Shown here: positions 1 to 64,000 of the stretch, piece by piece
How the letters are laid out: every line of letters begins with the position of its first letter
How positions within the stretch are numbered: position 1 is the first letter of the stretch
Assembly: GCF_016907275.1 (NCBI RefSeq)
Contig: NZ_JAFBBP010000001.1
Location: 3,958,001-4,022,000, forward strand
Direction of reading: 5' to 3'
Length of the DNA stretch: 64,000 nt
Source: Micromonospora luteifusca
Lineage (GTDB): Bacteria; Actinomycetota; Actinomycetes; Mycobacteriales; Micromonosporaceae
The notes under the pieces: model-generated
What the model saw: only the letters and a program-made list of their open reading frames with translations
Told to the model about the DNA's origin: nothing
Database searches by the model: none
Position numbers and translations under genes: made by a program

Positions 1-954
1 CGACTCGTCACCGACCTGCTCGGGACCGGCCCGGCAGCCGGTCGGGAGCGCATCTCCGAGGCCGAGCTACGGGACCTGGTCGCGGCGAACACGGTGCTCG
101 ACCCGGACGAGCGACGCATCATCGACGAGGTCCTGGTAGCCGGTGCCAGCCTGATCCGCGAGGTGATGATGCCGCGCACCGAGGTGGTCTTCCTCCCGGC
201 GCGACTGACCATCGCCGAGGCCGCCCGGCTGGTACGTGCCGAAACGCACACCCGCTACCCGGTCACCGACGGCACCCATGACGACGTCGTCGGCTTCGTG
301 CACCTACGTGACGTGCTGCTGCGTCCGGACGCCGATCCGTGCGTCAGCGTCGGTGAGCTGGCCCGGGAGGTGAAGCGGCTCCCCGGCAGCAAACGGGTGC
401 TGCCCGCGCTGACCGAGATGCGCCGGGAGGGCCAGCACCTGGCGGTGGTGGTCGACGAGTACGGCGGGACCGCCGGCATCGTCACCCTGGAGGACCTCAT
501 CGAGGAGTTGATCGGCGAGATCCACGACGAGTACGACGCCACCCCGGACCCGGTGCACGCCGGCCTGCCGGCCGTGGTGGACGGCCGCCTCAACCTCGCT
601 GACTTCGCCGAACGGACCGGGGTGGTACTCCCCGCCGGGCCGTACGAGACGGTCGGCGGGTTCGTGATGGCCGCGCTGGGTCGGCTCCCGGTGACCGGCG
701 ACGAGGTGCCGGTGCCCGGTGAACCCGCCGACGTCGGCGCGCCCGACACGGCCGACCCGCCGGGTGGCTGGCTGCTGCGAGTGCTCGCGTTGGACGGCCG
801 CCGGGTGGCCCGGCTCGCGGTCTCCGCCGTCCGAGTGCCCGAGCAGCACCGCCGGCTCGCAGCCAACCCGACGCGCCGGGTCGGCGCGGGCGAAGCACCC
901 GAGGTCAGCACCCCGACACCGGCGGGCCGGGGCCGACCCGCCGGCCCGTCATGA
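1..954 (+). CDS. CNNM/CorC-type CBS-pair protein (hemolysin C family), 5' end outside the window
   Basis: The frame is open from base 1, so the N-terminus, including the DUF21 membrane domain usual in this family, lies outside the window. The visible part starts with a family-typical stretch (ISEAELRDLVAANTVLDPDE, about bases 52-111). Two CBS motifs follow (MMPRTEVVFLPA about bases 166-201, and VVVDEYGGTAGIVTLEDLIE about bases 448-507), then a CorC/HlyC transporter-associated domain and a short Pro/Ala-rich tail. Family members are membrane proteins linked to Mg/Co homeostasis, with CBS domains that bind adenine nucleotides. The gene ends 33 bases before trpS on the same strand. The family call is firm; the transported ion cannot be read from sequence. 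Confidence 0.85.
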   Translation, partial: RLVTDLLGTGPAAGRERISEAELRDLVAANTVLDPDERRIIDEVLVAGASLIREVMMPRTEVVFLPARLTIAEAARLVRAETHTRYPVTDGTHDDVVGFVHLRDVLLRPDADPCVSVGELAREVKRLPGSKRVLPALTEMRREGQHLAVVVDEYGGTAGIVTLEDLIEELIGEIHDEYDATPDPVHAGLPAVVDGRLNLADFAERTGVVLPAGPYETVGGFVMAALGRLPVTGDEVPVPGEPADVGAPDTADPPGGWLLRVLALDGRRVARLAVSAVRVPEQHRRLAANPTRRVGAGEAPEVSTPTPAGRGRPAGPS

Positions 955-2013
<1,059 letters not shown>

Positions 2014-2062
2014 CTCCGCGGGACAGGTGGACAGGCCGGTGGTCGGAGGGGCGGCGCGAAGC

Positions 2063-2608
2063 GTGGATCGCAGTGGCGGGGTGCAGCCGACCGGCGACAC
2101 CATCCAGATCGGCATCGCGGTGGACATTCCCGAGCCGTGGGGTGCCCAGCTCACCCGGCGGCGGGTCGAAGCCGGTGACCCGCTCGCGGTGCCCGCGCAC
2201 GTGACGTTGCTCGGGCCCACCGAGATCCGGACGGCCAACCTGCCCGCCATCGAGCGGCACCTGGCCACCGTCGCCGCCGCGCACCTGCCGTTCGCACTGC
2301 ACCTGCGGGGCACCGGCACGTTCCGCCCGGTCACCCAGGTGGTGTTCGTCGCGGTGGCCGCCGGGATCAGCGAGTGTGAGTTGCTGGCCGCCGCCATCGC
2401 CGCGACGCCAGGCATGCACCGCGAGGTCCGCTTCCCGTACCATCCGCACGTCACCGTGGCGCAGGACGTGGCACCGGAGGCCCTGGACAAGGTGTACGAG
2501 GATCTGGCCGACTTTTCCGCGATGTTCGAGGTCGACGCGTTCACGCTCTTCTCGCACAGTGGGCAGACCCGGTGGCAGCCGCGACGGGACTTCCGCCTCG
2601 GCCGCTGA
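2063..2608 (+). CDS. 2'-5' RNA ligase family protein (2H phosphoesterase fold)
   Basis: The 181-residue protein carries the two HxT motifs of the 2H phosphoesterase superfamily: AHVTLLGPT near residue 46 and HPHVTVAQ near residue 130. These two histidines act together on cyclic or 2'-5' phosphodiester bonds in RNA or small nucleotides. The GTG at 2063 is preferred because a GGAGGGG run at 2045-2051 lies about 11 bases upstream; GTG codons at 2027 and 2081 are alternatives. The in vivo substrate is unknown for most bacterial members, and neighbours (trpS, YihY) give no further clue. Confidence 0.8.
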   Translation: MDRSGGVQPTGDTIQIGIAVDIPEPWGAQLTRRRVEAGDPLAVPAHVTLLGPTEIRTANLPAIERHLATVAAAHLPFALHLRGTGTFRPVTQVVFVAVAAGISECELLAAAIAATPGMHREVRFPYHPHVTVAQDVAPEALDKVYEDLADFSAMFEVDAFTLFSHSGQTRWQPRRDFRLGR

Positions 2609-2687
2609 GCCGTCGGCGACGCGCCGGCCGGTGATTATCGGGAGCCGGTTGCCACTACGGCGGTGGGAGATCGGCGAGGATGATCGC

Positions 2688-3614
2688 GTGAACGTGATCG
2701 GCCAGATCGAAGCGGGCATAGACCGTTGGGTGAGCGCCGCGCGCCGCCGGTCGGGGCTCTTCGATCACGTGTGGCGGGCGGGCGCGTTGTACGCCGAGGT
2801 GCTGGCCGGGCGGCTGGCCGCTGCGATCGCCTACTACGGCTTCTTCGCGGTGTTCGCCCTCGCCCTGGTGGCGTTCTCCATCTTCGGTGCGATCCTCGAG
2901 GACAACGACGAGGTCAGCGCGGCGGCGGCCCGCTTCCTCAAGGAGAACCTGCCGTTCCTGGACGCCGAGCAGATCGCGAACTCCAGCGGCACGGTCGGCG
3001 TGGTCGGCCTGGTCATCCTGGTCTTCACCGGGATCGCCTGGGTGGAGGCGATCCGGTCCTCGCAGCGGTTGATGTATCAGCTCAACCAGCAGCCGGGAAA
3101 CCTGGTGGTGCGACGGCTGGTCGACCTGGGCGTGATGATCGGTGTCTTCGTGCTGCTCGGCGTCTCGGTGGCGGCGGTGGACGCGTTGGAGTCGCTGCTG
3201 CGTTTCCTGCTGCGCAGCACCGGGTCGGTCGGTCTGACCACGATCAGCGCGGTGCTCAGCGTGCTGATCAACGCGGTGCTGGCCACCGCGTTGCTCCTCG
3301 CGGTGCCCCGGCTGCGGATGAGCCGGTCCCGGCTGCGCCCGGTGGTGCTGCTGGTGGCGATCGGTATCACGCTGCTGAACACGGTCGGGCGGTACTACGT
3401 GGTGCGCACCGAGCGCAACCCGGCGTACACCGTGGTGGCCGGCGCCGTCGGTCTGCTGCTCTATCTCTACCTGCTCAACCAACTGGTGCTGTTCGGTGCG
3501 GCGCTCCTCGCGACCAGCACGAACGGGCGGGTGGTGGACCTGGCGGAGGCTGCCGCCCCGCCGGGGGAGGTCGACGAGGACACCGATCCCGGTACGCCGG
3601 GCGGTGCGAGCTGA
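2688..3614 (+). CDS. YihY/virulence factor BrkB family membrane protein
   Basis: A 308-residue polytopic inner-membrane protein. The early LAAAIAYYGFFAVFALALVA helix is characteristic of the YihY family, and there are about six hydrophobic segments, ending with a YLLNQLVLFGAALL helix. The GTG at 2688 is chosen because a GGCGAGGA Shine-Dalgarno sits at 2673-2680 with 7-base spacing. The stop (3612-3614) overlaps the next ATG as TGATG, so the gene is translationally coupled to a GntR regulator. Family function is not settled: the old RNase BN label is wrong and BrkB was linked to serum resistance. The C-terminus is acidic and Pro/Gly-rich. Confidence 0.88.
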   Translation: MNVIGQIEAGIDRWVSAARRRSGLFDHVWRAGALYAEVLAGRLAAAIAYYGFFAVFALALVAFSIFGAILEDNDEVSAAAARFLKENLPFLDAEQIANSSGTVGVVGLVILVFTGIAWVEAIRSSQRLMYQLNQQPGNLVVRRLVDLGVMIGVFVLLGVSVAAVDALESLLRFLLRSTGSVGLTTISAVLSVLINAVLATALLLAVPRLRMSRSRLRPVVLLVAIGITLLNTVGRYYVVRTERNPAYTVVAGAVGLLLYLYLLNQLVLFGAALLATSTNGRVVDLAEAAAPPGEVDEDTDPGTPGGAS

Positions 3615-4000
3615 TGACGGAAGGTGTGCAGGTGCTGATCTCGGTCGACCAGGACTCGTCGGTGCCCCCGTACGAGCAGGTGCGCGGACAACTCGCCGAG
3701 CTGATCGGCGACGGCCGGTTGCCGGTGGGCAGTCGACTGCCCACCGTCCGACAACTCGCCGCCGACCTGCGGCTGGCCGCGAACACGGTGGCCCGGGCGT
3801 ACCGGGAGTTGGAGGTTGCCGGCCTGCTGGAGACCCGGGGGCGCAACGGCACCTTCGTCGCCCCCGGCCGGGATGACGCCGTCGACCGGCTGCACCGGGT
3901 CGCCGTCGAGTACGCCGCCGAGGCGCGGCGGCTGGGTGTCCCCCCGGACCGGGCCGTCGCCCTCGTCCGCGCCGCCCTCGACGCCATCCGGCACGACTGA
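3614..4000 (+). CDS. GntR family transcriptional regulator (YtrA-like, short)
   Basis: A 128-residue protein with an N-terminal GntR winged helix (VPPYEQVRGQLAELIGDG, then LPTVRQLAADLRLAANTVAR as the recognition region) and a short C-terminal helical segment, as in the YtrA subfamily that usually controls adjacent ABC transporters or membrane proteins. It starts on the ATG that overlaps the YihY stop, so the two form an operon; an in-frame GTG at 3632 is an alternative. No effector domain of the FadR or HutC type is present. The target is unknown; autoregulation of this operon would be usual for the subfamily. Confidence 0.88.
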   Translation: MTEGVQVLISVDQDSSVPPYEQVRGQLAELIGDGRLPVGSRLPTVRQLAADLRLAANTVARAYRELEVAGLLETRGRNGTFVAPGRDDAVDRLHRVAVEYAAEARRLGVPPDRAVALVRAALDAIRHD

Positions 4001-4121
4001 GTCGGGGACGACACATCGGGCCGGCCGACCGGCCGCAGATCGAGCGCCCGACGGGCGGAAACTGAGCCGAAAGGCGTCGGCGCTCGCGTTCGCGGACCAT
4101 GATGAGCCGGTGGGCGCACTC

Positions 4122-4547
4122 ATGACACTGGACCTGCCGGCCGACTCGCCGCTCCTCGGCCTGCCATGGATCATCACTTTCGGCCCGCTCGGCGATCTCG
4201 ACGAGTGGGAGCCGGTGGTCTGTGGGCCGTACGAGCGACCGCACGCGTTGGCGCTGGCCGAGGCGGTGGTGGCCGACGAGCAGTTGATGGCGGTGGTGGA
4301 GCCGCTGCTGCCGGCGCTGTCGGCCGACGAGATCCGCAGTGAGATCGCCGCCGCGCAGGTCGCCGCCGAGGACGAGGCGAGGCAGGTCGAGGGCGCCGAC
4401 CTGTACGGCGACTTCGAGGACGTGATCGACGAGGAGTTGGACGCCGCCGCCGACGAGGCGGGCCACGGTGAGCCCGCCGAGCCGCCGGACGCGGCCGAGG
4501 TACGCGCCGGCTTCACCCGGATCGCGGCGCTGCTCACCGCGAAGTGA
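4122..4547 (+). CDS. small acidic protein of unknown function
   Basis: I do not recognise this 141-residue protein. It begins DLPADSPLLGLPWIITFGPL and continues with a region rich in Ala, Glu and Asp (about residues 70-125), with no signal peptide or membrane segment. Codon use is typical of the region, with strong GC bias at third positions, supporting a real gene. ATG 4122 is used; an in-frame GTG at 4110 would add four residues and neither has a clear ribosome site. It is followed convergently, after 19 bases, by the VOC gene. Confidence 0.6.
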   Translation: MTLDLPADSPLLGLPWIITFGPLGDLDEWEPVVCGPYERPHALALAEAVVADEQLMAVVEPLLPALSADEIRSEIAAAQVAAEDEARQVEGADLYGDFEDVIDEELDAAADEAGHGEPAEPPDAAEVRAGFTRIAALLTAK

Positions 4548-4566
4548 ATAGCTCGGGGCGTCGACG

Positions 4567-4938
4567 TCAGCGGGTCGGCGGGCCGTCCAGCACGCAGAAC
4601 TCGTTGCCCTCCGGATCGGCGAGCACCGTGAACCCTTCGGTCCCGGTCTGCCCGACGTCGACGCGCCGCGCACCGAGGCTCAGCAGCCGCTGTACCTCGG
4701 CCTGGGGATCCGCGTCCGCGACCAGGTCGAGGTGCAGTCGGTTCTTGCCGCGTTTCGGGGTGCCCGAGCCCTGCAACCACACGGTGGGCGAGGTGGCTGA
4801 CGACTGACCCGGCGGCCAGAGCTTGGCGCTGCCGTCGTCGCCCTGCTCGACCTCGTAGCCGAGCGCCGTAGACCAGAACGCGACCATCACGTCCAGGTCG
4901 TCGACGTCGAGCGTGCACTGCGCAATTCGTACCACCAT
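4567..4938 (-). CDS. VOC (glyoxalase/bleomycin resistance) superfamily protein
   Basis: A 123-residue protein with the paired beta-alpha-beta-beta-beta layout of the vicinal-oxygen-chelate fold: an early DVDDLDVMVAFWSTALGYEV module and a late GFTVLADPEGNEFCVLD module, with RLHLDLV in the middle as the likely metal-ligand strand. The start at 4938 is well supported: GGAGGTG (complement of 4943-4949) lies four bases upstream of the ATG. Members range from glyoxalases to antibiotic-binding proteins, and the substrate is not predictable here. It is monocistronic and convergent with the preceding acidic protein. Confidence 0.85.
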   Translation of the reverse strand: MVVRIAQCTLDVDDLDVMVAFWSTALGYEVEQGDDGSAKLWPPGQSSATSPTVWLQGSGTPKRGKNRLHLDLVADADPQAEVQRLLSLGARRVDVGQTGTEGFTVLADPEGNEFCVLDGPPTR

Positions 4939-5144
4939 GGGGCACCTCCGTAGCGTCGGTGCCCGAGTCGGTACCCACGACGGCTGCGGGCCACACCACC
5001 GGCGGCACACGAGCACCGGCGCCGCGCGGAGCGGACTCCGCGTGGCGCCGGTGCCACCTCACCCCCCACCACAAGGGGCCGGTAGCCCAGTCGCCCGTCG
5101 GCGCGGGGCACGACGAACGACCAGGTCGAGTACGAGTTACCCGC

Positions 5145-6779
5145 TTATCGCCGTTCCAACCAGGCGGCCGCGTCAACGGGCAACAGATGGCCGGAGCCCT
5201 GCTCGGTGAGCGCGTCGCTGGCGACGAGCGGCTGACCGTACCCGTCGATCAGGACCGGCGCGCCGCTGAGGTTGACCACGCAGGTCAACGTGGTGTCGCA
5301 GGCGGTGCGGGCGAAGGCCAGCACGCCGGGCCCGCTCTCCAGCCAGGTGATCCCGTCGGCGTCGAGGGCCAGCGCCGGGTGCGCGTGGCGGATCCGCAGC
5401 GCCGCCCGATACAACTCCAGTGTCGAGCCGGGCACGCCGGTCTGCGCGGCGACGGACAGGGCCCGCCAGGTCGTCGGGGCGGGCAGCCAGCTCAACTCGC
5501 TGCCGGTCGGCCCGAAGCCGTACGGGGCCACCGCACCGCTCCACGGGATGGGCACCCGGCAACCGTCGCGGCTTTCGCCGGTGCGCAGGAACGCCGGGTC
5601 CTGGCGCAGCTCGTCGGGGAGGTCGAGGACCTCCGGCAGGCCCAGTTCCTCGCCCTGGTAGAGGTAGGCGCAGCCGGGTAGGGCGAGCATCAGCAGGCTG
5701 GCGGCGCGGGCCCGGCGCAGCCCTTCGGCACCGTCGCCGTAGCGGGTGACGTGCCGCTGTTTGTCGTGGTTGGACAGCACCCAGGTGGTGGGCGCGCCGA
5801 CAATTGTCGCCTCGGCCAGCGCGGTATCGATCACCTTGTGGAACGAGTCGGCCGACCAGGTGGCGTCGAGGAAGTCGAAGCTGAACGCCTGGTGCAGCTC
5901 GTCCGGGCCGATGTAGCGGGCCAGGCGCTGCGGCGTCTCGGCCCACGCCTCGGCGACGGCCATCCGACCGCCCGGGTAGCTGTCCAGGATGGGCCGCCAG
6001 GCGCGGTAGATCTCGTGCACCTCGTCCTGGTCGAAGTAGGGCAGCCGACCCTTGCCGAGCAGTTCGACCTGACGCTGGCCGGTGGTGATCGTGCTGAAAC
6101 CCACGTCCGGCAGCCCGTCCGCCTTGATCATGCCGTGCGCCACGTCGATGCGGAATCCGTCCACGCCCCGGTCCAACCAGAACCGCAGCACGTCCTCGAA
6201 TTCGGCACGGACCTCCGGGTGGCGCCAGTTCAGGTCCGGCTGGGCCGGGTCGAACAGGTGCAGGTACCACTGACCGTCCGCGATCCGGGTCCAGGCCGGG
6301 CCGCCGAAGATGCTCTCCCAGTCGTTCGGGGGCAGCTCGCCGTGCGCGCCCTGACCCTCGGCGAAGAGGTAGCGGGCCCGCTCCGGCGAGCCGGGGCCGG
6401 CGGCGAGGGCGGCGGTGAACCAGCGGTGCGCGCTGGAGGTGTGGTTGGGCACCAGGTCGATGATGATCCGCAGGCCGAGGGCGTGCGCGTCGGTGATCAT
6501 CGCGTCGAAGTCGGCGAGGGTGCCGAACATCGGATCGACGTCCCGGTAGTCGGCGACGTCGTACCCGCCGTCGACCATCGGTGAGGTGTAGAAGGGGGTC
6601 AGCCAGAGCGCGTCCACCCCGAGGTCACGCAGGTACGGCAGGCGGTGCCGGATGCCCTGGAGGTCACCGGTGCCGTCGCCGTCGCTGTCGGCGAAGCTGC
6701 GGACGTACACCTGGTAGACGACCGCGGAGCGCCACCAGTCGTCGGCAGCGGCGTGGGGTGGGTTGGCGGTGCTGATCAT
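5145..6779 (-). CDS. alpha-glucosidase / alpha-amylase family hydrolase (GH13)
   Basis: A 544-residue cytosolic GH13 enzyme without a signal peptide, probably splitting alpha-glucosidic bonds of imported malto- or isomalto-oligosaccharides. Visible GH13 regions in order are DLVPNHTS (I), GFRIDVAHG with the nucleophile Asp (II), VAEAWAET with the acid/base Glu (III) and LSNHDKQR with the transition-state Asp (IV). The N-terminal SAVVYQVYVRSFADSDGDGT is typical of oligo-1,6- and alpha-1,4-glucosidases. ATG 6779 is preferred; an in-frame GTG at 6815 would overlap the LacI gene. It lies 32 bases downstream of the LacI gene on the same strand, and divergent from the sugar importer whose product it should process. 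Confidence 0.9.
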   Translation of the reverse strand: MISTANPPHAAADDWWRSAVVYQVYVRSFADSDGDGTGDLQGIRHRLPYLRDLGVDALWLTPFYTSPMVDGGYDVADYRDVDPMFGTLADFDAMITDAHALGLRIIIDLVPNHTSSAHRWFTAALAAGPGSPERARYLFAEGQGAHGELPPNDWESIFGGPAWTRIADGQWYLHLFDPAQPDLNWRHPEVRAEFEDVLRFWLDRGVDGFRIDVAHGMIKADGLPDVGFSTITTGQRQVELLGKGRLPYFDQDEVHEIYRAWRPILDSYPGGRMAVAEAWAETPQRLARYIGPDELHQAFSFDFLDATWSADSFHKVIDTALAEATIVGAPTTWVLSNHDKQRHVTRYGDGAEGLRRARAASLLMLALPGCAYLYQGEELGLPEVLDLPDELRQDPAFLRTGESRDGCRVPIPWSGAVAPYGFGPTGSELSWLPAPTTWRALSVAAQTGVPGSTLELYRAALRIRHAHPALALDADGITWLESGPGVLAFARTACDTTLTCVVNLSGAPVLIDGYGQPLVASDALTEQGSGHLLPVDAAAWLERR

Positions 6780-6803
6780 CCGAGCAATATGCCGCTCGGA
6801 AGC

Positions 6804-6826
6804 TGCAAGAGTCAAGCAGATCTTGC
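6804..6826. promoter_or_regulatory. candidate LacI-family operator at the 3' end of the regulator gene
   Basis: GCAAG (6804-6808) and CTTGC (6822-6826) form an inverted pair, with an inner CAAG/CTTG pair at 6813-6825. The same half-sites recur at 7879-7931 upstream of the regulator and importer. The site straddles the LacI stop and lies just upstream of the alpha-glucosidase start, so it could give that gene its own regulated promoter. Inferred from half-site recurrence only. Confidence 0.4.
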
Positions 6827-7858
6827 GTAAGACAACCGCGCTGCAGTCGGAACAACAGCTGTGGATCCGCGCACCACCAGCTCCGGGCGGAACAGGTACT
6901 CGGAGTGCGGAGCGCCGTACCCGTTGATCTCGTCCACCAGGGCCCGGACGGCCGCCACCGCCATCGCGGTGACCGGCTGCCGCATGGTCGTCAGCGGCGG
7001 GTCGGTGAAGGCCATCAGCGGTGAGTCGTCGTAGCCGACCACGGAGAGGTCGTCGGGAACGCTGAGGCCGCGTTGGCGGGCCGCCCGGATCGCGCCGAGC
7101 GCCATCAGGTCGGAACCGCAGACCACGCCGGTGACGCCGCGGTCCAGCAGACGGCCGGCCGCCGCCTCGCCACCTTCCACGCCGAACAGCGACAGCTCGG
7201 CCAGCGGACCCAGGTCGGACTGCGCGACGCCGGCCAGTCGGGTCATCGCCGAGCGCCAGCCGGACACCTTGCGCTGCACCGGAACGAACCGGTCCGGGCC
7301 GGTGATCAGGCCGATCCGCCGGTGCCCGAGCGCGACCAGGTGGGCAACCGCCAACTCGGCGGCCTCCCGGTCGTCACAGGAGACGAAGGGGGCGCCGATG
7401 TCCGGCACGTACCCGTTGATCATGACGACCGGCAGCGGTCGGGCCAGCAGCGCCCGGTAGCGGTCGTGGTTGGCGGCGGTGTCGGCGTGCAGGCCGGAGA
7501 CGAAGACGATCCCGGAGACCTGCCGGTCCAGCAGCATCTCGACGTACTCGTCCTCGGTCACGCCGCCGGCGGTCTGGGTGCAGAGCACCGGAGTGAACCC
7601 GCTCTGCGCCAGGGTCGACTCGATGACCTGGGCGAAGGCGGGGAAGATCGGGTTGTCCAGCTCCGGCACGACCAGGCCGACCAGACCGGCGCTGCGCTTG
7701 CGTAGCCGGGCCGGGCGCTCGTAGCCGAGCACGTCGAGGGCGGTGAGGACGGCCTGCCGGGTCTCCGGGGCCACGCCGGGGCGGTCGTTGAGCACCCGCG
7801 ACACCGTGGCCTCGCTGACTTCGGCCTGCTGGGCGATGTCGGACAGTCGAGCGCGCAT
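6812..7858 (-). CDS. LacI family transcriptional regulator (probable sugar-importer repressor)
   Basis: A 348-residue protein with an N-terminal LacI helix-turn-helix (LSDIAQQAEVSEATVSRVLN, about residues 5-24), hinge helix near residues 48-58, and a periplasmic-binding-protein-like effector domain (VGLVVPELDNPIFP through DDLSVVGYDDSPLM and LTTMRQP). It should repress in the absence of an oligosaccharide inducer. It is transcribed away from the three-gene sugar importer and toward an alpha-glucosidase, the usual arrangement for maltose/alpha-glucoside repressors in actinobacteria. GCAAG/CTTGC inverted repeats in both flanking intergenic regions are its likely operators. The exact inducer is unknown. 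Confidence 0.9.
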   Translation of the reverse strand: MRARLSDIAQQAEVSEATVSRVLNDRPGVAPETRQAVLTALDVLGYERPARLRKRSAGLVGLVVPELDNPIFPAFAQVIESTLAQSGFTPVLCTQTAGGVTEDEYVEMLLDRQVSGIVFVSGLHADTAANHDRYRALLARPLPVVMINGYVPDIGAPFVSCDDREAAELAVAHLVALGHRRIGLITGPDRFVPVQRKVSGWRSAMTRLAGVAQSDLGPLAELSLFGVEGGEAAAGRLLDRGVTGVVCGSDLMALGAIRAARQRGLSVPDDLSVVGYDDSPLMAFTDPPLTTMRQPVTAMAVAAVRALVDEINGYGAPHSEYLFRPELVVRGSTAVVPTAARLSYARSA

Positions 7859-7878
7859 GGCGGCACTTTAGCCCACCG

Positions 7879-7931
7879 GCAAGTTCTTGCGAGGTGCTCT
7901 GCAAGCCCTTCCATAATCTGCAACGTCTTGC
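7879..7931. promoter_or_regulatory. paired GCAAG-N2-CTTGC operators in the divergent promoter region
   Basis: GCAAGTTCTTGC at 7879-7890 is an inverted repeat with perfect 5-bp arms, and GCAACGTCTTGC at 7920-7931 is a near copy 41 bp away (centre to centre, about four helical turns). An extra GCAAG lies at 7901-7905. Both lie between the LacI-family gene (start 7858) and the lipoprotein gene (start 8059), so a dimer pair or loop could silence both directions. The assignment to this LacI protein is inference. Confidence 0.55.
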
Positions 7932-8058
7932 TAGCGTCCCCGCAACATGCGAGAGCAGCGGCGCAGGATCCGTGCGCCGGTTGGCAAAAACTTCCAGAGG
8001 TTCCCCCCTGGCGGGCTGCCCTTCCCCCGGCGGACCCGCCATGACGACAGGAGTACCG

Positions 8059-9306
8059 ATGCGCATCCGTACCGCGGGTGTGGTCGCCCTCTTCGCCCTG
8101 GCACTCGCCGCCTCCGGTTGCGGTGGCGACAGCGACGAGCCGGCCGCGAAGGAGACCCCCAGGGCCGCCGGCGGCAAACTGGTCATCTGGGCGGACGACA
8201 AGCGCGCCGTCGCCCTCAAGCCGTTCGCCGAGAAGTTCGGCCAGGAGAACGGCGTCACCGTCGAGGTCCAGGCCGTCAGCAAGGACCTGCAGACCAACTT
8301 CGTCACCGCCTCCCAGCAGGGCAGCGGTCCGGACGTGGTGGTCGGCGCGCACGACTGGATCGGCAACCTCGTGCAGAACGGCGCGATCGACCCCGTGCAG
8401 CTCTCCGCCGAGCAGAAGAGCGGATTCAACGAGACCGCCATCAAGGCGGTCACCTTCAACGGTCAGCTCTACGGCGTGCCGTACGCGCAGGAGAACCTGG
8501 CGTTGATCCGCAACACCGAACTGGCCCCCGAGGCGCCGAAGACCATCGAGGACCTGGTCGCCAACGGCAAGCAGCTCAAGGCGGCCAAGAAGGTCACCGA
8601 GACGCTCTGCCTCCAGGTCGGCCAGAACGGCGACGCGTACCACATCTACCCGCTGTACGCCTCGGCCGGCGGATACCTCTTCGGCACCGGTGCCAACGGT
8701 GACTACGACCCGAAGGACCTGGGCGTGGGCAAGCCCGAGTCCATCGAGGCCTTCAAGAAGATCGGTGCGCTGGGCGAGAAGGGCGAGGGCGTGCTCAAGC
8801 GCTCCATCGCGGACACCAACTCGATCGCCACCTTCACCGGGAAGAAGTGCGCGTACCTGGTCTCCGGGCCGTGGGCGGTGGCTGACGTCAAGAAGGCCAA
8901 CATCACGTACGACATCTCGGCCGTTCCCGGTTTCGCCGGCGGCAAGGAGGCCCAGCCGTTCGTGGGCGTGCAGGCGTTCTACGTCGCCGCGAAGGGCAAG
9001 AACAAGGCGCTGGCCCAGGAGTTCGTGGCCAACTACACCACCACGCCCGAGCTGGCAGTCGCGCTCTACCAGGCCGAGCCCCGGCCGCCGGCGCTGACCG
9101 CCGCCCTGGACCAGGTCAAGGGCAGCGACCCGGATCTGGCCAAGTTCCAGGAGGCCGGTAAGAACGGTCAGGTGCTGCCGGCCATCCCGGCGATGGCCGC
9201 GATCTGGGACCCGTTCGGCAAGGCCGAGGCCGCCGTGATCGGCGGGGCCGACCCGACCAGCACCATCACCGCCGCCGGCAAGACCATCTCCGGCCAGATC
9301 AAGTAA
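8059..9306 (+). CDS. extracellular sugar-binding lipoprotein of an ABC importer (MalE-like)
   Basis: A 415-residue substrate-binding protein with a lipoprotein signal peptide (hydrophobic FALALAASGC with the lipobox Cys near residue 22). The mature part resembles maltose/maltodextrin-binding proteins: LVIWADDKRAVALKPFAEKF at the start, GPDVVVGAHDWIGNL, and later AYLVSGPWAV. It should be anchored outside the membrane and deliver sugar to the two permeases encoded next. ATG 8059 is preferred over in-frame ATG 8041 because CAGGAG lies just upstream of 8059. Its stop overlaps the next start (TAATG). Expression is probably controlled by the divergent LacI-family protein. Confidence 0.92.
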   Translation: MRIRTAGVVALFALALAASGCGGDSDEPAAKETPRAAGGKLVIWADDKRAVALKPFAEKFGQENGVTVEVQAVSKDLQTNFVTASQQGSGPDVVVGAHDWIGNLVQNGAIDPVQLSAEQKSGFNETAIKAVTFNGQLYGVPYAQENLALIRNTELAPEAPKTIEDLVANGKQLKAAKKVTETLCLQVGQNGDAYHIYPLYASAGGYLFGTGANGDYDPKDLGVGKPESIEAFKKIGALGEKGEGVLKRSIADTNSIATFTGKKCAYLVSGPWAVADVKKANITYDISAVPGFAGGKEAQPFVGVQAFYVAAKGKNKALAQEFVANYTTTPELAVALYQAEPRPPALTAALDQVKGSDPDLAKFQEAGKNGQVLPAIPAMAAIWDPFGKAEAAVIGGADPTSTITAAGKTISGQIK

Positions 9307-10982
9307 TGAGTACGCCGCCGTCCGGCCCGGGGTCCGTCACGCGGACTCCGGGCCGGGAGCCCGCCGGCTCCCCACCCTCGCGCCTCCCGCGCCCACGTCC
9401 CTCGGGCTCGCGTCCCTCGCGCTCCCAGGTCACGCGCGACCACGCGCCGATCACCCTGACCGGGCTCGCCGGCAAGGTGCTCCTGCTCGGCCTGACCGCC
9501 GGTGTCGCGGTCTGGGCGGCATTCCCGCTCATCGCCGCCGGGATGTGGGCCGGCCTGGCCCTACTGGCGGCGTCCACCGCCGGGCTGTTCTACCTGTATC
9601 TCACCCGCCGGCACATCCCCGCCAAGTACCTGGTGCCGGGCACCCTGTTCCTGATCGCCTTCCAGGTCTTCCCGGTGATCTACACCGCCAGCACCGCCTT
9701 CACCAACTTCGGGGACGGGCACCGGGGCAGCAAGGACGACGCGATCGTCGCGATCCAGTCCTCCTCGGTCACCCAGGTACCCGGGTCCGCCGAGTACGCC
9801 CTGTCGATCGCCACCAAGGGCGACCCGGCCACCGGTCCGCTGGTTTTTCTGGTCACCGACCCGGGCACCGGCGCGGTCTCCATCGGTGACACCGGCGGGC
9901 TGCGGCAACTCGACGCCGCCGACGTCACCGTCGGCACGGCCGGCAAGGTCACCGCCGCCGACGGCTACACCGTGCTGAACTTTGGCCAGGCCAGCGCCCG
10001 CAGCAAGGAGATCACCGACCTGGTGGTCCCGACCGCCGGTGGCGCGCTGCGCTCCAGCGGCCTGTCCCGCGCGTACGAGGGCAAGGCGGTGCGGGCGTAC
10101 GAGGCTGGTTGCGACTGCGTTCGGGACACCGAGACGGGGCGAACCTGGACCGCCGACGAGGAGGCGGGCGCGTTCGTCGCCTCCGACGGTGAGCGGCTGG
10201 CCCAGGGCTGGAAGGTCAACGTCGGGCTGCGCAACTTCACCCGCGTGCTCACGGACGAGAACATCTCCGGCCCGTTCCTCGGCACCCTGATCTGGAACTT
10301 CGCGTTCGCCATCGGCTCCACCGGCGGGACGTTCCTGCTCGGCATGCTGATCGCGCTCGCGCTGCACTCGCCCCGGATGCGCGGCACCAACCTCTACCGG
10401 GTGTTGCTGGTCCTGCCGTACGCCATGCCGTCGTTCGCGATGCTGCTGGCCTGGCGGGACATGTTCAACGCGGACTTCGGGCTGATCAACAGTCTGTTCG
10501 GGTTGGACGTCGACTGGTTCGGTCAGGCGTGGACGGCCCGCTTCGCGGTCATCCTGGTGCAGCTCTGGCTCGGGTACCCGTACATGTTCCTGGTGGCCAC
10601 CGGCGCGTTGCAGGCCATCCCGCGCGAACTCACCGAGGCCACCTCGGTCGACGGGGCCTCACCCTGGCAGTCCTTCCGCGCGGTCACCCTGCCGTTGCTG
10701 CTGGTCGCACTCTCGCCGCTGCTGATCTCCTCGTTCGCGTTCAACTTCAACAACTTCAACGCGATCTACCTGACCACCGAGGGTGCGCCCTTCCCGGCGG
10801 ACAACCCGACCAACGGCGCGACGGACCTGCTGATCACGTACACCTATCGGCTCGCCTTCGGCGGACAGGGCGCGCAGTTCGGCTTCGCCGCCGCGATCTC
10901 GCTGTTCATCTTCGCCATCGTCGCGGTGGTTTCCGCGGTCAGCTTCCGGCGGACCCGCCAACAGGAGGAGGTGTGGGCGTGA
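9306..10982 (+). CDS. sugar ABC transporter permease, MalF-like with large extracytoplasmic domain
   Basis: A 558-residue permease. After a basic, Pro/Ser-rich N-terminus come two or three membrane helices, then an extracytoplasmic insert at about residues 140-300 as in enteric MalF (P2 loop), then the permease core. The EAA loop lies at ELTEATSVDGASPWQSFRAV (about residues 440-460), where the ATPase docks. ATG 9306 overlaps the upstream stop. Together with the MalG-like protein it forms the channel. No ATPase is encoded in this operon, so a shared MsiK-type ATPase encoded elsewhere is likely, as known for Streptomyces sugar importers. Confidence 0.92.
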   Translation: MSTPPSGPGSVTRTPGREPAGSPPSRLPRPRPSGSRPSRSQVTRDHAPITLTGLAGKVLLLGLTAGVAVWAAFPLIAAGMWAGLALLAASTAGLFYLYLTRRHIPAKYLVPGTLFLIAFQVFPVIYTASTAFTNFGDGHRGSKDDAIVAIQSSSVTQVPGSAEYALSIATKGDPATGPLVFLVTDPGTGAVSIGDTGGLRQLDAADVTVGTAGKVTAADGYTVLNFGQASARSKEITDLVVPTAGGALRSSGLSRAYEGKAVRAYEAGCDCVRDTETGRTWTADEEAGAFVASDGERLAQGWKVNVGLRNFTRVLTDENISGPFLGTLIWNFAFAIGSTGGTFLLGMLIALALHSPRMRGTNLYRVLLVLPYAMPSFAMLLAWRDMFNADFGLINSLFGLDVDWFGQAWTARFAVILVQLWLGYPYMFLVATGALQAIPRELTEATSVDGASPWQSFRAVTLPLLLVALSPLLISSFAFNFNNFNAIYLTTEGAPFPADNPTNGATDLLITYTYRLAFGGQGAQFGFAAAISLFIFAIVAVVSAVSFRRTRQQEEVWA

Positions 10983-11082
10983 GCGCGAGGAGTGAGCTTG
11001 CGAGCCCCGCAGTCGCGAACAGGAGGGGAACGGCGTGAGCGCGAGGAGTGAGCTTGCGAGCCCCGCAGTCGCGAACAGGAGG
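10976..11082 (+). repeat. tandem direct repeat, two 51-bp identical copies, period 56 bp
   Basis: Bases 10976-11026 and 11032-11082 are identical over 51 bp, separated by 5 bp. Each copy begins GGCGTGAGCGCGAGGAGTGA and ends with AGGAGG, so each contains a GTG start and a ribosome site. The first copy sits at the MalF-like stop, the second provides the start of the MalG-like gene. Because the period (56) is not a multiple of three, the two GTGs are in different frames. Confidence 0.95.
10979..11038 (+). CDS. 19-residue coupled mini-ORF created by the tandem repeat
   Basis: GTG 10979 overlaps the MalF-like TGA (10980-10982) as GTGA and has an AGGAGGAGG Shine-Dalgarno at 10962-10970. It reads 19 codons (MSARSELASPAVANRRGTA) and ends at TGA 11036-11038, which again overlaps the MalG-like GTG at 11035 as GTGA. 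Its first 16 residues equal the N-terminus of the MalG-like protein. It is probably a by-product of repeat duplication that keeps translational coupling intact; whether the peptide has a role is unknown. Confidence 0.45.
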   Translation: MSARSELASPAVANRRGTA

Positions 11083-11934
11083 CGTAGCCGCTGGTTCGCC
11101 CAGGTCGGTTGGCGGCATGTGGTTGCCGTGCTCGCGGTGCTGTTCAGTCTGTTCCCGATCGTTTTCGTGCTGTCCGCCGCGCTCAATCCGCTCGGCACGC
11201 TCTCCACGACGGACCTGGTACCGACCGGTGGGGTGTCGCTCGGCAACTTCGGTGGGCTGTTCGAGCGGACGGCTTTCGGGCGGTGGTTCCTCAATTCGCT
11301 GCTGATCGCCGGGGTGGCGTCGTTCGCGTCGGTGTTCCTCTCCGCGCTCGCCGCGTACGCCTTCTCCCGGATGCGGTTCCGCGGGCGCCGGGTGGGGCTG
11401 CTCTCGCTGCTGCTGATCCAGATGTTCCCGCAGTTCCTGGCGATCGTGGCGATCTATCTGATCTTCGGCGCGATCACCGATCTGTGGCCGTCGATCGGCT
11501 TCAACACGCCGTGGGGGCTGTTGCTGCTCTACCTGGGTGGCGCGCTCGGGGTGAACACCTGGCTGATGAAGGGTTTCTTCGACACCCTGCCTCGGGAGTT
11601 GGACGAGTCGGCGACCGTCGACGGCGCGTCGCACGCCCAGGTCTTCTTCCGGATCATGCTGCCGCTGGTGGCGCCGATCCTGGCGGTGGCCGGGCTGCTG
11701 GCCTTCATCGGCACCATCAACGAGTTCCTGATGGCCAACGTCTTCCTCACCAGCACCGACTCGAAGACCCTGGCGGTGGGGATGTACGGGCTGTTGCAGA
11801 GCAACGAGCGCGACAGCAACTTCGGCATCTTCGCGGCGGGCACCCTGCTCACGGCGATCCCCACCGTGCTGGTCTTCCAACTCCTGCAGCGCTACATCGT
11901 CTCCGGGCTGACCACGGGAGCGGTCAAGGGGTGA
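11035..11934 (+). CDS. sugar ABC transporter permease, MalG-like
   Basis: A 299-residue inner-membrane permease with six predicted helices and an EAA loop at ELDESATVDGASHAQVFFRI (about residues 190-210) for ATPase docking. It partners the MalF-like protein. GTG 11035 is supported by AGGAGG at 11021-11026 (8-base spacing) and by GTGA coupling to the mini-ORF. The first 16 residues are encoded by the second copy of a 51-bp repeat and look like an addition to the normal short cytoplasmic N-terminus; the family-typical sequence begins at about residue 17 (RSRWFAQVGWRHVVAVLAVL). Confidence 0.92.
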   Translation: MSARSELASPAVANRRRSRWFAQVGWRHVVAVLAVLFSLFPIVFVLSAALNPLGTLSTTDLVPTGGVSLGNFGGLFERTAFGRWFLNSLLIAGVASFASVFLSALAAYAFSRMRFRGRRVGLLSLLLIQMFPQFLAIVAIYLIFGAITDLWPSIGFNTPWGLLLLYLGGALGVNTWLMKGFFDTLPRELDESATVDGASHAQVFFRIMLPLVAPILAVAGLLAFIGTINEFLMANVFLTSTDSKTLAVGMYGLLQSNERDSNFGIFAAGTLLTAIPTVLVFQLLQRYIVSGLTTGAVKG

Positions 11935-12012
11935 GCGCGCCGCCGCGCGGTGCCGACGCGCCGACCCGGACCCCCTACTACAAACTGTCGTTGATAGGGG
12001 AGGATGGGCGGC

Positions 12013-12354
12013 GTGGAAGCGCTGAGACTGATTCTCCTCTATGTCCATCTGGTCGGCTTCGCCCTGCTGCTCGGCGGCTCGATCGCCCAATACATCAGCG
12101 GCCGGCTGCGGATCAACCCGGCCATGCTCTGGGGGGCGGTGATCCAGTTGTTGACCGGGCTCGGTCTCTCCGCCCCGCTGCGCGACGGCGACGAGCCGGC
12201 GCCGGCGAAACTTGTGACGAAGTTGGTGATCGCGCTGCTGATCTTCGTCATGGTCTTCTTCTCCCGGAAGCGGGACGTGGTCAACCGCGGTCATTTCCTC
12301 GCGATCGTCGGTCTGACCCTGGTCAACGCGGCGGTCGCGGTCTTTTGGCGGTAA
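12013..12354 (+). CDS. small integral membrane protein of unknown function
   Basis: A 113-residue protein with four hydrophobic segments (LILLYVHLVGFALLLGGSIA; a central MLWGAVIQLLTGLGLSA; KLVIALLIFVMVFF; LAIVGLTLVNAAVAVFW). It resembles the small four-helix proteins of actinobacteria annotated only as hypothetical membrane proteins. GTG 12013 is preferred because GGGGAGG (11997-12003) lies nine bases upstream, whereas ATG 12004 would directly abut that site. It stands alone between the sugar importer and the nucleoside importer. A short CCCCTA/TAGGGG hairpin (11972-12000) precedes it. Confidence 0.72.
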   Translation: MEALRLILLYVHLVGFALLLGGSIAQYISGRLRINPAMLWGAVIQLLTGLGLSAPLRDGDEPAPAKLVTKLVIALLIFVMVFFSRKRDVVNRGHFLAIVGLTLVNAAVAVFWR

Positions 12355-12410
12355 CGTCCGAGGAGGGATCGGCCCCGGAAAACCGGACGTTGCGGACGCC
12401 TCGGCACTCG

Positions 12411-12462
12411 GTTACCAGCACGAAGAGTGACTTGCCCCACGCGAGGGTTACACCCGGGTAAC
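12411..12462. promoter_or_regulatory. GTTAC/GTAAC half-sites upstream of the BMP lipoprotein gene
   Basis: GTTAC-ACCCGG-GTAAC at 12447-12462 is an inverted repeat with perfect 5-bp arms, and another GTTAC lies at 12411-12415. The 258-base gap 12355-12612 otherwise holds only a small CACCGC/GCGGTG hairpin near 12575-12592 close to the ribosome site. The repeat is a candidate operator for the nucleoside-uptake genes; the regulator is unknown. Confidence 0.3.
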
Positions 12463-12612
12463 AGGCGCTCAACAGTCGTGCACGATTGTCGGCCGGTGGG
12501 TGGGCGCGGGCGTACGCTCCCGTCCGTAACGTGGGACAGCCGGCGGCACACCGCAGGTCGGCTGATGGGCTGCCACCGCACTAGGCGCGGTGTGCAATGG
12601 GAAGGAGACGTC

Positions 12613-13698
12613 TTGCGCTCGGTGCGTGGGATGCGGATCGCCTCGATCTTCGCGGTGGGTGGGCTCGCGCTCACCGCCGCCGCTTGTGGCGAGGCCCCCA
12701 AGGATGACAACAACGCCGGCAGTGGCGCCAAGAAGTTCAGCGCCTGCATGGTGACCGACGTCGGCGGCATCGACGACAAGTCGTTCAACACCTCGGCCTG
12801 GAAGGGTCTGCAGGAGGCCAAGGCCGCCAACGACAACATCGACATCAAGTTCGTCGCGTCGAAGGCCGAGGCCGACTACGAGCCGAACCTGACGCAGTAC
12901 GTCAACCAGAAGTGCGACTTCATCCTGGCGGTCGGTGGCCTCATGGGCAACGCCACGAAGAAGATCGCGGCGGCGAACCCGAAGCAGGAGTTCGGCATCG
13001 TCGACTCCAACTCCGAGTTGGACAACATCTACCCGATGCAGTTCGACACCGCCCAGGCCGCGTTCCAGGCCGGCTACCTCGCCGCCGGGATGAGCAAGAG
13101 CGGCAAGGTGGGCACCTACGGTGGTCTGCCGATCCCGCCGGTGACCATCTTCATGGACGGCTTCGTCGACGGCGTGGCGTACTACAACACCACCAAGGGC
13201 AAGAACGTCCAGGCGCTCGGCTGGAACAAGCAGACCCAGAAGGGCTCCTTCACCAACGACTTCGCCAAGCAGGACGAGGGCAAGAAGGTCTCCGACGCGC
13301 TGGTCGCCCAGGGCGCGGACATCATCATGCCGGTTGCCGGCGGCTCCGGCCTCGGCACCACCGCCGCGGCCAAGGCGTCGGGTGGCAAGTACAGCACCAT
13401 CTGGGTGGACGTCGACGGCTGCGAGAGCACGCCGGACTGCTCCGCGATCATCACCACCGTGGTCAAGAACATCCCGGACGCCGTCAAGGAGGCCGTCCTC
13501 AAGGCCGCCGCGGGCGACAAGCTGCCGGCCAAGCCGGGCTTCGTCGGCACCCTGGCCAACAACGGTGTCTCGATCGCCCCGTACCACGACTTCGACAGCA
13601 AGGTTCCGGCCGAGCTGAAGGCCGAGATCGACAAGATCAAGGCGGACATCGCTGCGGGCACGATCACCGTCACCTCGAAGGCCCAGCCGACCAAGTGA
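12613..13698 (+). CDS. BMP family (PnrA-like) nucleoside-binding lipoprotein
   Basis: A 361-residue lipoprotein: signal peptide with lipobox LTAAAC (Cys near residue 24), then the BMP/PnrA fold with CMVTDVGGIDDKSFNTSAW near the mature N-terminus and VDVDGCESTPDCS later. PnrA-type proteins bind purine and other nucleosides, and the genes downstream (two-domain ATPase, two permeases, cdd, deoA) fit nucleoside import. The start is TTG at 12613, chosen because GAAGGAG at 12601-12607 is five bases upstream; ATG 12631 is an alternative with a shorter n-region. A strong hairpin right after the stop may limit read-through into the transporter genes, giving excess binding protein. Confidence 0.92.
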   Translation: MRSVRGMRIASIFAVGGLALTAAACGEAPKDDNNAGSGAKKFSACMVTDVGGIDDKSFNTSAWKGLQEAKAANDNIDIKFVASKAEADYEPNLTQYVNQKCDFILAVGGLMGNATKKIAAANPKQEFGIVDSNSELDNIYPMQFDTAQAAFQAGYLAAGMSKSGKVGTYGGLPIPPVTIFMDGFVDGVAYYNTTKGKNVQALGWNKQTQKGSFTNDFAKQDEGKKVSDALVAQGADIIMPVAGGSGLGTTAAAKASGGKYSTIWVDVDGCESTPDCSAIITTVVKNIPDAVKEAVLKAAAGDKLPAKPGFVGTLANNGVSIAPYHDFDSKVPAELKAEIDKIKADIAAGTITVTSKAQPTK

Positions 13699-13704
13699 CA
13701 ACCG

Positions 13705-13740
13705 GCCGATCCTTCCGGTGAGATCATCGGAAGGATCGGC
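13705..13740 (+). terminator. 13-bp perfect hairpin after the BMP lipoprotein gene
   Basis: GCCGATCCTTCCG (13705-13717) pairs perfectly with 13728-13740 around a 10-base loop, seven bases after the stop. There is no T-run, but GC-rich actinobacterial terminators often lack one. Most likely it is a partial terminator or mRNA 3' stabiliser separating the lipoprotein from the transporter genes. Confidence 0.65.
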
Positions 13741-13756
13741 GGGGGACAGGTACGAC

Positions 13757-13808
13757 CGATCGGCCGCTCTGGCCCTGCGGGTGACCGCCGGGTCGGAGCG
13801 GCCGATCG
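13757..13808. repeat. 13-bp perfect inverted repeat with 26-base loop
   Basis: CGATCGGCCGCTC (13757-13769) is the exact inverse complement of 13796-13808, with a 26-base loop (13770-13795). It directly follows the hairpin at 13705-13740 and precedes the ATPase gene. It could be an operator, a leader hairpin or a second terminator. Loop length equals that of the hairpins at 19008 and 41770, and the complement of its loop contains CCCGGCGGTCA against CCGGGCGGTCA there. Confidence 0.6.
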
Positions 13809-13887
13809 CGCACCACTGCGGCCGGGCCGGCCCGGTCGGGTTGACGGCAGCTAGGCTGCACCATCGCTCGCACTCCAGGAGGTTGCG

Positions 13888-15491
<1,604 letters not shown>

Positions 15492-15495
<4 letters not shown>

Positions 15496-16898
15496 CCAAG
15501 GATCCCACCCCGCAGTCCGGTTCTCCGGACAAGGAGCCCGCGAGCGAGGCGCAGGCCGCGCAGAACGCGCTCGGCAACACCGAACGGGCCGAGTTGGCAA
15601 CCGAGCCGAACGCTCCGGGGCCAAAGCCGGGGCCAAAGCCGGGGCCAAAGCCGGGGCCAGAGCCGGAGCAGGAGCCGCGGCCCAGCCTGGGCCGGTTGTT
15701 CATCGACAACCTCTGGGCGGCCAACACCTTCACGGTGACTCTGCTGTCGCTGGTGCTGGCGATCGTGGTCGGCGCGGTGCTGATGATCATTTCTGATCCG
15801 GCCGTGCTCTCCACCTACTCGTACATCACCTCCCGCCCGTCCGACGCGATCAACTCCAGCTGGACGTTGGTCAGCGAGGCGTACGCGAACCTGTTCAAGG
15901 GCTCGGTCTTCGACCCGGAGGCGTTCGCCGGCTGGTTGGACGGCACCAACAGCTGGCAGGCGGTGCTCGCGCCGATCTCCGAGACGCTCACCTACGCCGC
16001 GCCGCTGGTCTTCACCGGCCTGTCGGTGGCGCTGGCCTTCCGTGGCGGCCTGTTCAACATCGGCGCCCAGGGCCAGGCCACCATCGGCGTGATCATGGCG
16101 GCGCTGGCCGGTTTCCTGCTGCCCCTGCCGCCCGGACTGCACCTGCTGGTGGCGGTGCTGGCCGGTGCCCTGGGCGGGGCGATCTGGGGTTTCATCCCCG
16201 GCATCCTCAAGGCTCGTGCCGGCGCGCACGAGGTGATCAACACGATCATGCTCAACTACGTCGCCACGTACTTCCTCACCTGGCTGATCGTGCAGAACGG
16301 CGTGCAGGACCCGAACCGCACCGACGCGATCAGCAAGGCGGTGGGCAGCTCCGCCCAACTGCCCCGCCTGCTCGGTGACAACCTGCGGGTGCACGCCGGC
16401 ATCCTGCTCGCCGTGCTGGCGACCTGGGCGGTCGCCTGGCTGCTGAACCGCTCGACGCTCGGCTTCGAGCTGCGGGCGGTCGGTGCCAACCCGGACGCCG
16501 CCCGCACCGCCGGCATCAGCGTCACCCGGACGTACATCCTGATCATGGTCTTCGCCGGCATCCTGGCGGGCCTCGGCGGCTCGAACATGGTGCTCGGCTC
16601 GACCGCCAGCGCGTTGACCCCGTTGGTGGTCGCGCAGATCGGCTTCGACGGCATCCTGGTGGCGTTGCTGGGGCGGGTGAAGCCCTGGGGGGTGCTGCTG
16701 GCGGCGCTGCTGTTCGGGGCGCTGCAGGCCGGTGGCAACCGGATGCAGTCGTACTCCGGGATCTCGCTGGAGCTGGTGACCGTGCTCCAGGCGCTGATCG
16801 TCATCTTCATCGCCGCGCCGGCCCTGGTGAAGGCGATCTTCCAGCTCCGGGCCGCACGCGCCGCCCGGTTGCAGACGAGCCTGGCGAAGGGCTGGTAG
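15492..16898 (+). CDS. nucleoside ABC transporter permease (NupP/BmpC-type), long Pro-rich N-terminus
   Basis: A 468-residue permease of the BPD_transp_2 class, partner of the next gene. Residues 1-60 are hydrophilic and end in PGPK repeats; the first helix follows [20 protein letters not shown]. Core features include [40 protein letters not shown] and [16 protein letters not shown], all typical of the YufP/RbsC-like nucleoside permeases. The ATG overlaps the ATPase stop. The function, forming half the membrane channel for nucleoside import, is inferred from family and operon. Confidence 0.92.
15615..15662 (+). repeat. four tandem 12-bp repeats coding PGPK-type units
   Basis: CCGGGGCCAAAG is repeated at 15615, 15627 and 15639, with a fourth copy at 15651 differing by one base (CCGGGGCCAGAG). 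The repeats encode Pro-Gly-Pro-Lys units in the cytoplasmic N-terminus of the permease. The unit is a multiple of three, so copy-number change would alter linker length without shifting the frame. Confidence 0.95.
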
Positions 16899-16901
16899 CT
16901 G

Positions 16902-18182
16902 ATGTCCACCATGGCTGTCCCCGACATCGCGGTCGCCCCGGTCCGCAAGGGCTTCTGGACCAGGAGCCGCAAGGTTGGCCTCACACTGCTGGGGCTCGGC
17001 CTGTTGGCCGCGGTGCTCTTCGGCGCGCTCGCCACCGAACAGCAGGCCCGGTTCACGCTCAGCGACGACGCCGCCGGCGCCGCCCTGGAGATCAACGGCA
17101 CGATCGGGGCGATCCTGTTCGGGATCATCACGATCGCCGCCGGTGCGGCGCTGCTCGCCGGGGTGCCGAAACGGTGGTTCCTTCCCGTGCTCGGCGTCGG
17201 GCTCGTCGGCTTCGTGCTGTCGTTCCTCTGCTGGCAGGTTTCCGCCGCGCCGGCCGGGCAGAACTTCATGCCGCTCGTCAACATCATCCGGGGGACGTTC
17301 ATCCTGGCCCTGCCGCTGATCTTCGGCGCGCTCGCCGGCGTGCTCTGCGAACGATCCGGTGTGGTCAACGTCGCCATCGAGGGCCAGTTGCTGATGGGCG
17401 CCTTCAGCGGCGCGCTCTTCGGCAGCATCTCCGGCAACGTCTGGGTCGGTCTGGTCGCCGCCGCCGTCGGCGGCGCGTTCATCTCGCTGCTGCTGGCCAT
17501 CTTCGCGATCCGCTACCTGGTCGACCAGGTCGTCATAGGCATCGTGCTGAACCTGCTGGCGGTCGGCGTCACCGGCTTCCTCTACGAGCGGCTGATGCAG
17601 ACCGACGCGGCGAAATACAACAGTGCGCCACGTTTCAGCAACTGGGAGATCCCGCTGCTGAGGGACATTCCGGTGCTCGGGCCGGCGCTGTTCCGCGGCA
17701 ACATCTTCCTCTACGTCGGGCTGCTGCTGGTGCTGGTGATCCACATCGGGTTGTTCCGCACCCGATGGGGACTGCGTACCCGCTCGGTCGGCGAGCACCC
17801 GATCGCCGCCGACACGCTCGGCGTCAAGGTGCTGCGAGTGCGCTACCGCAACGTGCTGCTGGCCGGCGTGGTCGCCGGAATCGGTGGCGCGTCCTACACG
17901 CTGGCGCTCTACTCGTTCACCAAGAACATGATCGGCGGCAAGGGCTTCATCGCGCTGGCCGCGCTGATCTTCGGTCGATGGAACCCGACCGGTGCGCTGC
18001 TCGCCGCGCTCTTCTTCGGTTTCGCCGACCAGCTCGCCACCTACCTGGGCGCGATCAGCAGCTCGATCCCCAGCCAGTTCCTGGCCATGCTGCCCTACCT
18101 GGCGACGATCCTGGCGGTCGCCGGGCTGGTCGGCCGGGTTCGGGCGCCGGCCGCCGACGGCAAGCCGTACATCAAGGGCTGA
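16902..18182 (+). CDS. nucleoside ABC transporter permease (NupQ/BmpD-type)
   Basis: A 426-residue permease, partner of the preceding one, starting three bases after its stop. It has an extra N-terminal block of about four helices (to about residue 130), then the conserved core with ALPLIFGALAGVLCERSGVV, NVAIEGQLLMGAFSGALFGS and a late GGKGFIALAALIFGRWNPTG, all hallmarks of the YufQ-type nucleoside permeases. With the BMP lipoprotein and two-domain ATPase it makes a complete importer. A hairpin with an 11-bp stem follows before cdd, which is probably part of the same regulon. Confidence 0.92.
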   Translation: MSTMAVPDIAVAPVRKGFWTRSRKVGLTLLGLGLLAAVLFGALATEQQARFTLSDDAAGAALEINGTIGAILFGIITIAAGAALLAGVPKRWFLPVLGVGLVGFVLSFLCWQVSAAPAGQNFMPLVNIIRGTFILALPLIFGALAGVLCERSGVVNVAIEGQLLMGAFSGALFGSISGNVWVGLVAAAVGGAFISLLLAIFAIRYLVDQVVIGIVLNLLAVGVTGFLYERLMQTDAAKYNSAPRFSNWEIPLLRDIPVLGPALFRGNIFLYVGLLLVLVIHIGLFRTRWGLRTRSVGEHPIAADTLGVKVLRVRYRNVLLAGVVAGIGGASYTLALYSFTKNMIGGKGFIALAALIFGRWNPTGALLAALFFGFADQLATYLGAISSSIPSQFLAMLPYLATILAVAGLVGRVRAPAADGKPYIKG

Positions 18183-18201
18183 CCTTTCGGGGCATGCCCG
18201 C

Positions 18202-18252
18202 CGGGCAGGGGTCCGCTTCCGCCTGATCACCGCACACAGCTACCCCTGCCCG
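18202..18252 (+). terminator. hairpin between the nucleoside permease and cdd
   Basis: An 11-bp stem (18202-18212 with 18242-18252, containing GGGCAGGGGT/ACCCCTGCCC) encloses a 29-base loop. It lies in the 104-base gap before cdd and has no T-run. It may be a partial terminator or a leader structure for cdd. Confidence 0.5.
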
Positions 18253-18286
18253 CTTCTGACCTGGGCTACTTCGGCAGAATGATGTG

Positions 18287-18991
18287 ATGACCGACATCGA
18301 CTGGGCGCGGTTACGCGCCGCCGCCACCGACGCGATGCGGCACGCGTACGCGCCGTACTCGACGTTCCCGGTCGGCGCGGCCGCGCTGGTCGACGACGGC
18401 CGCGTAGTGGTTGGCTGCAACGTGGAGAACGCCGCGTACGGGGTGACGCTCTGCGCCGAGTGCGGGGTGGTCTCCAGCCTGCACGCCACCGGCGGCGGAC
18501 GGATCGTCGCGCTCTCCTGCGTCGACGCCACCGGCGAACCGCTGATGCCGTGCGGCCGCTGCCGGCAGCTGCTCTGGGAGCACGGCGGCCCGGAGTGCCT
18601 CATCGAGAGCAAGAGCCGTCCGCTGCGGATGGCCGAGCTGCTGCCACACGCCTTCGGCGTGGAGGACCTGGAGGCCGTCACCGGGGAGACACCGGTGCCG
18701 GTGGTCCCCGAGCGGTTGGCCGCCTGGCGGGGGCGCGGCACCGTCTTCGTGCACCCGGACATGTCCGCTGGCCAGCAGGTCTGGACGGCGTACTGGGAGC
18801 GGTCCGCCGGAGACGACGCCGACGCCGAGACCGGGGTGCTGGAGGAGGCGCCGAGCTGGGACGACCCGGCCGAGGCGATCACCTGGGGCCTGGCGCGGAC
18901 ACCACGGGTGGTCGTGGTGGACGCCACCGGCACCATCTTCTGGGCTGGCGAGGGTGAGCCGCCGATGGAGATTCCGGTTCGCTGGTCTTGA
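18287..18991 (+). CDS. cdd: cytidine deaminase with C-terminal extension
   Basis: Deaminates cytidine and deoxycytidine to uridine and deoxyuridine. The N-terminal about 130 residues are a complete Cdd domain: YAPYSTFPVGAA, GCNVENAAYG (substrate), CAECGVV (zinc ligand Cys and catalytic Glu) and PCGRCRQLL (two zinc Cys). The protein is 234 residues, against about 130 for typical homotetrameric Cdd, with roughly 100 additional residues (PERLAAWRGRGTVFVHPDMS onward) that I do not recognise and that lack a second zinc motif. ATG 18287 is used; a GTG directly before it (18284) is possible. It follows the nucleoside importer and precedes deoA. Confidence 0.92.
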   Translation: MTDIDWARLRAAATDAMRHAYAPYSTFPVGAAALVDDGRVVVGCNVENAAYGVTLCAECGVVSSLHATGGGRIVALSCVDATGEPLMPCGRCRQLLWEHGGPECLIESKSRPLRMAELLPHAFGVEDLEAVTGETPVPVVPERLAAWRGRGTVFVHPDMSAGQQVWTAYWERSAGDDADAETGVLEEAPSWDDPAEAITWGLARTPRVVVVDATGTIFWAGEGEPPMEIPVRWS

Positions 18992-19007
18992 CCGTGGTTG
19001 CGCTTTG

Positions 19008-19081
19008 GGGATTGGGCCGACCGTGCCCGGCTCCGGGCGGTCAGGCTTGATCCCTCCGCCGGGCACGGTCGGCCCAATCCC
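19008..19081. repeat. 24-bp perfect hairpin with conserved 26-nt loop (copy A)
   Basis: Arms 19008-19031 and 19058-19081 are perfectly complementary over 24 bp and enclose a 26-base loop (19032-19057). The reverse complement of this loop matches the loop of the hairpin at 41770-41845 at 25 of 26 positions, including GGGATCAAGCCTGACCGCCC, although the stems are unrelated. Located between cdd and deoA, it may work as a terminator and looks like a member of an interspersed repeat family. Confidence 0.9.
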
Positions 19082-19137
19082 TCGGTGCTCGCTGTCCGTG
19101 CGTCGGGGATCCGCCATTCGACTAGGAAGATCTTCTG

Positions 19138-20421
19138 ATGAGTTCGGCTTTTGCTGCTGTTGACGTTATTCGGGTCAAGCGGGATGGCGGGGTGCTGTCG
19201 GACGCGCAGATCGACTGGGTGGTCGACGCGTACACCCGGGGAGTTGTCGCCGACGAGCAGATGTCCGCACTGGCGATGGCGATCCTGCTCAACGGCATGA
19301 CCGGGCCGGAGATCGCCCGGTGGACCGCCGCGATGATCGCCAGCGGTGAGCGGCTGGACCTCTCGGCGGTACGGCGGCCGACGGTCGACAAGCACTCCAC
19401 CGGAGGCGTCGGCGACAAGATCACTCTGCCGCTCACCCCGCTGGTGGCGGCGTGTGGCGCTGCCGTGCCGCAGCTGAGCGGCCGCGGTCTCGGGCACACC
19501 GGCGGCACGCTGGACAAGTTGGAGTCCATCCCGGGCTGGCGGGCCACGGTGAGCAACGCCGAGTTCATCGCCCAGTTGGACGAGGTCGGTGCGGTGATCT
19601 GCGCGGCGGGCGCCGGGCTCGCCCCCGCCGACCGCAAGCTGTACGCGCTGCGTGACGTGACCGGCACCGTGGAGGCGATCCCGTTGATCGCCAGCTCGAT
19701 CATGAGCAAGAAGATCGCCGAAGGCACCGGCGCGTTGGTCCTCGACGTCAAGGTCGGCTCGGGGGCCTTCATGAAGTCCGTCGACCAGGCCCGCGAACTG
19801 GCCCGAACCATGGTCGAGTTGGGTGGTGCGCACGGTGTGCGGACGGTTGCCCTGCTCACCGACATGTCCACTCCGCTCGGCCTGGCGATCGGCAACGCGG
19901 TCGAGGTCACCGAGTCGGTGGAGGTGCTGGCCGGTGGTGGGCCGGCCGACGTGGTGGAGCTGACGCTGGCCCTGGCCCGGGAGATGCTCGACGCCGCCGG
20001 CCTGCCGGACGCCGATCCGGCTGCCGCGCTGCGCGACGGTCGGGCGATGGACTCCTGGCGGGCGATGATCCGGGCGCAGGGCGGCGACCCGGACGCGCCG
20101 ATGCCAGCGGCCGCCGAGGTCGAGGTGGTCCGCGCCGAGCAGGACGGACACGTCGCGGCCGTCGACGCGTACGCCATGGGGGTTGCGGCGTGGCGGCTCG
20201 GCGCGGGTCGGGCCCGCAAGGAGGACCCGGTCAGCGTGCCGGCCGGTGTGGTGTTGCACAAGCGGCCGGGTGACGCGGTGCGGGCCGGTGACCCTCTCTA
20301 CGAGCTGCGCGCCGAGGACGCGACGCGGATTCCGGCGGCGCTGGCCGAGGCCGCGAACGCGGTGCGGATCACGTCGACCGCGCCAGTGTCGACGCCGCTG
20401 GTCATCGAGCGCATCGGCTGA
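19138..20421 (+). CDS. deoA: thymidine phosphorylase
   Basis: Converts thymidine or deoxyuridine plus phosphate to the base and 2-deoxyribose-1-phosphate. The 427-residue protein has the family signature SGRGLGHTGGTLDKLESIPG (about residues 115-134), DKHSTGGVGDK for phosphate binding, the central IMSKKIAEGTGALVLDVKVG segment, and the C-terminal pyrimidine-nucleoside-phosphorylase domain. ATG 19138 has a GGAAGA ribosome site about ten bases upstream. It is separated from cdd by the long hairpin at 19008-19081, so it may have its own promoter. With deoC and the mutase further on, it feeds deoxyribose into glycolysis. Confidence 0.96.
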   Translation: MSSAFAAVDVIRVKRDGGVLSDAQIDWVVDAYTRGVVADEQMSALAMAILLNGMTGPEIARWTAAMIASGERLDLSAVRRPTVDKHSTGGVGDKITLPLTPLVAACGAAVPQLSGRGLGHTGGTLDKLESIPGWRATVSNAEFIAQLDEVGAVICAAGAGLAPADRKLYALRDVTGTVEAIPLIASSIMSKKIAEGTGALVLDVKVGSGAFMKSVDQARELARTMVELGGAHGVRTVALLTDMSTPLGLAIGNAVEVTESVEVLAGGGPADVVELTLALAREMLDAAGLPDADPAAALRDGRAMDSWRAMIRAQGGDPDAPMPAAAEVEVVRAEQDGHVAAVDAYAMGVAAWRLGAGRARKEDPVSVPAGVVLHKRPGDAVRAGDPLYELRAEDATRIPAALAEAANAVRITSTAPVSTPLVIERIG

Positions 20422-20531
20422 TCGCACGCGGGCCGGGGCGGCGTGGTGCCGGTCACCTGGGAGCGCTATTGTCGCAGGCCAAGGGGGGATAACCGGCCTT
20501 GCGCCGGCGCGAGCAGACAGGAAGATCCGCC

Positions 20532-21212
20532 GTGACCGTTGCTGCCCCCGACCCACGTGAGGTGCGCGAGGCGAGCCTGGACGAGCTGTCCCGGCTGGGC
20601 CTACCGTTGCCGCCGGCCCAGTTTCCCCTGGTCTGGGAGCCGGGCGACGAGATCGACCTGCGCCCCACGGCGGAGATCGAGGCGCGGATCGCCGTGCTGC
20701 ATCTGATCCTGGCCCGCTGCTTCGGGATGCCCCCGCAGGCGGCGATGAGCTGGCTGCTCGGTTCGCACCTGGTCGACATGGTCACCCCGCCGGAGTGGCA
20801 GTTCGTGATGGGCGGCAAGGGCGATCACCGCTCGTTCGTGCTGCACCACGACGCGCTCTTCGCGCTGGCGTGGGTGCTCGGGTTGAGCAAGCAGCTCGAC
20901 CCCACCCTGGCCGTCGACGAGCGGCTGGTCGAGCGGCTGCCGCACATCGCGGAGGGGGAGACGTTCCCCCGGTGGCGTTCCCGGATCCTCACGGCGCCGC
21001 AGCACCCGGCCGACGCGGCTGCCCTGCTCGACCTGCACTACTGCCTGGATTGGGCGTATCTGGAGACCGAGCGCAGCGGCCGTCGGGCGCCGGGCCTGAT
21101 CGACGCGAACGCGATCGGGCAGCGGCGGTGGGCGCTGGAGTGGGCGGTGATCCTGCGTGGGCCGTACCACGACGAGCCGCCCGGCTGGGAAGAGGTCGAC
21201 CTCTCCACCTGA
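20532..21212 (+). CDS. DUF4272 domain-containing protein
   Basis: A 226-residue soluble protein matching my recollection of the DUF4272 family in its central region (RIAVLHLILARCFGMPP, WVLGLSKQLDPT, LHYCLDWAYLETER and RWALEWAV near the end). Members have no established function. GTG 20532 is preferred because AGGAAG at about 20519-20524 lies upstream at suitable spacing; an earlier in-frame GTG-type start (20499) would add 11 residues. It sits downstream of deoA on the same strand and ends two bases before the convergent methyltransferase gene, so no terminator separates them. Confidence 0.75.
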   Translation: MTVAAPDPREVREASLDELSRLGLPLPPAQFPLVWEPGDEIDLRPTAEIEARIAVLHLILARCFGMPPQAAMSWLLGSHLVDMVTPPEWQFVMGGKGDHRSFVLHHDALFALAWVLGLSKQLDPTLAVDERLVERLPHIAEGETFPRWRSRILTAPQHPADAAALLDLHYCLDWAYLETERSGRRAPGLIDANAIGQRRWALEWAVILRGPYHDEPPGWEEVDLST

Positions 21213-21214
21213 GC

Positions 21215-22081
21215 TCAACGAGGTCGGTACGCGTCCACCCGAACCGCCACGGTCACCCGGACCGGTTCGGGCAGCGCGGCCAGCCGGGCGGTGAGCGCGT
21301 CCGGCTCGGTGTGCCACGCGTTCGGGCCCATCGCGACCAGGGTGGCGACCTCTGGCCGGGTCAGGGCCAGCTCCGCCCGGTGCACCGCCGAGCTGGCCGG
21401 TGTGAAGTGCCCGCCCAGGCTGCCGGTCACCCGGTCGGCCTTGTCCGGGTCCACCCGCAGCAGGTCGAGGGCGTCCACCAGTTCGGTGAGGTGGTCGGTG
21501 TCGGGCGTGACCACCAGCAGCGAGCCGGCCGGGTCGAGCACCCGGTGGAACTCCGGGCCGTTGCGTGGGGCGAAGACGTTCAGCAGCACGGCGGTCGAGG
21601 CGTCCGCGAGCGGTAGCCGCTGCCAGGTGTCGGCGAGCGCCGCGGCGGCCCGGGGGTGCGCGCGGGCCGCGCGGCGCAGCGCCGGCTTGGACACGTCCAG
21701 GGCCAGGCCCACGGCCTCCGGCAGCGCCGCCAGCACCGCGCCGAGGTACCGCCCGGTGCCGGCGCCAGCATCCACCACCAGGGGGTACGCCCCGAAGCCC
21801 TCCGTCGTGTCGAGCTGGGCGACGGCCTCCGTCGCGGCGCTGGCGAGGGCGTTCGAGATGAGGTCGTAGTGCCCGGCGGCCTGGAAGTCCGCCCGTGCGA
21901 CGACCATCTCGGTCGTGTCTCCGACGTGCGGGGTACGACCGGCGAGCAGGTTGACGTAGCCCTGGCGGGCGATGTCGAAGCTGTGCCGGCGCGGGCAGCG
22001 CAACGCCCTCACGTCGGTGGCCTGCTCCAGTGGTTCGCCGCAGACCGGGCAGCGCAGCCGGTCGACGATGCGCGCGTCCAC
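21215..22081 (-). CDS. RlmA-type 23S rRNA (guanine-N1) methyltransferase family protein
   Basis: A 288-residue SAM-dependent methyltransferase with the N-terminal zinc module of the RlmA/TlrB family: CPVCGEPL, then CPRRHSFDIARQGYVNLL, where two CxxC/CxxxH pairs bind zinc. The SAM-binding loop is VVDAGAGTGRYLGAVLA (about residues 110-126), followed by LALDVSKPALRRAAR. RlmA(I) methylates G745 and RlmA(II)/TlrB methylates G748 of 23S rRNA, the latter giving resistance to tylosin-type macrolides; which site is used here cannot be told by eye. The start is GTG 22081, the furthest possible in this frame, with a weak ribosome site. Confidence 0.85.
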   Translation of the reverse strand: MDARIVDRLRCPVCGEPLEQATDVRALRCPRRHSFDIARQGYVNLLAGRTPHVGDTTEMVVARADFQAAGHYDLISNALASAATEAVAQLDTTEGFGAYPLVVDAGAGTGRYLGAVLAALPEAVGLALDVSKPALRRAARAHPRAAAALADTWQRLPLADASTAVLLNVFAPRNGPEFHRVLDPAGSLLVVTPDTDHLTELVDALDLLRVDPDKADRVTGSLGGHFTPASSAVHRAELALTRPEVATLVAMGPNAWHTEPDALTARLAALPEPVRVTVAVRVDAYRPR

Positions 22082-22218
22082 GTCAGGTCGCCGCCGTGCG
22101 GTGTCGCGGGCGGTCCGTCACCGTCGTGCTTCCATGCCGCTCAGCCTAGTTCGGGCCGATTCGGGTCAGCGTCGAGACCTGCGGTGCCCTCCCGCACCCC
22201 TGCACGTACGGCGCTGAC

Positions 22219-22224
22219 TAGGGT
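22219..22224 (+). promoter_or_regulatory. -10 element of a probable leaderless add transcript
   Basis: TAGGGT (22219-22224) fits the actinobacterial TANNNT -10 consensus and ends six bases before the add ATG, with no Shine-Dalgarno in between, so the transcript probably starts at or next to the A of the start codon. Confidence 0.45.
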
Positions 22225-22230
22225 CTGAGC

Positions 22231-23304
22231 ATGGTCGCGACTATCCGGTACGAGGACATCGTCAAGGTTCCGAAGGCGTTGCTGCACGACCACCTCGACG
22301 GCGGGCTGCGGCCGGCGACGATCGTCGAACTGGCCGCCGAGGTGGGCCACGAGCTGCCCACCACCGATCCTGAGGCGCTCGGACGCTGGTTCGTGGACGC
22401 GGCCGACTCCGGCTCGCTGGAGCGTTACCTGGAGACGTTCGCGCACACCGTCGCGGTCATGCAGACCCCGACGGCGCTGCGTCGGGTGGCCCGCGAGTGT
22501 GCACTGGACCTGGCCGCCGACGGGGTGGTCTACGCCGAGGTGCGCTTCGCCCCGGAGCAGCACCTGGAGCAGGACCTGAGCCTGGACGAGGTGGTCGAGG
22601 CGGTGCTGGCCGGGTTCGCCGAAGGCACTGCCCAGGCTGTCGAGGCGGGCCTGACCATCCGGGTGGGCACACTGCTCACCGCGATGCGCCACGCCGCCCG
22701 CTCCCAGGAGATCGCCGAGCTGGCCGTGCGGCACCGCGACGCCGGCGTGGTCGGTTTCGACATCGCCGGTGCCGAGGCGGGCTTCCCGCCCACCCGGCAC
22801 CTGGACGCCTTCGAGTACCTGCAGCGGGAGAACTTCCACTTCACCATCCACGCCGGCGAGGCGTTCGGTCTGCCGTCGATCTGGCAGGCGATCCAGTGGT
22901 GCGGAGCGGACCGGCTCGGTCACGGGGTGCGGATCGTCGACGACATCGCCCCCGACGGTGCGCTCGGCCGGCTGGCCGCGTACGTCCGGGACAAGCGGAT
23001 CCCGCTGGAGCTGTGCCCCTCGTCGAACGTGCAGACCGGTGCGGTGGCCTCGATCGCGGACCACCCCATCGGCCTCCTGCGGGACCTGCGGTTCCGGGCC
23101 ACCGTCAACACCGACAACCGGCTGATGAGCGGCACCTCGATGTCGCGGGAGATGTCGCTGTTGGTGGAGACGTTCGGCTACGGCTGGAAGGAGCTGCAGT
23201 GGTTCACGATCAACGCGATGAAGAGCGCCTTCATCCCGTTCGACGAGCGGCTGCGGATCATCGATGAGGTGATCAAGCCGGCGTACGCCAAGCTGCTGGC
23301 CTGA
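22231..23304 (+). CDS. add: adenosine deaminase
   Basis: Hydrolytic deamination of adenosine or deoxyadenosine to inosine. The 357-residue TIM-barrel has the zinc ligands HDHLDGG (about residue 19), HAGEAF with the catalytic Glu, and GHGVRI. The usual C-terminal SLNTDDP motif is replaced by [14 protein letters not shown] recall the same change in actinobacterial Add proteins, and the metal-binding Asp is kept. No Shine-Dalgarno is visible, but TAGGGT six bases upstream suggests a leaderless transcript. It ends three bases from the convergent udk gene. It is part of the nucleoside salvage block. Confidence 0.95.
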
Positions 23305-23307
23305 GGG

Positions 23308-23910
23308 TCAGCCGTGCGGGTGGCCGGCGAGCAGCCCGGCCACCCGGTGCAGCACCTCCCGGGCACGGGCCGCCTCCGCGCCCAACCCGGTCTGCCGGCG
23401 CAGCACCGCGGGCTCGGCCCGGAGCAGTGCGACGCCGCGCCGGACGAGCACCCGGGGCGCCTTGCGCTGTTCGGAAAGGTCGCGGGCCAGCCGGCGCAGG
23501 AAGGTCGCCCCGCGCGGCCGACGCAGCGCGTACGCCCCGGCCAGCAGTCCCCGGCGGCGGCACTCCTCGACGATCTCGGCGGCGAAGATCCCTTCAGCCA
23601 CGAAAAGTGGCGATCCGGCGACATCAAATGGCCGGGTGGCCACCCTTCGATCGGCGCCGATTGCATAAACCGGCACATCAGCCCGACCCTCGCGAGCCAG
23701 TCGGGCAATGATTTCGACGGCGGAGGGGGCGTCCCAAGACAGTGGTGATTCCCAATCTACCTGGCCGTTTCGTCGCGGCAACGTAGGGTCATCGCCGTTC
23801 TTGTAGAAGTCGTCCAGGCAGAGCACCGGTAAGCCGGTTTGCTGTGCAATGTACGACTTTCCGGACCCAGAAGGGCCGGCGAGTAGGACCACGCGGTGCG
23901 GATGTTCCAT
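23308..23910 (-). CDS. udk: uridine kinase family protein
   Basis: Probably phosphorylates uridine or cytidine to the monophosphate. The 200-residue protein has the P-loop GPSGSGKS at residues 12-19, the conserved CLDDFYKNGDDPTLP segment for substrate and metal, and WDAPSAVE; VAEGIFAAEIV follows as the mid-region motif. The C-terminus is helical and basic. The start is ATG 23910 with an AAGGT site close upstream. Codons in the first third are less GC-biased than in neighbouring genes. It is convergent with add and divergent from the conservon. Confidence 0.88.
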   Translation of the reverse strand: MEHPHRVVLLAGPSGSGKSYIAQQTGLPVLCLDDFYKNGDDPTLPRRNGQVDWESPLSWDAPSAVEIIARLAREGRADVPVYAIGADRRVATRPFDVAGSPLFVAEGIFAAEIVEECRRRGLLAGAYALRRPRGATFLRRLARDLSEQRKAPRVLVRRGVALLRAEPAVLRRQTGLGAEAARAREVLHRVAGLLAGHPHG

Positions 23911-24031
23911 TACCTTCAGTTACTCCGGCCAGACGGACTGCTATCAAATCGCATCAACATCTCATCACACCTTGGGCAGGTGACAACCTGGGCTTTCTTC
24001 TTGTCGACCGGCGTGATGGAATCTCGGGGGT

Positions 24032-24074
24032 CCGACCCGCCGGGTCGGTCGCTGGGCGTTGCCCGGGGCAACGC
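24032..24074 (+). promoter_or_regulatory. two consecutive hairpins in the leader of the conservon
   Basis: CCGACCC (24032-24038) pairs with GGGTCGG (24042-24048), and GCGTTGCC (24056-24063) pairs with GGCAACGC (24067-24074), both with perfect stems and three-base loops. They lie 30-70 bases ahead of the kinase GTG in the 193-base gap after udk. They may be operator sites or mRNA leader structures; nothing else is recognisable in that gap. Confidence 0.4.
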
Positions 24075-24103
24075 GTTGAAGCTGTAATCGCGAGGGCGGT
24101 GAC

Positions 24104-27100
24104 GTGAGCAAACGGCCAAAGACGGCGGGCTCCTTCCTGTCGCGGCTGCGCCGGCCGGCCAGCCGGCTCCGGGACATGCCGATCTGGTCCAAGCTCGGTC
24201 TCATCATGATCGTGCCGACCATCGCCACGGTCGTGGTGGGCACCAGTGGTCTTGTCGACCATGTGGAGACGCTCAACAATGCCAACCGAGCCGGCGACCT
24301 GGCCAGGCTGTCGAGCTATTCGGGCAACCTGGTCGACACACTGCAGGACGAGCGGACCGCCGCCGTGCTGCTGCTGGGGGCGGACGGGACGCAGCCGACG
24401 GCGCAGTACCAGGAGGCCTTCAACCGGGTGAACTCCCGGGTGGACCAGGAGACGCGCCCCTATCGGCAGCAGCGCGCCGAAATCGAGGACCTGCCGGGCA
24501 GCCTCGAGTCTCTGCTCGACGGCATCGACCAGAACCTGCAGGACCTGTCGGGCATCCGCAGTCAGGTGTTCAGCGGCAAGCTCGCGCTCACCGAGACCGT
24601 CCAGGCGTACGAGGGTCTGATCAGTGACCTGCTCGCCATCCGCGACTCGGCTACGCAGCTCGCCGGCGACAACGACCTGAGCGACCGGATGCGCGCCGCC
24701 GCGGCGGTCGCCCGGGAGAAGGAGTTCCTCTCCGCACGCCGGGTCGTGGTGCACCGCGCGCTGGGCGTCAAGGGTGGGCAACGCCTGACTCCGGCACTGC
24801 GCACCGACTACATCGCCAGCGGCACCGGCCAGCAGCAGGCGCTGCAGAGCTTCAAGGCCGTCGCCACCCCGGACGACGCGAAGTTCCACGACCAGACGGT
24901 CGCGGGCGGCGACCGTCGGGAGGCACAGAACTACACCGGCTGGATCGACGGCAACACCACTGGCGACATGCGCGGTGCGCCGTTCAAGCCGGACCAGTGG
25001 GAGGCCGCCATGACGGCCAACGCCACGCTGATCCGCATGGTCGAGCGGAGGCTCGACGGTGAAGTGGTCGCCGGGGCCGACAACCTCCGCTCGGACGTCC
25101 AGCGCCAGGTGTTCCTGGAGACCGGCCTGCTGCTCAGCATGCTGCTGCTGGCCATCCTCTTCGCGTACCTGGTCGCCCGCTCCATGGCCCGCTCGCTGCG
25201 TGAGCTGCGGCAGGGTGCACTGTCCGTCGCCCAGTACGGCCTGCCCCAGGCAGTGGCCCGGCTGCGCGACCCGCAGGTCGTCGGGCAGCTCTCCCCGGTG
25301 CAGCTGGCCAACCAGATCGCCGAGCCGCTGCCGGTCCGCAGCAAGGACGAGTTCGGCCAGGTGACCGAGGCGTTCAACGCCGTCCACCTGGAAGCCGTCC
25401 GCACCGCCGCCGAGCAGGCCGCGCTGCGCGCCTCCGTCGCGACCATGTTCGTCAACCTGGCCCGCCGTTCGCAGATCCTGGTCGACCGCCTCATCGGGCA
25501 CCTCGACCGGCTGGAGCGCGGCGAAGAGGACCCGGACCGGCTGGCCGAGCTGTTCCAGCTCGACCACCTCGCCACCCGGATGCGCCGCAACGACGAGAAC
25601 CTGCTGGTGCTCGCCGGTGCCGACTCCACCCGTGTGCAGCGTGAGCCGGCCGCGCTCATCGACGTGCTGCGCGCCGCGCAGTCCGAGGTCGAGCACTACA
25701 CCCGGATCGAGTTCGGCGTCATCGACCGCGACATCGAGGTTGCCGCTCACGCGGTCAACGACCTGGTGCACCTCGTCGCCGAGCTGTTCGACAACGCCAC
25801 CGCGTTCTCGCCGCCCGACTCGCAGGTGATGGTCGAGGCCCGCCGGGTCGGCGACCGCTCCTCGCTCTACGTCGAGGACCGCGGTATCGGTATCAGCGCC
25901 GAGCAGTTGCACGACCTCAACGAGCGGCTCGCGACGCCGCCGCAGGTGGACGTGGCCGTGTCCCGGATGATGGGCCTCGTCGTGGTCGCCCGGCTGGCGT
26001 CTCGGCACGGTGTCCGGGTCGAGCTGCGCCCCGGCTCCGACCGGGGCACGGTCGCCGACGTGACCCTGCCCACCTCGGTGCTGGTGCCCCGGGCGCTCTC
26101 CGGCCGGGTGCAGCAGCCCCCGGCCCTGCCCTCGGCCAGCGGCCCTCAGCACGGTGGGCCCGCGCCGGCCTTCGGCGCGCTGCCCGCGCTGGGCAACGGC
26201 CCTCGCCCGAGCGAGTCCGGCAACCAGGTCACCCTCGGCGGTCGCCCGTTCGACCCCGCATCGCGCAACGGTGCCGGCACCCCCGCCAACGCCGGTGCGT
26301 ACCGCTCGATGCCGGCGTGGTCGGATCTGACCGGCGCGGCCGGGACGACCGGCGTCAACGGCGGCGACGGGTTCACCCCGCGGCCGGCCAACGGCCAGCC
26401 GATCGACCCGCTGCCGCAGCGCCGTGCCGGGGACGACAGCCCGACCACCGGCCAGCAGCCGTCCATTCCTCGGCAGTTGCCGAGCAGCCCCGAGGCACCT
26501 CCGTACTCGGTGCCGCCGGTCTCCGCGCAGCCGTATTCCGGCGCGCCGGTCTCCGCGTCGCCGGCCTCGGGCCAGCCGTACTCCGGGCAGCCCTACTCGG
26601 GTGCGCCGTACGCCGGTCCGCCGGTGTCCGCCGCCCCGGCCTCCGGGCAGCCGTACGGCGGTCCGCCGGTGTCGGCGTCGCCGGCGTCCGGTCAGCCGTA
26701 CTCGGTGCCGCCCGCCTCCAGCCCGTCGTTCAGCGGATTCGCGCCCCGGTCCGCTCCGCCGTCGCAGGCGCCCAGCGTCCCCGCACCGCCGGCCTGGCCG
26801 CCGGTGCCGGGTGGCGACCGGGACGCGGCGACCCCGCCGGTGCCGGAACGGCTCGCCGCCGCTCTGGACATGACGACGGAGCTGCCCCGTGTGCCGCGAC
26901 CCGGCGAGCAGCCGGCAGCCGCAACCCGACCCGCTGCCCCGGCTCCGGCTCCGGCTCCGCAGAGTCGGCCGGCGCCGCAGCAACCGCAGGCGCAGAACCG
27001 TCAGCGGTACGCGGACGAGACGATGGAGCTGCCGATCTTCCGGGAGCTGGAGTCGGCCTGGTTCCGTACCCGCCGCCCCGGCTCGGAGGAGCCCGCGGCT

Positions 27101-27661
27101 GGCGGCCAGCCGGCAACGAACGGCGACTCCGCGACCCAGCAGTTCGCCACGGTCGAGGCCACCGGTCGGACAGTCCACAAGACACCACCCGGGACGACAG
27201 GTAACACACCGATGGCAGACACTCCGACGGCCGGAGGAGCGCCGCGGGACAACGGCTCCACAGCGCGCGAGGGCGCCCGCCCCAGCGTCGCCGAGAGCCT
27301 GCCGAACCGCCGGCCCCAACCGCAGACCAACGGCTGGCAGACCGCAGCTGACGATGGCTGGCGCGCCGCTTCGGCGGCGGCTGGCGCGGCACCGGTGAGC
27401 GAAACCACCACTACCGGCCTGCCGAAGCGCAAGCCGATGGCGCAGCTCGTGCCGGGTGCGGTGGAAAAGCCCACCACCTCGGTCCAGCGCCGTTCCCCGG
27501 AGGCGGTCCGTGGCCTGCTCTCCGCCTACCACCGGGGCGTGCAGCGAGGGCGTAGCACCTCGGACAACCCGACCAGCCCGGAGGCGACTCCGGGAGGGCA
27601 ATCCTCGCAGTCTGGCTCAGGCCCGGTGGCCGGGAGCGGGCAGAAGGAGCAAGAAGGATGA
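24104..27661 (+). CDS. conservon histidine-kinase-like sensor (CvnA type) with nitrate/nitrite-sensing domain
   Basis: A 1185-residue membrane sensor. Order: a cytoplasmic basic start; TM1 at about 28-48; an extracytoplasmic NIT-type sensor domain (about 50-340, with [14 protein letters not shown]); TM2 ([20 protein letters not shown]); HAMP-like linker; a DHp-like region without an obvious phospho-His motif ([20 protein letters not shown]); a HATPase domain ([17 protein letters not shown]-box; DRGIGIS G1). From about residue 665 a long disordered Pro/Ser/Tyr-rich tail ends in three conserved blocks ([24 protein letters not shown] to [24 protein letters not shown]). It signals to the roadblock/DUF742/GTPase proteins encoded next, as known for Streptomyces Cvn systems. 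The stop overlaps the next ATG. Confidence 0.92.
26490..26720 (+). repeat. degenerate QPY/GAP/PPVSA-coding repeats in the kinase tail
   Basis: This stretch encodes recurring units such as [18 protein letters not shown] and [15 protein letters not shown], and the DNA repeats with many synonymous differences. The repeats lie in the disordered cytoplasmic tail between the ATPase domain and the conserved C-terminal blocks. The Tyr/Pro-rich pattern is suited to a flexible or phase-separating tether. Repeat limits are approximate. Confidence 0.75.
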
Positions 27662-28062
27662 CAACTACGCAGGATCTTGGTTGGCTGCTGGCCAACTTCG
27701 CCGACCGGGTGCCCGGCGTCGCACATGCGGTCGCCGTCTCGGCGGACGGCCTACTCCTCGCGTCGTCACGGGATCTGCCGCGCGACCGGGCCGATCAGCT
27801 CGCCGCGATCTCCTCGGGTCTGGTGAGCCTGACCCAGGGGGCAGCCCGCTGCTTCGAGGGAGGCGCGGTGTTGCAGACCGTCGTGGAGATGGACAATGGC
27901 TTCCTGTTCCTGATGTCCATCTCGGACGGCTCGTCCTTCGCCGTGTTGGCGGCCCGCAGCTCCGACGTGGGCCAGGTCGGCTACGAGATGGCGCTGCTGG
28001 TCGACCGGGTGGGCGACGCGCTGACCCCGCAGCCGCGTGCGGCTGCGGGCATGCTGGGCTGA
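27658..28062 (+). CDS. roadblock/LC7 domain protein (CvnB type)
   Basis: A 134-residue single-domain protein of the roadblock/LC7 family ([20 protein letters not shown] at the start, [20 protein letters not shown], and a late [10 protein letters not shown] helix). In conservons this protein associates with the sensor kinase and acts as a platform for the GTPase. ATG 27658 overlaps the kinase stop by four bases (ATGA), showing tight coupling. The last fifteen or so residues are Ala/Pro-rich. DUF742 and GTPase genes follow directly. Confidence 0.95.
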
Positions 28063-28160
28063 CGCCTCGCCGATCGTGAGGTCGGCACGACTGCAACAAC
28101 GACAACGACGAGTTTCACCGGTGGGAGCCGGAAGCGGGTACGAAGGAGGTGAGCGGCGAG

Positions 28161-28538
28161 ATGGCCGATCGTGACGAACCGACCGGAGCGTTGGTCCGTC
28201 CATACGCCGTGACCCGTGGTCGTACCCGTCCCCGGCTCGACATCGCGCTGGAGGCGCTCGTCGAGACGACGGTGCGCGGCCGGGCCGCTGCCAATGGCAA
28301 CGGCGGCCAGGGCCGCGAACACCAGTACATCGCCGCGCTGTGTGACGGACGCGTGCAATCGCTCGCAGAGATCGCGGCGCGGATGCAGCTCCCGCTCGGT
28401 GTGGCCCGGGTGCTCATCGCCGACATGGCGACGGACGGCCTGGTCGCAGTCCACGAGCCGACCATTTTGGACGACTCCGACGACGCGGTGGGCACTGAAC
28501 TGCTGGAGAGGGTGCTGAGTGGACTTCGCAGGCTCTGA
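28161..28538 (+). CDS. DUF742 protein (CvnC type)
   Basis: A 125-residue DUF742 protein, third member of the conservon. It has the hallmark LVRPYAVTRGRTRP near the N-terminus and a winged-helix-like C-terminal half (LCDGRVQSLAEIAARMQLPL, VARVLIADMATDGLV). ATG 28161 is preferred over the GTG at 28149 because a near-perfect Shine-Dalgarno AAGGAGGTGA occupies 28143-28152, which overlaps that GTG and is eight bases from the ATG. The 98-base gap after the roadblock gene is unusually long for this operon. Its end overlaps the GTPase start by 20 bases. Confidence 0.93.
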   Translation: MADRDEPTGALVRPYAVTRGRTRPRLDIALEALVETTVRGRAAANGNGGQGREHQYIAALCDGRVQSLAEIAARMQLPLGVARVLIADMATDGLVAVHEPTILDDSDDAVGTELLERVLSGLRRL

Positions 28539-29133
28539 CATGTCGCACCGCCCGCCTAACCCGAGTGGGCGCGTGACGTCGGCGAAGATCGTTATCGCCG
28601 GTGGGTTCGGCGTCGGTAAGACGACGCTGGTCGGCTCGGTCTCGGAGATCACGCCGCTGACCACCGAGGCCATCATGACCTCCGCCGGCGTGGGCGTCGA
28701 CGACACCCGGCAGGTGCCGGGCAAGACGACGACCACGGTGGCCATGGACTTCGGCCGGATCTCGATCGACCGTGACCTGATCCTGTACCTGTTCGGTACG
28801 CCGGGTCAGACCCGATTCTGGTTCATGTGGGACGAACTGGTTCGGGGTGCCATCGGTGCGGTCGTGCTGGTGGACACGCGTCGGCTGGCCGACTGCTTCG
28901 CGGCGATCGATTTCTTCGAGCACCGACGCCTGCCGTACCTGGTGGCGATCAACTGCTTCGACGGGATGCAGTACCACGACCCGCAGGACGTTCGGGACGC
29001 CTTGGCGATCTCGAGCGACGTGCCGGTGGTGGCCTGCGACGCCCGTAACCGGGAGTCGACGAAGCACGTGCTGATCTCGCTGGTCGAGTACGTGCTCACC
29101 ATGCGCCGTACGCGCGCCGTCGCCCCGGCCTGA
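28519..29133 (+). CDS. conservon GTPase (CvnD type, MglA/Ras-like)
   Basis: A 204-residue small GTP-binding protein. The P-loop is GGFGVGKTT (about residues 28-36), the switch II region reads LFGTPGQTRFW (the usual DxxG Asp replaced by Thr-Pro-Gly, as known in this family), and NCFD takes the place of the NKxD base-specificity motif. It is the output switch of the conservon. GTG 28519 starts inside the DUF742 gene (20-base overlap), giving coupled translation. A strong UUCG-loop terminator follows 12 bases after the stop. Confidence 0.94.
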   Translation: MDFAGSDMSHRPPNPSGRVTSAKIVIAGGFGVGKTTLVGSVSEITPLTTEAIMTSAGVGVDDTRQVPGKTTTTVAMDFGRISIDRDLILYLFGTPGQTRFWFMWDELVRGAIGAVVLVDTRRLADCFAAIDFFEHRRLPYLVAINCFDGMQYHDPQDVRDALAISSDVPVVACDARNRESTKHVLISLVEYVLTMRRTRAVAPA

Positions 29134-29145
29134 TCGGGACGCCGC

Positions 29146-29179
29146 ACGCCCGGTGGTGGCTTCGGCCGCCACCGGGCGT
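29146..29179 (+). terminator. terminator of the conservon operon
   Basis: A 15-bp stem (29146-29160 with 29165-29179, one G-T pair) carries a TTCG tetraloop, directly after the GTPase gene. Short stable stem and loop position make this the operon terminator. Confidence 0.85.
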
Positions 29180-29326
29180 TGCGCCCTGTCCGCCGCGCCG
29201 CGTGTGCCGGCGGTCGCTCTTCGCCGCCTTCTTGAGAGCTGGAAGTTGTCCGCCCCACTCGCGGCTGCGTTTCTTCCGGGTCTTCGAGAGGCGGCTTTTC
29301 CGTGTCAGGGAGCCGTCCTGCTGATG

Positions 29327-29367
29327 CGAACAGCGCCCCCGGTCAACTGGACCGGGGGCGCTGTTCG
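29327..29367. terminator. bidirectional terminator between convergent genes
   Basis: A perfect 18-bp inverted repeat (29327-29344 with 29350-29367, loop AACTG) lies 21 bases from the 3' end of the minus-strand gene at 29389. It can serve transcripts from both sides. Bases 29180-29326 between the two terminators show no gene or other feature. Confidence 0.85.
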
Positions 29368-29388
29368 GGTAGGGCAGAGGGGCAACCG

Positions 29389-31821
29389 TCAGGACTGGTA
29401 ACCGGCGGAGCGGTACTCGTACTCCCGGTCGTCGTCGCGGTCCCCGTGGTCGCGGCTGAAGTCCCAGCCGCCGGCTGCCTCGCGGCCGGGACGACCACCC
29501 ACCGCGAAACCGCCGATCTCCTGTCCCCGACGCCAGCCGCGGAAGTAGCCGGTGGTGTTCTCCGCGAGGCTTGCCGCATCGCGCACTATCCGCAATGGGC
29601 GCTCCTCGCGCAGCGGCGAACCAGGGACCAGATTGGCCTGTGGCACTCGCTTCGGCAGCCCGGCGTTGGTCTCGGCGCCCACCGCGGGGCGAGCCGCCTG
29701 CTCAGCGGCCTGCCAGCCGGTGTCGGCCGTGGTCGACCAGTCCAGGTCGGACTCCTCGGCCTGCCCGACGAACCAGGCCGACTTGGCCTGCGCGAAGATC
29801 AGCAGGTCGCCGTCGCCCTCGTCGGCGATCGGTGGCGGCCGGTGCTCGACCGGCGGCGGCCGGTGCTCCATTGCGGGCGGCCGGTGCTCCATTGTGGGCG
29901 GCCGGTGCTCCACCGGGGGCGGCGGGCGGTGCTCGGCGGCGCGGTCGGTGCGAGCGGCCGCCCGGCCGTTGCGAGCGGCCTGCTCCCGGTCGACCAACCG
30001 CAGCGGCGGCGTCTCCAGGTGCGGGTCCGCGGGCGGGTTGAGCCCCTCCCGCAGCGCCCGGTCAGCCAGTGGTGGCGGCTCCACCAGCCGCAGCATGGGT
30101 GGTTCCTGCGGCAGGTCGTCCGCCAACCAGGGCGGGGTGACCCGACCGTCGGCCCGACCAGGATCGGTCGGGGCGTCGATGCCGCGGCTGCCACCGTACG
30201 AGTAGGCCACCGGGTTGTTCGGCGAGCTGTCGGCCGGGTCCTCCGGGTTGTTGACCAGGGGCCAGTTGGCCCGGGATCCGGGCGGTGCGGACTCCTGACC
30301 AGGCCGGGCGGTCGGCACCGGAATGCTGAGATCGGTGGCGCTGAACCCGCCCGTGGGCGGCTCGTCGACGGGGCGTTGCTGGTGGCTCTGCCGGGGCTCG
30401 CCGTTGGTCTTGGGGCGGGGCGGGATGACCGTACGCTGCCGTTCTGCCCGCGCGTGGTTGATCGCGGCGGTGGTCAGCGTCGGCCGGAACGGCTCACCGG
30501 CCTCTGCCGGAGGCACCGTGCCGCGCTGCGCGGGCGCGATCGGGGTGATCCCCGGCGGCGGGGGCGGCGGCGAGGAGACCGGTCGGTTGGTCGGACCGTC
30601 GATCCGGCTGGCGATCGACTCGGTGCGCCCGGGCAGCGTGGACGCCGGCGGACCAGCCATCGCCGCCGGGGCCATCGGGGCGGGTGCGACCGGCGGCGGG
30701 GTGACCGGAGCCGGGGCGACGGGTGGTGGCCCGAGTGGGCGAGGCGACGCCAGCGGTGCGTTACCAGGGACCGGCTCGGGGCGGCTGCGCCGTCCGAGGA
30801 CGGGTGCGGGGTCGGCGGCGGCCGGGGTGGGCCGGACCGACCGCAGACCGGCAGCGGTGCCGGCCAGACCGGTCAACTCGCCGACCGATTCGCCCCGGCG
30901 GGCAGCGGCACGGCGGCCAGGCGCCTGAGCCGGCGTGCTGACCCGTGAGCTGAGAGCGCTGACCAGCGCCTCACAGCCCGCGTCACAGGCTCGTACGGAG
31001 GCGACGGCCTGGCGGACCGTCTCGGCCACCGCGGAGGTGAGCGCACGGTTGACCGCGGCGCGGCGCGGCGTCTCGGAGATGGCGACCCGCAGGGCGGTGA
31101 CCGCCTCGTTGATTTCGTCGGCGTCGGCGACCCCGTCGGCAGCGAGGTGTGCGGCGATGGCATCCGCTGCCACCGACACCTCGCGGCCCCGGGCGACGGT
31201 GCCCCCGAGCATGCCCGGCTCGGGCAGCGCGTCCAGCACTGCCAGAGAGACCGGCTCAGCCGGATCCGGGTACGCACGCAGGGCCGCCGGGTAGAGCTCA
31301 CGCAGAACCTCGCGTAGCGCCACGGCGGCGGAGTGCCGGCCGCTGGCCAGGGCGGCGTGGGCGGCGAGCACCTGCTTGTAGCCGGCGAGGTCCCGGGGTG
31401 CCGGCAGGGTGACCGCGGAGAGCGCGCCCGCCTGCAACGCACGGGCCAGGCCGACGGCCCGTCGTTCGGCCGGAGGCGACTGCATCTCCTCCAGTGAGTC
31501 GTCATCGGCGAACCGCTCGGCGAAGTCGTCCACCGAGTCGTCGTCGGCGATAGCCAAAGGCCGACCTGCCGCGCTCAACAGCGAGGTGACCGTGTGGTCG
31601 TCGCTGTCGGCCGCGATGGCCGCACCGCTCGGCCCGCCCGACCGCTCCACGAGCAGCGCGACGAGCTGGGCGTAGCCAGCGGCGTCATCGCTGATCTCGC
31701 AGACATGCAGCAGGCGGCCTGCGTCGTCGACCACAGCGGACGTCAGCGTCGAGCCGGCGGAGGCCGGTCGGTCAGCTGGATCCGCCGAGGCCAGACCGCA
31801 GTAAACGCGCACGAGCGCCAC
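29389..31821 (-). CDS. IS110-transposase-like N-terminus fused to a disordered region and a conservon-kinase-type C-terminal tail
   Basis: 810 residues, no membrane segment. Residues 1-250 recall the IS110 transposase layout: a beta-hairpin start (TSAVVDDAGRLLHVCEIS), AAGRPLAIADDDSVDDFAER, LPAPRDLAGYKQVLAAHAAL and LREVLRELYPAALRAYPD; the DEDD catalytic residues and KTDxxDA motif are not visible. Residues 250-660 are Pro/Arg-rich and disordered. The last 130 residues repeat three blocks of the CvnA-type kinase: LLIFAQAKSAWF, TADTGWQAAEQAA to AGLPKRVPQANLVPG, and YFRGWRRG. GTG 31821 has GGAGGAGG eight bases upstream. Convergent with the conservon. I infer a domesticated, catalytically inactive relative acting with the Cvn system. 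Confidence 0.7.
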   Translation of the reverse strand: MALVRVYCGLASADPADRPASAGSTLTSAVVDDAGRLLHVCEISDDAAGYAQLVALLVERSGGPSGAAIAADSDDHTVTSLLSAAGRPLAIADDDSVDDFAERFADDDSLEEMQSPPAERRAVGLARALQAGALSAVTLPAPRDLAGYKQVLAAHAALASGRHSAAVALREVLRELYPAALRAYPDPAEPVSLAVLDALPEPGMLGGTVARGREVSVAADAIAAHLAADGVADADEINEAVTALRVAISETPRRAAVNRALTSAVAETVRQAVASVRACDAGCEALVSALSSRVSTPAQAPGRRAAARRGESVGELTGLAGTAAGLRSVRPTPAAADPAPVLGRRSRPEPVPGNAPLASPRPLGPPPVAPAPVTPPPVAPAPMAPAAMAGPPASTLPGRTESIASRIDGPTNRPVSSPPPPPPGITPIAPAQRGTVPPAEAGEPFRPTLTTAAINHARAERQRTVIPPRPKTNGEPRQSHQQRPVDEPPTGGFSATDLSIPVPTARPGQESAPPGSRANWPLVNNPEDPADSSPNNPVAYSYGGSRGIDAPTDPGRADGRVTPPWLADDLPQEPPMLRLVEPPPLADRALREGLNPPADPHLETPPLRLVDREQAARNGRAAARTDRAAEHRPPPPVEHRPPTMEHRPPAMEHRPPPVEHRPPPIADEGDGDLLIFAQAKSAWFVGQAEESDLDWSTTADTGWQAAEQAARPAVGAETNAGLPKRVPQANLVPGSPLREERPLRIVRDAASLAENTTGYFRGWRRGQEIGGFAVGGRPGREAAGGWDFSRDHGDRDDDREYEYRSAGYQS

Positions 31822-31884
31822 GGCGTCGTCCTCCTCCCGGGACAGGTGTTTCCTCTGCCAGCAACTGATGCTCCCCGGTACGGG

Positions 31885-32793
31885 TCAGTCGCGCCAGTCC
31901 ACCACCGCAGAGATCTTGCCGACAATGGTGCGCCAACCCAAACTTGCGGTCTGTGCCCCGATCTTCTTCAGCCGTCGGCGACCCATGAAAGCGCCGATCC
32001 CACCGTTGGCGGTGGCACGCAGACCCTCGTCCAGATCATCGAGGCTGGAACCGGCGGAGAGCATGTCCAGCACCGCAGGCAGCCGCAATGCGTACGAGAT
32101 GTCCCGTGCGATCTCGCCGGCCTCGATCAGCAGGGTCGAATCCCAGGTGTCGTGCCCGCCGCGGAGGTTCTCCACGACCAGGTCCAGCTCGTAGGTGTCC
32201 TCGTCGAGCGGCGCGATATCTGCCGGCTCCACCCGTTCGGACAATTCATTCCAGCTGTCCAGTTGGGACAGATCGTTTGGCGCACCGGACCGGATGAAAC
32301 TGACCAACGACTCGGGGGTCTTGAAGAGCAGCAGCTTGCCCCGGTGGCTGAGGAAGATCGGCACTTCCTCGTCGTCCGCCTCGTCCGCGACGTCCTCGTC
32401 CGCCTCGTCGTTCGCGTCTGCGTCGGCATCGGCGGTGCGGCGGCGCGTCGACTCGTCCTCGTCGCTGTCGGCGAACTCCTCGGCCAGCTCCTCGTCGAGG
32501 ATGACGACGGTCTCGTCGTCCGCCTCCTCCTCGATGACCTGGCGGCGGGCGAGGAACGGGTCGTCCTGGTCGCGCTCGGTCACGTCGGTCGGCGTCAGTG
32601 AGCTGGCGGGCCGGTACGCCCGCAGGGTGAAGCCGGTGCCGGCGGGCAGGGCGATCTCCACCGGATCGATGTGCAGCTCGTCCCAGAGCGAACGGTCGAC
32701 CGAGGCCGACGCCTGATCTGGCTCGGCCGCGCCGGTGGTGTCGTCGAGCTCGGGCTCGTCGGCGTCGGGCCGTTGGGGCGACTGGCGGGCCAC
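31885..32793 (-). CDS. acidic conserved protein of unknown function
   Basis: I do not recognise a named family. The 302-residue protein has a globular-looking N-terminal piece (LWDELHIDPVEIALPAGTGF), a very acidic central block (about residues 95-155, mainly Asp, Glu and Ala), a second folded segment (EVPIFLSHRGKLLLFKTPES, LVSFIRSGAPNDL) and a helical C-terminus ending VGKISAVVDWRD. No signal or membrane helix. GTG 32793 is used because GGAGGTC lies five bases upstream; a longer frame reaches 32862 without support. It lies 63 bases upstream of the transposase-like gene on the same strand and may be cotranscribed with it. Confidence 0.75.
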   Translation of the reverse strand: MARQSPQRPDADEPELDDTTGAAEPDQASASVDRSLWDELHIDPVEIALPAGTGFTLRAYRPASSLTPTDVTERDQDDPFLARRQVIEEEADDETVVILDEELAEEFADSDEDESTRRRTADADADANDEADEDVADEADDEEVPIFLSHRGKLLLFKTPESLVSFIRSGAPNDLSQLDSWNELSERVEPADIAPLDEDTYELDLVVENLRGGHDTWDSTLLIEAGEIARDISYALRLPAVLDMLSAGSSLDDLDEGLRATANGGIGAFMGRRRLKKIGAQTASLGWRTIVGKISAVVDWRD

Positions 32794-32968
32794 GCTGACC
32801 TCCGTGTGCTTCGGGTTGCCCACCCGCCGGGGTCTCTGACCGGCGAGTGACTCTGGGCACATACCCTAGTCGGCGGCCCTGGGTGACCGATGCCCGCACC
32901 CCGGTGGCCGGCTGGCGCGCGGGTCCGACCTGCTGGTGGCCGTCGGTGGCGAAGCGGGCGATCGACAA

Positions 32969-32982
32969 GTAGCGTAGCTACG
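32969..32982. promoter_or_regulatory. palindromic PadR-type operator and -10 region
   Basis: GTAGCGTAGCTAC (32969-32981) has 5-bp inverted arms, and CGTAGCTACG (32973-32982) is itself a perfect palindrome, immediately upstream of the padR ATG at 32984. TAGCGT (32970-32975) fits the TANNNT -10 element eight bases from the start, so an autoregulated leaderless transcript is likely. Confidence 0.5.
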
Positions 32983-32983
32983 C

Positions 32984-33325
32984 ATGAAGGCCCAGGAGTT
33001 GCACGGCCATCTCGACGCTCTGCTGCTCGCCGTACTCGAACAGGGCGCGCTGCACGGCTACGCCATCATCGAGTCGTTGCGCGCGCGCAGCGAGGGCAGC
33101 CTGGATCTGCCCACCGGCACCATCTATCCGGCGTTACGTCGCCTGGAACGTGCCGGGTACGTAGCGAGTACCTGGAGCACGGTCAACGGCCGGGAGCGGC
33201 GGACGTACGAGCTCACCGACTCCGGCCGGCGGGCGCTGGCCGGGGAGCGCGCCGGCTGGCACGAGTTTCGGCTGACCGTGGGTCGGTTCCTCGATCCCGG
33301 CAGTCCACCCACCACCCCGGCCTGA
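32984..33325 (+). CDS. PadR family transcriptional regulator
   Basis: A 113-residue winged-helix regulator. LDALLLAVLEQGALHGYAII at the start, LPTGTIYPALRRLERAGYVA as recognition helix and wing, and NGRERRTYELTDSGRRALAG are PadR hallmarks. The C-terminal dimerisation helix is short, as in PadR subfamily 2. It is paired, convergently, with a membrane protein bearing a permease-prefix-like N-terminal domain, a known partnership in which PadR represses the membrane protein operon. Effector unknown. Confidence 0.92.
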   Translation: MKAQELHGHLDALLLAVLEQGALHGYAIIESLRARSEGSLDLPTGTIYPALRRLERAGYVASTWSTVNGRERRTYELTDSGRRALAGERAGWHEFRLTVGRFLDPGSPPTTPA

Positions 33326-33349
33326 CCCGCCGACGACGAGCGGCGCTGG

Positions 33350-34024
33350 TCAGCGGGCGGTGGCCAGCAGCCAGCCGCGTGTTGCGCGCGTCAGCGAGAA
33401 GTAGGCGCCGCCCACCAGCACCGCACCGATGATCATTGGCGGCCAGTGCAGCGCCGCGTCCCAGAGACTGAACGACCAGGCGAAGAGGGCGCAGCCGGCG
33501 ACCATGCCGAGCGCCAGCATGCCGGTCAGGCCGGTGCCCACCACGCGTTGCGCCACGGCCAGACCCGGCCGGGTCGAACGGGCGCTCGCCGTGACCACCA
33601 GCAGGCCGGCCACCGCGAGCAGCAGCGAACCCGCCCAGATCCAGTCGACCGAGTTGGAGAGCAGCAGGTAGCCGGTCGGGGGGCGTGGGCCGTCGCTCCA
33701 GCTCGCCCCCCGCCAGGTCAGGTCGCCGGCAGCCATCCCCACGCCGGCGATCGCCAGCATCCGCAGCGAGAGCCCACGCAGGGCGCCGACCGCCAGTTCG
33801 GCCTGCCAGGAGCGGAGTAGCTGCGCCGGCGACCCGAACTCGACCACCGCCCGGCGCTGCGCCTCCGTGGGCGGCACACCGCTCTCGCGGTACGCCTCGA
33901 CGGCGTCCAACAGCCCGTGCCGGGCCTCGATCAGCAGGTCGGACTTGAGTCGCGCCGGCCCCTGCAACCGGGAGCCCAACACCCGGAGGTGCTCGTCGAC
34001 CAACACATCCTCACAGCGCGGCAT
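33350..34024 (-). CDS. permease-prefix/HAAS-type domain membrane protein
   Basis: A 224-residue protein with a soluble N-terminal helical domain (LGSRLQGPARLKSDLLIEAR, then AVVEFGSPAQLLRSWQAELA), typical of the permease prefix or HAAS domains, followed by four membrane helices (from LSLRMLAIAGVGMAAG to PPMIIGAVLVGGAYFSL). Such proteins are commonly encoded with PadR regulators, here convergent with a 24-base gap. ATG 34024 has a GGTGGT-like site upstream. The role is unknown; it may be an accessory or regulator of a transporter. No catalytic motif is visible. Confidence 0.78.
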   Translation of the reverse strand: MPRCEDVLVDEHLRVLGSRLQGPARLKSDLLIEARHGLLDAVEAYRESGVPPTEAQRRAVVEFGSPAQLLRSWQAELAVGALRGLSLRMLAIAGVGMAAGDLTWRGASWSDGPRPPTGYLLLSNSVDWIWAGSLLLAVAGLLVVTASARSTRPGLAVAQRVVGTGLTGMLALGMVAGCALFAWSFSLWDAALHWPPMIIGAVLVGGAYFSLTRATRGWLLATAR

Positions 34025-34092
34025 GGCACCACCCTGCCACGGACCGCAAGACCCCGGCGTCGGGGAGGACCCTGGTCCGCCCCGGAGGCCGG

Positions 34093-35898
34093 TCAGGGGG
34101 CGAGAGCCAGGTAACCGCGTTCGGCCGCCGCCTGCAGCAGCCACTGGTCCCGGTACCAGCCGTCGGCGGCGACCAGTTCGGCGTGCCGACCGCGCTGGAT
34201 CACCCGGCCGCCGTCGAGGACGACGATCTCGTCCAGCCCTTCCAACCCGCTGAGCCGGTGGCTGATCAACAGCACCGAGTGGTCGGCTGGGGTGGCGGCG
34301 AGGGCGGACGCGAGCACCGCGTCCGCGGCGGTCGGGTCCAGCCCTTCGGTGGGCTCGTCGAGCACCAGCACCGGTGGTGCGGCGAGCAGGGCCCGGGCGA
34401 GCGCCAGCCGCTGCCGCTGGCCGCCCGAGAGTTGCCCGCCCTCCTCGCCGACCAGCGTGTCCCAGCCCGCCGGCTGGGCGTGTACCCACTCCAACAGGCC
34501 GGCGGCGGCGGTGGCGGCGGTCAGCTCGTCCTCGCCAGCTCCGGCCCGCCCGAGCAGCAGGTTCTCCCGCACCGTGGCGTGGAAGACGTACGCCTCGGCC
34601 AGCAGGCCGCCGACCGCGCGGGGCAGCGCCTCCTCGGGGTACGCCGACAGGTCCTGACCGTCCAGGGTGACCCGGCCGGAGACGGGTTGGACGGTGCCGG
34701 TCAGCACGGCGGCCAGCGTGCTCTTGCCGGCGCCGCTCGGGCCGACCACCGCGATCCTCCGCCCGGCTGGCAGGTCCAGGCTGACGTCGTCCAGGGCGGG
34801 TGCCGCGCCGGCCCGGTACCGAACGGTCACGTCGACGAAGCGCAGGTCGTGCGGGCCGACCAGGTCCGTCACGCCGTCCGTGGGCCGCGGAGTCGGGGTG
34901 TCGTCGTCGAGCAGGGCGGCCACCCGGGCCAGGCCGGGCCGCAGTTGTGTCCACTGTCGGGCCGCCGCGACCAGCGCCAGTGTCACCTCGACCGCCGCCA
35001 GGGCGCCGACGGCCAGGACGCCCACCAGCACCCCCGGCACGTCGGCGGCCAGCGCGGCCAGCACCACGGCCGCGGCGGTCAACCCGGCGGTCAACACGCC
35101 GGCCGCGTCCACCGCGAACCCGGTGGCGGCCAGCCGACGCTCCAGTTGGGCCAGCCGGCGGGCGCGTTGCTCGGCGGAGCGCAGCGCGACGTCGGTGGCC
35201 CCGAACGCCGCCAGGTCGGCAGCGCCGTGGGTGAGGTCGATCGCGTCGGTGGCCAGCGCGCCGCGCAGCGGTGCCACCTCGGCCGCGCTGCGGCGGGTGA
35301 CCTTGGTGGCCAGTGCGGGCAGCGCCACACCGGCGACCAGTAGCCCGACGGCGAGCGCTCCGGCGGCCGGCGGGGAGATCAGCACGGCCACGCCGACCGC
35401 CAGCACACCGACCAGGGCCGCCGCCGAGCCCGGGACCAGCACCCGCAGCAGCAGGTCCTGGACCGCCTCGACGTCGGAGACCAGCCGGCTCAGCACGTCC
35501 CCCGAGCGGTGCACGGCGCTGCGGCGGGCCGCGAGGGTGGCGAAGACCCGGGCCCGGATGTCAGTGATCATGCGAAGCACCGCGTCGTGCCCGGCGAGCC
35601 GCTCGGAGTAGCGCAACACGCCCCGGCTGATGGCCAGCGCCCGGACCGCGACGATGGCCACGGTGAGCCGGTCCAGCGGAGGCTGACCGGCGGCGCTCAT
35701 CAACAGCCAGGTGGCGGTGGCCATCAGGGCCAGCCCGGCGAACTCGGTAGCGGCCGCGAGCAGCCCGGCACCGACCAGTCGGCCCAGGTACGGTCGGGCG
35801 AGCCGCAGCACGACCCGCTCGGCGGTGGCCCGCCCGGCCGGTGCGACGTCGTCGGCCGGCCCCGCGTCGACCGGGCTCGGCCCGTTTGCCGTGGTCAT
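34093..35898 (-). CDS. cydC: thiol reductant ABC exporter subunit CydC
   Basis: Half-transporter of the CydDC exporter, which moves glutathione/cysteine-type thiols outward and is needed for cytochrome bd assembly. The 601-residue protein has an N-terminal six-helix domain and an ATPase domain: Walker A GPSGAGKST, signature QLSGGQRQR, Walker B VLVLDEPTEGLDP, and HRLSGLE as the switch region. ATG 35898 overlaps the cydD stop by four bases. It is the last gene of the cydABDC operon; the M. tuberculosis operon has the same order. Confidence 0.94.
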   Translation of the reverse strand: MTTANGPSPVDAGPADDVAPAGRATAERVVLRLARPYLGRLVGAGLLAAATEFAGLALMATATWLLMSAAGQPPLDRLTVAIVAVRALAISRGVLRYSERLAGHDAVLRMITDIRARVFATLAARRSAVHRSGDVLSRLVSDVEAVQDLLLRVLVPGSAAALVGVLAVGVAVLISPPAAGALAVGLLVAGVALPALATKVTRRSAAEVAPLRGALATDAIDLTHGAADLAAFGATDVALRSAEQRARRLAQLERRLAATGFAVDAAGVLTAGLTAAAVVLAALAADVPGVLVGVLAVGALAAVEVTLALVAAARQWTQLRPGLARVAALLDDDTPTPRPTDGVTDLVGPHDLRFVDVTVRYRAGAAPALDDVSLDLPAGRRIAVVGPSGAGKSTLAAVLTGTVQPVSGRVTLDGQDLSAYPEEALPRAVGGLLAEAYVFHATVRENLLLGRAGAGEDELTAATAAAGLLEWVHAQPAGWDTLVGEEGGQLSGGQRQRLALARALLAAPPVLVLDEPTEGLDPTAADAVLASALAATPADHSVLLISHRLSGLEGLDEIVVLDGGRVIQRGRHAELVAADGWYRDQWLLQAAAERGYLALAP

Positions 35899-37571
35899 CG
35901 GGGCGCCTTTCCGGTCGGCTCGGGCGTCAGCTCGGTGACCCGACCGTCCTCGACGCGCAGGATCCGGTCGGCGTCGGTGAGCAGCGCCGGTCGGTGCGCG
36001 ACCAGCAGCGCGGTCCGCCCGGCGACCAGACGGCGGGTGGCGTCGAGCACCACCGCTTCGGCTGCGGTGTCCAGTCGGGCGGTCGGTTCGTCGAGCAGCA
36101 CCACCGGTGCGGCCCGCAGAAATGCCCGGGCCAGCGCCACCCGCTGCCGCTGCCCGCTGGACAGCCCGTGCCCGCGTTCGCCGAGCAGGGTGTCCAGGCC
36201 GTCCGGCAGGCCGGCCACCACGTCGTCCAGGGCGGCATCGTGCACTGCGGCGGCCAGCGCGTCGGCCGGGGTGTCTGGTGCCCCGAGCCGGATGTTGTCG
36301 GCCAGCGAGGCGGCGAAGAGGTGGGCCCGCTGCGGCACCCAGGCGAGCTGCCGGCGCCAGGCGTCCGGGTCGGCGGTGGCGAGGTCGACGCCGTCCACGG
36401 TGATCCGCCCGCTGGTCGGCGTCACGAAGCCGAGCAGCAGGCCGAGCAGGGTGCTCTTGCCGGCGCCGCTGGGCCCGATGATGGCGATCCGTTCGCCGGG
36501 TCGGATGGTCAGGGTCACGTCGCGCAGCGCGGTGGTCCGCTCGTACGCCACGGTCACCCCCTCGAACCGGATCTCGCGCCGCGCGTTCGGGGTGGTGGCG
36601 CCCTCGGCGGCCCGGGGTGCCGCGGGCGTGGCCGAGATGGTCAGCGCCTCGTCCAACGCGGCGAGCCCCTCCATGCTGGCGTGGAAGCGGCTGCCAGCGG
36701 CCCGCAGCGGCAGGTACGCCTCCGGGGTGAGCAGCAGCACCAGCAGCGCGGTCTGCAGGGCCAGCCCACCGCCGAGCAACCGGATACCGACCGGCACCGC
36801 GACCAGCGCCACCGAGAGGGTGGCGACCAGCTCCAGCACCAGCGCGGAGAGGAACGCGATCCGCAGCGTCTTCATGGTGGCGACCCGGTGCCCGTCGGCC
36901 ATCCGGCGCACCACGTCGGTCTGCGCCCGGGCTCGCCCGAATGCGCGCAGCGTGGGCAGCCCGGCGACCATGTCCAGGAAGTGGCCGCCGAGCAGTGCGA
37001 GCCGGCGCCACTGCCGATCGGTGGCGGCCTGCGCCTGCCAGCCGAGCAGTGCGCCGAAGACCGGGATCAGCGGCAGGGTCAGCGCGATGATCAGCGCCGA
37101 GCTCCAGTCGGCGAAGACGACCCGGGCCAGCACTGCCAGCGGCACCGTCACACTGAGCACCAGCTGCGGGAGGTAGCCGGTGAAGTACGCGTCCAGCGCA
37201 TCCAACCCGCGCCCGGCCAGGGTGGCGAGCTGGCCGGCTCGCTGCCCGGCCACCCAGCCGGGCCCGTGTCGGCCCACCGCGCCGAGCAGGTCGGCCCGCA
37301 GCGTGGCCTTGACCGTCGCGGCGACCCGCGCCGAGACGGTGCCCTGTGCCCAGACCAGGGCGGAGCGGGCGGCGACGGCGACCACGAAGCCGGCCAGCGC
37401 CGGTCGGTCCAACCGGCCGTCGACGGCGGTGGCCAGCACCGCCGCGAGTGCGGTGGCCTGCGCCACGATCAGCCCGGCGGCGAGCACGCCCAGCAGCGCG
37501 AGCACGGCAAGATCGCGCCGGGCCGCGGGGACCCGGCGCAGCAGACGCGGGTCGAACGGACGGCGGTTCAC
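35895..37571 (-). CDS. cydD: thiol reductant ABC exporter subunit CydD
   Basis: Partner of CydC. The 558-residue half-transporter has six helices (first near residues 22-50), then an ATPase domain with Walker A GPSGAGKST, signature GLSSGQRQR, Walker B VVLLDEPTARLD and AHRPALL as switch His. GTG 37571 overlaps the cydB stop (GTGA), and its own stop overlaps the cydC start, so translation of cydB-cydD-cydC is coupled. In some actinobacteria cydD and cydC are fused; here they are separate. Function in heme-thiol redox balance is known from E. coli CydDC. Confidence 0.94.
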   Translation of the reverse strand: MNRRPFDPRLLRRVPAARRDLAVLALLGVLAAGLIVAQATALAAVLATAVDGRLDRPALAGFVVAVAARSALVWAQGTVSARVAATVKATLRADLLGAVGRHGPGWVAGQRAGQLATLAGRGLDALDAYFTGYLPQLVLSVTVPLAVLARVVFADWSSALIIALTLPLIPVFGALLGWQAQAATDRQWRRLALLGGHFLDMVAGLPTLRAFGRARAQTDVVRRMADGHRVATMKTLRIAFLSALVLELVATLSVALVAVPVGIRLLGGGLALQTALLVLLLTPEAYLPLRAAGSRFHASMEGLAALDEALTISATPAAPRAAEGATTPNARREIRFEGVTVAYERTTALRDVTLTIRPGERIAIIGPSGAGKSTLLGLLLGFVTPTSGRITVDGVDLATADPDAWRRQLAWVPQRAHLFAASLADNIRLGAPDTPADALAAAVHDAALDDVVAGLPDGLDTLLGERGHGLSSGQRQRVALARAFLRAAPVVLLDEPTARLDTAAEAVVLDATRRLVAGRTALLVAHRPALLTDADRILRVEDGRVTELTPEPTGKAPR

Positions 37572-38575
37572 CAGTACACCGGTGCCCTACCGTCGGTCCG
37601 TCCTCGGAAAACCCACCAGCACATCGCCTGGAAGCCTAGTAGGGCCGGAAGCAGCGGCAGCGCCACCCAGCCGAGCAGCCGCAGAGTCGGTGCGCTGGCG
37701 GCCGCGTCGGCCACCGTCAGCGAGGCGCCCGGGTCGGTCGTGGACACCAGCACGTAGGGCCAGAGGGCCGCGCCGACCAGCCCCACCGGCAGCGCCAGGG
37801 CCGCGCCGGTGGCGATCAGAGCCCACCCCGGCCGTCGCCGCGCCAACGCCGCGCGGGCCGCCAGCAGCGCCGCCACGAGCAGCACCGGCAGGAGTACGGC
37901 CACCGCCGGCCGCTGGACCGCGTCGCGTACCCGGGTGGAGAGCAGGCCCGCGACGGTGGCCAGGGCGACCGCGGTGAGCGCCACCGGCACCAGCCGGCGG
38001 GCCGTCCGGCCGACCACGTCGGCGTCGGCGCTCGGCAGTCGCAGGGTGAGGAAGGTCGCACCGTGCACCGCGACCAGGGCGACCATGGCCAACCCGACGG
38101 CTGCCGCGAAGGGCGTGACCAGATGCGACACCCCGGCGACGTGCCCGTCGGTCTGCCGGGGCATGCCCTGCAACAGTGCGGCGAGCAGCACACCCCAGCC
38201 CAGCGCGGCGAGGGCGCTGCCGATCACCACGACGCGGTCCCAGCGGGCGCGGACCCGCTCGTCGGCGGGCCGGCTGCGCAGTTGCACCCCGGCGGTGACC
38301 AGCACGACGCCGACCAGGGCACCGGCGACGGCCGGATAGCAGCCGGCGAGCAACTCGCCCTCCAGCACCGGGAACGCGCCGAAGAGGATGCCAACGGTGG
38401 CCACCAGCCAGACCTCGTTGCCGAGGAAGAACGGGCCGAGCGCGGTGAGCGCGGCCCGCCGCCTGGCCGGGCCACCGCCGCGCGCGAGCAGCAGCCCGAC
38501 GCCGTAGTCGTAGCCGGCGAGCACCAGGTAGCTCGCGAAGAAGAGGCCGAGCAGGGCGTACCAGGCGAGATCCAC
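37568..38575 (-). CDS. cydB: cytochrome bd ubiquinol/menaquinol oxidase subunit II
   Basis: Membrane subunit of cytochrome bd oxidase, which reduces oxygen with menaquinol electrons at high affinity. The 335-residue protein has about eight or nine helices and begins with FASYLVLAGYDYGVGLLLAR and GPFFLGNEVWLVATVGILFG, as usual for CydB. The C-terminal LGWVALPLLPALLGFQAMCW helix is also typical. It begins 18 bases after the cydA stop. The length fits the shorter actinobacterial CydB proteins. Confidence 0.95.
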   Translation of the reverse strand: MDLAWYALLGLFFASYLVLAGYDYGVGLLLARGGGPARRRAALTALGPFFLGNEVWLVATVGILFGAFPVLEGELLAGCYPAVAGALVGVVLVTAGVQLRSRPADERVRARWDRVVVIGSALAALGWGVLLAALLQGMPRQTDGHVAGVSHLVTPFAAAVGLAMVALVAVHGATFLTLRLPSADADVVGRTARRLVPVALTAVALATVAGLLSTRVRDAVQRPAVAVLLPVLLVAALLAARAALARRRPGWALIATGAALALPVGLVGAALWPYVLVSTTDPGASLTVADAAASAPTLRLLGWVALPLLPALLGFQAMCWWVFRGRTDGRAPVYW

Positions 38576-38593
38576 GGGCTTCTCCTCAGATCC

Positions 38594-39847
38594 TCAGACG
38601 AGGGCGGGTTCGAGGTGGGCCGGCTCACCGGGCGGCGCCGGTGGACGGCCGAGCGGCGGATCGGCCGCGCCGCGCGCCGCATGCCGGGCGAGCAGCACCC
38701 AGTTGGTGACGGCGAGGGTGCCCAGCAGCAGGCTGAAGCCGATCAGCGAGGTGAGCATCACGGGAGCACCGACCGGGGAGACGGCCTGCTCGGTGGGGAG
38801 CAGCCCGTACGCCACCCAGGGTTGACGGCCGACCTCCCGCGAGATCCAGCCGAGGATCACCGCGACGAACGGCAGCGGCAGGGCCAGCAGGAGCAGCCAG
38901 AGCGGGAAGCGCAGCCGGATGATCCAGTCCCGGAAGAGCAGGGGCAGTAGCAGCCAGACGCAGCCGAGGGTGAAACCGGTCATGATCATGAAGCCCAGTC
39001 CGACGCTGGCCAGCACCGGTGAGGTGTAGTCGCCGGGGCCGAACCGGGCGGTCCACTCGGCGATCAGCGCCTGGGCCTCCGGGCCCTCGCCGCCGAACTT
39101 GGTCGGCTGCACAGCGCCGACCGGGCCGAACTGGGCGAAGCCGAAGCTCTGCACCATGCTGATCGCCAGCGCCGACGTGACCAGGCCGATCCGCAGCGAG
39201 GTGCGGAAGAGCGCAAAGTCGGTGGTACGCCGGATCAGGTGCCAGGCGCTGACCGCCGCCATCACCATCCCGCCGACCAGCAACGCGGCCGAGACCACGT
39301 GCCCGAACGCCATGCCGAGACTGGGGTTGGTGAGCAGTGCGCCGAAGTCGGTGAGGTGGGCGATTCCGTCGCGGACCTCGTACCCGACCGGGTTCTGCAG
39401 CCAGGAGTTGGCCACCATGATCCAGAACGCGGACGCGTACGCGGTGATCGCCACACCCCAGAGCAACGCGAGGTGGACACCCTTGCCGAGCCGGTGCCAA
39501 CCGAAGATCCACATCCCGAGGAACGTGGACTCGAGGAAGAACGCCACAAGCGTCTCGATGGCCAGTGGCGCGCCGAAGACGTTGCCGACGTAGCGCGACA
39601 GGCCACTCCAGTTCAGCCCGAACTGGAACTCCATCACGATGCCGGTGGCGATGCCGAGCACGTAGTTGATCACGTAGAGCTGGCCCCAGTACCGGGTGAG
39701 CCGCTCCCACTTTGGATTGCCGGTGAGCACCCAGGCCGTCTGCATCCCGACCAGCAGGGTGACCAGCCCGAGCGTGACGACCACGAACAGGAAGTGGATC
39801 GAGGTGGTGGTGGCGAACTGCAGGCGGGCGAGGAGCAGGGTGTCCAT
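38594..39847 (-). CDS. cydA: cytochrome bd ubiquinol/menaquinol oxidase subunit I
   Basis: Heme-bearing subunit of cytochrome bd oxidase. The 417-residue form is shorter than E. coli CydA because the Q-loop is short. Visible: TTTSIHFLFVV with His18 (axial ligand region for the high-spin heme), FGHVVSAAL (His equivalent to heme b558 ligand), GRQPWVAYGLLPT (quinol-site consensus). ATG 39847 is used. Upstream, bases 39879-39958 carry an array of GTAG/CTAC inverted half-sites that match those in front of the nearby blaI gene, so BlaI control under redox or respiratory stress is plausible. Confidence 0.96.
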   Translation of the reverse strand: MDTLLLARLQFATTTSIHFLFVVVTLGLVTLLVGMQTAWVLTGNPKWERLTRYWGQLYVINYVLGIATGIVMEFQFGLNWSGLSRYVGNVFGAPLAIETLVAFFLESTFLGMWIFGWHRLGKGVHLALLWGVAITAYASAFWIMVANSWLQNPVGYEVRDGIAHLTDFGALLTNPSLGMAFGHVVSAALLVGGMVMAAVSAWHLIRRTTDFALFRTSLRIGLVTSALAISMVQSFGFAQFGPVGAVQPTKFGGEGPEAQALIAEWTARFGPGDYTSPVLASVGLGFMIMTGFTLGCVWLLLPLLFRDWIIRLRFPLWLLLLALPLPFVAVILGWISREVGRQPWVAYGLLPTEQAVSPVGAPVMLTSLIGFSLLLGTLAVTNWVLLARHAARGAADPPLGRPPAPPGEPAHLEPALV

Positions 39848-39878
39848 GGCCGGCCCTCCGTAGTGTTGGCTGCCTTGT

Positions 39879-39958
39879 CGTAGTCACCCTACACGTAGCT
39901 TGGCTACACGTCAGACTACTACGCCCTGTCGTAGAAAACTCTACTACGAAACGTAGTA
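39879..39958. promoter_or_regulatory. array of BlaI-like GTAG/CTAC operators upstream of cydA
   Basis: TACTACGAAACGTAGTA (39942-39958) is an inverted repeat with perfect 7-bp arms. Further paired half-sites: CTACG (39919-39923) with CGTAG (39930-39934), CTACACGTAG (39889-39898), and CGTAG at 39879-39883 facing CTAC at 39889. BlaI/MecI proteins bind TACTACA/TGTAGTA-type dyads. The array fills the region just upstream of cydA and is A/T-richer than surroundings, as expected for a promoter. Confidence 0.65.
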
Positions 39959-40022
39959 ATTGTGGGTCGGGGAGATCGCGCTCGATCGTGGATGTAGTGG
40001 CCTCGCGGCCAGGAGGATGCCC

Positions 40023-40039
40023 CTCGATCCTGGATCGAG
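40023..40039. promoter_or_regulatory. CTCGATCC-T-GGATCGAG palindrome downstream of the M56 gene
   Basis: 8-bp perfect arms around one central base, with a related CTCGATCGTGGAT at 39980-39992. It sits in the gap between the M56 stop and cydA. A one-base loop cannot form a stable hairpin, so it is more likely a protein site than a terminator. Unassigned. Confidence 0.3.
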
Positions 40040-40100
40040 TGCGACCTTGGAGCGGGGAGGCGGGGCGTGCGGTGTGGTGGGCGTGCCGGTGGTGGTCGGC

Positions 40101-41006
40101 TCAGCTCAGGAAGAGGGTGACCGGCAGAGCGACCAGCATGGTGGCGACCGCGAGAGCGGTGGCACCGAGCACCCGGGGCGGGCGGTCGCTGACCAGCAGA
40201 CGCTGCACCCGTACGTCAAGATCCCGGTCGCCCATGCCCAGCGCGCCCGCCGGGGTGACCCGGTGGCCGGCGGCGGCGAATCGGCGCAGCGCACCCGCCA
40301 GCGGCGCATCCGCGTGCAGCTCACGGGCCTTGTCGTCGGCGCGCATCTCGACCAGCAGGGCGACCCGCTCGTGCGCGTCGCGGACCCAGCTGAACCACGG
40401 CAACGCGCGGCACAGCGCGGTGAACGGCAGCAGCACCAGGTCGTGCCGCTCGTGGGCGTGCGCGCGCTCGTGGCTGAGCACCGCGGCCAGCTCGGCCCGA
40501 TCCAGCAGACTCAGCGTGCCGGCGCTGACGACCACCTGCGGCTTCACGCCCGGCAGGCAGTACGCGGCGGCACTCGGATGATCCAGCACCAGCGCGCCGG
40601 GTGCGGCCGGGTCGTCCCGGGCGACCAGGGAGAGCAGGTCCCGGTGCCGACGCTGGGCGCGTACGGTGCCGTGGATGCTGCGCACGGTCGTGGTGACCAG
40701 CACCGCACCGATGCCGAAGCCCACGCCGACACCGGCGAGGTGGAAGGTGCTCATCCCGACCGGCAGGGGGCCGTGGCCGAAGCTTTCGGCCAGGGCGAGC
40801 AGTGCGCTCCCTGTCGGCAGGCCGTACGTGCTCAACCCGAGCGCCATCGGCAGGCCCATCGCGGAGAGGCCCAGTGCCAACCCGACGGACTGCCAGCAGA
40901 TGATCGCCACCCGCGGGCTGCGCCACGTCCAGGTGGAGCGCGCCAGCACCTGAGCCGTCAGATAGCAGGCCAGCATGGTGATGGCGAAGTGCACGGCGTA
41001 GGCCAT
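40101..41006 (-). CDS. M56 family metallopeptidase (BlaR1-like, no sensor domain)
   Basis: A 301-residue membrane metallopeptidase with four or five helices and the zinc motif HERAH (in AAVLSHERAHAHERHDL, about residues 178-195), followed by ADDKARE as probable third ligand region. It resembles BlaR1/MecR1 in the protease part but lacks the penicillin-binding sensor domain, as is common for actinobacterial M56 proteins partnered with BlaI. It starts 10 bases after blaI, so the two form an operon; the protease probably inactivates BlaI upon an unknown signal. Confidence 0.9.
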   Translation of the reverse strand: MAYAVHFAITMLACYLTAQVLARSTWTWRSPRVAIICWQSVGLALGLSAMGLPMALGLSTYGLPTGSALLALAESFGHGPLPVGMSTFHLAGVGVGFGIGAVLVTTTVRSIHGTVRAQRRHRDLLSLVARDDPAAPGALVLDHPSAAAYCLPGVKPQVVVSAGTLSLLDRAELAAVLSHERAHAHERHDLVLLPFTALCRALPWFSWVRDAHERVALLVEMRADDKARELHADAPLAGALRRFAAAGHRVTPAGALGMGDRDLDVRVQRLLVSDRPPRVLGATALAVATMLVALPVTLFLS

Positions 41007-41016
41007 GGCGGGTGCC

Positions 41017-41514
41017 CTACCGCTCCGCTGCCTCGCCGGCAGGTCGCCGGCCCGCCGGCCCGTCCACCCGGTCGGTCAATTCGGCGCCCGACTCGGCCCG
41101 GCCCGGTCCGACGACATCCGCGCCACCGGCGGTGGTGCCCGGCCCGGTCGGGTCGGCTTCGCTCCCCAGGGCCGCCCGCAACACCTCAGCCTCGGTTCCG
41201 GTGACCGAGCGGGCGAAGCGCACCAGCGCGGCGTCCCGGCTGCCGCCCAGGTCGAGGGCGTCGAGCATGAGCTGGGCGATGTGCGCCTCGCGGCTGGCCG
41301 CTGGCCGGTACCGCCAGGCCCGGCCCTCCCGCTCCCGCTGCACCATGCCCTTGCCGGCGAGCCGGTCCAGCACGGTCATCACCGTGGTGTACGCCAACTC
41401 GCGCCCGTCGAGCGCGTCGGCCACCTCGCGCACGGTCACACCGTCCGACGTGCCGGGGACCACGTCCCACAGCACGTCCATCACCGCACGTTCAAGATCG
41501 CCCAACCGAGTCAC
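41017..41514 (-). CDS. BlaI/MecI/CopY family repressor
   Basis: A 165-residue winged-helix repressor: GDLERAVMDVLWDV at the N-terminus, VREVADALDGRELAYTTVMT as the recognition region and LDRLAGKGMVQREREGRAWR as the wing, followed by the dimerisation helix and a disordered Gly/Pro/Ala tail of about 45 residues. It is cotranscribed with an M56 protease. A CTACC-CCC-GGTAG dyad just upstream suggests autoregulation, and similar half-sites upstream of cydA suggest it also controls cytochrome bd. M. tuberculosis BlaI (Rv1846c) is known to control respiration genes. Confidence 0.93.
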   Translation of the reverse strand: MTRLGDLERAVMDVLWDVVPGTSDGVTVREVADALDGRELAYTTVMTVLDRLAGKGMVQREREGRAWRYRPAASREAHIAQLMLDALDLGGSRDAALVRFARSVTGTEAEVLRAALGSEADPTGPGTTAGGADVVGPGRAESGAELTDRVDGPAGRRPAGEAAER

Positions 41515-41523
41515 TCCCCAATC

Positions 41524-41536
41524 CTACCCCCGGTAG
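41524..41536. promoter_or_regulatory. candidate BlaI autoregulatory operator
   Basis: CTACC-CCC-GGTAG (41524-41536), followed by an additional GTAG at 41536-41539, lies 10 bases upstream of the blaI start. The half-sites match those found upstream of cydA. Confidence 0.6.
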
Positions 41537-41568
41537 TAGACCCTGCTCTCCGGCGCTCCCGCCCGCCT

Positions 41569-41648
41569 CAAGATCCACACAAGGTCGGCGATGTTGCTGC
41601 TTTAAGAACGCCGGAAGCAGCAACATCGCCGAAGTTGTGAAGATCTTG
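41569..41648. repeat. 34-bp imperfect hairpin (30 of 34 paired, 17 bp perfect core)
   Basis: Left arm 41569-41602 and right arm 41615-41648 pair at 30 of 34 positions, with a perfect 17-bp core beside a 12-base loop (41603-41614). With the next hairpin it fills most of the 349-base gap between blaI (start 41514) and the aldehyde dehydrogenase end (41864). It may be a terminator or an interspersed repeat; bases 41649-41769 show nothing recognisable. Confidence 0.85.
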
Positions 41649-41769
41649 GACTGCGTCGGGCGCCGCGGCGCCCAGCGCGACTGGCGGCCCACCGAAACAC
41701 CGCTGACCGTCAACCCAACCCAAGGCAGCACCCGCAAGCTGACCCTCTCGACGGGCCGGGCCCACGTCA

Positions 41770-41845
41770 GGTTTTCCGGGGGAGCCCCACCCGCGCAGGG
41801 ATCAAGCCTGACCGCCCGGAGCGGGTGGGGCTCCCCCGGAAAACC
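41770..41845. repeat. 25-bp perfect hairpin with conserved 26-nt loop (copy B)
   Basis: Arms 41770-41794 and 41821-41845 are perfectly complementary over 25 bp around a 26-base loop (41795-41820). The loop is 25/26 identical to the reverse complement of the loop at 19032-19057, while the stems share no evident similarity. It lies 18 bases past the 3' end of the minus-strand aldehyde dehydrogenase gene and could terminate it. Confidence 0.9.
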
Positions 41846-41863
41846 CAAAGGCAGAGCAAACGA

Positions 41864-42688
41864 TCACACCCCCTTGGGATGCCACACCGTCTTCGTCTCC
41901 AACAGGGCGGTCATCCGGGCCAGGCCCGGGTCGGCGAACCAGTCGTGGTCGGCCGGAGCCGGTCGGAGCACCCGCTTGAGGTTCTCCGCGGCCTTGAACT
42001 CCAGGTCGGTGGCGAGCGCGGTGTCGATCACCCCGGTCAGGTCGATGGCGTTGACGTCCATGTGCGCCGCCAGCGACGGTGCGGTCTCGGTGATCGCGCC
42101 GGTGAGGATGTTGACCACCCCGCCGGGCAGGTCGGAGGTGGCCAGCACCTCGGCCAGCGTCACCGCCGCCAGGGGCTCCGAGGGCGACGCCGCCACCACC
42201 ACCGTGTTGCCGGTGACGATCGCCGGGGCGATCACGCTGACCAGGCCGAGCAGCGCCGGGCGTTCCGGGGCGACCACCGCGATCACACCGGTCGGCTCGG
42301 GCGCGGAGATATTGAAGTACGGGCCGGCGACCGGGTTGGCGCCGCCGTACACCTGGGCGAGCTTGTCGGCCCAGCCGGCGTACCAGACCCAGCGGTCCAC
42401 TGCGGCGTCCACCTCGTCGGCGGGCACGCCCAGGGCGACGAACTGCTCGCGGCGGCCCTCCAGCATCTCGGCGGCCCGGTAGAGGATCTGACCTCGGTTG
42501 TACGCGGTCGCGCCGGCCCAGCCCTTGACGGCGGCGCGGGCGGCGACCACCGCGTCCCGGGCGTCCTTGCGGGAGGCCAGTGACACATTCGAGGACTGCA
42601 CGAGATACGACCGTCCCGACTCGCTGCGCGGGAACTTCCCGCCGATGAAGAGCTTGTACGTCTTGCGTACCGCGACCCGCTCAGACAT
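41864..42688 (-). CDS. short aldehyde dehydrogenase homologue lacking the catalytic Cys region
   Basis: A 274-residue protein similar to the N-terminal (NAD-binding) part of aldehyde dehydrogenases: YKLFIGGKFPRSESGRSYLV, WYAGWADKLAQVYGG, VIAVVAPERPALLGLVSVIA (normally a PWNFP motif), NTVVVAASPSEPLAAVTLAE and LPGGVVNILTG. The protein ends before where the catalytic Glu and Cys motifs should be. The ATG (42688) overlaps the stop of the full-length dehydrogenase by eight bases. I recall the same long/short pairing after deoC in other actinobacteria, so it may be a conserved subunit rather than a decayed gene. Confidence 0.85.
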   Translation of the reverse strand: MSERVAVRKTYKLFIGGKFPRSESGRSYLVQSSNVSLASRKDARDAVVAARAAVKGWAGATAYNRGQILYRAAEMLEGRREQFVALGVPADEVDAAVDRWVWYAGWADKLAQVYGGANPVAGPYFNISAPEPTGVIAVVAPERPALLGLVSVIAPAIVTGNTVVVAASPSEPLAAVTLAEVLATSDLPGGVVNILTGAITETAPSLAAHMDVNAIDLTGVIDTALATDLEFKAAENLKRVLRPAPADHDWFADPGLARMTALLETKTVWHPKGV

Positions 42689-44111
42689 TGAGGTACGCCT
42701 CCAGCCCGTGCCGGCCGCCCTCGCGACCGTAGCCCGACTCCTTGTAGCCGCCGAACGGCGAGGTGGGGTCGAACTTGTTGAACGTGTTGGCCCAGACCAC
42801 ACCGGCGCGCAGCCGGTCGGCCATCCACAGGATCCGGGACCCCTTGTCGGTCCAGATGCCCGCCGACAGCCCGTACGGCGTGTTGTTGGCCTTCTCGACG
42901 GCCTCGTCCGGGGTGCGGAAGGTGAGCACCGACAGCACCGGCCCGAAGATCTCCTCGCGGGCGATGCGGTGCGCCTGGGTGACACCGGTGAAGATGGTCG
43001 GCGCGAACCAGAAGCCCCGCTCGGGCAGCTCGCACGGCGGCGACCAGCGCTCGGCGCCCTCGGCGGAGCCGGCGTCGGACAGCTCGCGGATCCGCTCCAG
43101 TTGGGCGGCCGAGTTGATGGCGCCGACGTCGGTGTTCTTGTCCAGTGGGTCGCCGACGCGGAGCTGGGCCATCCGCCGCTTCAGCGACTCCAGCACGCGG
43201 TCGGCCACGTTCTCCTGGACCAGCAGTCGGGAGCCGGCGCAGCAGACGTGCCCCTGGTTGAAGAAGATGCCGTTGACGATGCCCTCGACGGCCTGGTCGA
43301 TGGGGGCGTCGTCGAAGACGATGTTGGCGGCCTTGCCGCCCAGCTCCAGGGTCAGCTTCTTGCGGGTGCCGGCGACGGATCGGGCGATGGCCCGGCCGAC
43401 GTCGGTGGAGCCGGTGAAGGCCACCTTGTCCACGCCGGGGTGCTCGACCAGCGTGCGACCGGTGTCGCCGGCGCCGGTGACGATGTTGACCACGCCGGGC
43501 GGCAGGTCGGCCTGTTGGCAGATCTCGGCGAAGAGCAGCGCGGTCAGCGAGGTGGTCTCCGCCGGCTTCAGCACCACCGTGTTGCCCGCCGCGAGGGCGG
43601 GGGCGATCTTCCAGGCCAGCATCAGCAGCGGGAAGTTCCACGGGATGACCTGCGCGGCTACCCCGATGGGCCGAGGATTCCGGCCGAACCCGGCGTGCTC
43701 CAGCTTGTCGGCCCAGCCCGCGTAGTAGAAGAAGTGCGCGGCGACGAGCGGCAGGTCGACGTCGCGGGATTCCTTGATCGGCTTGCCGTTGTCGAGCGAC
43801 TCCAGGACGGCCAGCTCACGGGAGCGTTCCTGGACGAGCCGGGCGATCCGGTACAGGTACTTCGCTCGGTCCCGGCCGGGCATCGGACCCCAGACCTTGT
43901 CGTACGCCTTCCGGGCGGCGCGCACCGCGCGCTCCACGTCTGGCGCGCCGGCCTCGGCGATCTCGGCCAGCACCTCCTCGGAGGCGGGGTTGATCGACTT
44001 GAAGCTGTCACCGTCGGTCGGATCGACGAAAGCGCCGTCGATGAACAGCCCGTACGAGGGCTTGAGGTCCACCACCGAGCGGGACTCGGGGGCGGGGGCG
44101 TATTCGAACAT
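42681..44111 (-). CDS. NAD-dependent aldehyde dehydrogenase
   Basis: A 476-residue full-length enzyme that oxidises an aldehyde to its acid with NAD(P). Motifs: QVIPWNFPLLMLAWKIAPAL, FTGSTDVGRAI (cofactor), LELGGKAANIV with the catalytic Glu, and QGHVCCAGSRLL with the nucleophilic Cys; the C-terminal half has EEIFGPVLSVL. ATG 44111 lies six bases after the deoC stop, on the same strand, which suggests that it removes the acetaldehyde made by DeoC. Physiological substrate is inferred from context. The next gene is a shortened homologue. Confidence 0.92.
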   Translation of the reverse strand: MFEYAPAPESRSVVDLKPSYGLFIDGAFVDPTDGDSFKSINPASEEVLAEIAEAGAPDVERAVRAARKAYDKVWGPMPGRDRAKYLYRIARLVQERSRELAVLESLDNGKPIKESRDVDLPLVAAHFFYYAGWADKLEHAGFGRNPRPIGVAAQVIPWNFPLLMLAWKIAPALAAGNTVVLKPAETTSLTALLFAEICQQADLPPGVVNIVTGAGDTGRTLVEHPGVDKVAFTGSTDVGRAIARSVAGTRKKLTLELGGKAANIVFDDAPIDQAVEGIVNGIFFNQGHVCCAGSRLLVQENVADRVLESLKRRMAQLRVGDPLDKNTDVGAINSAAQLERIRELSDAGSAEGAERWSPPCELPERGFWFAPTIFTGVTQAHRIAREEIFGPVLSVLTFRTPDEAVEKANNTPYGLSAGIWTDKGSRILWMADRLRAGVVWANTFNKFDPTSPFGGYKESGYGREGGRHGLEAYLNV

Positions 44112-44117
44112 CGGCTA

Positions 44118-45077
44118 TCAGTCCAGGGTGAAGTAGTCGGGACCGGAGTAGGTGCCGGTCGTCAGCTTGGTGCGCTGCATCAGCAGGTCGTTGAGCAGGC
44201 TGGAGGCGCCGAAGCGGAACCAGTCCGGGTCGAGCCAGTCCGTGCCGACGGTCTCGTTGACCATCACCAGGTACTTGATCGCGTCCTTGGTGGTCTTGAT
44301 GCCACCGGCGGGCTTCACGCCCACCTGCCGGCCGGTCGCTTCGCGGAAGTCGCGGACCGCTTCCAGCATCACCAGCGTCACCGGCAGTGTCGCCGTGATC
44401 GGGACCTTGCCGGTGGACGTCTTGATGAAGTCGCCGCCGGCCAGCATGGCCAGCCAGGAGGCCCGCCGTACGTTGTCGTAGGTGGCCAGCTCGCCGGTCT
44501 CGAGGATCACCTTGAGGTGAGCGTCACCGGAGGCTTCCTTGGTGGCCACGATCTCGTCGTAGACCTCCTTGTACCGCCCGGCCAGGAACGCACCCCGGTT
44601 GATCACCATGTCGATCTCGTCGGCGCCGGCCGCGACGGCGGCCCGGGTGTCGGCGAGCTTGATCTCCAACGGTGCCTGGCCGGAGGGGAAGGCGGTCGCC
44701 ACGCTGGCGAGGTGCACGTGTGAACCGCGCAGCACCTCGGCGACGTACGGGACCATCGCCGGGTAGACGCAGACCGCGCCGACGTGGGGACAGGACGGGT
44801 CGGCCGGGTCGGGGCGCAACGCCTTCGCGGCGAGCGCGCGTACCTTGCCGGGGGTGTCCGCGCCTTCCAGGGTGGTCAGGTCGACCATCCGGATCGCCAG
44901 GTCGATCGCCTGGGCCTTGGCGGTGGTCTTGATGGATCGGGTGCCGAGCTGTGCCGCCCGCTGCTCCGCGCCGACCTGGTCCACGCCGGGTAGTCCGTGC
45001 AGGAAGGTCCGCAGAGCGGTCTCGGATCGTCCCAGCTCGGAGAGCTCCGACCGGGCCGACGTCGTTGTCGCCGTCAT
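44118..45077 (-). CDS. deoC: deoxyribose-phosphate aldolase
   Basis: Splits 2-deoxyribose-5-phosphate into acetaldehyde and glyceraldehyde-3-phosphate. The 319-residue TIM-barrel has EIDMVINRG (proton-relay Asp), FIKTSTGKVP with the Schiff-base Lys and VGVKPAGGIKT with the second catalytic Lys, as in E. coli DeoC. It is about 60 residues longer than E. coli DeoC, mainly at the N-terminus, as in other actinobacterial forms. ATG 45077 is used; upstream in-frame starts to 45095 lack support. It heads an operon with two aldehyde dehydrogenases and is divergent from upp. Confidence 0.94.
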   Translation of the reverse strand: MTATTTSARSELSELGRSETALRTFLHGLPGVDQVGAEQRAAQLGTRSIKTTAKAQAIDLAIRMVDLTTLEGADTPGKVRALAAKALRPDPADPSCPHVGAVCVYPAMVPYVAEVLRGSHVHLASVATAFPSGQAPLEIKLADTRAAVAAGADEIDMVINRGAFLAGRYKEVYDEIVATKEASGDAHLKVILETGELATYDNVRRASWLAMLAGGDFIKTSTGKVPITATLPVTLVMLEAVRDFREATGRQVGVKPAGGIKTTKDAIKYLVMVNETVGTDWLDPDWFRFGASSLLNDLLMQRTKLTTGTYSGPDYFTLD

Positions 45078-45197
45078 GCCCCGAAGTCTACGCACCGAAA
45101 TGCCGAGTGATCTTGCTCACGATGGGCTGGTGGGCCTGCTGACGTGAGCGGCGTCGCTGGTCCGAGCGCAGCCACACCGCCGCGCCGGACGGACCGG

Positions 45198-45203
45198 TAG
45201 GTT
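45198..45203 (+). promoter_or_regulatory. -10 element of probable leaderless upp transcript
   Basis: TAGGTT (45198-45203) fits TANNNT and ends eight bases before the upp GTG (45212); no Shine-Dalgarno is present. The 134-base deoC-upp gap should carry both divergent promoters. Confidence 0.4.
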
Positions 45204-45211
45204 GAGCGATC

Positions 45212-45844
45212 GTGGACGTACACGTCATTGACCACCCGCTGGCCCAGTCCAGGTTGACTGCCATGCGGGACGCGCGCACCGATTCCTCGACGTTCCGGGC
45301 GGCGCTGCACGAACTGACCACCATGCTGGTGTACGAGGCGGCGCGCACCTTCCCCGTCGAGCGGTACCCGGTGCAGACGCCGGTCACCGGCACCGAGGGC
45401 ACCCGGCTAGCCAACCCGCCGCTGCTGGTGCCGGTGCTGCGGGCCGGCCTGGGCATGGCGGATGCCGCGCTCGGCCTGCTGCCCGAGTCCTCGATGGGCT
45501 TCGTGGGTCTGGCCCGCGACGAGGAGACCTACGAGCCGCGCGCGTACATGGAGTCGTTGCCCCGGGACCTGGCCGGGAAGCCGGTGCTGGTGCTGGACCC
45601 GATGCTGGCCACCGGTGGCTCGCTGGAGCACTCCTGTCGGCTGCTGGCCGACCGCGGCTGCACGGACATCACCGTGCTCTGCGTGCTCGCCGCGCCGGTC
45701 GGCATCGAGCGGCTGGAACGCTCCGGTCTGCCGTTGCGCCTGGTCACGGCCTCGATCGACGAGGGGCTCAACGACCGCATGTTCATCGTCCCCGGGCTCG
45801 GCGACGCCGGTGACCGCCAGTTCGGTGGCATGCCCCGGTTCTGA
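45212..45844 (+). CDS. upp: uracil phosphoribosyltransferase
   Basis: Makes UMP from uracil and PRPP. The 210-residue protein starts [20 protein letters not shown], and has the PRPP-binding loop [15 protein letters not shown] (about residues 128-142) and the C-terminal uracil-binding region [15 protein letters not shown] 45212 is the family-consistent start, without Shine-Dalgarno but with a TANNNT element at leaderless distance. It recaptures uracil released by nucleoside phosphorolysis. The position near the mutase and lpdA matches the M. tuberculosis upp (Rv3309c) surroundings. Confidence 0.96.
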
Positions 45845-45918
45845 GGTCGTGACCCGGACGGTGCCGGGTCGGGCGGGTCCGTGCGCGGTGGTGCGCGGAC
45901 CCGCTACCGTGTCCGGCC

Positions 45919-46596
45919 ATGACTGGTGTTGCGCTCGCCGAGGAGTTGTTGCTCCTCGCCTACGACGACACGACCGGCAAGGCGACCATGCCACGGATCA
46001 GCCTGGACCTCGGCATGGCCGCCGCGGTGCTGGTCGAGTTGGCCCTGGCCGGCCGGATCGCGTACGCCGACGGGTCGTTGACGGTGGTCGACCCGACACC
46101 CACCGGGGAGCCGGTCGCCGACGAGGTGCTGGGCCGCTTGGCGGCCGACACCCCGCACACTCCGGCCTCCTGGGTGCAGCGACTGCGGCACGGCCTGCGG
46201 GACCGGATTCTCGGTGACCTCTGCGGCCAGGGTGTGATCCGCGACGTCGACGAGACCGAGCTGGGCTTCATCCACGTGCACCGCTACCCCGTCCTGAACA
46301 CCGCCATCGAGGCGGAGACCCGGCAGCGGCTGGCTGAGGCACTGACCGGCGCCGCGGCCCCGGACGAGCGGACCGCCGCGCTGGCCACCCTGGTCGTGGT
46401 GCTGCGGATGGAGTCCGCACTCGGGGTGAGCGGCGAGACCGCCGCCGACGCTCGTCGCCGGCTGGAGGAGATCGCCACCGGCGCTGGCTTCTCCGGCGAG
46501 GTGAGCACCGACGACTCGGTGGTCCGTCCCTCGGTGGGCCTGGTCGTCGCCGCCCTGGGCAGGGCCGTCGACCAGGCCCTCGGCCCCCGCCGCTGA
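45919..46596 (+). CDS. GPP34 (GOLPH3/Vps74-like) family phosphoprotein
   Basis: A 225-residue helical protein of the GPP34 family: ALAEELLLLAYDDTTGKATM at the start, LDLGMAAAVLVELALAGRIA, and DRILGDLCGQGVIRDVDETE in the middle. Eukaryotic members bind PI4P at the Golgi; actinobacteria have many paralogues with no firmly known role, some clustered with conservons. ATG 45919 is preceded by TACCGT (45905-45910) at eight bases, suggesting a leaderless transcript. A strong terminator follows at 46601-46632. Confidence 0.88.
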   Translation: MTGVALAEELLLLAYDDTTGKATMPRISLDLGMAAAVLVELALAGRIAYADGSLTVVDPTPTGEPVADEVLGRLAADTPHTPASWVQRLRHGLRDRILGDLCGQGVIRDVDETELGFIHVHRYPVLNTAIEAETRQRLAEALTGAAAPDERTAALATLVVVLRMESALGVSGETAADARRRLEEIATGAGFSGEVSTDDSVVRPSVGLVVAALGRAVDQALGPRR

Positions 46597-46600
46597 CCTC

Positions 46601-46632
46601 GGGACGGGCCCCTTCGGTAAGGGGCCCGTCCC
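46601..46632. terminator. bidirectional terminator between GPP34 gene and mutase
   Basis: Perfect 14-bp stem (46601-46614 with 46619-46632) and CGGT loop, lying four bases after the GPP34 stop and five before the minus-strand mutase stop. It serves both convergent genes. Confidence 0.9.
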
Positions 46633-46637
46633 TGTCG

Positions 46638-48317
46638 TCACAGGCCGAGGGCGGCGGCGATCTCGGTGCGGAGCTGCGCGATCGCCGTCTGCGCGCGGGT
46701 GCGGGCCGCGGCGACATCGCCGTCGGGCACCGGCTCCACCACCTCGAGGTACGCCTTGAGCTTCGGCTCGGTCCCGGATGGGCGGATCACCACCCGGGCC
46801 ACCGCGGTCCGCAGGATCACCACGTCCGACTCGGGTAGCAGGTCCCGGACGCTGTCGACCGACTGCCCGAGCAGGGTGGTCGGCGTGGCCGCCCGGATCC
46901 TGGCCATCGCGTCGGTGATCACCCGCAGGTCGTCCACCCGGGCGGAGAGCTGGTCGGTGTGGTGCACGCCGAACTCGGCGGCCAACTCGTCCAGCCGGTC
47001 GGTCAACGTGCGGCCCTGCGTCTTGAGGCCGGCGGCCAGCTCGGCCACGGTCAGTGCGGCGGTGATGCCGTCCTTGTCCCGGACGTGCTCCGGGGCGACG
47101 CAGTAGCCGAGCGCCTCCTCGTAGCCGAACACCAGCGGCGCGCTTCCACCGCCGGCCCGCACGATCCACTTGAAGCCGGTCAGCGTCTCGTCGTAGGGCA
47201 GGCCGCGGGCCGCGCACATCGCCCGCAGCAGTGACGACGACACGATGGTGGTGGCGTAGAGCCCGGTCACCCCGCGGCGCATCAAATGGTCGGCGAGCAG
47301 CACGCCCACCTCGTCGCCGCGCAGCATCCGCCAGGTCGGCCGGCCGTCGCCCGCGCTGTCGCGGACGACCACCGCGCACCGGTCGGCGTCCGGGTCGTTG
47401 GCGATGGCGAGGTCCGCGCCGGTGGAGTCGGCCAGCGCGATCAGCCGGTCCACCGCCCCGGGCTCCTCCGGGTTGGGAAACGACACGGTCGGGAACGCCG
47501 GGTCCGGTTCGGCCTGGTCGGGCACCACTCCGGGGACCGGGAAACCGGCGCGGGCGAAGGCGGCGGTGAGCACCGCGGCGCCCACCCCGTGCAGCGGCGT
47601 GTACGCCACCGTCAGGTCCCGTGGCCCGTCCGGGTCGATCACCGCGGTGGCCTGTTCGACGTAGGCGGCGACCAGGTCGTCGCCGAGCACCTGCCCGGGT
47701 TGGCCCAGCGGCACCTGGGTCAGCGGCCCGACCGATCGGATCGCCGCCTCGATGCCGGCGTCGGCGGGCGGCACGATCTGCGCGCCGGCGCCCAGCGCAC
47801 CGCCCAGCTCCGCGCCGAGGTAGACCTTGTAGCCGTTGTCCTGCGGCGGATTGTGGCTGGCCGTGACCATCACTCCGGCGACCCCGCCGAGGTGACGCAC
47901 CGCGTACGCCAGCACCGGGGTGGGCAGCGGGCGGGGCAGCAGCAGCGCGGGTCGACCAGCCCCGGTGGCCACCTGGGCGGTGCGCTCGGCGAACTGCCGG
48001 GAGCCGTGCCGAGCGTCGTACCCGATCACCAGCGGACCGGTGCCGCCCTGGGCCGCGAGCCAGCCGACCAGGCCGGCAGCGGCCTGGGTGACCACGGCGA
48101 GGTTCATCCCGTTCGGGCCGGCGCGCAGCGGGCCGCGCAGGCCCGCGGTGCCGAAGGTCAGCGGGCCGGCGAACCGGTCGGCCAGCTCCGGTGCGCTCGC
48201 CGGCAGCCCGTCGAGCACCGCCGTCAGCTCGTCCCGGCTGGCCGGGTCGGGGTCGTCGGCCAGCCAACGCTGGGCTTGTGCGCGAATGTCGTCGATGTCA
48301 GTGGTGTCCGCCGCCAT
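46638..48317 (-). CDS. phospho-sugar mutase (phosphopentomutase/phosphomannomutase type, PmmB-like)
   Basis: A 559-residue alpha-D-phosphohexomutase superfamily enzyme. Motifs: FGTAGLRGPL near residue 53, VTASHNPPQDNGYK with the phospho-Ser, DPDADRCAVV for Mg, GYEEALGY for sugar binding and IRPSGTEPKLKAYL for phosphate. Together with deoA, deoC and upp, the likely task is isomerising (deoxy)ribose-1-phosphate to the 5-phosphate; the M. tuberculosis homologue is PmmB (Rv3308), beside deoD. Here no purine nucleoside phosphorylase gene is adjacent. ATG 48317 is used. The upstream gene is the Ser/Thr kinase, 48 bases away on the same strand. Confidence 0.92.
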   Translation of the reverse strand: MAADTTDIDDIRAQAQRWLADDPDPASRDELTAVLDGLPASAPELADRFAGPLTFGTAGLRGPLRAGPNGMNLAVVTQAAAGLVGWLAAQGGTGPLVIGYDARHGSRQFAERTAQVATGAGRPALLLPRPLPTPVLAYAVRHLGGVAGVMVTASHNPPQDNGYKVYLGAELGGALGAGAQIVPPADAGIEAAIRSVGPLTQVPLGQPGQVLGDDLVAAYVEQATAVIDPDGPRDLTVAYTPLHGVGAAVLTAAFARAGFPVPGVVPDQAEPDPAFPTVSFPNPEEPGAVDRLIALADSTGADLAIANDPDADRCAVVVRDSAGDGRPTWRMLRGDEVGVLLADHLMRRGVTGLYATTIVSSSLLRAMCAARGLPYDETLTGFKWIVRAGGGSAPLVFGYEEALGYCVAPEHVRDKDGITAALTVAELAAGLKTQGRTLTDRLDELAAEFGVHHTDQLSARVDDLRVITDAMARIRAATPTTLLGQSVDSVRDLLPESDVVILRTAVARVVIRPSGTEPKLKAYLEVVEPVPDGDVAAARTRAQTAIAQLRTEIAAALGL

Positions 48318-48365
48318 GCCTCTTGATAGCACGGCAGCGGATCACCGCTGTGGGTTCCCTCCGGG

Positions 48366-50471
48366 TCAGCCTTCCCCGGTGAGCTGGAACGTCCGCACCA
48401 TCTCGTCGAAGATCGGCTTGCTCTCCGCGAACTTCGCGTCCGTCGAGGTGAGGTAGAACGAGTACGCCTTGCCGCCCTCCGCCACACCCCGCCAGACGCC
48501 GTGGCGCATGACGTCGCCCTCGCCGCAGGTGTACTCGAATTCGGCGGCGGGCTTGGTGGCCAGCTCGGTTTCGGTGGCGCTGACCTGCGCGTACGGCTTG
48601 ACGCAGGAGGTACTCCTGGTCTTGAGACCGTTCTCCGCCGTCTCCGCCCACCGGGTGGAGCTGCTGGACCACTTCTCGGTGATGATGCGGACCTTGCGGC
48701 CGCTGTCCTCCGGGTCGATGTAGTCGGTGTAGGAGCCGCCGGTGGCCTTCTTCCAACCCTTCGGCACCATGACCTGAATGCCGCGGGCGGCGTGTTCCTG
48801 CATCTCGACGCCCGCGCCCGTCGCGGCGGACGGACCGGGCTGTGCCTGCGGGCTGGGCGGCGGCGGGTCGTCCCCGCCGGAGAGCGCCAGCACACCGAGC
48901 AGCAGCACGACGGCCAACCCCCCGGCTGCGGCGAGCTGCACCTTGCGCGGCCAGCCCTTGACCGTGCCGACGAGCTGGACCCCGGTGCTGCGGACCTTGC
49001 CCAGAGCGCCGCCTCCCGACGGGGCGGGCGAGGCGGCCCAGGGCTGGCCGGTGCCCGGCACCGACCACTGGTTGCCGCCACCGTAGGTGCCGCCGATGCG
49101 CTGGGTGGCCTCCGGTGCGCTGCCGTAACCGACCTGCTGGGTGGCGTCGGCCGGGCTGCCGTAGCTGACCCGCTGGGTGGCGTCCGGGTGCGCGCCGGCG
49201 TCCACCCGCTGGGTGGCATCGGCGCTGCCGCCGTAGGTGCGCCCGATGGCCGCCTGGCCGGGTCCGGGCATCGCACCGGTGGGTGTGTGCAGCGGACCGG
49301 CCAACGCGTCGGCGCTGGTCTCGTCGAGCCCGGTGGCACCGGCCGTGCCGACCGGCTGCGGGCGTTCGCCCCTCTGCAACGCGGCCAGTCGGTCGGTGAG
49401 GGACTCACCCGGGGCCAGCATCGCCGGGCCGCCGATCTGGTTGTCCGGCTTCGACTCCGGCTTGGGCGGCGGCGGCGGGAGGACGGGCACCGGGCGCTGC
49501 TGCACCGGCACCACGGCGTACGGGTCGGTGACCGAGTGCACAGCGGTCGCGGTGCTGCCCAGCGGGCCGGCGAGCAGCTCGCGCAGCATGGCCCGGGAGG
49601 TGTGCACGTCCAGCCGACGCGCCGGGTCCTTCTCCAGCAGACCCATCAGCACGCGGGTCAGCGGGCCGCTGCGCTGCGGCGGGGCGGGCGGGTCCTCGAC
49701 CACGGCGTGCATGGTCTCGATCGGGTCGCCCTTGTCGAACGGGGGTCGCCCCTCCACCGCCGTGTAAAGCGTCACACCCAGCGAGAAGAGGTCGCTCGGC
49801 GGGCCGAACTCCTGGCCCATGGCCCGCTCGGGCGAGATGAAGTGCGGCGAGCCGAGCACCATGCCGGGGGTGGTGAGCTGCACGTCGGTGGGCATCCGGG
49901 CGACCCCGAAGTCGGTCAGCACGCAGCGCCCGTCGGTGCAGATCAGCACGTTTGCCGGCTTCACGTCGCGGTGCAGCACGCCGATCGCGTGCGCGACCTC
50001 CAACGCGCCGAGCAGCGCGATGCCGATCTTGGCGACGGCACGGGGCGCGACCGGCCCGTCCTCGATCACCATGTCGGCGAGGCTGCGGGCGTCCAGCAGC
50101 TCCATCACGATCCACGGCCGGCCAGCCTCGGTGACCACGTCGTACACCTGCACCACCGCTGGGTGCTGGAGGGCGGCGGCGGCGCGGGCCTCGCGCAGGG
50201 TGCGTTCGTACATCGCGTCGCGGTCACTGGGGGCCAGCCCCGGGGGCAGGACGACCTCCTTCACCGCCACATCACGGCGGAGCAGGGTGTCGGTGGCGCG
50301 CCACACCGTGCCCATACCGCCGTTGCCCACCGAGGACCGCAGCGAGTACCGGCCACCAATGGTGGTGCCGGGCGCTGCTCGTCCGTTGGCGGGACTAACT
50401 GGTCCGCCGCTCCAGGTCGGGATCTGAGTCACAGAAAAGCCACCGGGGGAAATCGAGGGGGGCTGGGACAC
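48366..50471 (-). CDS. membrane serine/threonine protein kinase with extracytoplasmic C-terminal domain
   Basis: A 701-residue PASTA-less eukaryotic-type kinase. Kinase domain (about 40-300): [14 protein letters not shown] (P-loop), VAVKEVV (ATP Lys), [12 protein letters not shown] (catalytic loop), TDFGVARM (Mg loop) and SPERAMG. Then a Pro-rich linker, a repeat region with DATQRV/EATQRI units, one TM helix ([20 protein letters not shown]) and an extracytoplasmic domain of about 150 residues ([17 protein letters not shown] to the end) of unknown ligand. GTG 50471 is chosen because of an AGGGGGG run just upstream; a longer frame to 50558 lacks support. It may be cotranscribed with the mutase. 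Confidence 0.93.
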
Positions 50472-50638
50472 AACCCCCCTATCTTGCTGGTTCCGACGCC
50501 CGATGCGAAAGCCGACGCGGCGGACGTTTATCGAAAGCGACAGAACGTGCCCTGTCATTCACCTCGTGTCGGCCGGTCCGAACGCACTGTGCGGTATCCC
50601 TCACCCGACGACGTGCCCAGGCGTCCTACCATCCGGGG

Positions 50639-52222
<1,584 letters not shown>

Positions 52223-52668
52223 CCCTCTCCGGTCGGGGCCGCGGTGTGTCCACCGGTCCTGGCGGGTACCCGGTCGAGTGAATGCGGACGCACACCCTGT
52301 GCGCTCGTTGCGGGTACGCCCATGTGAGCGTCCTTATCCGGCTCGTTGCGCTGCGTGGTCGGCTTATTGTCGGAGTGTCAGTTCACCACCCCGACTAATG
52401 CGACAATTCGCAACAGGGCTTCACGAGTTCCGGTGGGATTCGCGACCGCCACGATCGGTTACGCGTTGTAGGAGGTGAGCGGCGCATGTCGGCGTTCGAC
52501 CGCGATCTACCTGCTGTCCCAGACATCTTCGAGCGCCCTCAGCAGGGCATACGTGACGCTGTGCGGTCCGATCATTACCGTAACGAGGTTGCGCAGCGTC
52601 ACCGTCGGAGGTCTAGGCTGTCTGCTGTCCCCGATGATCCATCCATCTCTAGTGATCGAGAATTCGAC
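52223..52668 (+). other. intergenic leader with strong Shine-Dalgarno and unclear coding status
   Basis: GGAGGTGA (about 52471-52478) is seven bases ahead of ATG 52486, which is in frame with the downstream M20 gene. However codons 52486-52668 have many A/T third positions, unlike neighbouring genes, and the residues look unlike an M20 N-terminus. A possible promoter TTGCGC-N19-TAGGCT (52589-52619) lies inside, favouring a start at GTG 52669. A GTG at 52475 opens a 65-codon frame ending on that GTG; I consider it doubtful. Bases 52223-52470 hold nothing I recognise. Confidence 0.4.
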
Positions 52669-53928
52669 GTGACGAGTGCGTTGACGCTGCCCACAGGTGG
52701 CCAGCTGGCGTCGTCCTGGCCGGAGACGCCCCCCGGGTCCCAGCCGCTTCCCCGCGAGTTGGACCACCTCCTTGCGCTCCGGGTACCGGGGCTGATCGCT
52801 ACGCGCCGTCACCTCCACTCGCACCCTGAGCTCTCCGGCAACGAGTTCGAGACGGCCGCACTGATCGCCCGGGAGCTGTCGCTGGCCGGTTTGCAACCGC
52901 GCCTGCTCCCCAAGGGCAACGGCGTGATCTGCGACGTCAACGGCAGGCCGGACGGCCCGGTCGTCGCGCTGCGCGCCGATATCGACGCGCTGCCGCTCGA
53001 CGACCCCAAGGACGTGCCCTACCGGTCGACCGTGGAGGGCGCCTGCCACGCCTGCGGGCACGACGTGCACACCTCGATCGTGCTCGGCGTCGGCATGCTG
53101 CTCGCCCAGCTCGCCGACCTGGGTGAGTTGGACGGGCGGGTCCGGCTCATCTTCCAACCGGCCGAGGAGATCCTGCCCTGCGGCTCGCTCGAGGTCATCG
53201 AGGCCGGCGGCCTGGAAGACGTGGTGCAGATCTTCGCGCTGCACTGCGACCCGAACCTGCCGGTGGGCCAGGTCGGCCTGCGGGTCGGCCCGATCACCGC
53301 GGCCGCCGACAACGTCACCGTCCGGCTCTCCGGACCGGGCGGCCACACCGCCCGGCCGCACCTGACCGTCGACCTGGTCGACGCGCTCGGCCGGCTGGTC
53401 ACCGAGGTGCCTGCGCTGGTCAGCCGCCGGGTGCCGGCCAACAGTGGCCTGCTGCTGGTCTTCGGCCACGCCTCGGCCGGCACCCGCTACAACGTCATCC
53501 CGTCGGAGGCGAGCGCCTCCGGCACCCTGCGGGTGATGGATCGCGACACGTGGGAGCAGGCCCCCAAGATCGTCGCTCAGGTGGTCCGGGACGTGATCGC
53601 GCCGACCGGCGCCACCGTCGACCTGGAATACCTGCGCGGCCGGCCACCGGTGTGCAACGACGCCCGGGCCATCCAGGTTCTGACCTCCGCCACCGCCGCG
53701 GCGCTCGGCCCGGAAGGGATCGCCGAGACGCCGCAGAGCATGGGCGGCGAGGACTTCTCCTGGTATCTGGAGTACGTCCCCGGCGCCCTCGCCCGGCTCG
53801 GCGTGGGCCGCTCCGGCCCCAACGTCGACCTGCACCGCGCAAGCTTCGACGTGGACGAGCGGGCCATCCCCGTTGGCGTACGCGTCATGGTGCAGACCGC
53901 GCTGCGGGCACTGGCGGCGGTGCGCTGA
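52669..53928 (+). CDS. M20 family amidohydrolase/aminoacylase
   Basis: A 419-residue zinc amidohydrolase cleaving N-acyl or peptide amide bonds. ATRRHLHSHPELSGNEFETA near the start; CHACGHDVHTSIVLGVGMLL (Cys and His metal ligands); QPAEEILPCGS (catalytic/metal Glu pair); SGPGGHTARPHLTVDLV begins the dimerisation domain; SMGGEDFSWYLEYVPG near the C-terminus carries the last metal ligand region. It resembles M. tuberculosis AmiA1/AmiB1, which also lie near lpdA, pmmB and upp. Start is uncertain: GTG 52669, or ATG 52486 behind a strong Shine-Dalgarno, which would add 61 residues. Its 3' end overlaps the convergent DUF4349 gene by 44 bases. Confidence 0.88.
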   Translation: MTSALTLPTGGQLASSWPETPPGSQPLPRELDHLLALRVPGLIATRRHLHSHPELSGNEFETAALIARELSLAGLQPRLLPKGNGVICDVNGRPDGPVVALRADIDALPLDDPKDVPYRSTVEGACHACGHDVHTSIVLGVGMLLAQLADLGELDGRVRLIFQPAEEILPCGSLEVIEAGGLEDVVQIFALHCDPNLPVGQVGLRVGPITAAADNVTVRLSGPGGHTARPHLTVDLVDALGRLVTEVPALVSRRVPANSGLLLVFGHASAGTRYNVIPSEASASGTLRVMDRDTWEQAPKIVAQVVRDVIAPTGATVDLEYLRGRPPVCNDARAIQVLTSATAAALGPEGIAETPQSMGGEDFSWYLEYVPGALARLGVGRSGPNVDLHRASFDVDERAIPVGVRVMVQTALRALAAVR

Positions 53929-54910
53929 CCGGTGCGTTGACCGGTGCGGCCACGGCCGGGGCCACGCGTCGTCGGCGCAGCAGCAGCAACAACACCGCCA
54001 CCGGTACGCCGAACGCCACCAGCCACGGCAGCAGCGCCCCCAGCACGGTGAGCAGGACGGTCAACGAGGTGACGAACGCTTTCCAACCGCCGGTCAGCCC
54101 GGCCAGGAAGCCGGTCTCCTTCTTCTCGGGGGTGATCTTCGCCGCCGGTCCCGCGAGCGTCACGGTGATCGTGGAGAGGGCGGTCAGGTCGGCCAGTCGG
54201 CGTTTCTTGGCTTCCAGCGATGCCAGATCGGCCTCGCGGCGACCCAACTCGTTCTCCAACGACACCAGGTCGGTGATCGAGGTGGCGCGGCCCAGTAACC
54301 GGCGGGCACTCTCCACCCTGGCCCGCTGACTGATGATGCGCGCGTCCAGGTCGACGATCGCCTCGGTGGCGTCCTCGGTGCTGATCTCCCGGCTCTGCTG
54401 ACGGCCGAGCTTCGCGATCTCGTCCACCACGCCGGTGAACTTCGCGGCCGGCACCCGCAGCTGCAACTCCGCCATCGCGTCGGCCTGGGCACTGCGCCGC
54501 TGATCACCGCCGACGAAGCCGCCGGCCCGGGTGACCAGGGCGGTGACCTCGCGGGCGGTGGCGTCCACATCGTCCACCTGCACCCGCATCGATCCGGTGT
54601 AGATGATCGCCCGCTGGTCGACCCGCAGATCCGGTGCGGCGGCACCAGCCTCCTGCGGTGCACTGGCCTTGTCCTCCTGCGGTGCCCCGGCCCCGGCCGC
54701 CTCGGGTGCGCCGAGCAGGCCGTCCTTGTCCGCACCGCCGCCGTCAGCCGCCGCAGGGCCGTCCGCAGCCGTGCCCGCCTTGTCCGCGGACCCGCTGTCA
54801 CCGGCCCCGCACCCCGTGAGAATCAGCACCGCCGCCAGTGCCGTCGCCGCCAGCAGTGTGCCGCGACGTCGTACCGCCTGTCCGTCCATCCCCGCTCCCA
54901 TCGTCGTCAT
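53885..54910 (-). CDS. DUF4349 lipoprotein
   Basis: A 341-residue lipoprotein: signal peptide with lipobox LILTGC (Cys about residue 34), a Ala/Gly/Asp-rich linker, and the DUF4349 domain (RAIIYTGSMRVQVDDVDATA, then RAGGFVGGDQRRSAQADAMA and a coiled-coil stretch around ENELGRREADLASLEAKKRR), followed by a C-terminal TM helix (LTVLLTVLGALLPWLVAFGV) and a basic tail. Family members are membrane-anchored with unknown function. ATG 54910 is used, ATG 54901 or 54889 are alternatives. The 3' end overlaps the amidohydrolase gene tail-to-tail by 44 bases. Confidence 0.88.
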   Translation of the reverse strand: MTTMGAGMDGQAVRRRGTLLAATALAAVLILTGCGAGDSGSADKAGTAADGPAAADGGGADKDGLLGAPEAAGAGAPQEDKASAPQEAGAAAPDLRVDQRAIIYTGSMRVQVDDVDATAREVTALVTRAGGFVGGDQRRSAQADAMAELQLRVPAAKFTGVVDEIAKLGRQQSREISTEDATEAIVDLDARIISQRARVESARRLLGRATSITDLVSLENELGRREADLASLEAKKRRLADLTALSTITVTLAGPAAKITPEKKETGFLAGLTGGWKAFVTSLTVLLTVLGALLPWLVAFGVPVAVLLLLLRRRRVAPAVAAPVNAPVSAPPPVPAARSAP

Positions 54911-55003
54911 CCGGTGTGGCGATAGCTCGGACGCGGCGCACGCGTCGGCTGGTTCCGGCAGACTGCGCTGAGGACGTCACGATTCGATAATCGAGGAGTC
55001 ACG

Positions 55004-55636
55004 ATGCGGCTCACCAAGTACGCCCACTCCTGTCTCCGGGTGGAACACGACGGGGGAGTGCTCGTCGTCGACCCAGGAATGTTCAGCGACCCCACCGTGG
55101 CGTTGGACGGTGTGGACGCAGTGCTGATCACCCACGAACACCCCGACCACCTGGACGTGGCGGCGGTGCGCCTGCAGCTCGACCGGCAACCGTTCCCGAT
55201 CCACGGACCCGCCTCGCTCGCCGGGGCGCTGGGCGACGCGGCCGAGGCGTTGCGCCCGGTCACCGTCGGCGAGTCGTTCACCGCCGCCGGGGTCGCCGTC
55301 CGCGCGTACGGGGGGCAGCACGCGGTGATCCATCCGGACATCCCGACGGTGGACAACCTCGGGTACCTGATCAATGACGTGGTCTACCACCCCGGTGACG
55401 CCCTGGTGGTGCCCGAGGAGACACCCGTCGACACGCTCTTCGCGCCGATCCACGCCCCCTGGTCGAAGTTCTCCGAGGTGGTCGACTTCATCCGCGCGGT
55501 CGCACCGCGGCGTGCGTACGCCCTGCACGACGCCCTGCTCAACGACAACGGGTTGCGCGTGCTCGACCGGCAGTACGCCGCGATGTCCGGCACCGACTAT
55601 CAGCGGCTGGAGCCCGGTAGCCGGGTGGACGTCTGA
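55004..55636 (+). CDS. MBL-fold metal-dependent hydrolase (UlaG-like)
   Basis: A 210-residue compact metallo-beta-lactamase-fold protein. MRLTKYAHSCLRVEHDGGVL at the N-terminus is typical of the UlaG-like group; ITHEHPDHLD is the HxHxDH metal motif; YHPGDALVVPE is the second metal loop and ALHDALLND the last. Substrate unknown; probably a phosphodiesterase or lactonase. ATG 55004 has CGAGGAG eight bases upstream. Next gene begins four bases after the stop, so both are cotranscribed. Confidence 0.9.
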   Translation: MRLTKYAHSCLRVEHDGGVLVVDPGMFSDPTVALDGVDAVLITHEHPDHLDVAAVRLQLDRQPFPIHGPASLAGALGDAAEALRPVTVGESFTAAGVAVRAYGGQHAVIHPDIPTVDNLGYLINDVVYHPGDALVVPEETPVDTLFAPIHAPWSKFSEVVDFIRAVAPRRAYALHDALLNDNGLRVLDRQYAAMSGTDYQRLEPGSRVDV

Positions 55637-55640
55637 AACC

Positions 55641-56624
55641 ATGCCCGGCCCCTCAGCGGAGCTGGTGCAGCAGCTCTACCGCATCCCACCGGACCGGTTC
55701 GTGGCCGCCCGGGACGCCGCCGTGGCCGACGCCCGACGCGCCGGCGATCAGAGCACCGCCCGACAGTTGGCCCGGCTACGTCGCCCGACGGTGGCCGCCT
55801 GGCTGGTGAACCTGCTCGCCATTCGACGCCCGGAGCTGGTGACCGACCTGGTTCAGCTCGCCGACGCGCTGCGGGCCGCCCAGCGGGAGCTGCGCGGGCC
55901 CCGGCTGCGGGAGCTGTCCGCGCAGCGCCGGGCGGTGGTCGGCGCCCTGGTCGCCGAGATCCGCAAGCTCGCCGCGGCGGAGCCGGACTCGCCACCGGCC
56001 GGCCGGCTGCCCCTGGCCGAAGTGGAGGCGACCCTGAACGCGGCGTTCTCCGACGTCGAGGTCGCCGAGCAGGTGCGTGCGGGGCGACTGCTCCGGGCGG
56101 CCAGCTACGCCGGTTTCGGTGAGGTGCCCCGGCCACAGCTGCGGCTGGTCACCGACAAGGACGAGGAGCCGGAGGAGGAACGCCCCGCCCGCCGGCCCGG
56201 TGCCCAGCGAGGGCGTCGGGAGGATGCGCCCCGCACCGACCGGGCGGCGGAGCGTGCCGAGCAGGCCGAGCGGGCCGCGCAGCGGGCGGCCCGCGCCGAG
56301 CGGGCCCGGCAGCGCCGCGCCCTGGACCGGGAGCTGACCAAGGCACAGGCCGACCAGGAGCGCGCGGAAGCCGAGCTGGCCAAGGTGACCGGGCAGGAGC
56401 GGGACGGCGTCTCCGTACTCGATCGGATCGAGGCCGAACTGGCCGAGCTGGAGCGGCGGCGGGCGGTCGCCGAGCAGGATCTCAGCCGGGCCAAGCTCGC
56501 TCGGCGTGCCGCCGAGCGTGCGGTCACCGTGGCTCGCCGTCGCGCGGGTGAGGTCGAGGCGGCGGTCGAGGCGCTGGCGGCCGAAGAGGGGGATGCGGAC
56601 GCGGGGGGTGGCGCGGCAGACTGA
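55641..56624 (+). CDS. Ala/Arg/Glu-rich coiled-coil protein of unknown function
   Basis: Not recognised by me. A 327-residue soluble protein: N-terminal helical domain (LVQQLYRIPPDRFVAARDAA, ARLRRPTVAAWLVNLLAI), a charged linker (DKDEEPEEERPARRPG, about residues 172-190), then a long predicted coiled coil (about 205-320) with AERAEQAERAAQRAARAERA and LAELERRRAVAEQDLSRAKL heptads. ATG 55641 is four bases after the MBL gene stop; no clear Shine-Dalgarno, so coupled translation is likely. The coiled coil suggests a scaffold or nucleic-acid-associated role, which is speculation. Confidence 0.7.
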   Translation: MPGPSAELVQQLYRIPPDRFVAARDAAVADARRAGDQSTARQLARLRRPTVAAWLVNLLAIRRPELVTDLVQLADALRAAQRELRGPRLRELSAQRRAVVGALVAEIRKLAAAEPDSPPAGRLPLAEVEATLNAAFSDVEVAEQVRAGRLLRAASYAGFGEVPRPQLRLVTDKDEEPEEERPARRPGAQRGRREDAPRTDRAAERAEQAERAAQRAARAERARQRRALDRELTKAQADQERAEAELAKVTGQERDGVSVLDRIEAELAELERRRAVAEQDLSRAKLARRAAERAVTVARRRAGEVEAAVEALAAEEGDADAGGGAAD

Positions 56625-56724
56625 CATCGATGGACGACGACGAGTGTGCGGGCCGTGCACGGCGGGTGACCCTGGAACGGGACGTCGTGGACGACGGGTC
56701 GGGGTGCCCGAGGGGGTCGCTCGG

Positions 56725-57459
56725 ATGACACCGGAACAGGTCGCCGCCGCCAGCAAGCCCGTCGTGCTCGACCTAGGCGACGCGTTCAGCCGGGATCCGA
56801 CCACGCTGCGCCGGGCCCGGCTGCTCGGCATCTCCGGCTGGGCGTTCTATATCAGTGGCCGGGCTGGCGCGCTCGGCGATGTACGGGCGGAGACGGCCGC
56901 CGCCGCTATCGGCTTCATCGCCCCGGACGCGGTCGCCGACGGTTGGGACGCCGCAGCTCGGATCGTCCCGCCGTTCGAGGTGGCCGCCGCCAGCCTCGCC
57001 GAGTGCTGCCGATGGGGCTCGCAGCAGCTCGACGCCCTGCCCAACACCGAGCGTCTGGCCGCACTCGTCGAGCGGGCGGTGGTGGCGGCGGACGCCAGCG
57101 GAATGCCGCTCTTCGCCGCGTGGCGGGCCGTGCCGCTGCCGGATCTCTCCCCGGGTGCCCGGAGTGCCGCCGGGCTGCGCCTGCTCCGGGAACACTTCAC
57201 CGGTGCCTATCTGCTGGCGGTGCGCGCCGCCGGGATGACCCCGTTGGAGGCTGTGCTGTCCGGGCCGGAGGGGGAGGCTGGCGCCGTCGCCTGCGGCTGG
57301 TCACCGCCGTACCCGCCGATCGGGCCGTTGGTGCGTCGGCGGCTGTGGGCAGAGGCGGTGACCCACCGTCTCGTCGCGCCGGCGTTCACGGCCCTCGGCC
57401 CCGCCGGCGGCACCGAGCTGGTGGAGCTGCTGCACCGCACCCGGGCCGACCTCGCCTGA
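56725..57459 (+). CDS. SCO6745-type conserved actinobacterial protein
   Basis: A 244-residue soluble protein that I place in the SCO6745 family from its pattern: ARLLGISGWAFYISGRAGAL near the start, IGFIAPDAVADGWDAA, and a late YLLAVRAAGMTPLEAVLS. Function is unknown. ATG 56725 follows a weak GAGGGGG site; an in-frame GTG at 56704 is an alternative. It is separated from the preceding coiled-coil gene by 100 bases without other features. An 18-base perfect palindrome lies between it and the convergent cyclotransferase gene. Confidence 0.7.
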   Translation: MTPEQVAAASKPVVLDLGDAFSRDPTTLRRARLLGISGWAFYISGRAGALGDVRAETAAAAIGFIAPDAVADGWDAAARIVPPFEVAAASLAECCRWGSQQLDALPNTERLAALVERAVVAADASGMPLFAAWRAVPLPDLSPGARSAAGLRLLREHFTGAYLLAVRAAGMTPLEAVLSGPEGEAGAVACGWSPPYPPIGPLVRRRLWAEAVTHRLVAPAFTALGPAGGTELVELLHRTRADLA

Positions 57460-57483
57460 GGCGCTGGTGTGTGATTGACGACC

Positions 57484-57501
57484 CCGGTCGGGCCCGACCG
57501 G
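57484..57501. terminator. 18-bp perfect palindrome between convergent genes
   Basis: CCGGTCGGGCCCGACCGG at 57484-57501 is self-complementary and lies between the stops at 57459 and 57550. Probable bidirectional terminator. Confidence 0.5.
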
Positions 57502-57549
57502 CGATCCGGTCGATGGCGGTAGCAGACTGGGGGCGTGCGATACGCGCTG

Positions 57550-58005
57550 CTACGCCGACGCGGTGCCGGTGGGGCGGGACCGCAGCTCCGTGACATAGTC
57601 GTCCGGGGCGCCGGCCTTCTCGGCGGCGTTCGCGATCTCGGAGAGATACCACGAGGTCGGCAGGCCGCCCTCGTACCCGTTGAAGACGTAGATCCACGCG
57701 GTCACGTCGCCGTCGAGGGTGGAGACCCGGACGTGCAGCTTGCGGTACGTGCCGGCGGTCACCCCCTCGATCTCGTCGAGCTGGCCGGCGTCGTATGGGT
57801 GGATGTCGTAGAGCGCCACGAAGACCCGCTCACCGGGCGCCTCGACCAGGGTGCTCACCGCGCCCTCCCAGCCGATCACGTCCGCTCCGGCGAAGGTCAG
57901 CCGCCAGCCCTCCAGCCAGCCGGTGCCCACCATCGGCGAATGCGGACAGTAGGCGCGCATCCGGGCGGGGTCGAGATTTGAGCCGTAGGCGGCGTGATGA
58001 CGCAC
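57550..58005 (-). CDS. gamma-glutamylcyclotransferase family protein
   Basis: A 151-residue GGCT/AIG2-fold protein. AAYGSNLDPARMRAYCPHSP is the substrate-binding loop and YDAGQLDEIEGVTAGTYRK carries the putative acidic catalytic residue. It may release 5-oxoproline from gamma-glutamyl compounds; since actinobacteria mainly use mycothiol, the true substrate is unknown. GTG 58005 is the family-consistent start, without clear ribosome site. It is divergent from lpdA. Confidence 0.85.
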   Translation of the reverse strand: MRHHAAYGSNLDPARMRAYCPHSPMVGTGWLEGWRLTFAGADVIGWEGAVSTLVEAPGERVFVALYDIHPYDAGQLDEIEGVTAGTYRKLHVRVSTLDGDVTAWIYVFNGYEGGLPTSWYLSEIANAAEKAGAPDDYVTELRSRPTGTASA

Positions 58006-58111
58006 GGCGATGACGATAGCCCGGCGAACGGGTGGGGGAGAATACGACAGTGCGTGTCGAATGCGCTCGGGAGAAGAAAGTCACTGTGAGCATGGACGAA
58101 GGGCGAACGCT

Positions 58112-59515
58112 GTGAGCCGGATCGTGATCATCGGTGGGGGGCCGGCCGGCTACGAGGCGGCCCTGGTCGCCGCCCAGCTGGACGCCGATGTCACCGTGGT
58201 GGAGGCCGACGGCGCGGGCGGAGCGTGTGTGCTCTCCGACTGCGTGCCGTCGAAGACCTTCATCGCCAGCTCGGGGGTGGTCACCGGCTACCGGGACACC
58301 GAGGAATTCGGGGTGCACTCGGACGGACTGGAGGCGGTCACCGTCGATGCGCGGGCGGTGCACGAGCGGGTCAAGCGGCTGGCCCTGGCACAGTCCGCCG
58401 ACATCCACGCCAAGCTGCTCAAGGCGGGGGTCACCTTCGTGGCCGGCACCGCCCGGCTCGGTGAGGACGCCCTCGGGCACACCCACCGGGTCGTCGTGAC
58501 CCCCGCGGACGGCGGCGAGGAATACTCGATCGCGGCGTCCACCGTGCTGGTGGCCACCGGCTCGACCCCCCGCCAGTTGCCCACCGCCGTTCCGGACGGT
58601 GAGCGCATCCTGACCTGGCGCCAGGTGTACGACCTGCCGGAGCTGCCCGAGCACCTGATCGTGGTCGGCTCGGGTGTGACCGGCGCGGAGTTCGCCAGCG
58701 CGTACCTGGCGATGGGGGTCGAGGTCACGTTGGTCTCCAGCCGGGACCGGGTGATGCCGCACGAGGACGCCGACGCCGCGTCCGCCATCGAGCGGGTGTT
58801 CCGCAACCGGGGCATGGAGATCCTCAACAACTCGCGGGCCGACGCGGTCCGGCGTACCGCCGACGGCGTCGAGGTGGAACTCTCCGACGGCCGCAAGGTC
58901 ACCGGTTCGCACGCCTTGATCACGGTCGGTTCGATCCCGAACACCGCCAACCTGGGCCTGACCGAGTACGGCGTGGAGCTGGGCCGGGGCGGCTACGTGA
59001 CCGTCGACCGGGCCTCCCGGACCAACGTGCCCGGCATCTACGCGGCCGGCGACTGCACCGGCGTGCTGCTGCTGGCCAGCGTCGCCGCCATGCAGGGTCG
59101 GATCGCCATGTGGCACGCCCTCGGCGAGGCGGTCCGCCCGCTGCGGTTGCGTACCGTCGCGGCGAACGTCTTCACCGACCCGGAGCTGGCCACCGTGGGT
59201 GTCTCGCAGGACGAGGTGGACGCTGGCAAGGTGCCGGCCCGGCAGGTGATGCTGCCGCTGTCCGGCAACGCCCGGGCCAAGATGGACGACCTTCCCGACG
59301 GCTTCGTGAAGCTGTTCTGCCGACCGGCCAGCGGCCAGGTGATCGGCGGTGTGGTGGTCGCCCCGAAGGCCAGCGAGCTGATCCTGCCCATCACCATGGC
59401 GGTGGAGAACAACCTCACCGTCAACGAGCTGGCCCAGACCATCACCATCTACCCGAGCCTCTCCGGTTCGATCACCGAGGCAGCGCGCCAGCTGATGCTC
59501 CACGAGCTGGAGTGA
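58112..59515 (+). CDS. lpdA: NAD(P)H-quinone dehydrogenase, flavoprotein disulfide reductase-like (LpdA)
   Basis: A 467-residue FAD enzyme: IIGGGPAGYEAALVAAQLDA (FAD), GACVLSDCVPSKTFI with a CxxxxC pair as in lipoamide dehydrogenases, VVGSGVTGAEFASAYLAMGV (NAD(P)), and GIYAAGDCTGVLLLASVAAM. The C-terminal interface lacks the usual HxxxxE catalytic dyad (sequence there reads ITIYPSLSGSITEAA), as described for M. tuberculosis LpdA (Rv3303c), which acts as a quinone reductase rather than a lipoamide dehydrogenase. GTG 58112 is used. Its end overlaps the convergent DUF998 gene by 44 bases. Confidence 0.93.
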   Translation: MSRIVIIGGGPAGYEAALVAAQLDADVTVVEADGAGGACVLSDCVPSKTFIASSGVVTGYRDTEEFGVHSDGLEAVTVDARAVHERVKRLALAQSADIHAKLLKAGVTFVAGTARLGEDALGHTHRVVVTPADGGEEYSIAASTVLVATGSTPRQLPTAVPDGERILTWRQVYDLPELPEHLIVVGSGVTGAEFASAYLAMGVEVTLVSSRDRVMPHEDADAASAIERVFRNRGMEILNNSRADAVRRTADGVEVELSDGRKVTGSHALITVGSIPNTANLGLTEYGVELGRGGYVTVDRASRTNVPGIYAAGDCTGVLLLASVAAMQGRIAMWHALGEAVRPLRLRTVAANVFTDPELATVGVSQDEVDAGKVPARQVMLPLSGNARAKMDDLPDGFVKLFCRPASGQVIGGVVVAPKASELILPITMAVENNLTVNELAQTITIYPSLSGSITEAARQLMLHELE

Positions 59516-60137
59516 ACGGCGCTCCTCTGCCGACCGCCGAGGTCCGGGTCTGGATCACCGCCACCGTGGCCAGGACCGCGACCTCGGCGAGGATGAGGAG
59601 GCGTTCGGCCAGGCCGATGAGCACCCGGTCACCGGGGTAGGCGGACCAGATCATCGCCGCCGCCAGGGCGAGGCTGAGTAGGACGAAGATGCGTAGCGTC
59701 CGGGCTGCGGGGGCCAGATCCGACCGGCGGGCGAGCAGCCAGCCACCGACCGGGAGCGCCAGGAAGGCGACCACCGAGGCGTACCGGTGCAGGTAGGCCG
59801 CCGTGGTCATGGCCGTGCCCGGCTCGTTCGTCGGCACCAGCGCGGCGAGTAGCAGCCCGGCCGCCCAGGTGCCGAGCAGCAACTCGGCCGTCCGACCGGA
59901 CTCTGCTCGGGGTGGGCCGGCGCGGCGTAGCCCGTACAGCAACGCCACGGTGGCGAGCGCGAGCACCATCATGGCGACGTCGATGACGCCGCCCCGGTCG
60001 GAGACCGCGAAGTCGCTGATGGTCAGCGCCCACGGGCTGAGGTCGTCGTTGACTTCGAGGTGGCCGATCACGGTGAGCAGCGCCGCCAGCGCGATGCCGC
60101 CGAGGGCGAACAGGCCGGTGCTCCGGGTTCCAGGCAT
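59472..60137 (-). CDS. DUF998 membrane protein
   Basis: A 221-residue polytopic membrane protein with six hydrophobic segments (GLFALGGIALAALLTVIGHL; VIDVAMMVLALATVALLYGL; LLLGTWAAGLLLAALVP; VVAFLALPVGGWLLA; FVLLSLALAAAMIWSA; LLILAEVAVLATVAVI). SPWALTISDFAVSDRGGVID and VPTNEPG are typical of the DUF998 family, with no known function. ATG 60137 is used. The tail end overlaps the lpdA gene by 44 bases, tail-to-tail. Confidence 0.85.
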   Translation of the reverse strand: MPGTRSTGLFALGGIALAALLTVIGHLEVNDDLSPWALTISDFAVSDRGGVIDVAMMVLALATVALLYGLRRAGPPRAESGRTAELLLGTWAAGLLLAALVPTNEPGTAMTTAAYLHRYASVVAFLALPVGGWLLARRSDLAPAARTLRIFVLLSLALAAAMIWSAYPGDRVLIGLAERLLILAEVAVLATVAVIQTRTSAVGRGAPFTPARGASAGALPR

Positions 60138-60222
60138 ACCTCAGCCTGTCGCCGCAGGGACCCGAGCCGGATCCGGGACGGCCACCGAAATCCTTCCGGG
60201 GGACCACCCCTAGAGGCCTCCG

Positions 60223-60311
60223 GACCTTCCCCCGCGATCTTGCACTTTCGGTCGTCCTTATGCGGGGCATGCCCCAATTGCGGGGACAGGAAGTGCAAGA
60301 TCGCGAAGGTC
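60223..60311. repeat. long hairpin between DedA and DUF998 genes
   Basis: CGCGATCTTGCACTT (60233-60247) pairs perfectly with 60291-60305, and GACCTT (60223-60228) extends the stem with AAGGTC (60306-60311) past a CCCC bulge. The 43-base loop contains the perfect palindrome GGGGCATGCCCC. It follows the DedA stop (60324), so it may be that gene's terminator; the size and inner palindrome resemble an interspersed repeat. Confidence 0.85.
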
Positions 60312-60323
60312 GGGGGCCGACAC

Positions 60324-60947
60324 TCAGTCGATGGGGACGTCGACTGCGGCGGCGGCTCGGGCGTGGCGGGCGCTGACCAGCGTCATCGCCCAGCCCGCCG
60401 CCGCGAAGCCGGCTGCGGCGGCGGTGGCGATGATGGCCAGCCGCCAGGCCGACTCGGTCAGCGCGGTACCGCCCAGGTGCCCGACGAGCGCGCCGTAGGT
60501 GGCCCAGCCCAGCGCGGCGACGGCCTCGTAGACCACGAACAGCCGGTACGGGTAGCGGCTGCGGCCGGCCGAGAAGCAGGCCGCCATCCGGCCGCCCGGC
60601 ACGAACCGGCAGAGCAGGATGACCAGCGGTCCGGGTTGTCGCAGCCCCTGGGTGACCCGATTGGCGACCCGACGGGCCCGGCTCAGTTCGGCGGCGTGCC
60701 GGGGTGGCCGCCGGTCCGGTGCGACCCGTCCGAGCAGGTAGCAAGCCAGGTCGCCGGCGAATACGCCGAGCGCGCCGACGGCGATGGTGACCGGCAGGTT
60801 GAGCCCGCCGTAGACGGTGAGCGCGCCACTGGTGATCATGACGATCTGGGTGGGGATCACCGGGACGAAGGCGTCCGCGATCAGCAGAACGAGCAGCAAC
60901 AGGTAGGCCCACGTCGGCGATGCGACGTCAGTCAGTAGTTCGGGCAC
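60324..60947 (-). CDS. DedA family membrane protein
   Basis: A 207-residue member of the DedA/SNARE-associated family, which transports or flips undecaprenyl phosphate or other lipids. LIADAFVPVIPTQIVMITSG is the first re-entrant-type segment and CRFVPGGRMAACFSAG is the hallmark motif (F-PGGR), followed by three helices. GTG 60947 is preferred over GTG 60956 because GAGGTGG lies five bases upstream of it and would overlap the other. It is divergent from the leader of the threonyl-tRNA synthetase-like gene. Confidence 0.88.
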   Translation of the reverse strand: MPELLTDVASPTWAYLLLLVLLIADAFVPVIPTQIVMITSGALTVYGGLNLPVTIAVGALGVFAGDLACYLLGRVAPDRRPPRHAAELSRARRVANRVTQGLRQPGPLVILLCRFVPGGRMAACFSAGRSRYPYRLFVVYEAVAALGWATYGALVGHLGGTALTESAWRLAIIATAAAAGFAAAGWAMTLVSARHARAAAAVDVPID

Positions 60948-61211
60948 GCCTGCCACCTCGCCGGATGCGGCTGATCGGGTGTCTTCAGCCTGACTGCGTG
61001 TCCGGCGTCACCGTGGACAGCCCCGGCCCGTCGTGACGGTCGACACGACCCGGCCACCCAGGTACAACGAGGCGAACCAATCTCGGGTGACGGGGTGCGG
61101 CGGCCGTCCCACCCGTCCTGCACCGGTCGGCAAATCGGCGTACGTCGGCGTACCGTTGTTCGCGCGGCCCACGCCCGTCGGGTCCCCCGTTCCTGACGAT
61201 TCGGGCCGCCT

Positions 61212-61242
61212 GGGCCGCCGGCGGGTCCCGCGCCGGCGGCCC
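61212..61242. promoter_or_regulatory. 12-bp perfect GC-rich hairpin upstream of the Thr leader
   Basis: GGGCCGCCGGCG (61212-61223) pairs with 61231-61242 around GGTCCCG. It lies about 50 bases before the putative -10 element of the leader peptide, so it may be an upstream control element. Bases 60957-61211 show no gene, only two close CGGCGTAC direct repeats near 61140. Confidence 0.4.
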
Positions 61243-61293
61243 GCCCCCTCCTTCGCCGCCGCAAATCCGGGTGCGTCCCCGATTGTCGGTGAG

Positions 61294-61299
61294 TACGGT
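61294..61299 (+). promoter_or_regulatory. -10 element for the leader peptide transcript
   Basis: TACGGT fits TANNNT and ends six bases before the leader ATG (61306), with no Shine-Dalgarno, pointing to a leaderless transcript starting at the ATG. No convincing -35. Confidence 0.45.
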
Positions 61300-61305
61300 C
61301 GCCGT

Positions 61306-61362
61306 ATGCGCAGTGCGGTAGTGGTGACCACGACGCCGGGTGTCCCCGGCGCGCCGCTCTGA
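61306..61362 (+). CDS. threonine-rich leader peptide (attenuator)
   Basis: An 18-codon ORF, MRSAVVVTTTPGVPGAPL, with three consecutive Thr codons (ACC ACG ACG) after three Val codons, ending in TGA 103 bases before a threonyl-tRNA synthetase-like gene. Translation stalling at Thr codons when charged tRNA(Thr) is scarce could shift the RNA folds downstream. GTGGT in the Val-Thr region (61321-61325) can pair with ACCAC at 61367-61371. The pattern is that of a classical transcription attenuation leader; function is inferred. Confidence 0.65.
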   Translation: MRSAVVVTTTPGVPGAPL

Positions 61363-61409
61363 CGTAACCACCGTCGACCAGGCCCCGGGGCGATCCGCCC
61401 CGGAGGGCC
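61334..61409 (+). promoter_or_regulatory. attenuator hairpins between the leader peptide and ThrRS gene
   Basis: CGCCGGG (61334-61340) pairs with CCCGGCG (61345-61351) inside the end of the leader ORF and could be a pause hairpin. A second stem at 61381-61409 has CCGGGGCG/CGCCCCGG around ATC, extended by GGCC/GGCC past an AG bulge, and is the candidate terminator. No T-run follows. Competing pairing of 61321-61325 with 61367-61371 would connect leader translation to these folds. Confidence 0.5.
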
Positions 61410-61465
61410 GCGCGCCGAACGGAGCCCAGGTCGCCTCCGGGTCGTACCCGATCCAGGAGCCCGAC

Positions 61466-62683
61466 ATGATCGACCACCGTAGGCTCGGCCGCGAGCTGGA
61501 CCTCTTCGTTTCCGATCCGCTCGCCGGCGCCGGCCTGCCGATCTGGCTGCCGGCCGGCGCCGCCGCCCGGCACGCTGTCGAGGAGTACGTCCGGGAGTTG
61601 GAGCGCCGCTCCGGTCACCAGCACGTCTACTCGCCGCCGTTGGGCAAACGCGAACTCTTCGAACTCTCCGGGCACCTCGGCTACTTCGCCGACGACATGT
61701 TCCCGCCGATGCGGCTGAGCGCGGACGACGAGTTCGTGCTCCGGCCCGCCCTCTGCCCGCACCACGCACTGGTCTTCCGCGCCCGGGGCCGCTCCTACCG
61801 CGAGCTGCCGTTGCGGATCGCGGAGCTCGGTGGGATGTACCGCTCGGAGCGCTCCGGGGTGCTCGGTGGGCTGTCCCGGGTACGCGCCATCTCGCTCAAC
61901 GACGCGCACACCTTCTGTGCCCCCGAGCAGGTGGGGGAGGAGGTCGGCCGGATCCTCGGGCTGATCCGCGCCGCGCACGCCGCGCTCGGCGTCCGCCCGG
62001 CCGGCTTCCGGCTGTCGCTGCGCGGGCCGGGCGAGAAGTACGTCGGCGACGACGCGCAGTGGCCCCGCGCGGAGGATCTGCTCCGGGGCGCGCTGGCCGG
62101 GGTGGAGTACGTCGAGGCTCCGGGGGAGGCCGCCTTCTACGGTCCGAAGATCGACATTCAGATCGTCGACGCCGCCGGCCGGGAGTCGACCCTGTCCACC
62201 ATCCAGTTGGACTTCGACAAGCCGGAGCGGTTCGACCTGTCGTACACCGACTCGGACGGCAGTCGGCGTCGACCGGTCATGGTGCACCGCAGCCTGGTCG
62301 GCAGCATGGAGCGGCTGTTCGCGTACCTGATCGAGGTGCACGAGGGTGCATTCCCGGCCTGGTACGCGCCGGTCCAACTGGTGCTGCTGCCGGTCGACGA
62401 CGGCCAGGCCGACGTGGCGGCCGACCTGGCCCGGCGGGCCGTCGACGCCGGCCTGCGGGTCGAGGTCGACGTCGCCGGCTCGCTGGGCGCCCGGATCCGG
62501 GACGCGGCCCGCCGCCGCGTCCCGTACCTCGGGGTGTTGGGTCCACGGGAGGCGGCCGACGGGCGCCTCGCGCTGCGCCTGCGCGGCGGTCGTGCCCTGA
62601 AACCGATGCCCGCGGACGCCGCGCTCGCCTTGATCGGCGGGCAGGTCGCCGCCCGCGCGGCCGAGCTGCTCCCGGCGGACTGA
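61466..62683 (+). CDS. compact threonyl-tRNA synthetase-like protein (no TGS or editing domain)
   Basis: A 405-residue class II synthetase containing only the catalytic and anticodon-binding domains of ThrRS; full-length ThrRS has about 640-690 residues. The three zinc ligands are present: Cys in RPALCPHHALVF, His in LNDAHTFC, His in VMVHRSLVGSMERL. Motif 2 reads RIAELGGMYRSERSGVLGGL. The normal QDDAH is changed to LNDAH. ATG 61466 has AGGAG (61454-61458) at seven bases. It is probably a second ThrRS used under threonine or antibiotic stress (for example borrelidin-like inhibitors), in keeping with the Thr leader upstream. Confidence 0.9.
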   Translation: MIDHRRLGRELDLFVSDPLAGAGLPIWLPAGAAARHAVEEYVRELERRSGHQHVYSPPLGKRELFELSGHLGYFADDMFPPMRLSADDEFVLRPALCPHHALVFRARGRSYRELPLRIAELGGMYRSERSGVLGGLSRVRAISLNDAHTFCAPEQVGEEVGRILGLIRAAHAALGVRPAGFRLSLRGPGEKYVGDDAQWPRAEDLLRGALAGVEYVEAPGEAAFYGPKIDIQIVDAAGRESTLSTIQLDFDKPERFDLSYTDSDGSRRRPVMVHRSLVGSMERLFAYLIEVHEGAFPAWYAPVQLVLLPVDDGQADVAADLARRAVDAGLRVEVDVAGSLGARIRDAARRRVPYLGVLGPREAADGRLALRLRGGRALKPMPADAALALIGGQVAARAAELLPAD

Positions 62684-62708
62684 CCCACCCGCCGATCCGG
62701 GGTGGGTC
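62682..62708. terminator. terminator between ThrRS-like gene and ABC exporter gene
   Basis: GACCCACCC (62682-62690) pairs with GGGTGGGTC (62700-62708) around nine bases, between the convergent stops at 62683 and 62743. Confidence 0.7.
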
Positions 62709-62742
62709 GTCGTCGGTCGCGTCGCGCGCACGGCGACCCGCC

Positions 62743-64000
62743 CTAGACCGCCGCCGGTTGGCCGGCCGGCTCCTCGTCGACGACGGCACCGGTGAACTGG
62801 GAACGGTAGAGCCGGTGGTACGCGCCGTGGGCGGCGAGCAACTGCTCGTGGGTGCCCTGCTCGACGATCCGGCCGTTCTCCATCATCAGGATCAGGTCGG
62901 CGTCGCGGATGGTGGAGAGCCGGTGCGCGATGACGAAGCTGGTCCGGTCCGAGCGCAGCGCGGCCATCGCCCGTTGGAGCAGCACCTCGGTGCGGGTGTC
63001 CACCGAGCTGGTCGCCTCGTCGAGGATCAGCAGCGACGGCTCGGCGAGGAACGCCCGGGCGATGGTGATGAGCTGCTTCTCACCGGCGCTCACGTTGCTG
63101 CCCTCCTCGTCGATGACCGTGTCGTAGCCGTCGGGCAGGCTGCGTACGAACCGGTCGACGAAGGTGGCCTGGGCCGCGGCGAGGATCTCCTCCTCGGTCG
63201 CGTCCGGCCGCCCGTAGGCGATGTTGTCCCGGATGGTGCCGCCGAAGAGCCAGGTGTCCTGGAGCACCATGCCGACCCGGCCGCGCAGGTCGTCGCGGCG
63301 CATCGTCGTGATGTCCACCCCGTCGAGCGTGATCCGGCCGGCGTCCAGCTCGTAGAACCGCATGATCAAGTTGACCAGCGTGGTCTTGCCGGCGCCGGTC
63401 GGGCCGACGATGGCCACCGTGTGACCCGGCTCGGCGACCAGTGACAGGTCGGCGATCAGCGGCTTGTCCGGCTCGTAGCGGAACGAGACGTGTTCGAACT
63501 CGACCCGACCGTGCGGGTCGGTGACCCGGGCCGGCTCCACCGGGTCGGGGGTCTGCTCGTCGGCGTCCAGCACCGCGAAGACGCGCTCGGCCGAGGCCAC
63601 CCCGGACTGCAGGAGGTTGGCCATCGAGGCGAGTTGGGTGAGCGGCTGGGTGAACTGTCGGGAGTACTGGATGAACGCCTGCACATCGCCGAGGCTCATC
63701 GTGCCGGACGCGACCCGCAGCCCGCCGACCACGGCGATCGCCACGTAGCTCAGGTTTCCGATGAACATCATCGACGGCATGATGATCCCGGAGATGAACT
63801 GGGCCCCGAAGCTGGCCCGGAACAGCTCGTCGTTCTTCGCGGCGAACGCGGCCTCCACCTCACGCTGCCGGCCGAAGACCTTCACCAGCTCATGACCGGT
63901 GTACGCCTCCTCGATCTGGCCGTTCAACTCGCCGGTGTGCTTCCACTGCGCGATGAACTGCTTCTGCGAGCGCTTGGCGATGCGCTGGGTGACCAACACC
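62743..64000 (-). CDS. ABC exporter, MsbA/multidrug type (N-terminus outside window)
   Basis: At least 418 residues of an ABC half-transporter running off the right edge. The visible membrane part covers helices four to six ([40 protein letters not shown]) and the ATPase domain has Walker [10 protein letters not shown], signature NVSAGEKQL (LSGGQ replaced by VSAGE), Walker [13 protein letters not shown] and [10 protein letters not shown]. The VSAGEKQ signature is common in the second gene of heterodimeric actinobacterial exporters, where a partner gene usually lies upstream, beyond the window. Substrate unknown. Confidence 0.9.

Follow-up and report, generated by a model that had tools for sequence, protein, structure and literature searches.

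What controls the second threonyl-tRNA synthetase (ThrRS) of Micromonospora luteifusca? The window, as we call the whole 64,000-nucleotide stretch analyzed here (contig NZ_JAFBBP010000001.1, positions 3,958,001 to 4,022,000), contains a compact ThrRS gene preceded by a very short reading frame with consecutive Thr codons. From the letters of the window, a sequence-only reading had listed a Thr-rich ORF, a -10 box, two hairpins, and a ThrRS-like gene devoid of editing domains, and had proposed that ribosomes stalled at the Thr codons raise expression of this spare enzyme. All of these features were confirmed where that reading had placed them (Table 1), and comparison with homologous loci leads us to regard its core, i.e., control of the compact ThrRS gene by Thr-codon stalling in the leader, as probably correct.

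Table 1. Features of the compact ThrRS locus, in window positions.
Feature	Position	Strand	Basis or remark
WblC/WhiB7-type box CAAATC (published motif GAAAWY)	61262..61267	+	3 nt before -35 element
-35-like hexamer GTGCGT	61271..61276	+	17-nt spacer to -10; column profile
-10 box TACGGT	61294..61299	+	leaderless distance, 6 nt before ATG
Leader ORF, MRSAVVVTTTPGVPGAPL then stop, 18 codons	61306..61362	+	ORF list and homologous loci
Regulatory Thr codons ACC ACG ACG	61327..61335	+	conserved run across loci
Segment 1, CGCCGGG, 5' arm of hairpin 1:2	61334..61340	+	own-vs-swapped pairing
Segment 2	61344..61351	+	61345-61351 pairs with 1; CCCCGG 61344-61349 can pair with 3
Hairpin 3:4, terminator-like, no T-run	61381..61409	+	includes CCGGGG 61385-61390, partner of segment 2
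3:4 loop side, GGCGATC	61389..61395	+	complementary to segment 5
Segment 5 core, GGTCGCC	61429..61435	+	partner of 3:4 loop
Hairpin hiding the Shine-Dalgarno (SD), CTCC GGGTCG / CGATCC A GGAG	61435..61459	+	by eye; 5:SD covariation
SD AGGAG of ThrRS gene	61455..61459	+	window sequence
Compact ThrRS gene	61466..62683	+	405 aa; no domains other than catalytic and anticodon-binding

A compact ThrRS and its threonine leader

The product of the compact gene scores 417.4 bits against TIGR00418 (cut-off 383.65 bits) with an alignment confined to model positions 172-558 of 565, and comparison with Pfam and TIGR00418 detected neither a TGS nor an editing domain in its 405 residues. The other ThrRS of this genome is full-length (670 aa) and 43% identical to the compact one; the 450 nt upstream of it hold no ORF of fewer than 60 codons with a Thr pair. 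Two alternative readings of the compact enzyme were discarded. A zinc-free paralogue is ruled out by the zinc ligands C334, H385, and H511, which are kept in 149 of 149 compact ThrRS proteins. Nothing specific pointed to a borrelidin-resistant enzyme, as judged against the available text of two papers (PMC4389257, PMC11252418), since the residue equivalent to E. coli L489 (K in 105, Q in 39, L in 4, and M in 1 of the 149 compact proteins) is also Q in the full-length ThrRS encoded by this genome, and the compact ThrRS of the window retains H309, Y462, and G463.

Homologous loci were collected from relatives (80 loci, from genomes including Micromonospora, Salinispora, Plantactinospora, Asanoa, Phytohabitans, Catelliglobosispora, Streptomyces, and Kitasatospora) and from further genomes at family, class, and phylum level, some of which entered twice. 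A compact ThrRS was counted in 223 of 300 family genomes (E 1e-120), 61 of 394 class genomes (1e-115), and 15 of 396 phylum genomes (1e-110), counts that may contain full-length enzymes (three of the 15 in the phylum, by inspection); the leader test drew on part of these genomes only. Across the resulting 189 loci, window included, a leader ORF with a Thr run precedes the compact gene in 188, the remaining one (L151) being cut by a contig end, which supports the proposed arrangement of a Thr leader peptide and hairpins ahead of a compact, editing-less second ThrRS. Four loci that all encode full-length ThrRS (L002, L093, L096, L097) stand outside the 189, and the 188 loci reduce to 173 unique leader regions, some genomes being present under two labels.

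Failure of the Thr codons to be conserved had been named in advance as a result that would speak against the proposal. The comparison did not go against it: 183 of the 188 loci carry a run of three or more Thr codons, and the other five, all from Salinispora, carry one Asn and two Thr codons. Within the run, the first codon has G, C, or T as its third base, which argues for a constraint on the encoded residue. Peptides are of the form MRSAVVTTTPGIPGAPH in Micromonospora, MKRAAMTTTPESVPAR in Streptomyces-type loci, and MQHLRALTTTTGAVPEV or MFSALATTTPEISGAR in more distant ones, and the stop codon lies 66-313 nt upstream of the start of ThrRS homology. Leader starts were set by script, and those of L172 (106 codons) and L194 (32 codons) are probably placed too far upstream.

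Promoter pattern and spread of the element

The leaders share a promoter pattern. TANNNT stands 5-8 nt upstream of an ATG in 167 of the 173 unique leaders (6-7 nt in 164 of the 167). For 166 of these 167, the ATG and the Thr run share a reading frame, and one of 98 background stretches showed the pattern. Seven unique leaders lack the in-frame arrangement (L091, L092, L142, L164, L172, L191, L194); in L091, L092, L172, and L194, TANNNT precedes a GTG instead, a later one in the last two. The column profile of the promoters reads G-A-A-A-(T/A)-C, a gap, T-G-C-G, and then TANNNT. Of 174 unique promoters, 122 have AAA at the locked box position (Micromonosporaceae 84/114, Streptomyces-type 35/52, deep loci 3/8), as against 2 of 597 control windows; strict GAAAWY is found in 43 of the 174 and [GC]AAAWY in 71. 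On the sequence level, this arrangement fits the consensus published for WblC-activated promoters of S. coelicolor (GAAAWY, TKGMNN, TANNNT), and the available text of the same account names thrS2 among the WblC-activated genes (PMC7157823). S. coelicolor thrS2 would then be the compact enzyme with the Thr leader, and the leader promoters outside Streptomyces may likewise depend on WblC.

A covariance model built from 41 loci (R1) identified a single strong site in the genome of the window (E 1.7e-13, next match E 0.019); at E 0.001, 44 of the 246 genomes searched in the class and 7 of the 198 in the phylum gave a match. The sole matches in two genomes of the class search (G711, G883) were not Thr leaders. 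Several weaker R1 matches were inspected individually: L233 comprises a compact ThrRS gene and its leader, L232 and L234 were rejected as Thr leaders for being plain-terminator-like, and L231 and L236 were rejected as leaders of other amino acids, by eye. L236, where a leader-like ORF MRTAWSFWYGDGPVRTDRLHALR lies ahead of a gene beginning MVIVMTPEATQDD, is probably a Trp leader, and L231, with MSTQRFYGHRIPVPARV ahead of a gene resembling chorismate mutase, probably a Phe/Tyr leader. L235 (G889 C18), near a contig end, has a Thr leader that looks intact, its genome having yielded only a full-length ThrRS, and is possibly a relic. Rfam yielded three weak matches in window positions 60500-62000 at E up to 5, none of them a T-box or leader family, and no match at gathering score in 8 loci.

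The link to the compact enzyme made by the sequence-only reading holds for the 188 loci above and fails in one genus. In that genus (represented by G896; L246-L250), the element lies just upstream of a full-length ThrRS in five of five genomes, each of which yields a single ThrRS match at E 1e-60. By eye, none of these five leaders carries AAA where the WblC-type box would stand, L249 reading GAAGAT there. Because the element precedes the sole full-length ThrRS of these genomes, it suggests a portable ThrRS controller.

Covarying helices and the proposed switch

Hairpin 1:2 of the window (CGCCGGG-TGTC-CCCGGCG, 61334-61351) begins inside the Thr codons, and hairpin 3:4 lies 3' of the leader stop codon. 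Covariation was assessed by comparing pairing energies of each locus's own segments and of swapped combinations from different loci, a procedure that thins close relatives and is not phylogeny-aware. In a thinned set of 36 representatives (<75% identity, 5000 permutations), no permutation did as well as the own segments for 1:2, 3:4, loop:5, or 5:SD (0/5000 each), so that both hairpins, 1:2 and 3:4, covary. Six unrelated segment pairs, used as controls, gave 1493 (loop:SD), 1689 (seg4:s5), 3508 (seg1:s5), 3834 (seg2:s5), 3394 (seg2:SD), and 229 (seg1:SD, the nearest to a signal) of 5000. The four helices persisted in 8 representatives at <65% identity (1:2, 3:4, loop:5, and 5:SD at 2, 1, 2, and 5 of 5000), and loop:5 and 5:SD stayed at 0/5000 within 17 Micromonosporaceae and within 11 Streptomyces-type representatives, as well as at 0/2000 each in the full set. 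Taken alone, the 8 deep loci are not clear (loop:5 87/2000, 5:SD 122/2000, 2:3 819/2000). Covariation of 2:3 is weak (526/5000 in the thinned set; Micromonosporaceae 20/5000, Streptomyces-type 3242/5000; full set 5/2000), and segments 2 and 3 hardly vary. In sequence terms, the helices 1:2, 3:4, loop:5, and 5:SD, the Thr codons, and the promoter pattern are matched or conserved across loci.

Individual changes can be followed: loop GGCGAGTG occurs with segment 5 CACTCGCC, GGCGGGTG with CACCCGCC (L181), and GAGCG with CGCTC (L084, L148, L177), with counter-examples in L149, L187, and L188, where loop GAGCG stands opposite CACTC. Applied to 41 loci, RNAalifold recovered both hairpins; of 12 pairs, 4 had changes on both sides, and all 4 lie in 3:4. 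In 168 of 188 loci, segment 5 uses two or more of the same bases in its best duplex with the loop and in that with the SD zone. Pairing of segment 4 with segment 5 was considered as a release step and rejected, having no signal in the thinned set and being weaker than swapped pairs in 2000 of 2000 permutations of the full set. Three local observations may be added. TCGTCGT, complementary to the ACG ACG in the Thr run, occurs at or just after the 3:4 end in 24 of 188 loci (L158, L163, L164, and others), the window not among them. In L170, the SD of the compact gene is itself buried in a hairpin of ~16 bp by eye. In the window, the loop region of the SD hairpin (61439-61449) contains a CGU triplet, which we take to be the anticodon of one tRNA-Thr and which is absent from, e.g., L129.

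To relate these helices to ribosome position, the 188 leaders were folded as RNA ending at the 3:4 loop, with a ribosome covering 13 nt from the first base of the A-site codon and helix 2:3 scored as formed at four or more expected pairs. In this model, 2:3 formed in 100, 100, and 98% of leaders with Thr codon 1, 2, and 3 in the A site, in 99, 68, and 34% with the ribosome one, two, and three codons earlier, in 57 and 3% with the ribosome one and two codons later, in 0% with the ribosome at the stop codon, and in 10% without a ribosome (L025, L084, and L111 were read one codon early). Since 2:3 is highest with Thr codons in the A site, these codons sit at the best register; neighboring codons would also suit, and the register fits control by stalling. 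The modeled leaders accordingly possess mutually exclusive helices chosen by ribosome position, a dependence of 2:3 that belongs to the folding model.

The same folding bears on access to the SD. Mean SD openness was 0.24 over the 188 loci vs. 0.36 with segment 5 shuffled (60 sampled loci, five shuffles each). Imposing 2:3 at equilibrium left it at 0.25, with the SD more open in 12 and less open in 5 of the 188 loci, at an average cost of 12.5 kcal/mol. A simple equilibrium opening of the SD by 2:3 was therefore dropped, and the switch model needs kinetics. In a chain folded before SD synthesis, imposing 2:3 raised loop:5 pairs from 0.99 to 5.56 in 52 Streptomyces-type loci and from 2.86 to 5.16 in 128 Micromonosporaceae; the 8 deep loci showed no rise (4.69 to 4.45). 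Opening of the SD through stalling is thus possible in a growing-chain model.

From these elements we infer leader translation, stalling, an order of events, and a direction of control. A WblC/WhiB7-type promoter would start the transcript at the ATG of the leaderless leader ORF. With charged tRNA-Thr plentiful, the ribosome would reach the stop codon and cover segment 2, allowing hairpin 3:4 to close; segment 5 would then be free to hide the SD and the ThrRS gene would be off, a state to which early termination at 3:4 may add. With charged tRNA-Thr scarce, the ribosome would wait on the Thr codons and cover segment 1, segment 2 would take segment 3, and the 3:4 loop thus opened would take segment 5 before the SD is synthesized, leaving the SD open for more ThrRS. 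Most likely, then, this element, which is kept in many actinobacteria, turns on the spare ThrRS when charged tRNA-Thr is short. More tentatively, and as a distinctly conceivable version that we would not yet call probable, we propose a two-input, two-stage RNA switch present across much of the phylum, in which an antibiotic-stress (WblC/WhiB7) promoter is combined with a leaderless Thr-sensing leader, and the 3:4 loop, which copies SD-side sequence, catches the anti-SD only if a stalled ribosome prevents 3:4 from closing. The sequence-only picture, which included neither this type of promoter nor an SD-hiding stage, was incomplete to that extent.

The two-stage switch has to be weighed against simpler forms of the same core. 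Purely translational attenuation, in which 3:4 never terminates and SD access alone is controlled, is a serious though doubtful contender. It would parallel the mode proposed for mycobacterial leaderless poly-Cys ORFs, and it draws on the covariation of loop:5 and 5:SD beside flat controls, the bases shared by the two segment 5 duplexes, the lower SD openness with native segment 5, and the missing T-run. Equilibrium folding, in which 2:3 does not open the SD, speaks against it, as does the very long GC stem of 3:4, which looks terminator-like.

Classical transcription attenuation alone, with 2:3 preventing termination at 3:4 and the SD hairpin incidental, seems rather unlikely. The order of leader, 1:2, and 3:4, the stall register, and the strength and covariation of 3:4 suit this explanation, as do the attenuators predicted for Streptomyces trpS and leuS in the available text of a 2005 survey (PMC1262725). 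It has no need, however, for the covariation of segment 5 with both the SD zone and the loop, and although the GC hairpin of an intrinsic terminator is present, TTTT follows it in 3 of 188 loci only; the S. lividans leader, too, is described with one hairpin and no U-rich sequence after it (PMC8079986, available text). The scarcity of TTTT suggests that SD hiding may matter more than termination, and simple termination near 61410, where the sequence-only reading had suggested looking for it, is doubtful because 61381-61409 has no T-run. As in a translational attenuator, the SD can be drawn into an alternative helix, 5:SD, for which the covariation signal is strong in the thinned set and less clear in the deep loci. 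We therefore favor SD control, with or without termination, on the basis of the few TTTT, the reduction of SD openness by segment 5, the rise in loop:5 pairing, and the shared segment 5 bases.

Constitutive or WblC-only expression, with the leader a relic or mere translation enhancer, would agree with the promoter pattern, and induction alone could explain expression of S. coelicolor thrS2; it is nonetheless improbable in view of the four covarying helices and of a Thr run kept over large distances despite the free third base of its first codon. In E. coli, ThrRS represses its own thrS messenger by binding a tRNA-like hairpin. Such self-regulation, mentioned for E. coli in PMC2965389, would suit the GTCGTAC seen in the window and in many of the Micromonospora sequences inspected. 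It is highly improbable here, since loci such as L129 have no CGT at that place and the leader peptide would be left unexplained.

Relation to known systems

The SD control favored here describes in concrete and testable terms how a reduced spare ThrRS could be switched on in actinobacteria, and it joins two facts published separately, namely the thrL leader and the membership of thrS2 in the WblC regulon. A Thr leader of this kind, which the sequence-only reading had thought undescribed, is not wholly so: a leaderless Thr leader, thrL (SLIV_19412), was reported in 2021 before thrS (SLIV_19410) of S. lividans TK24, with two Thr codons and unclear termination (PMC8079986, available text). Its peptide MKRVRPFLETTPGFVPAR resembles by eye the Streptomyces-type leaders found here, e.g., MKRAQPFLTTTPDSVPAR in L152. 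The available text of that report does not include the switch, the SD stage, the WblC box, the breadth of the element, or the domain make-up of the ThrRS, and within the open-access literature searched, as far as its text was available, we found no account of the switch, its second stage, or its breadth, nor a second report of a ThrRS Thr leader (none in PMC4833913, PMC2965389, PMC4787780, PMC10619133, or PMC10771440). The 2005 survey, in its available text, likewise gives no conserved RNA structures upstream of threonine operons (PMC1262725). SD hiding offers an answer to the missing clear terminator in the S. lividans leader, and the loop-to-anti-SD stage, if true, adds to known attenuation designs.

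Synthetase attenuators are also close by design. Those predicted for Streptomyces trpS and leuS, and that of S. coelicolor trpRS1, reportedly established by Vecchione and Sello in 2010, place a leader peptide ahead of a synthetase gene and use codons for the amino acid which that synthetase charges, as here, but the amino acids are other than Thr. We know of no loop-to-anti-SD stage in any of them. The mycobacterial poly-Cys attenuators (Canestrari 2020), likened here through the descriptions in the available text of citing papers (PMC9031893, PMC13236596), share a leaderless short ORF, a codon run, and translational control of the next gene, with cysteine in place of Thr. Finally, the WblC/WhiB7 regulon of S. 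coelicolor has the same promoter consensus and counts thrS2 among its members, whereas its account, in the text available, comes without the Thr leader that characterizes the locus described here (PMC7157823).
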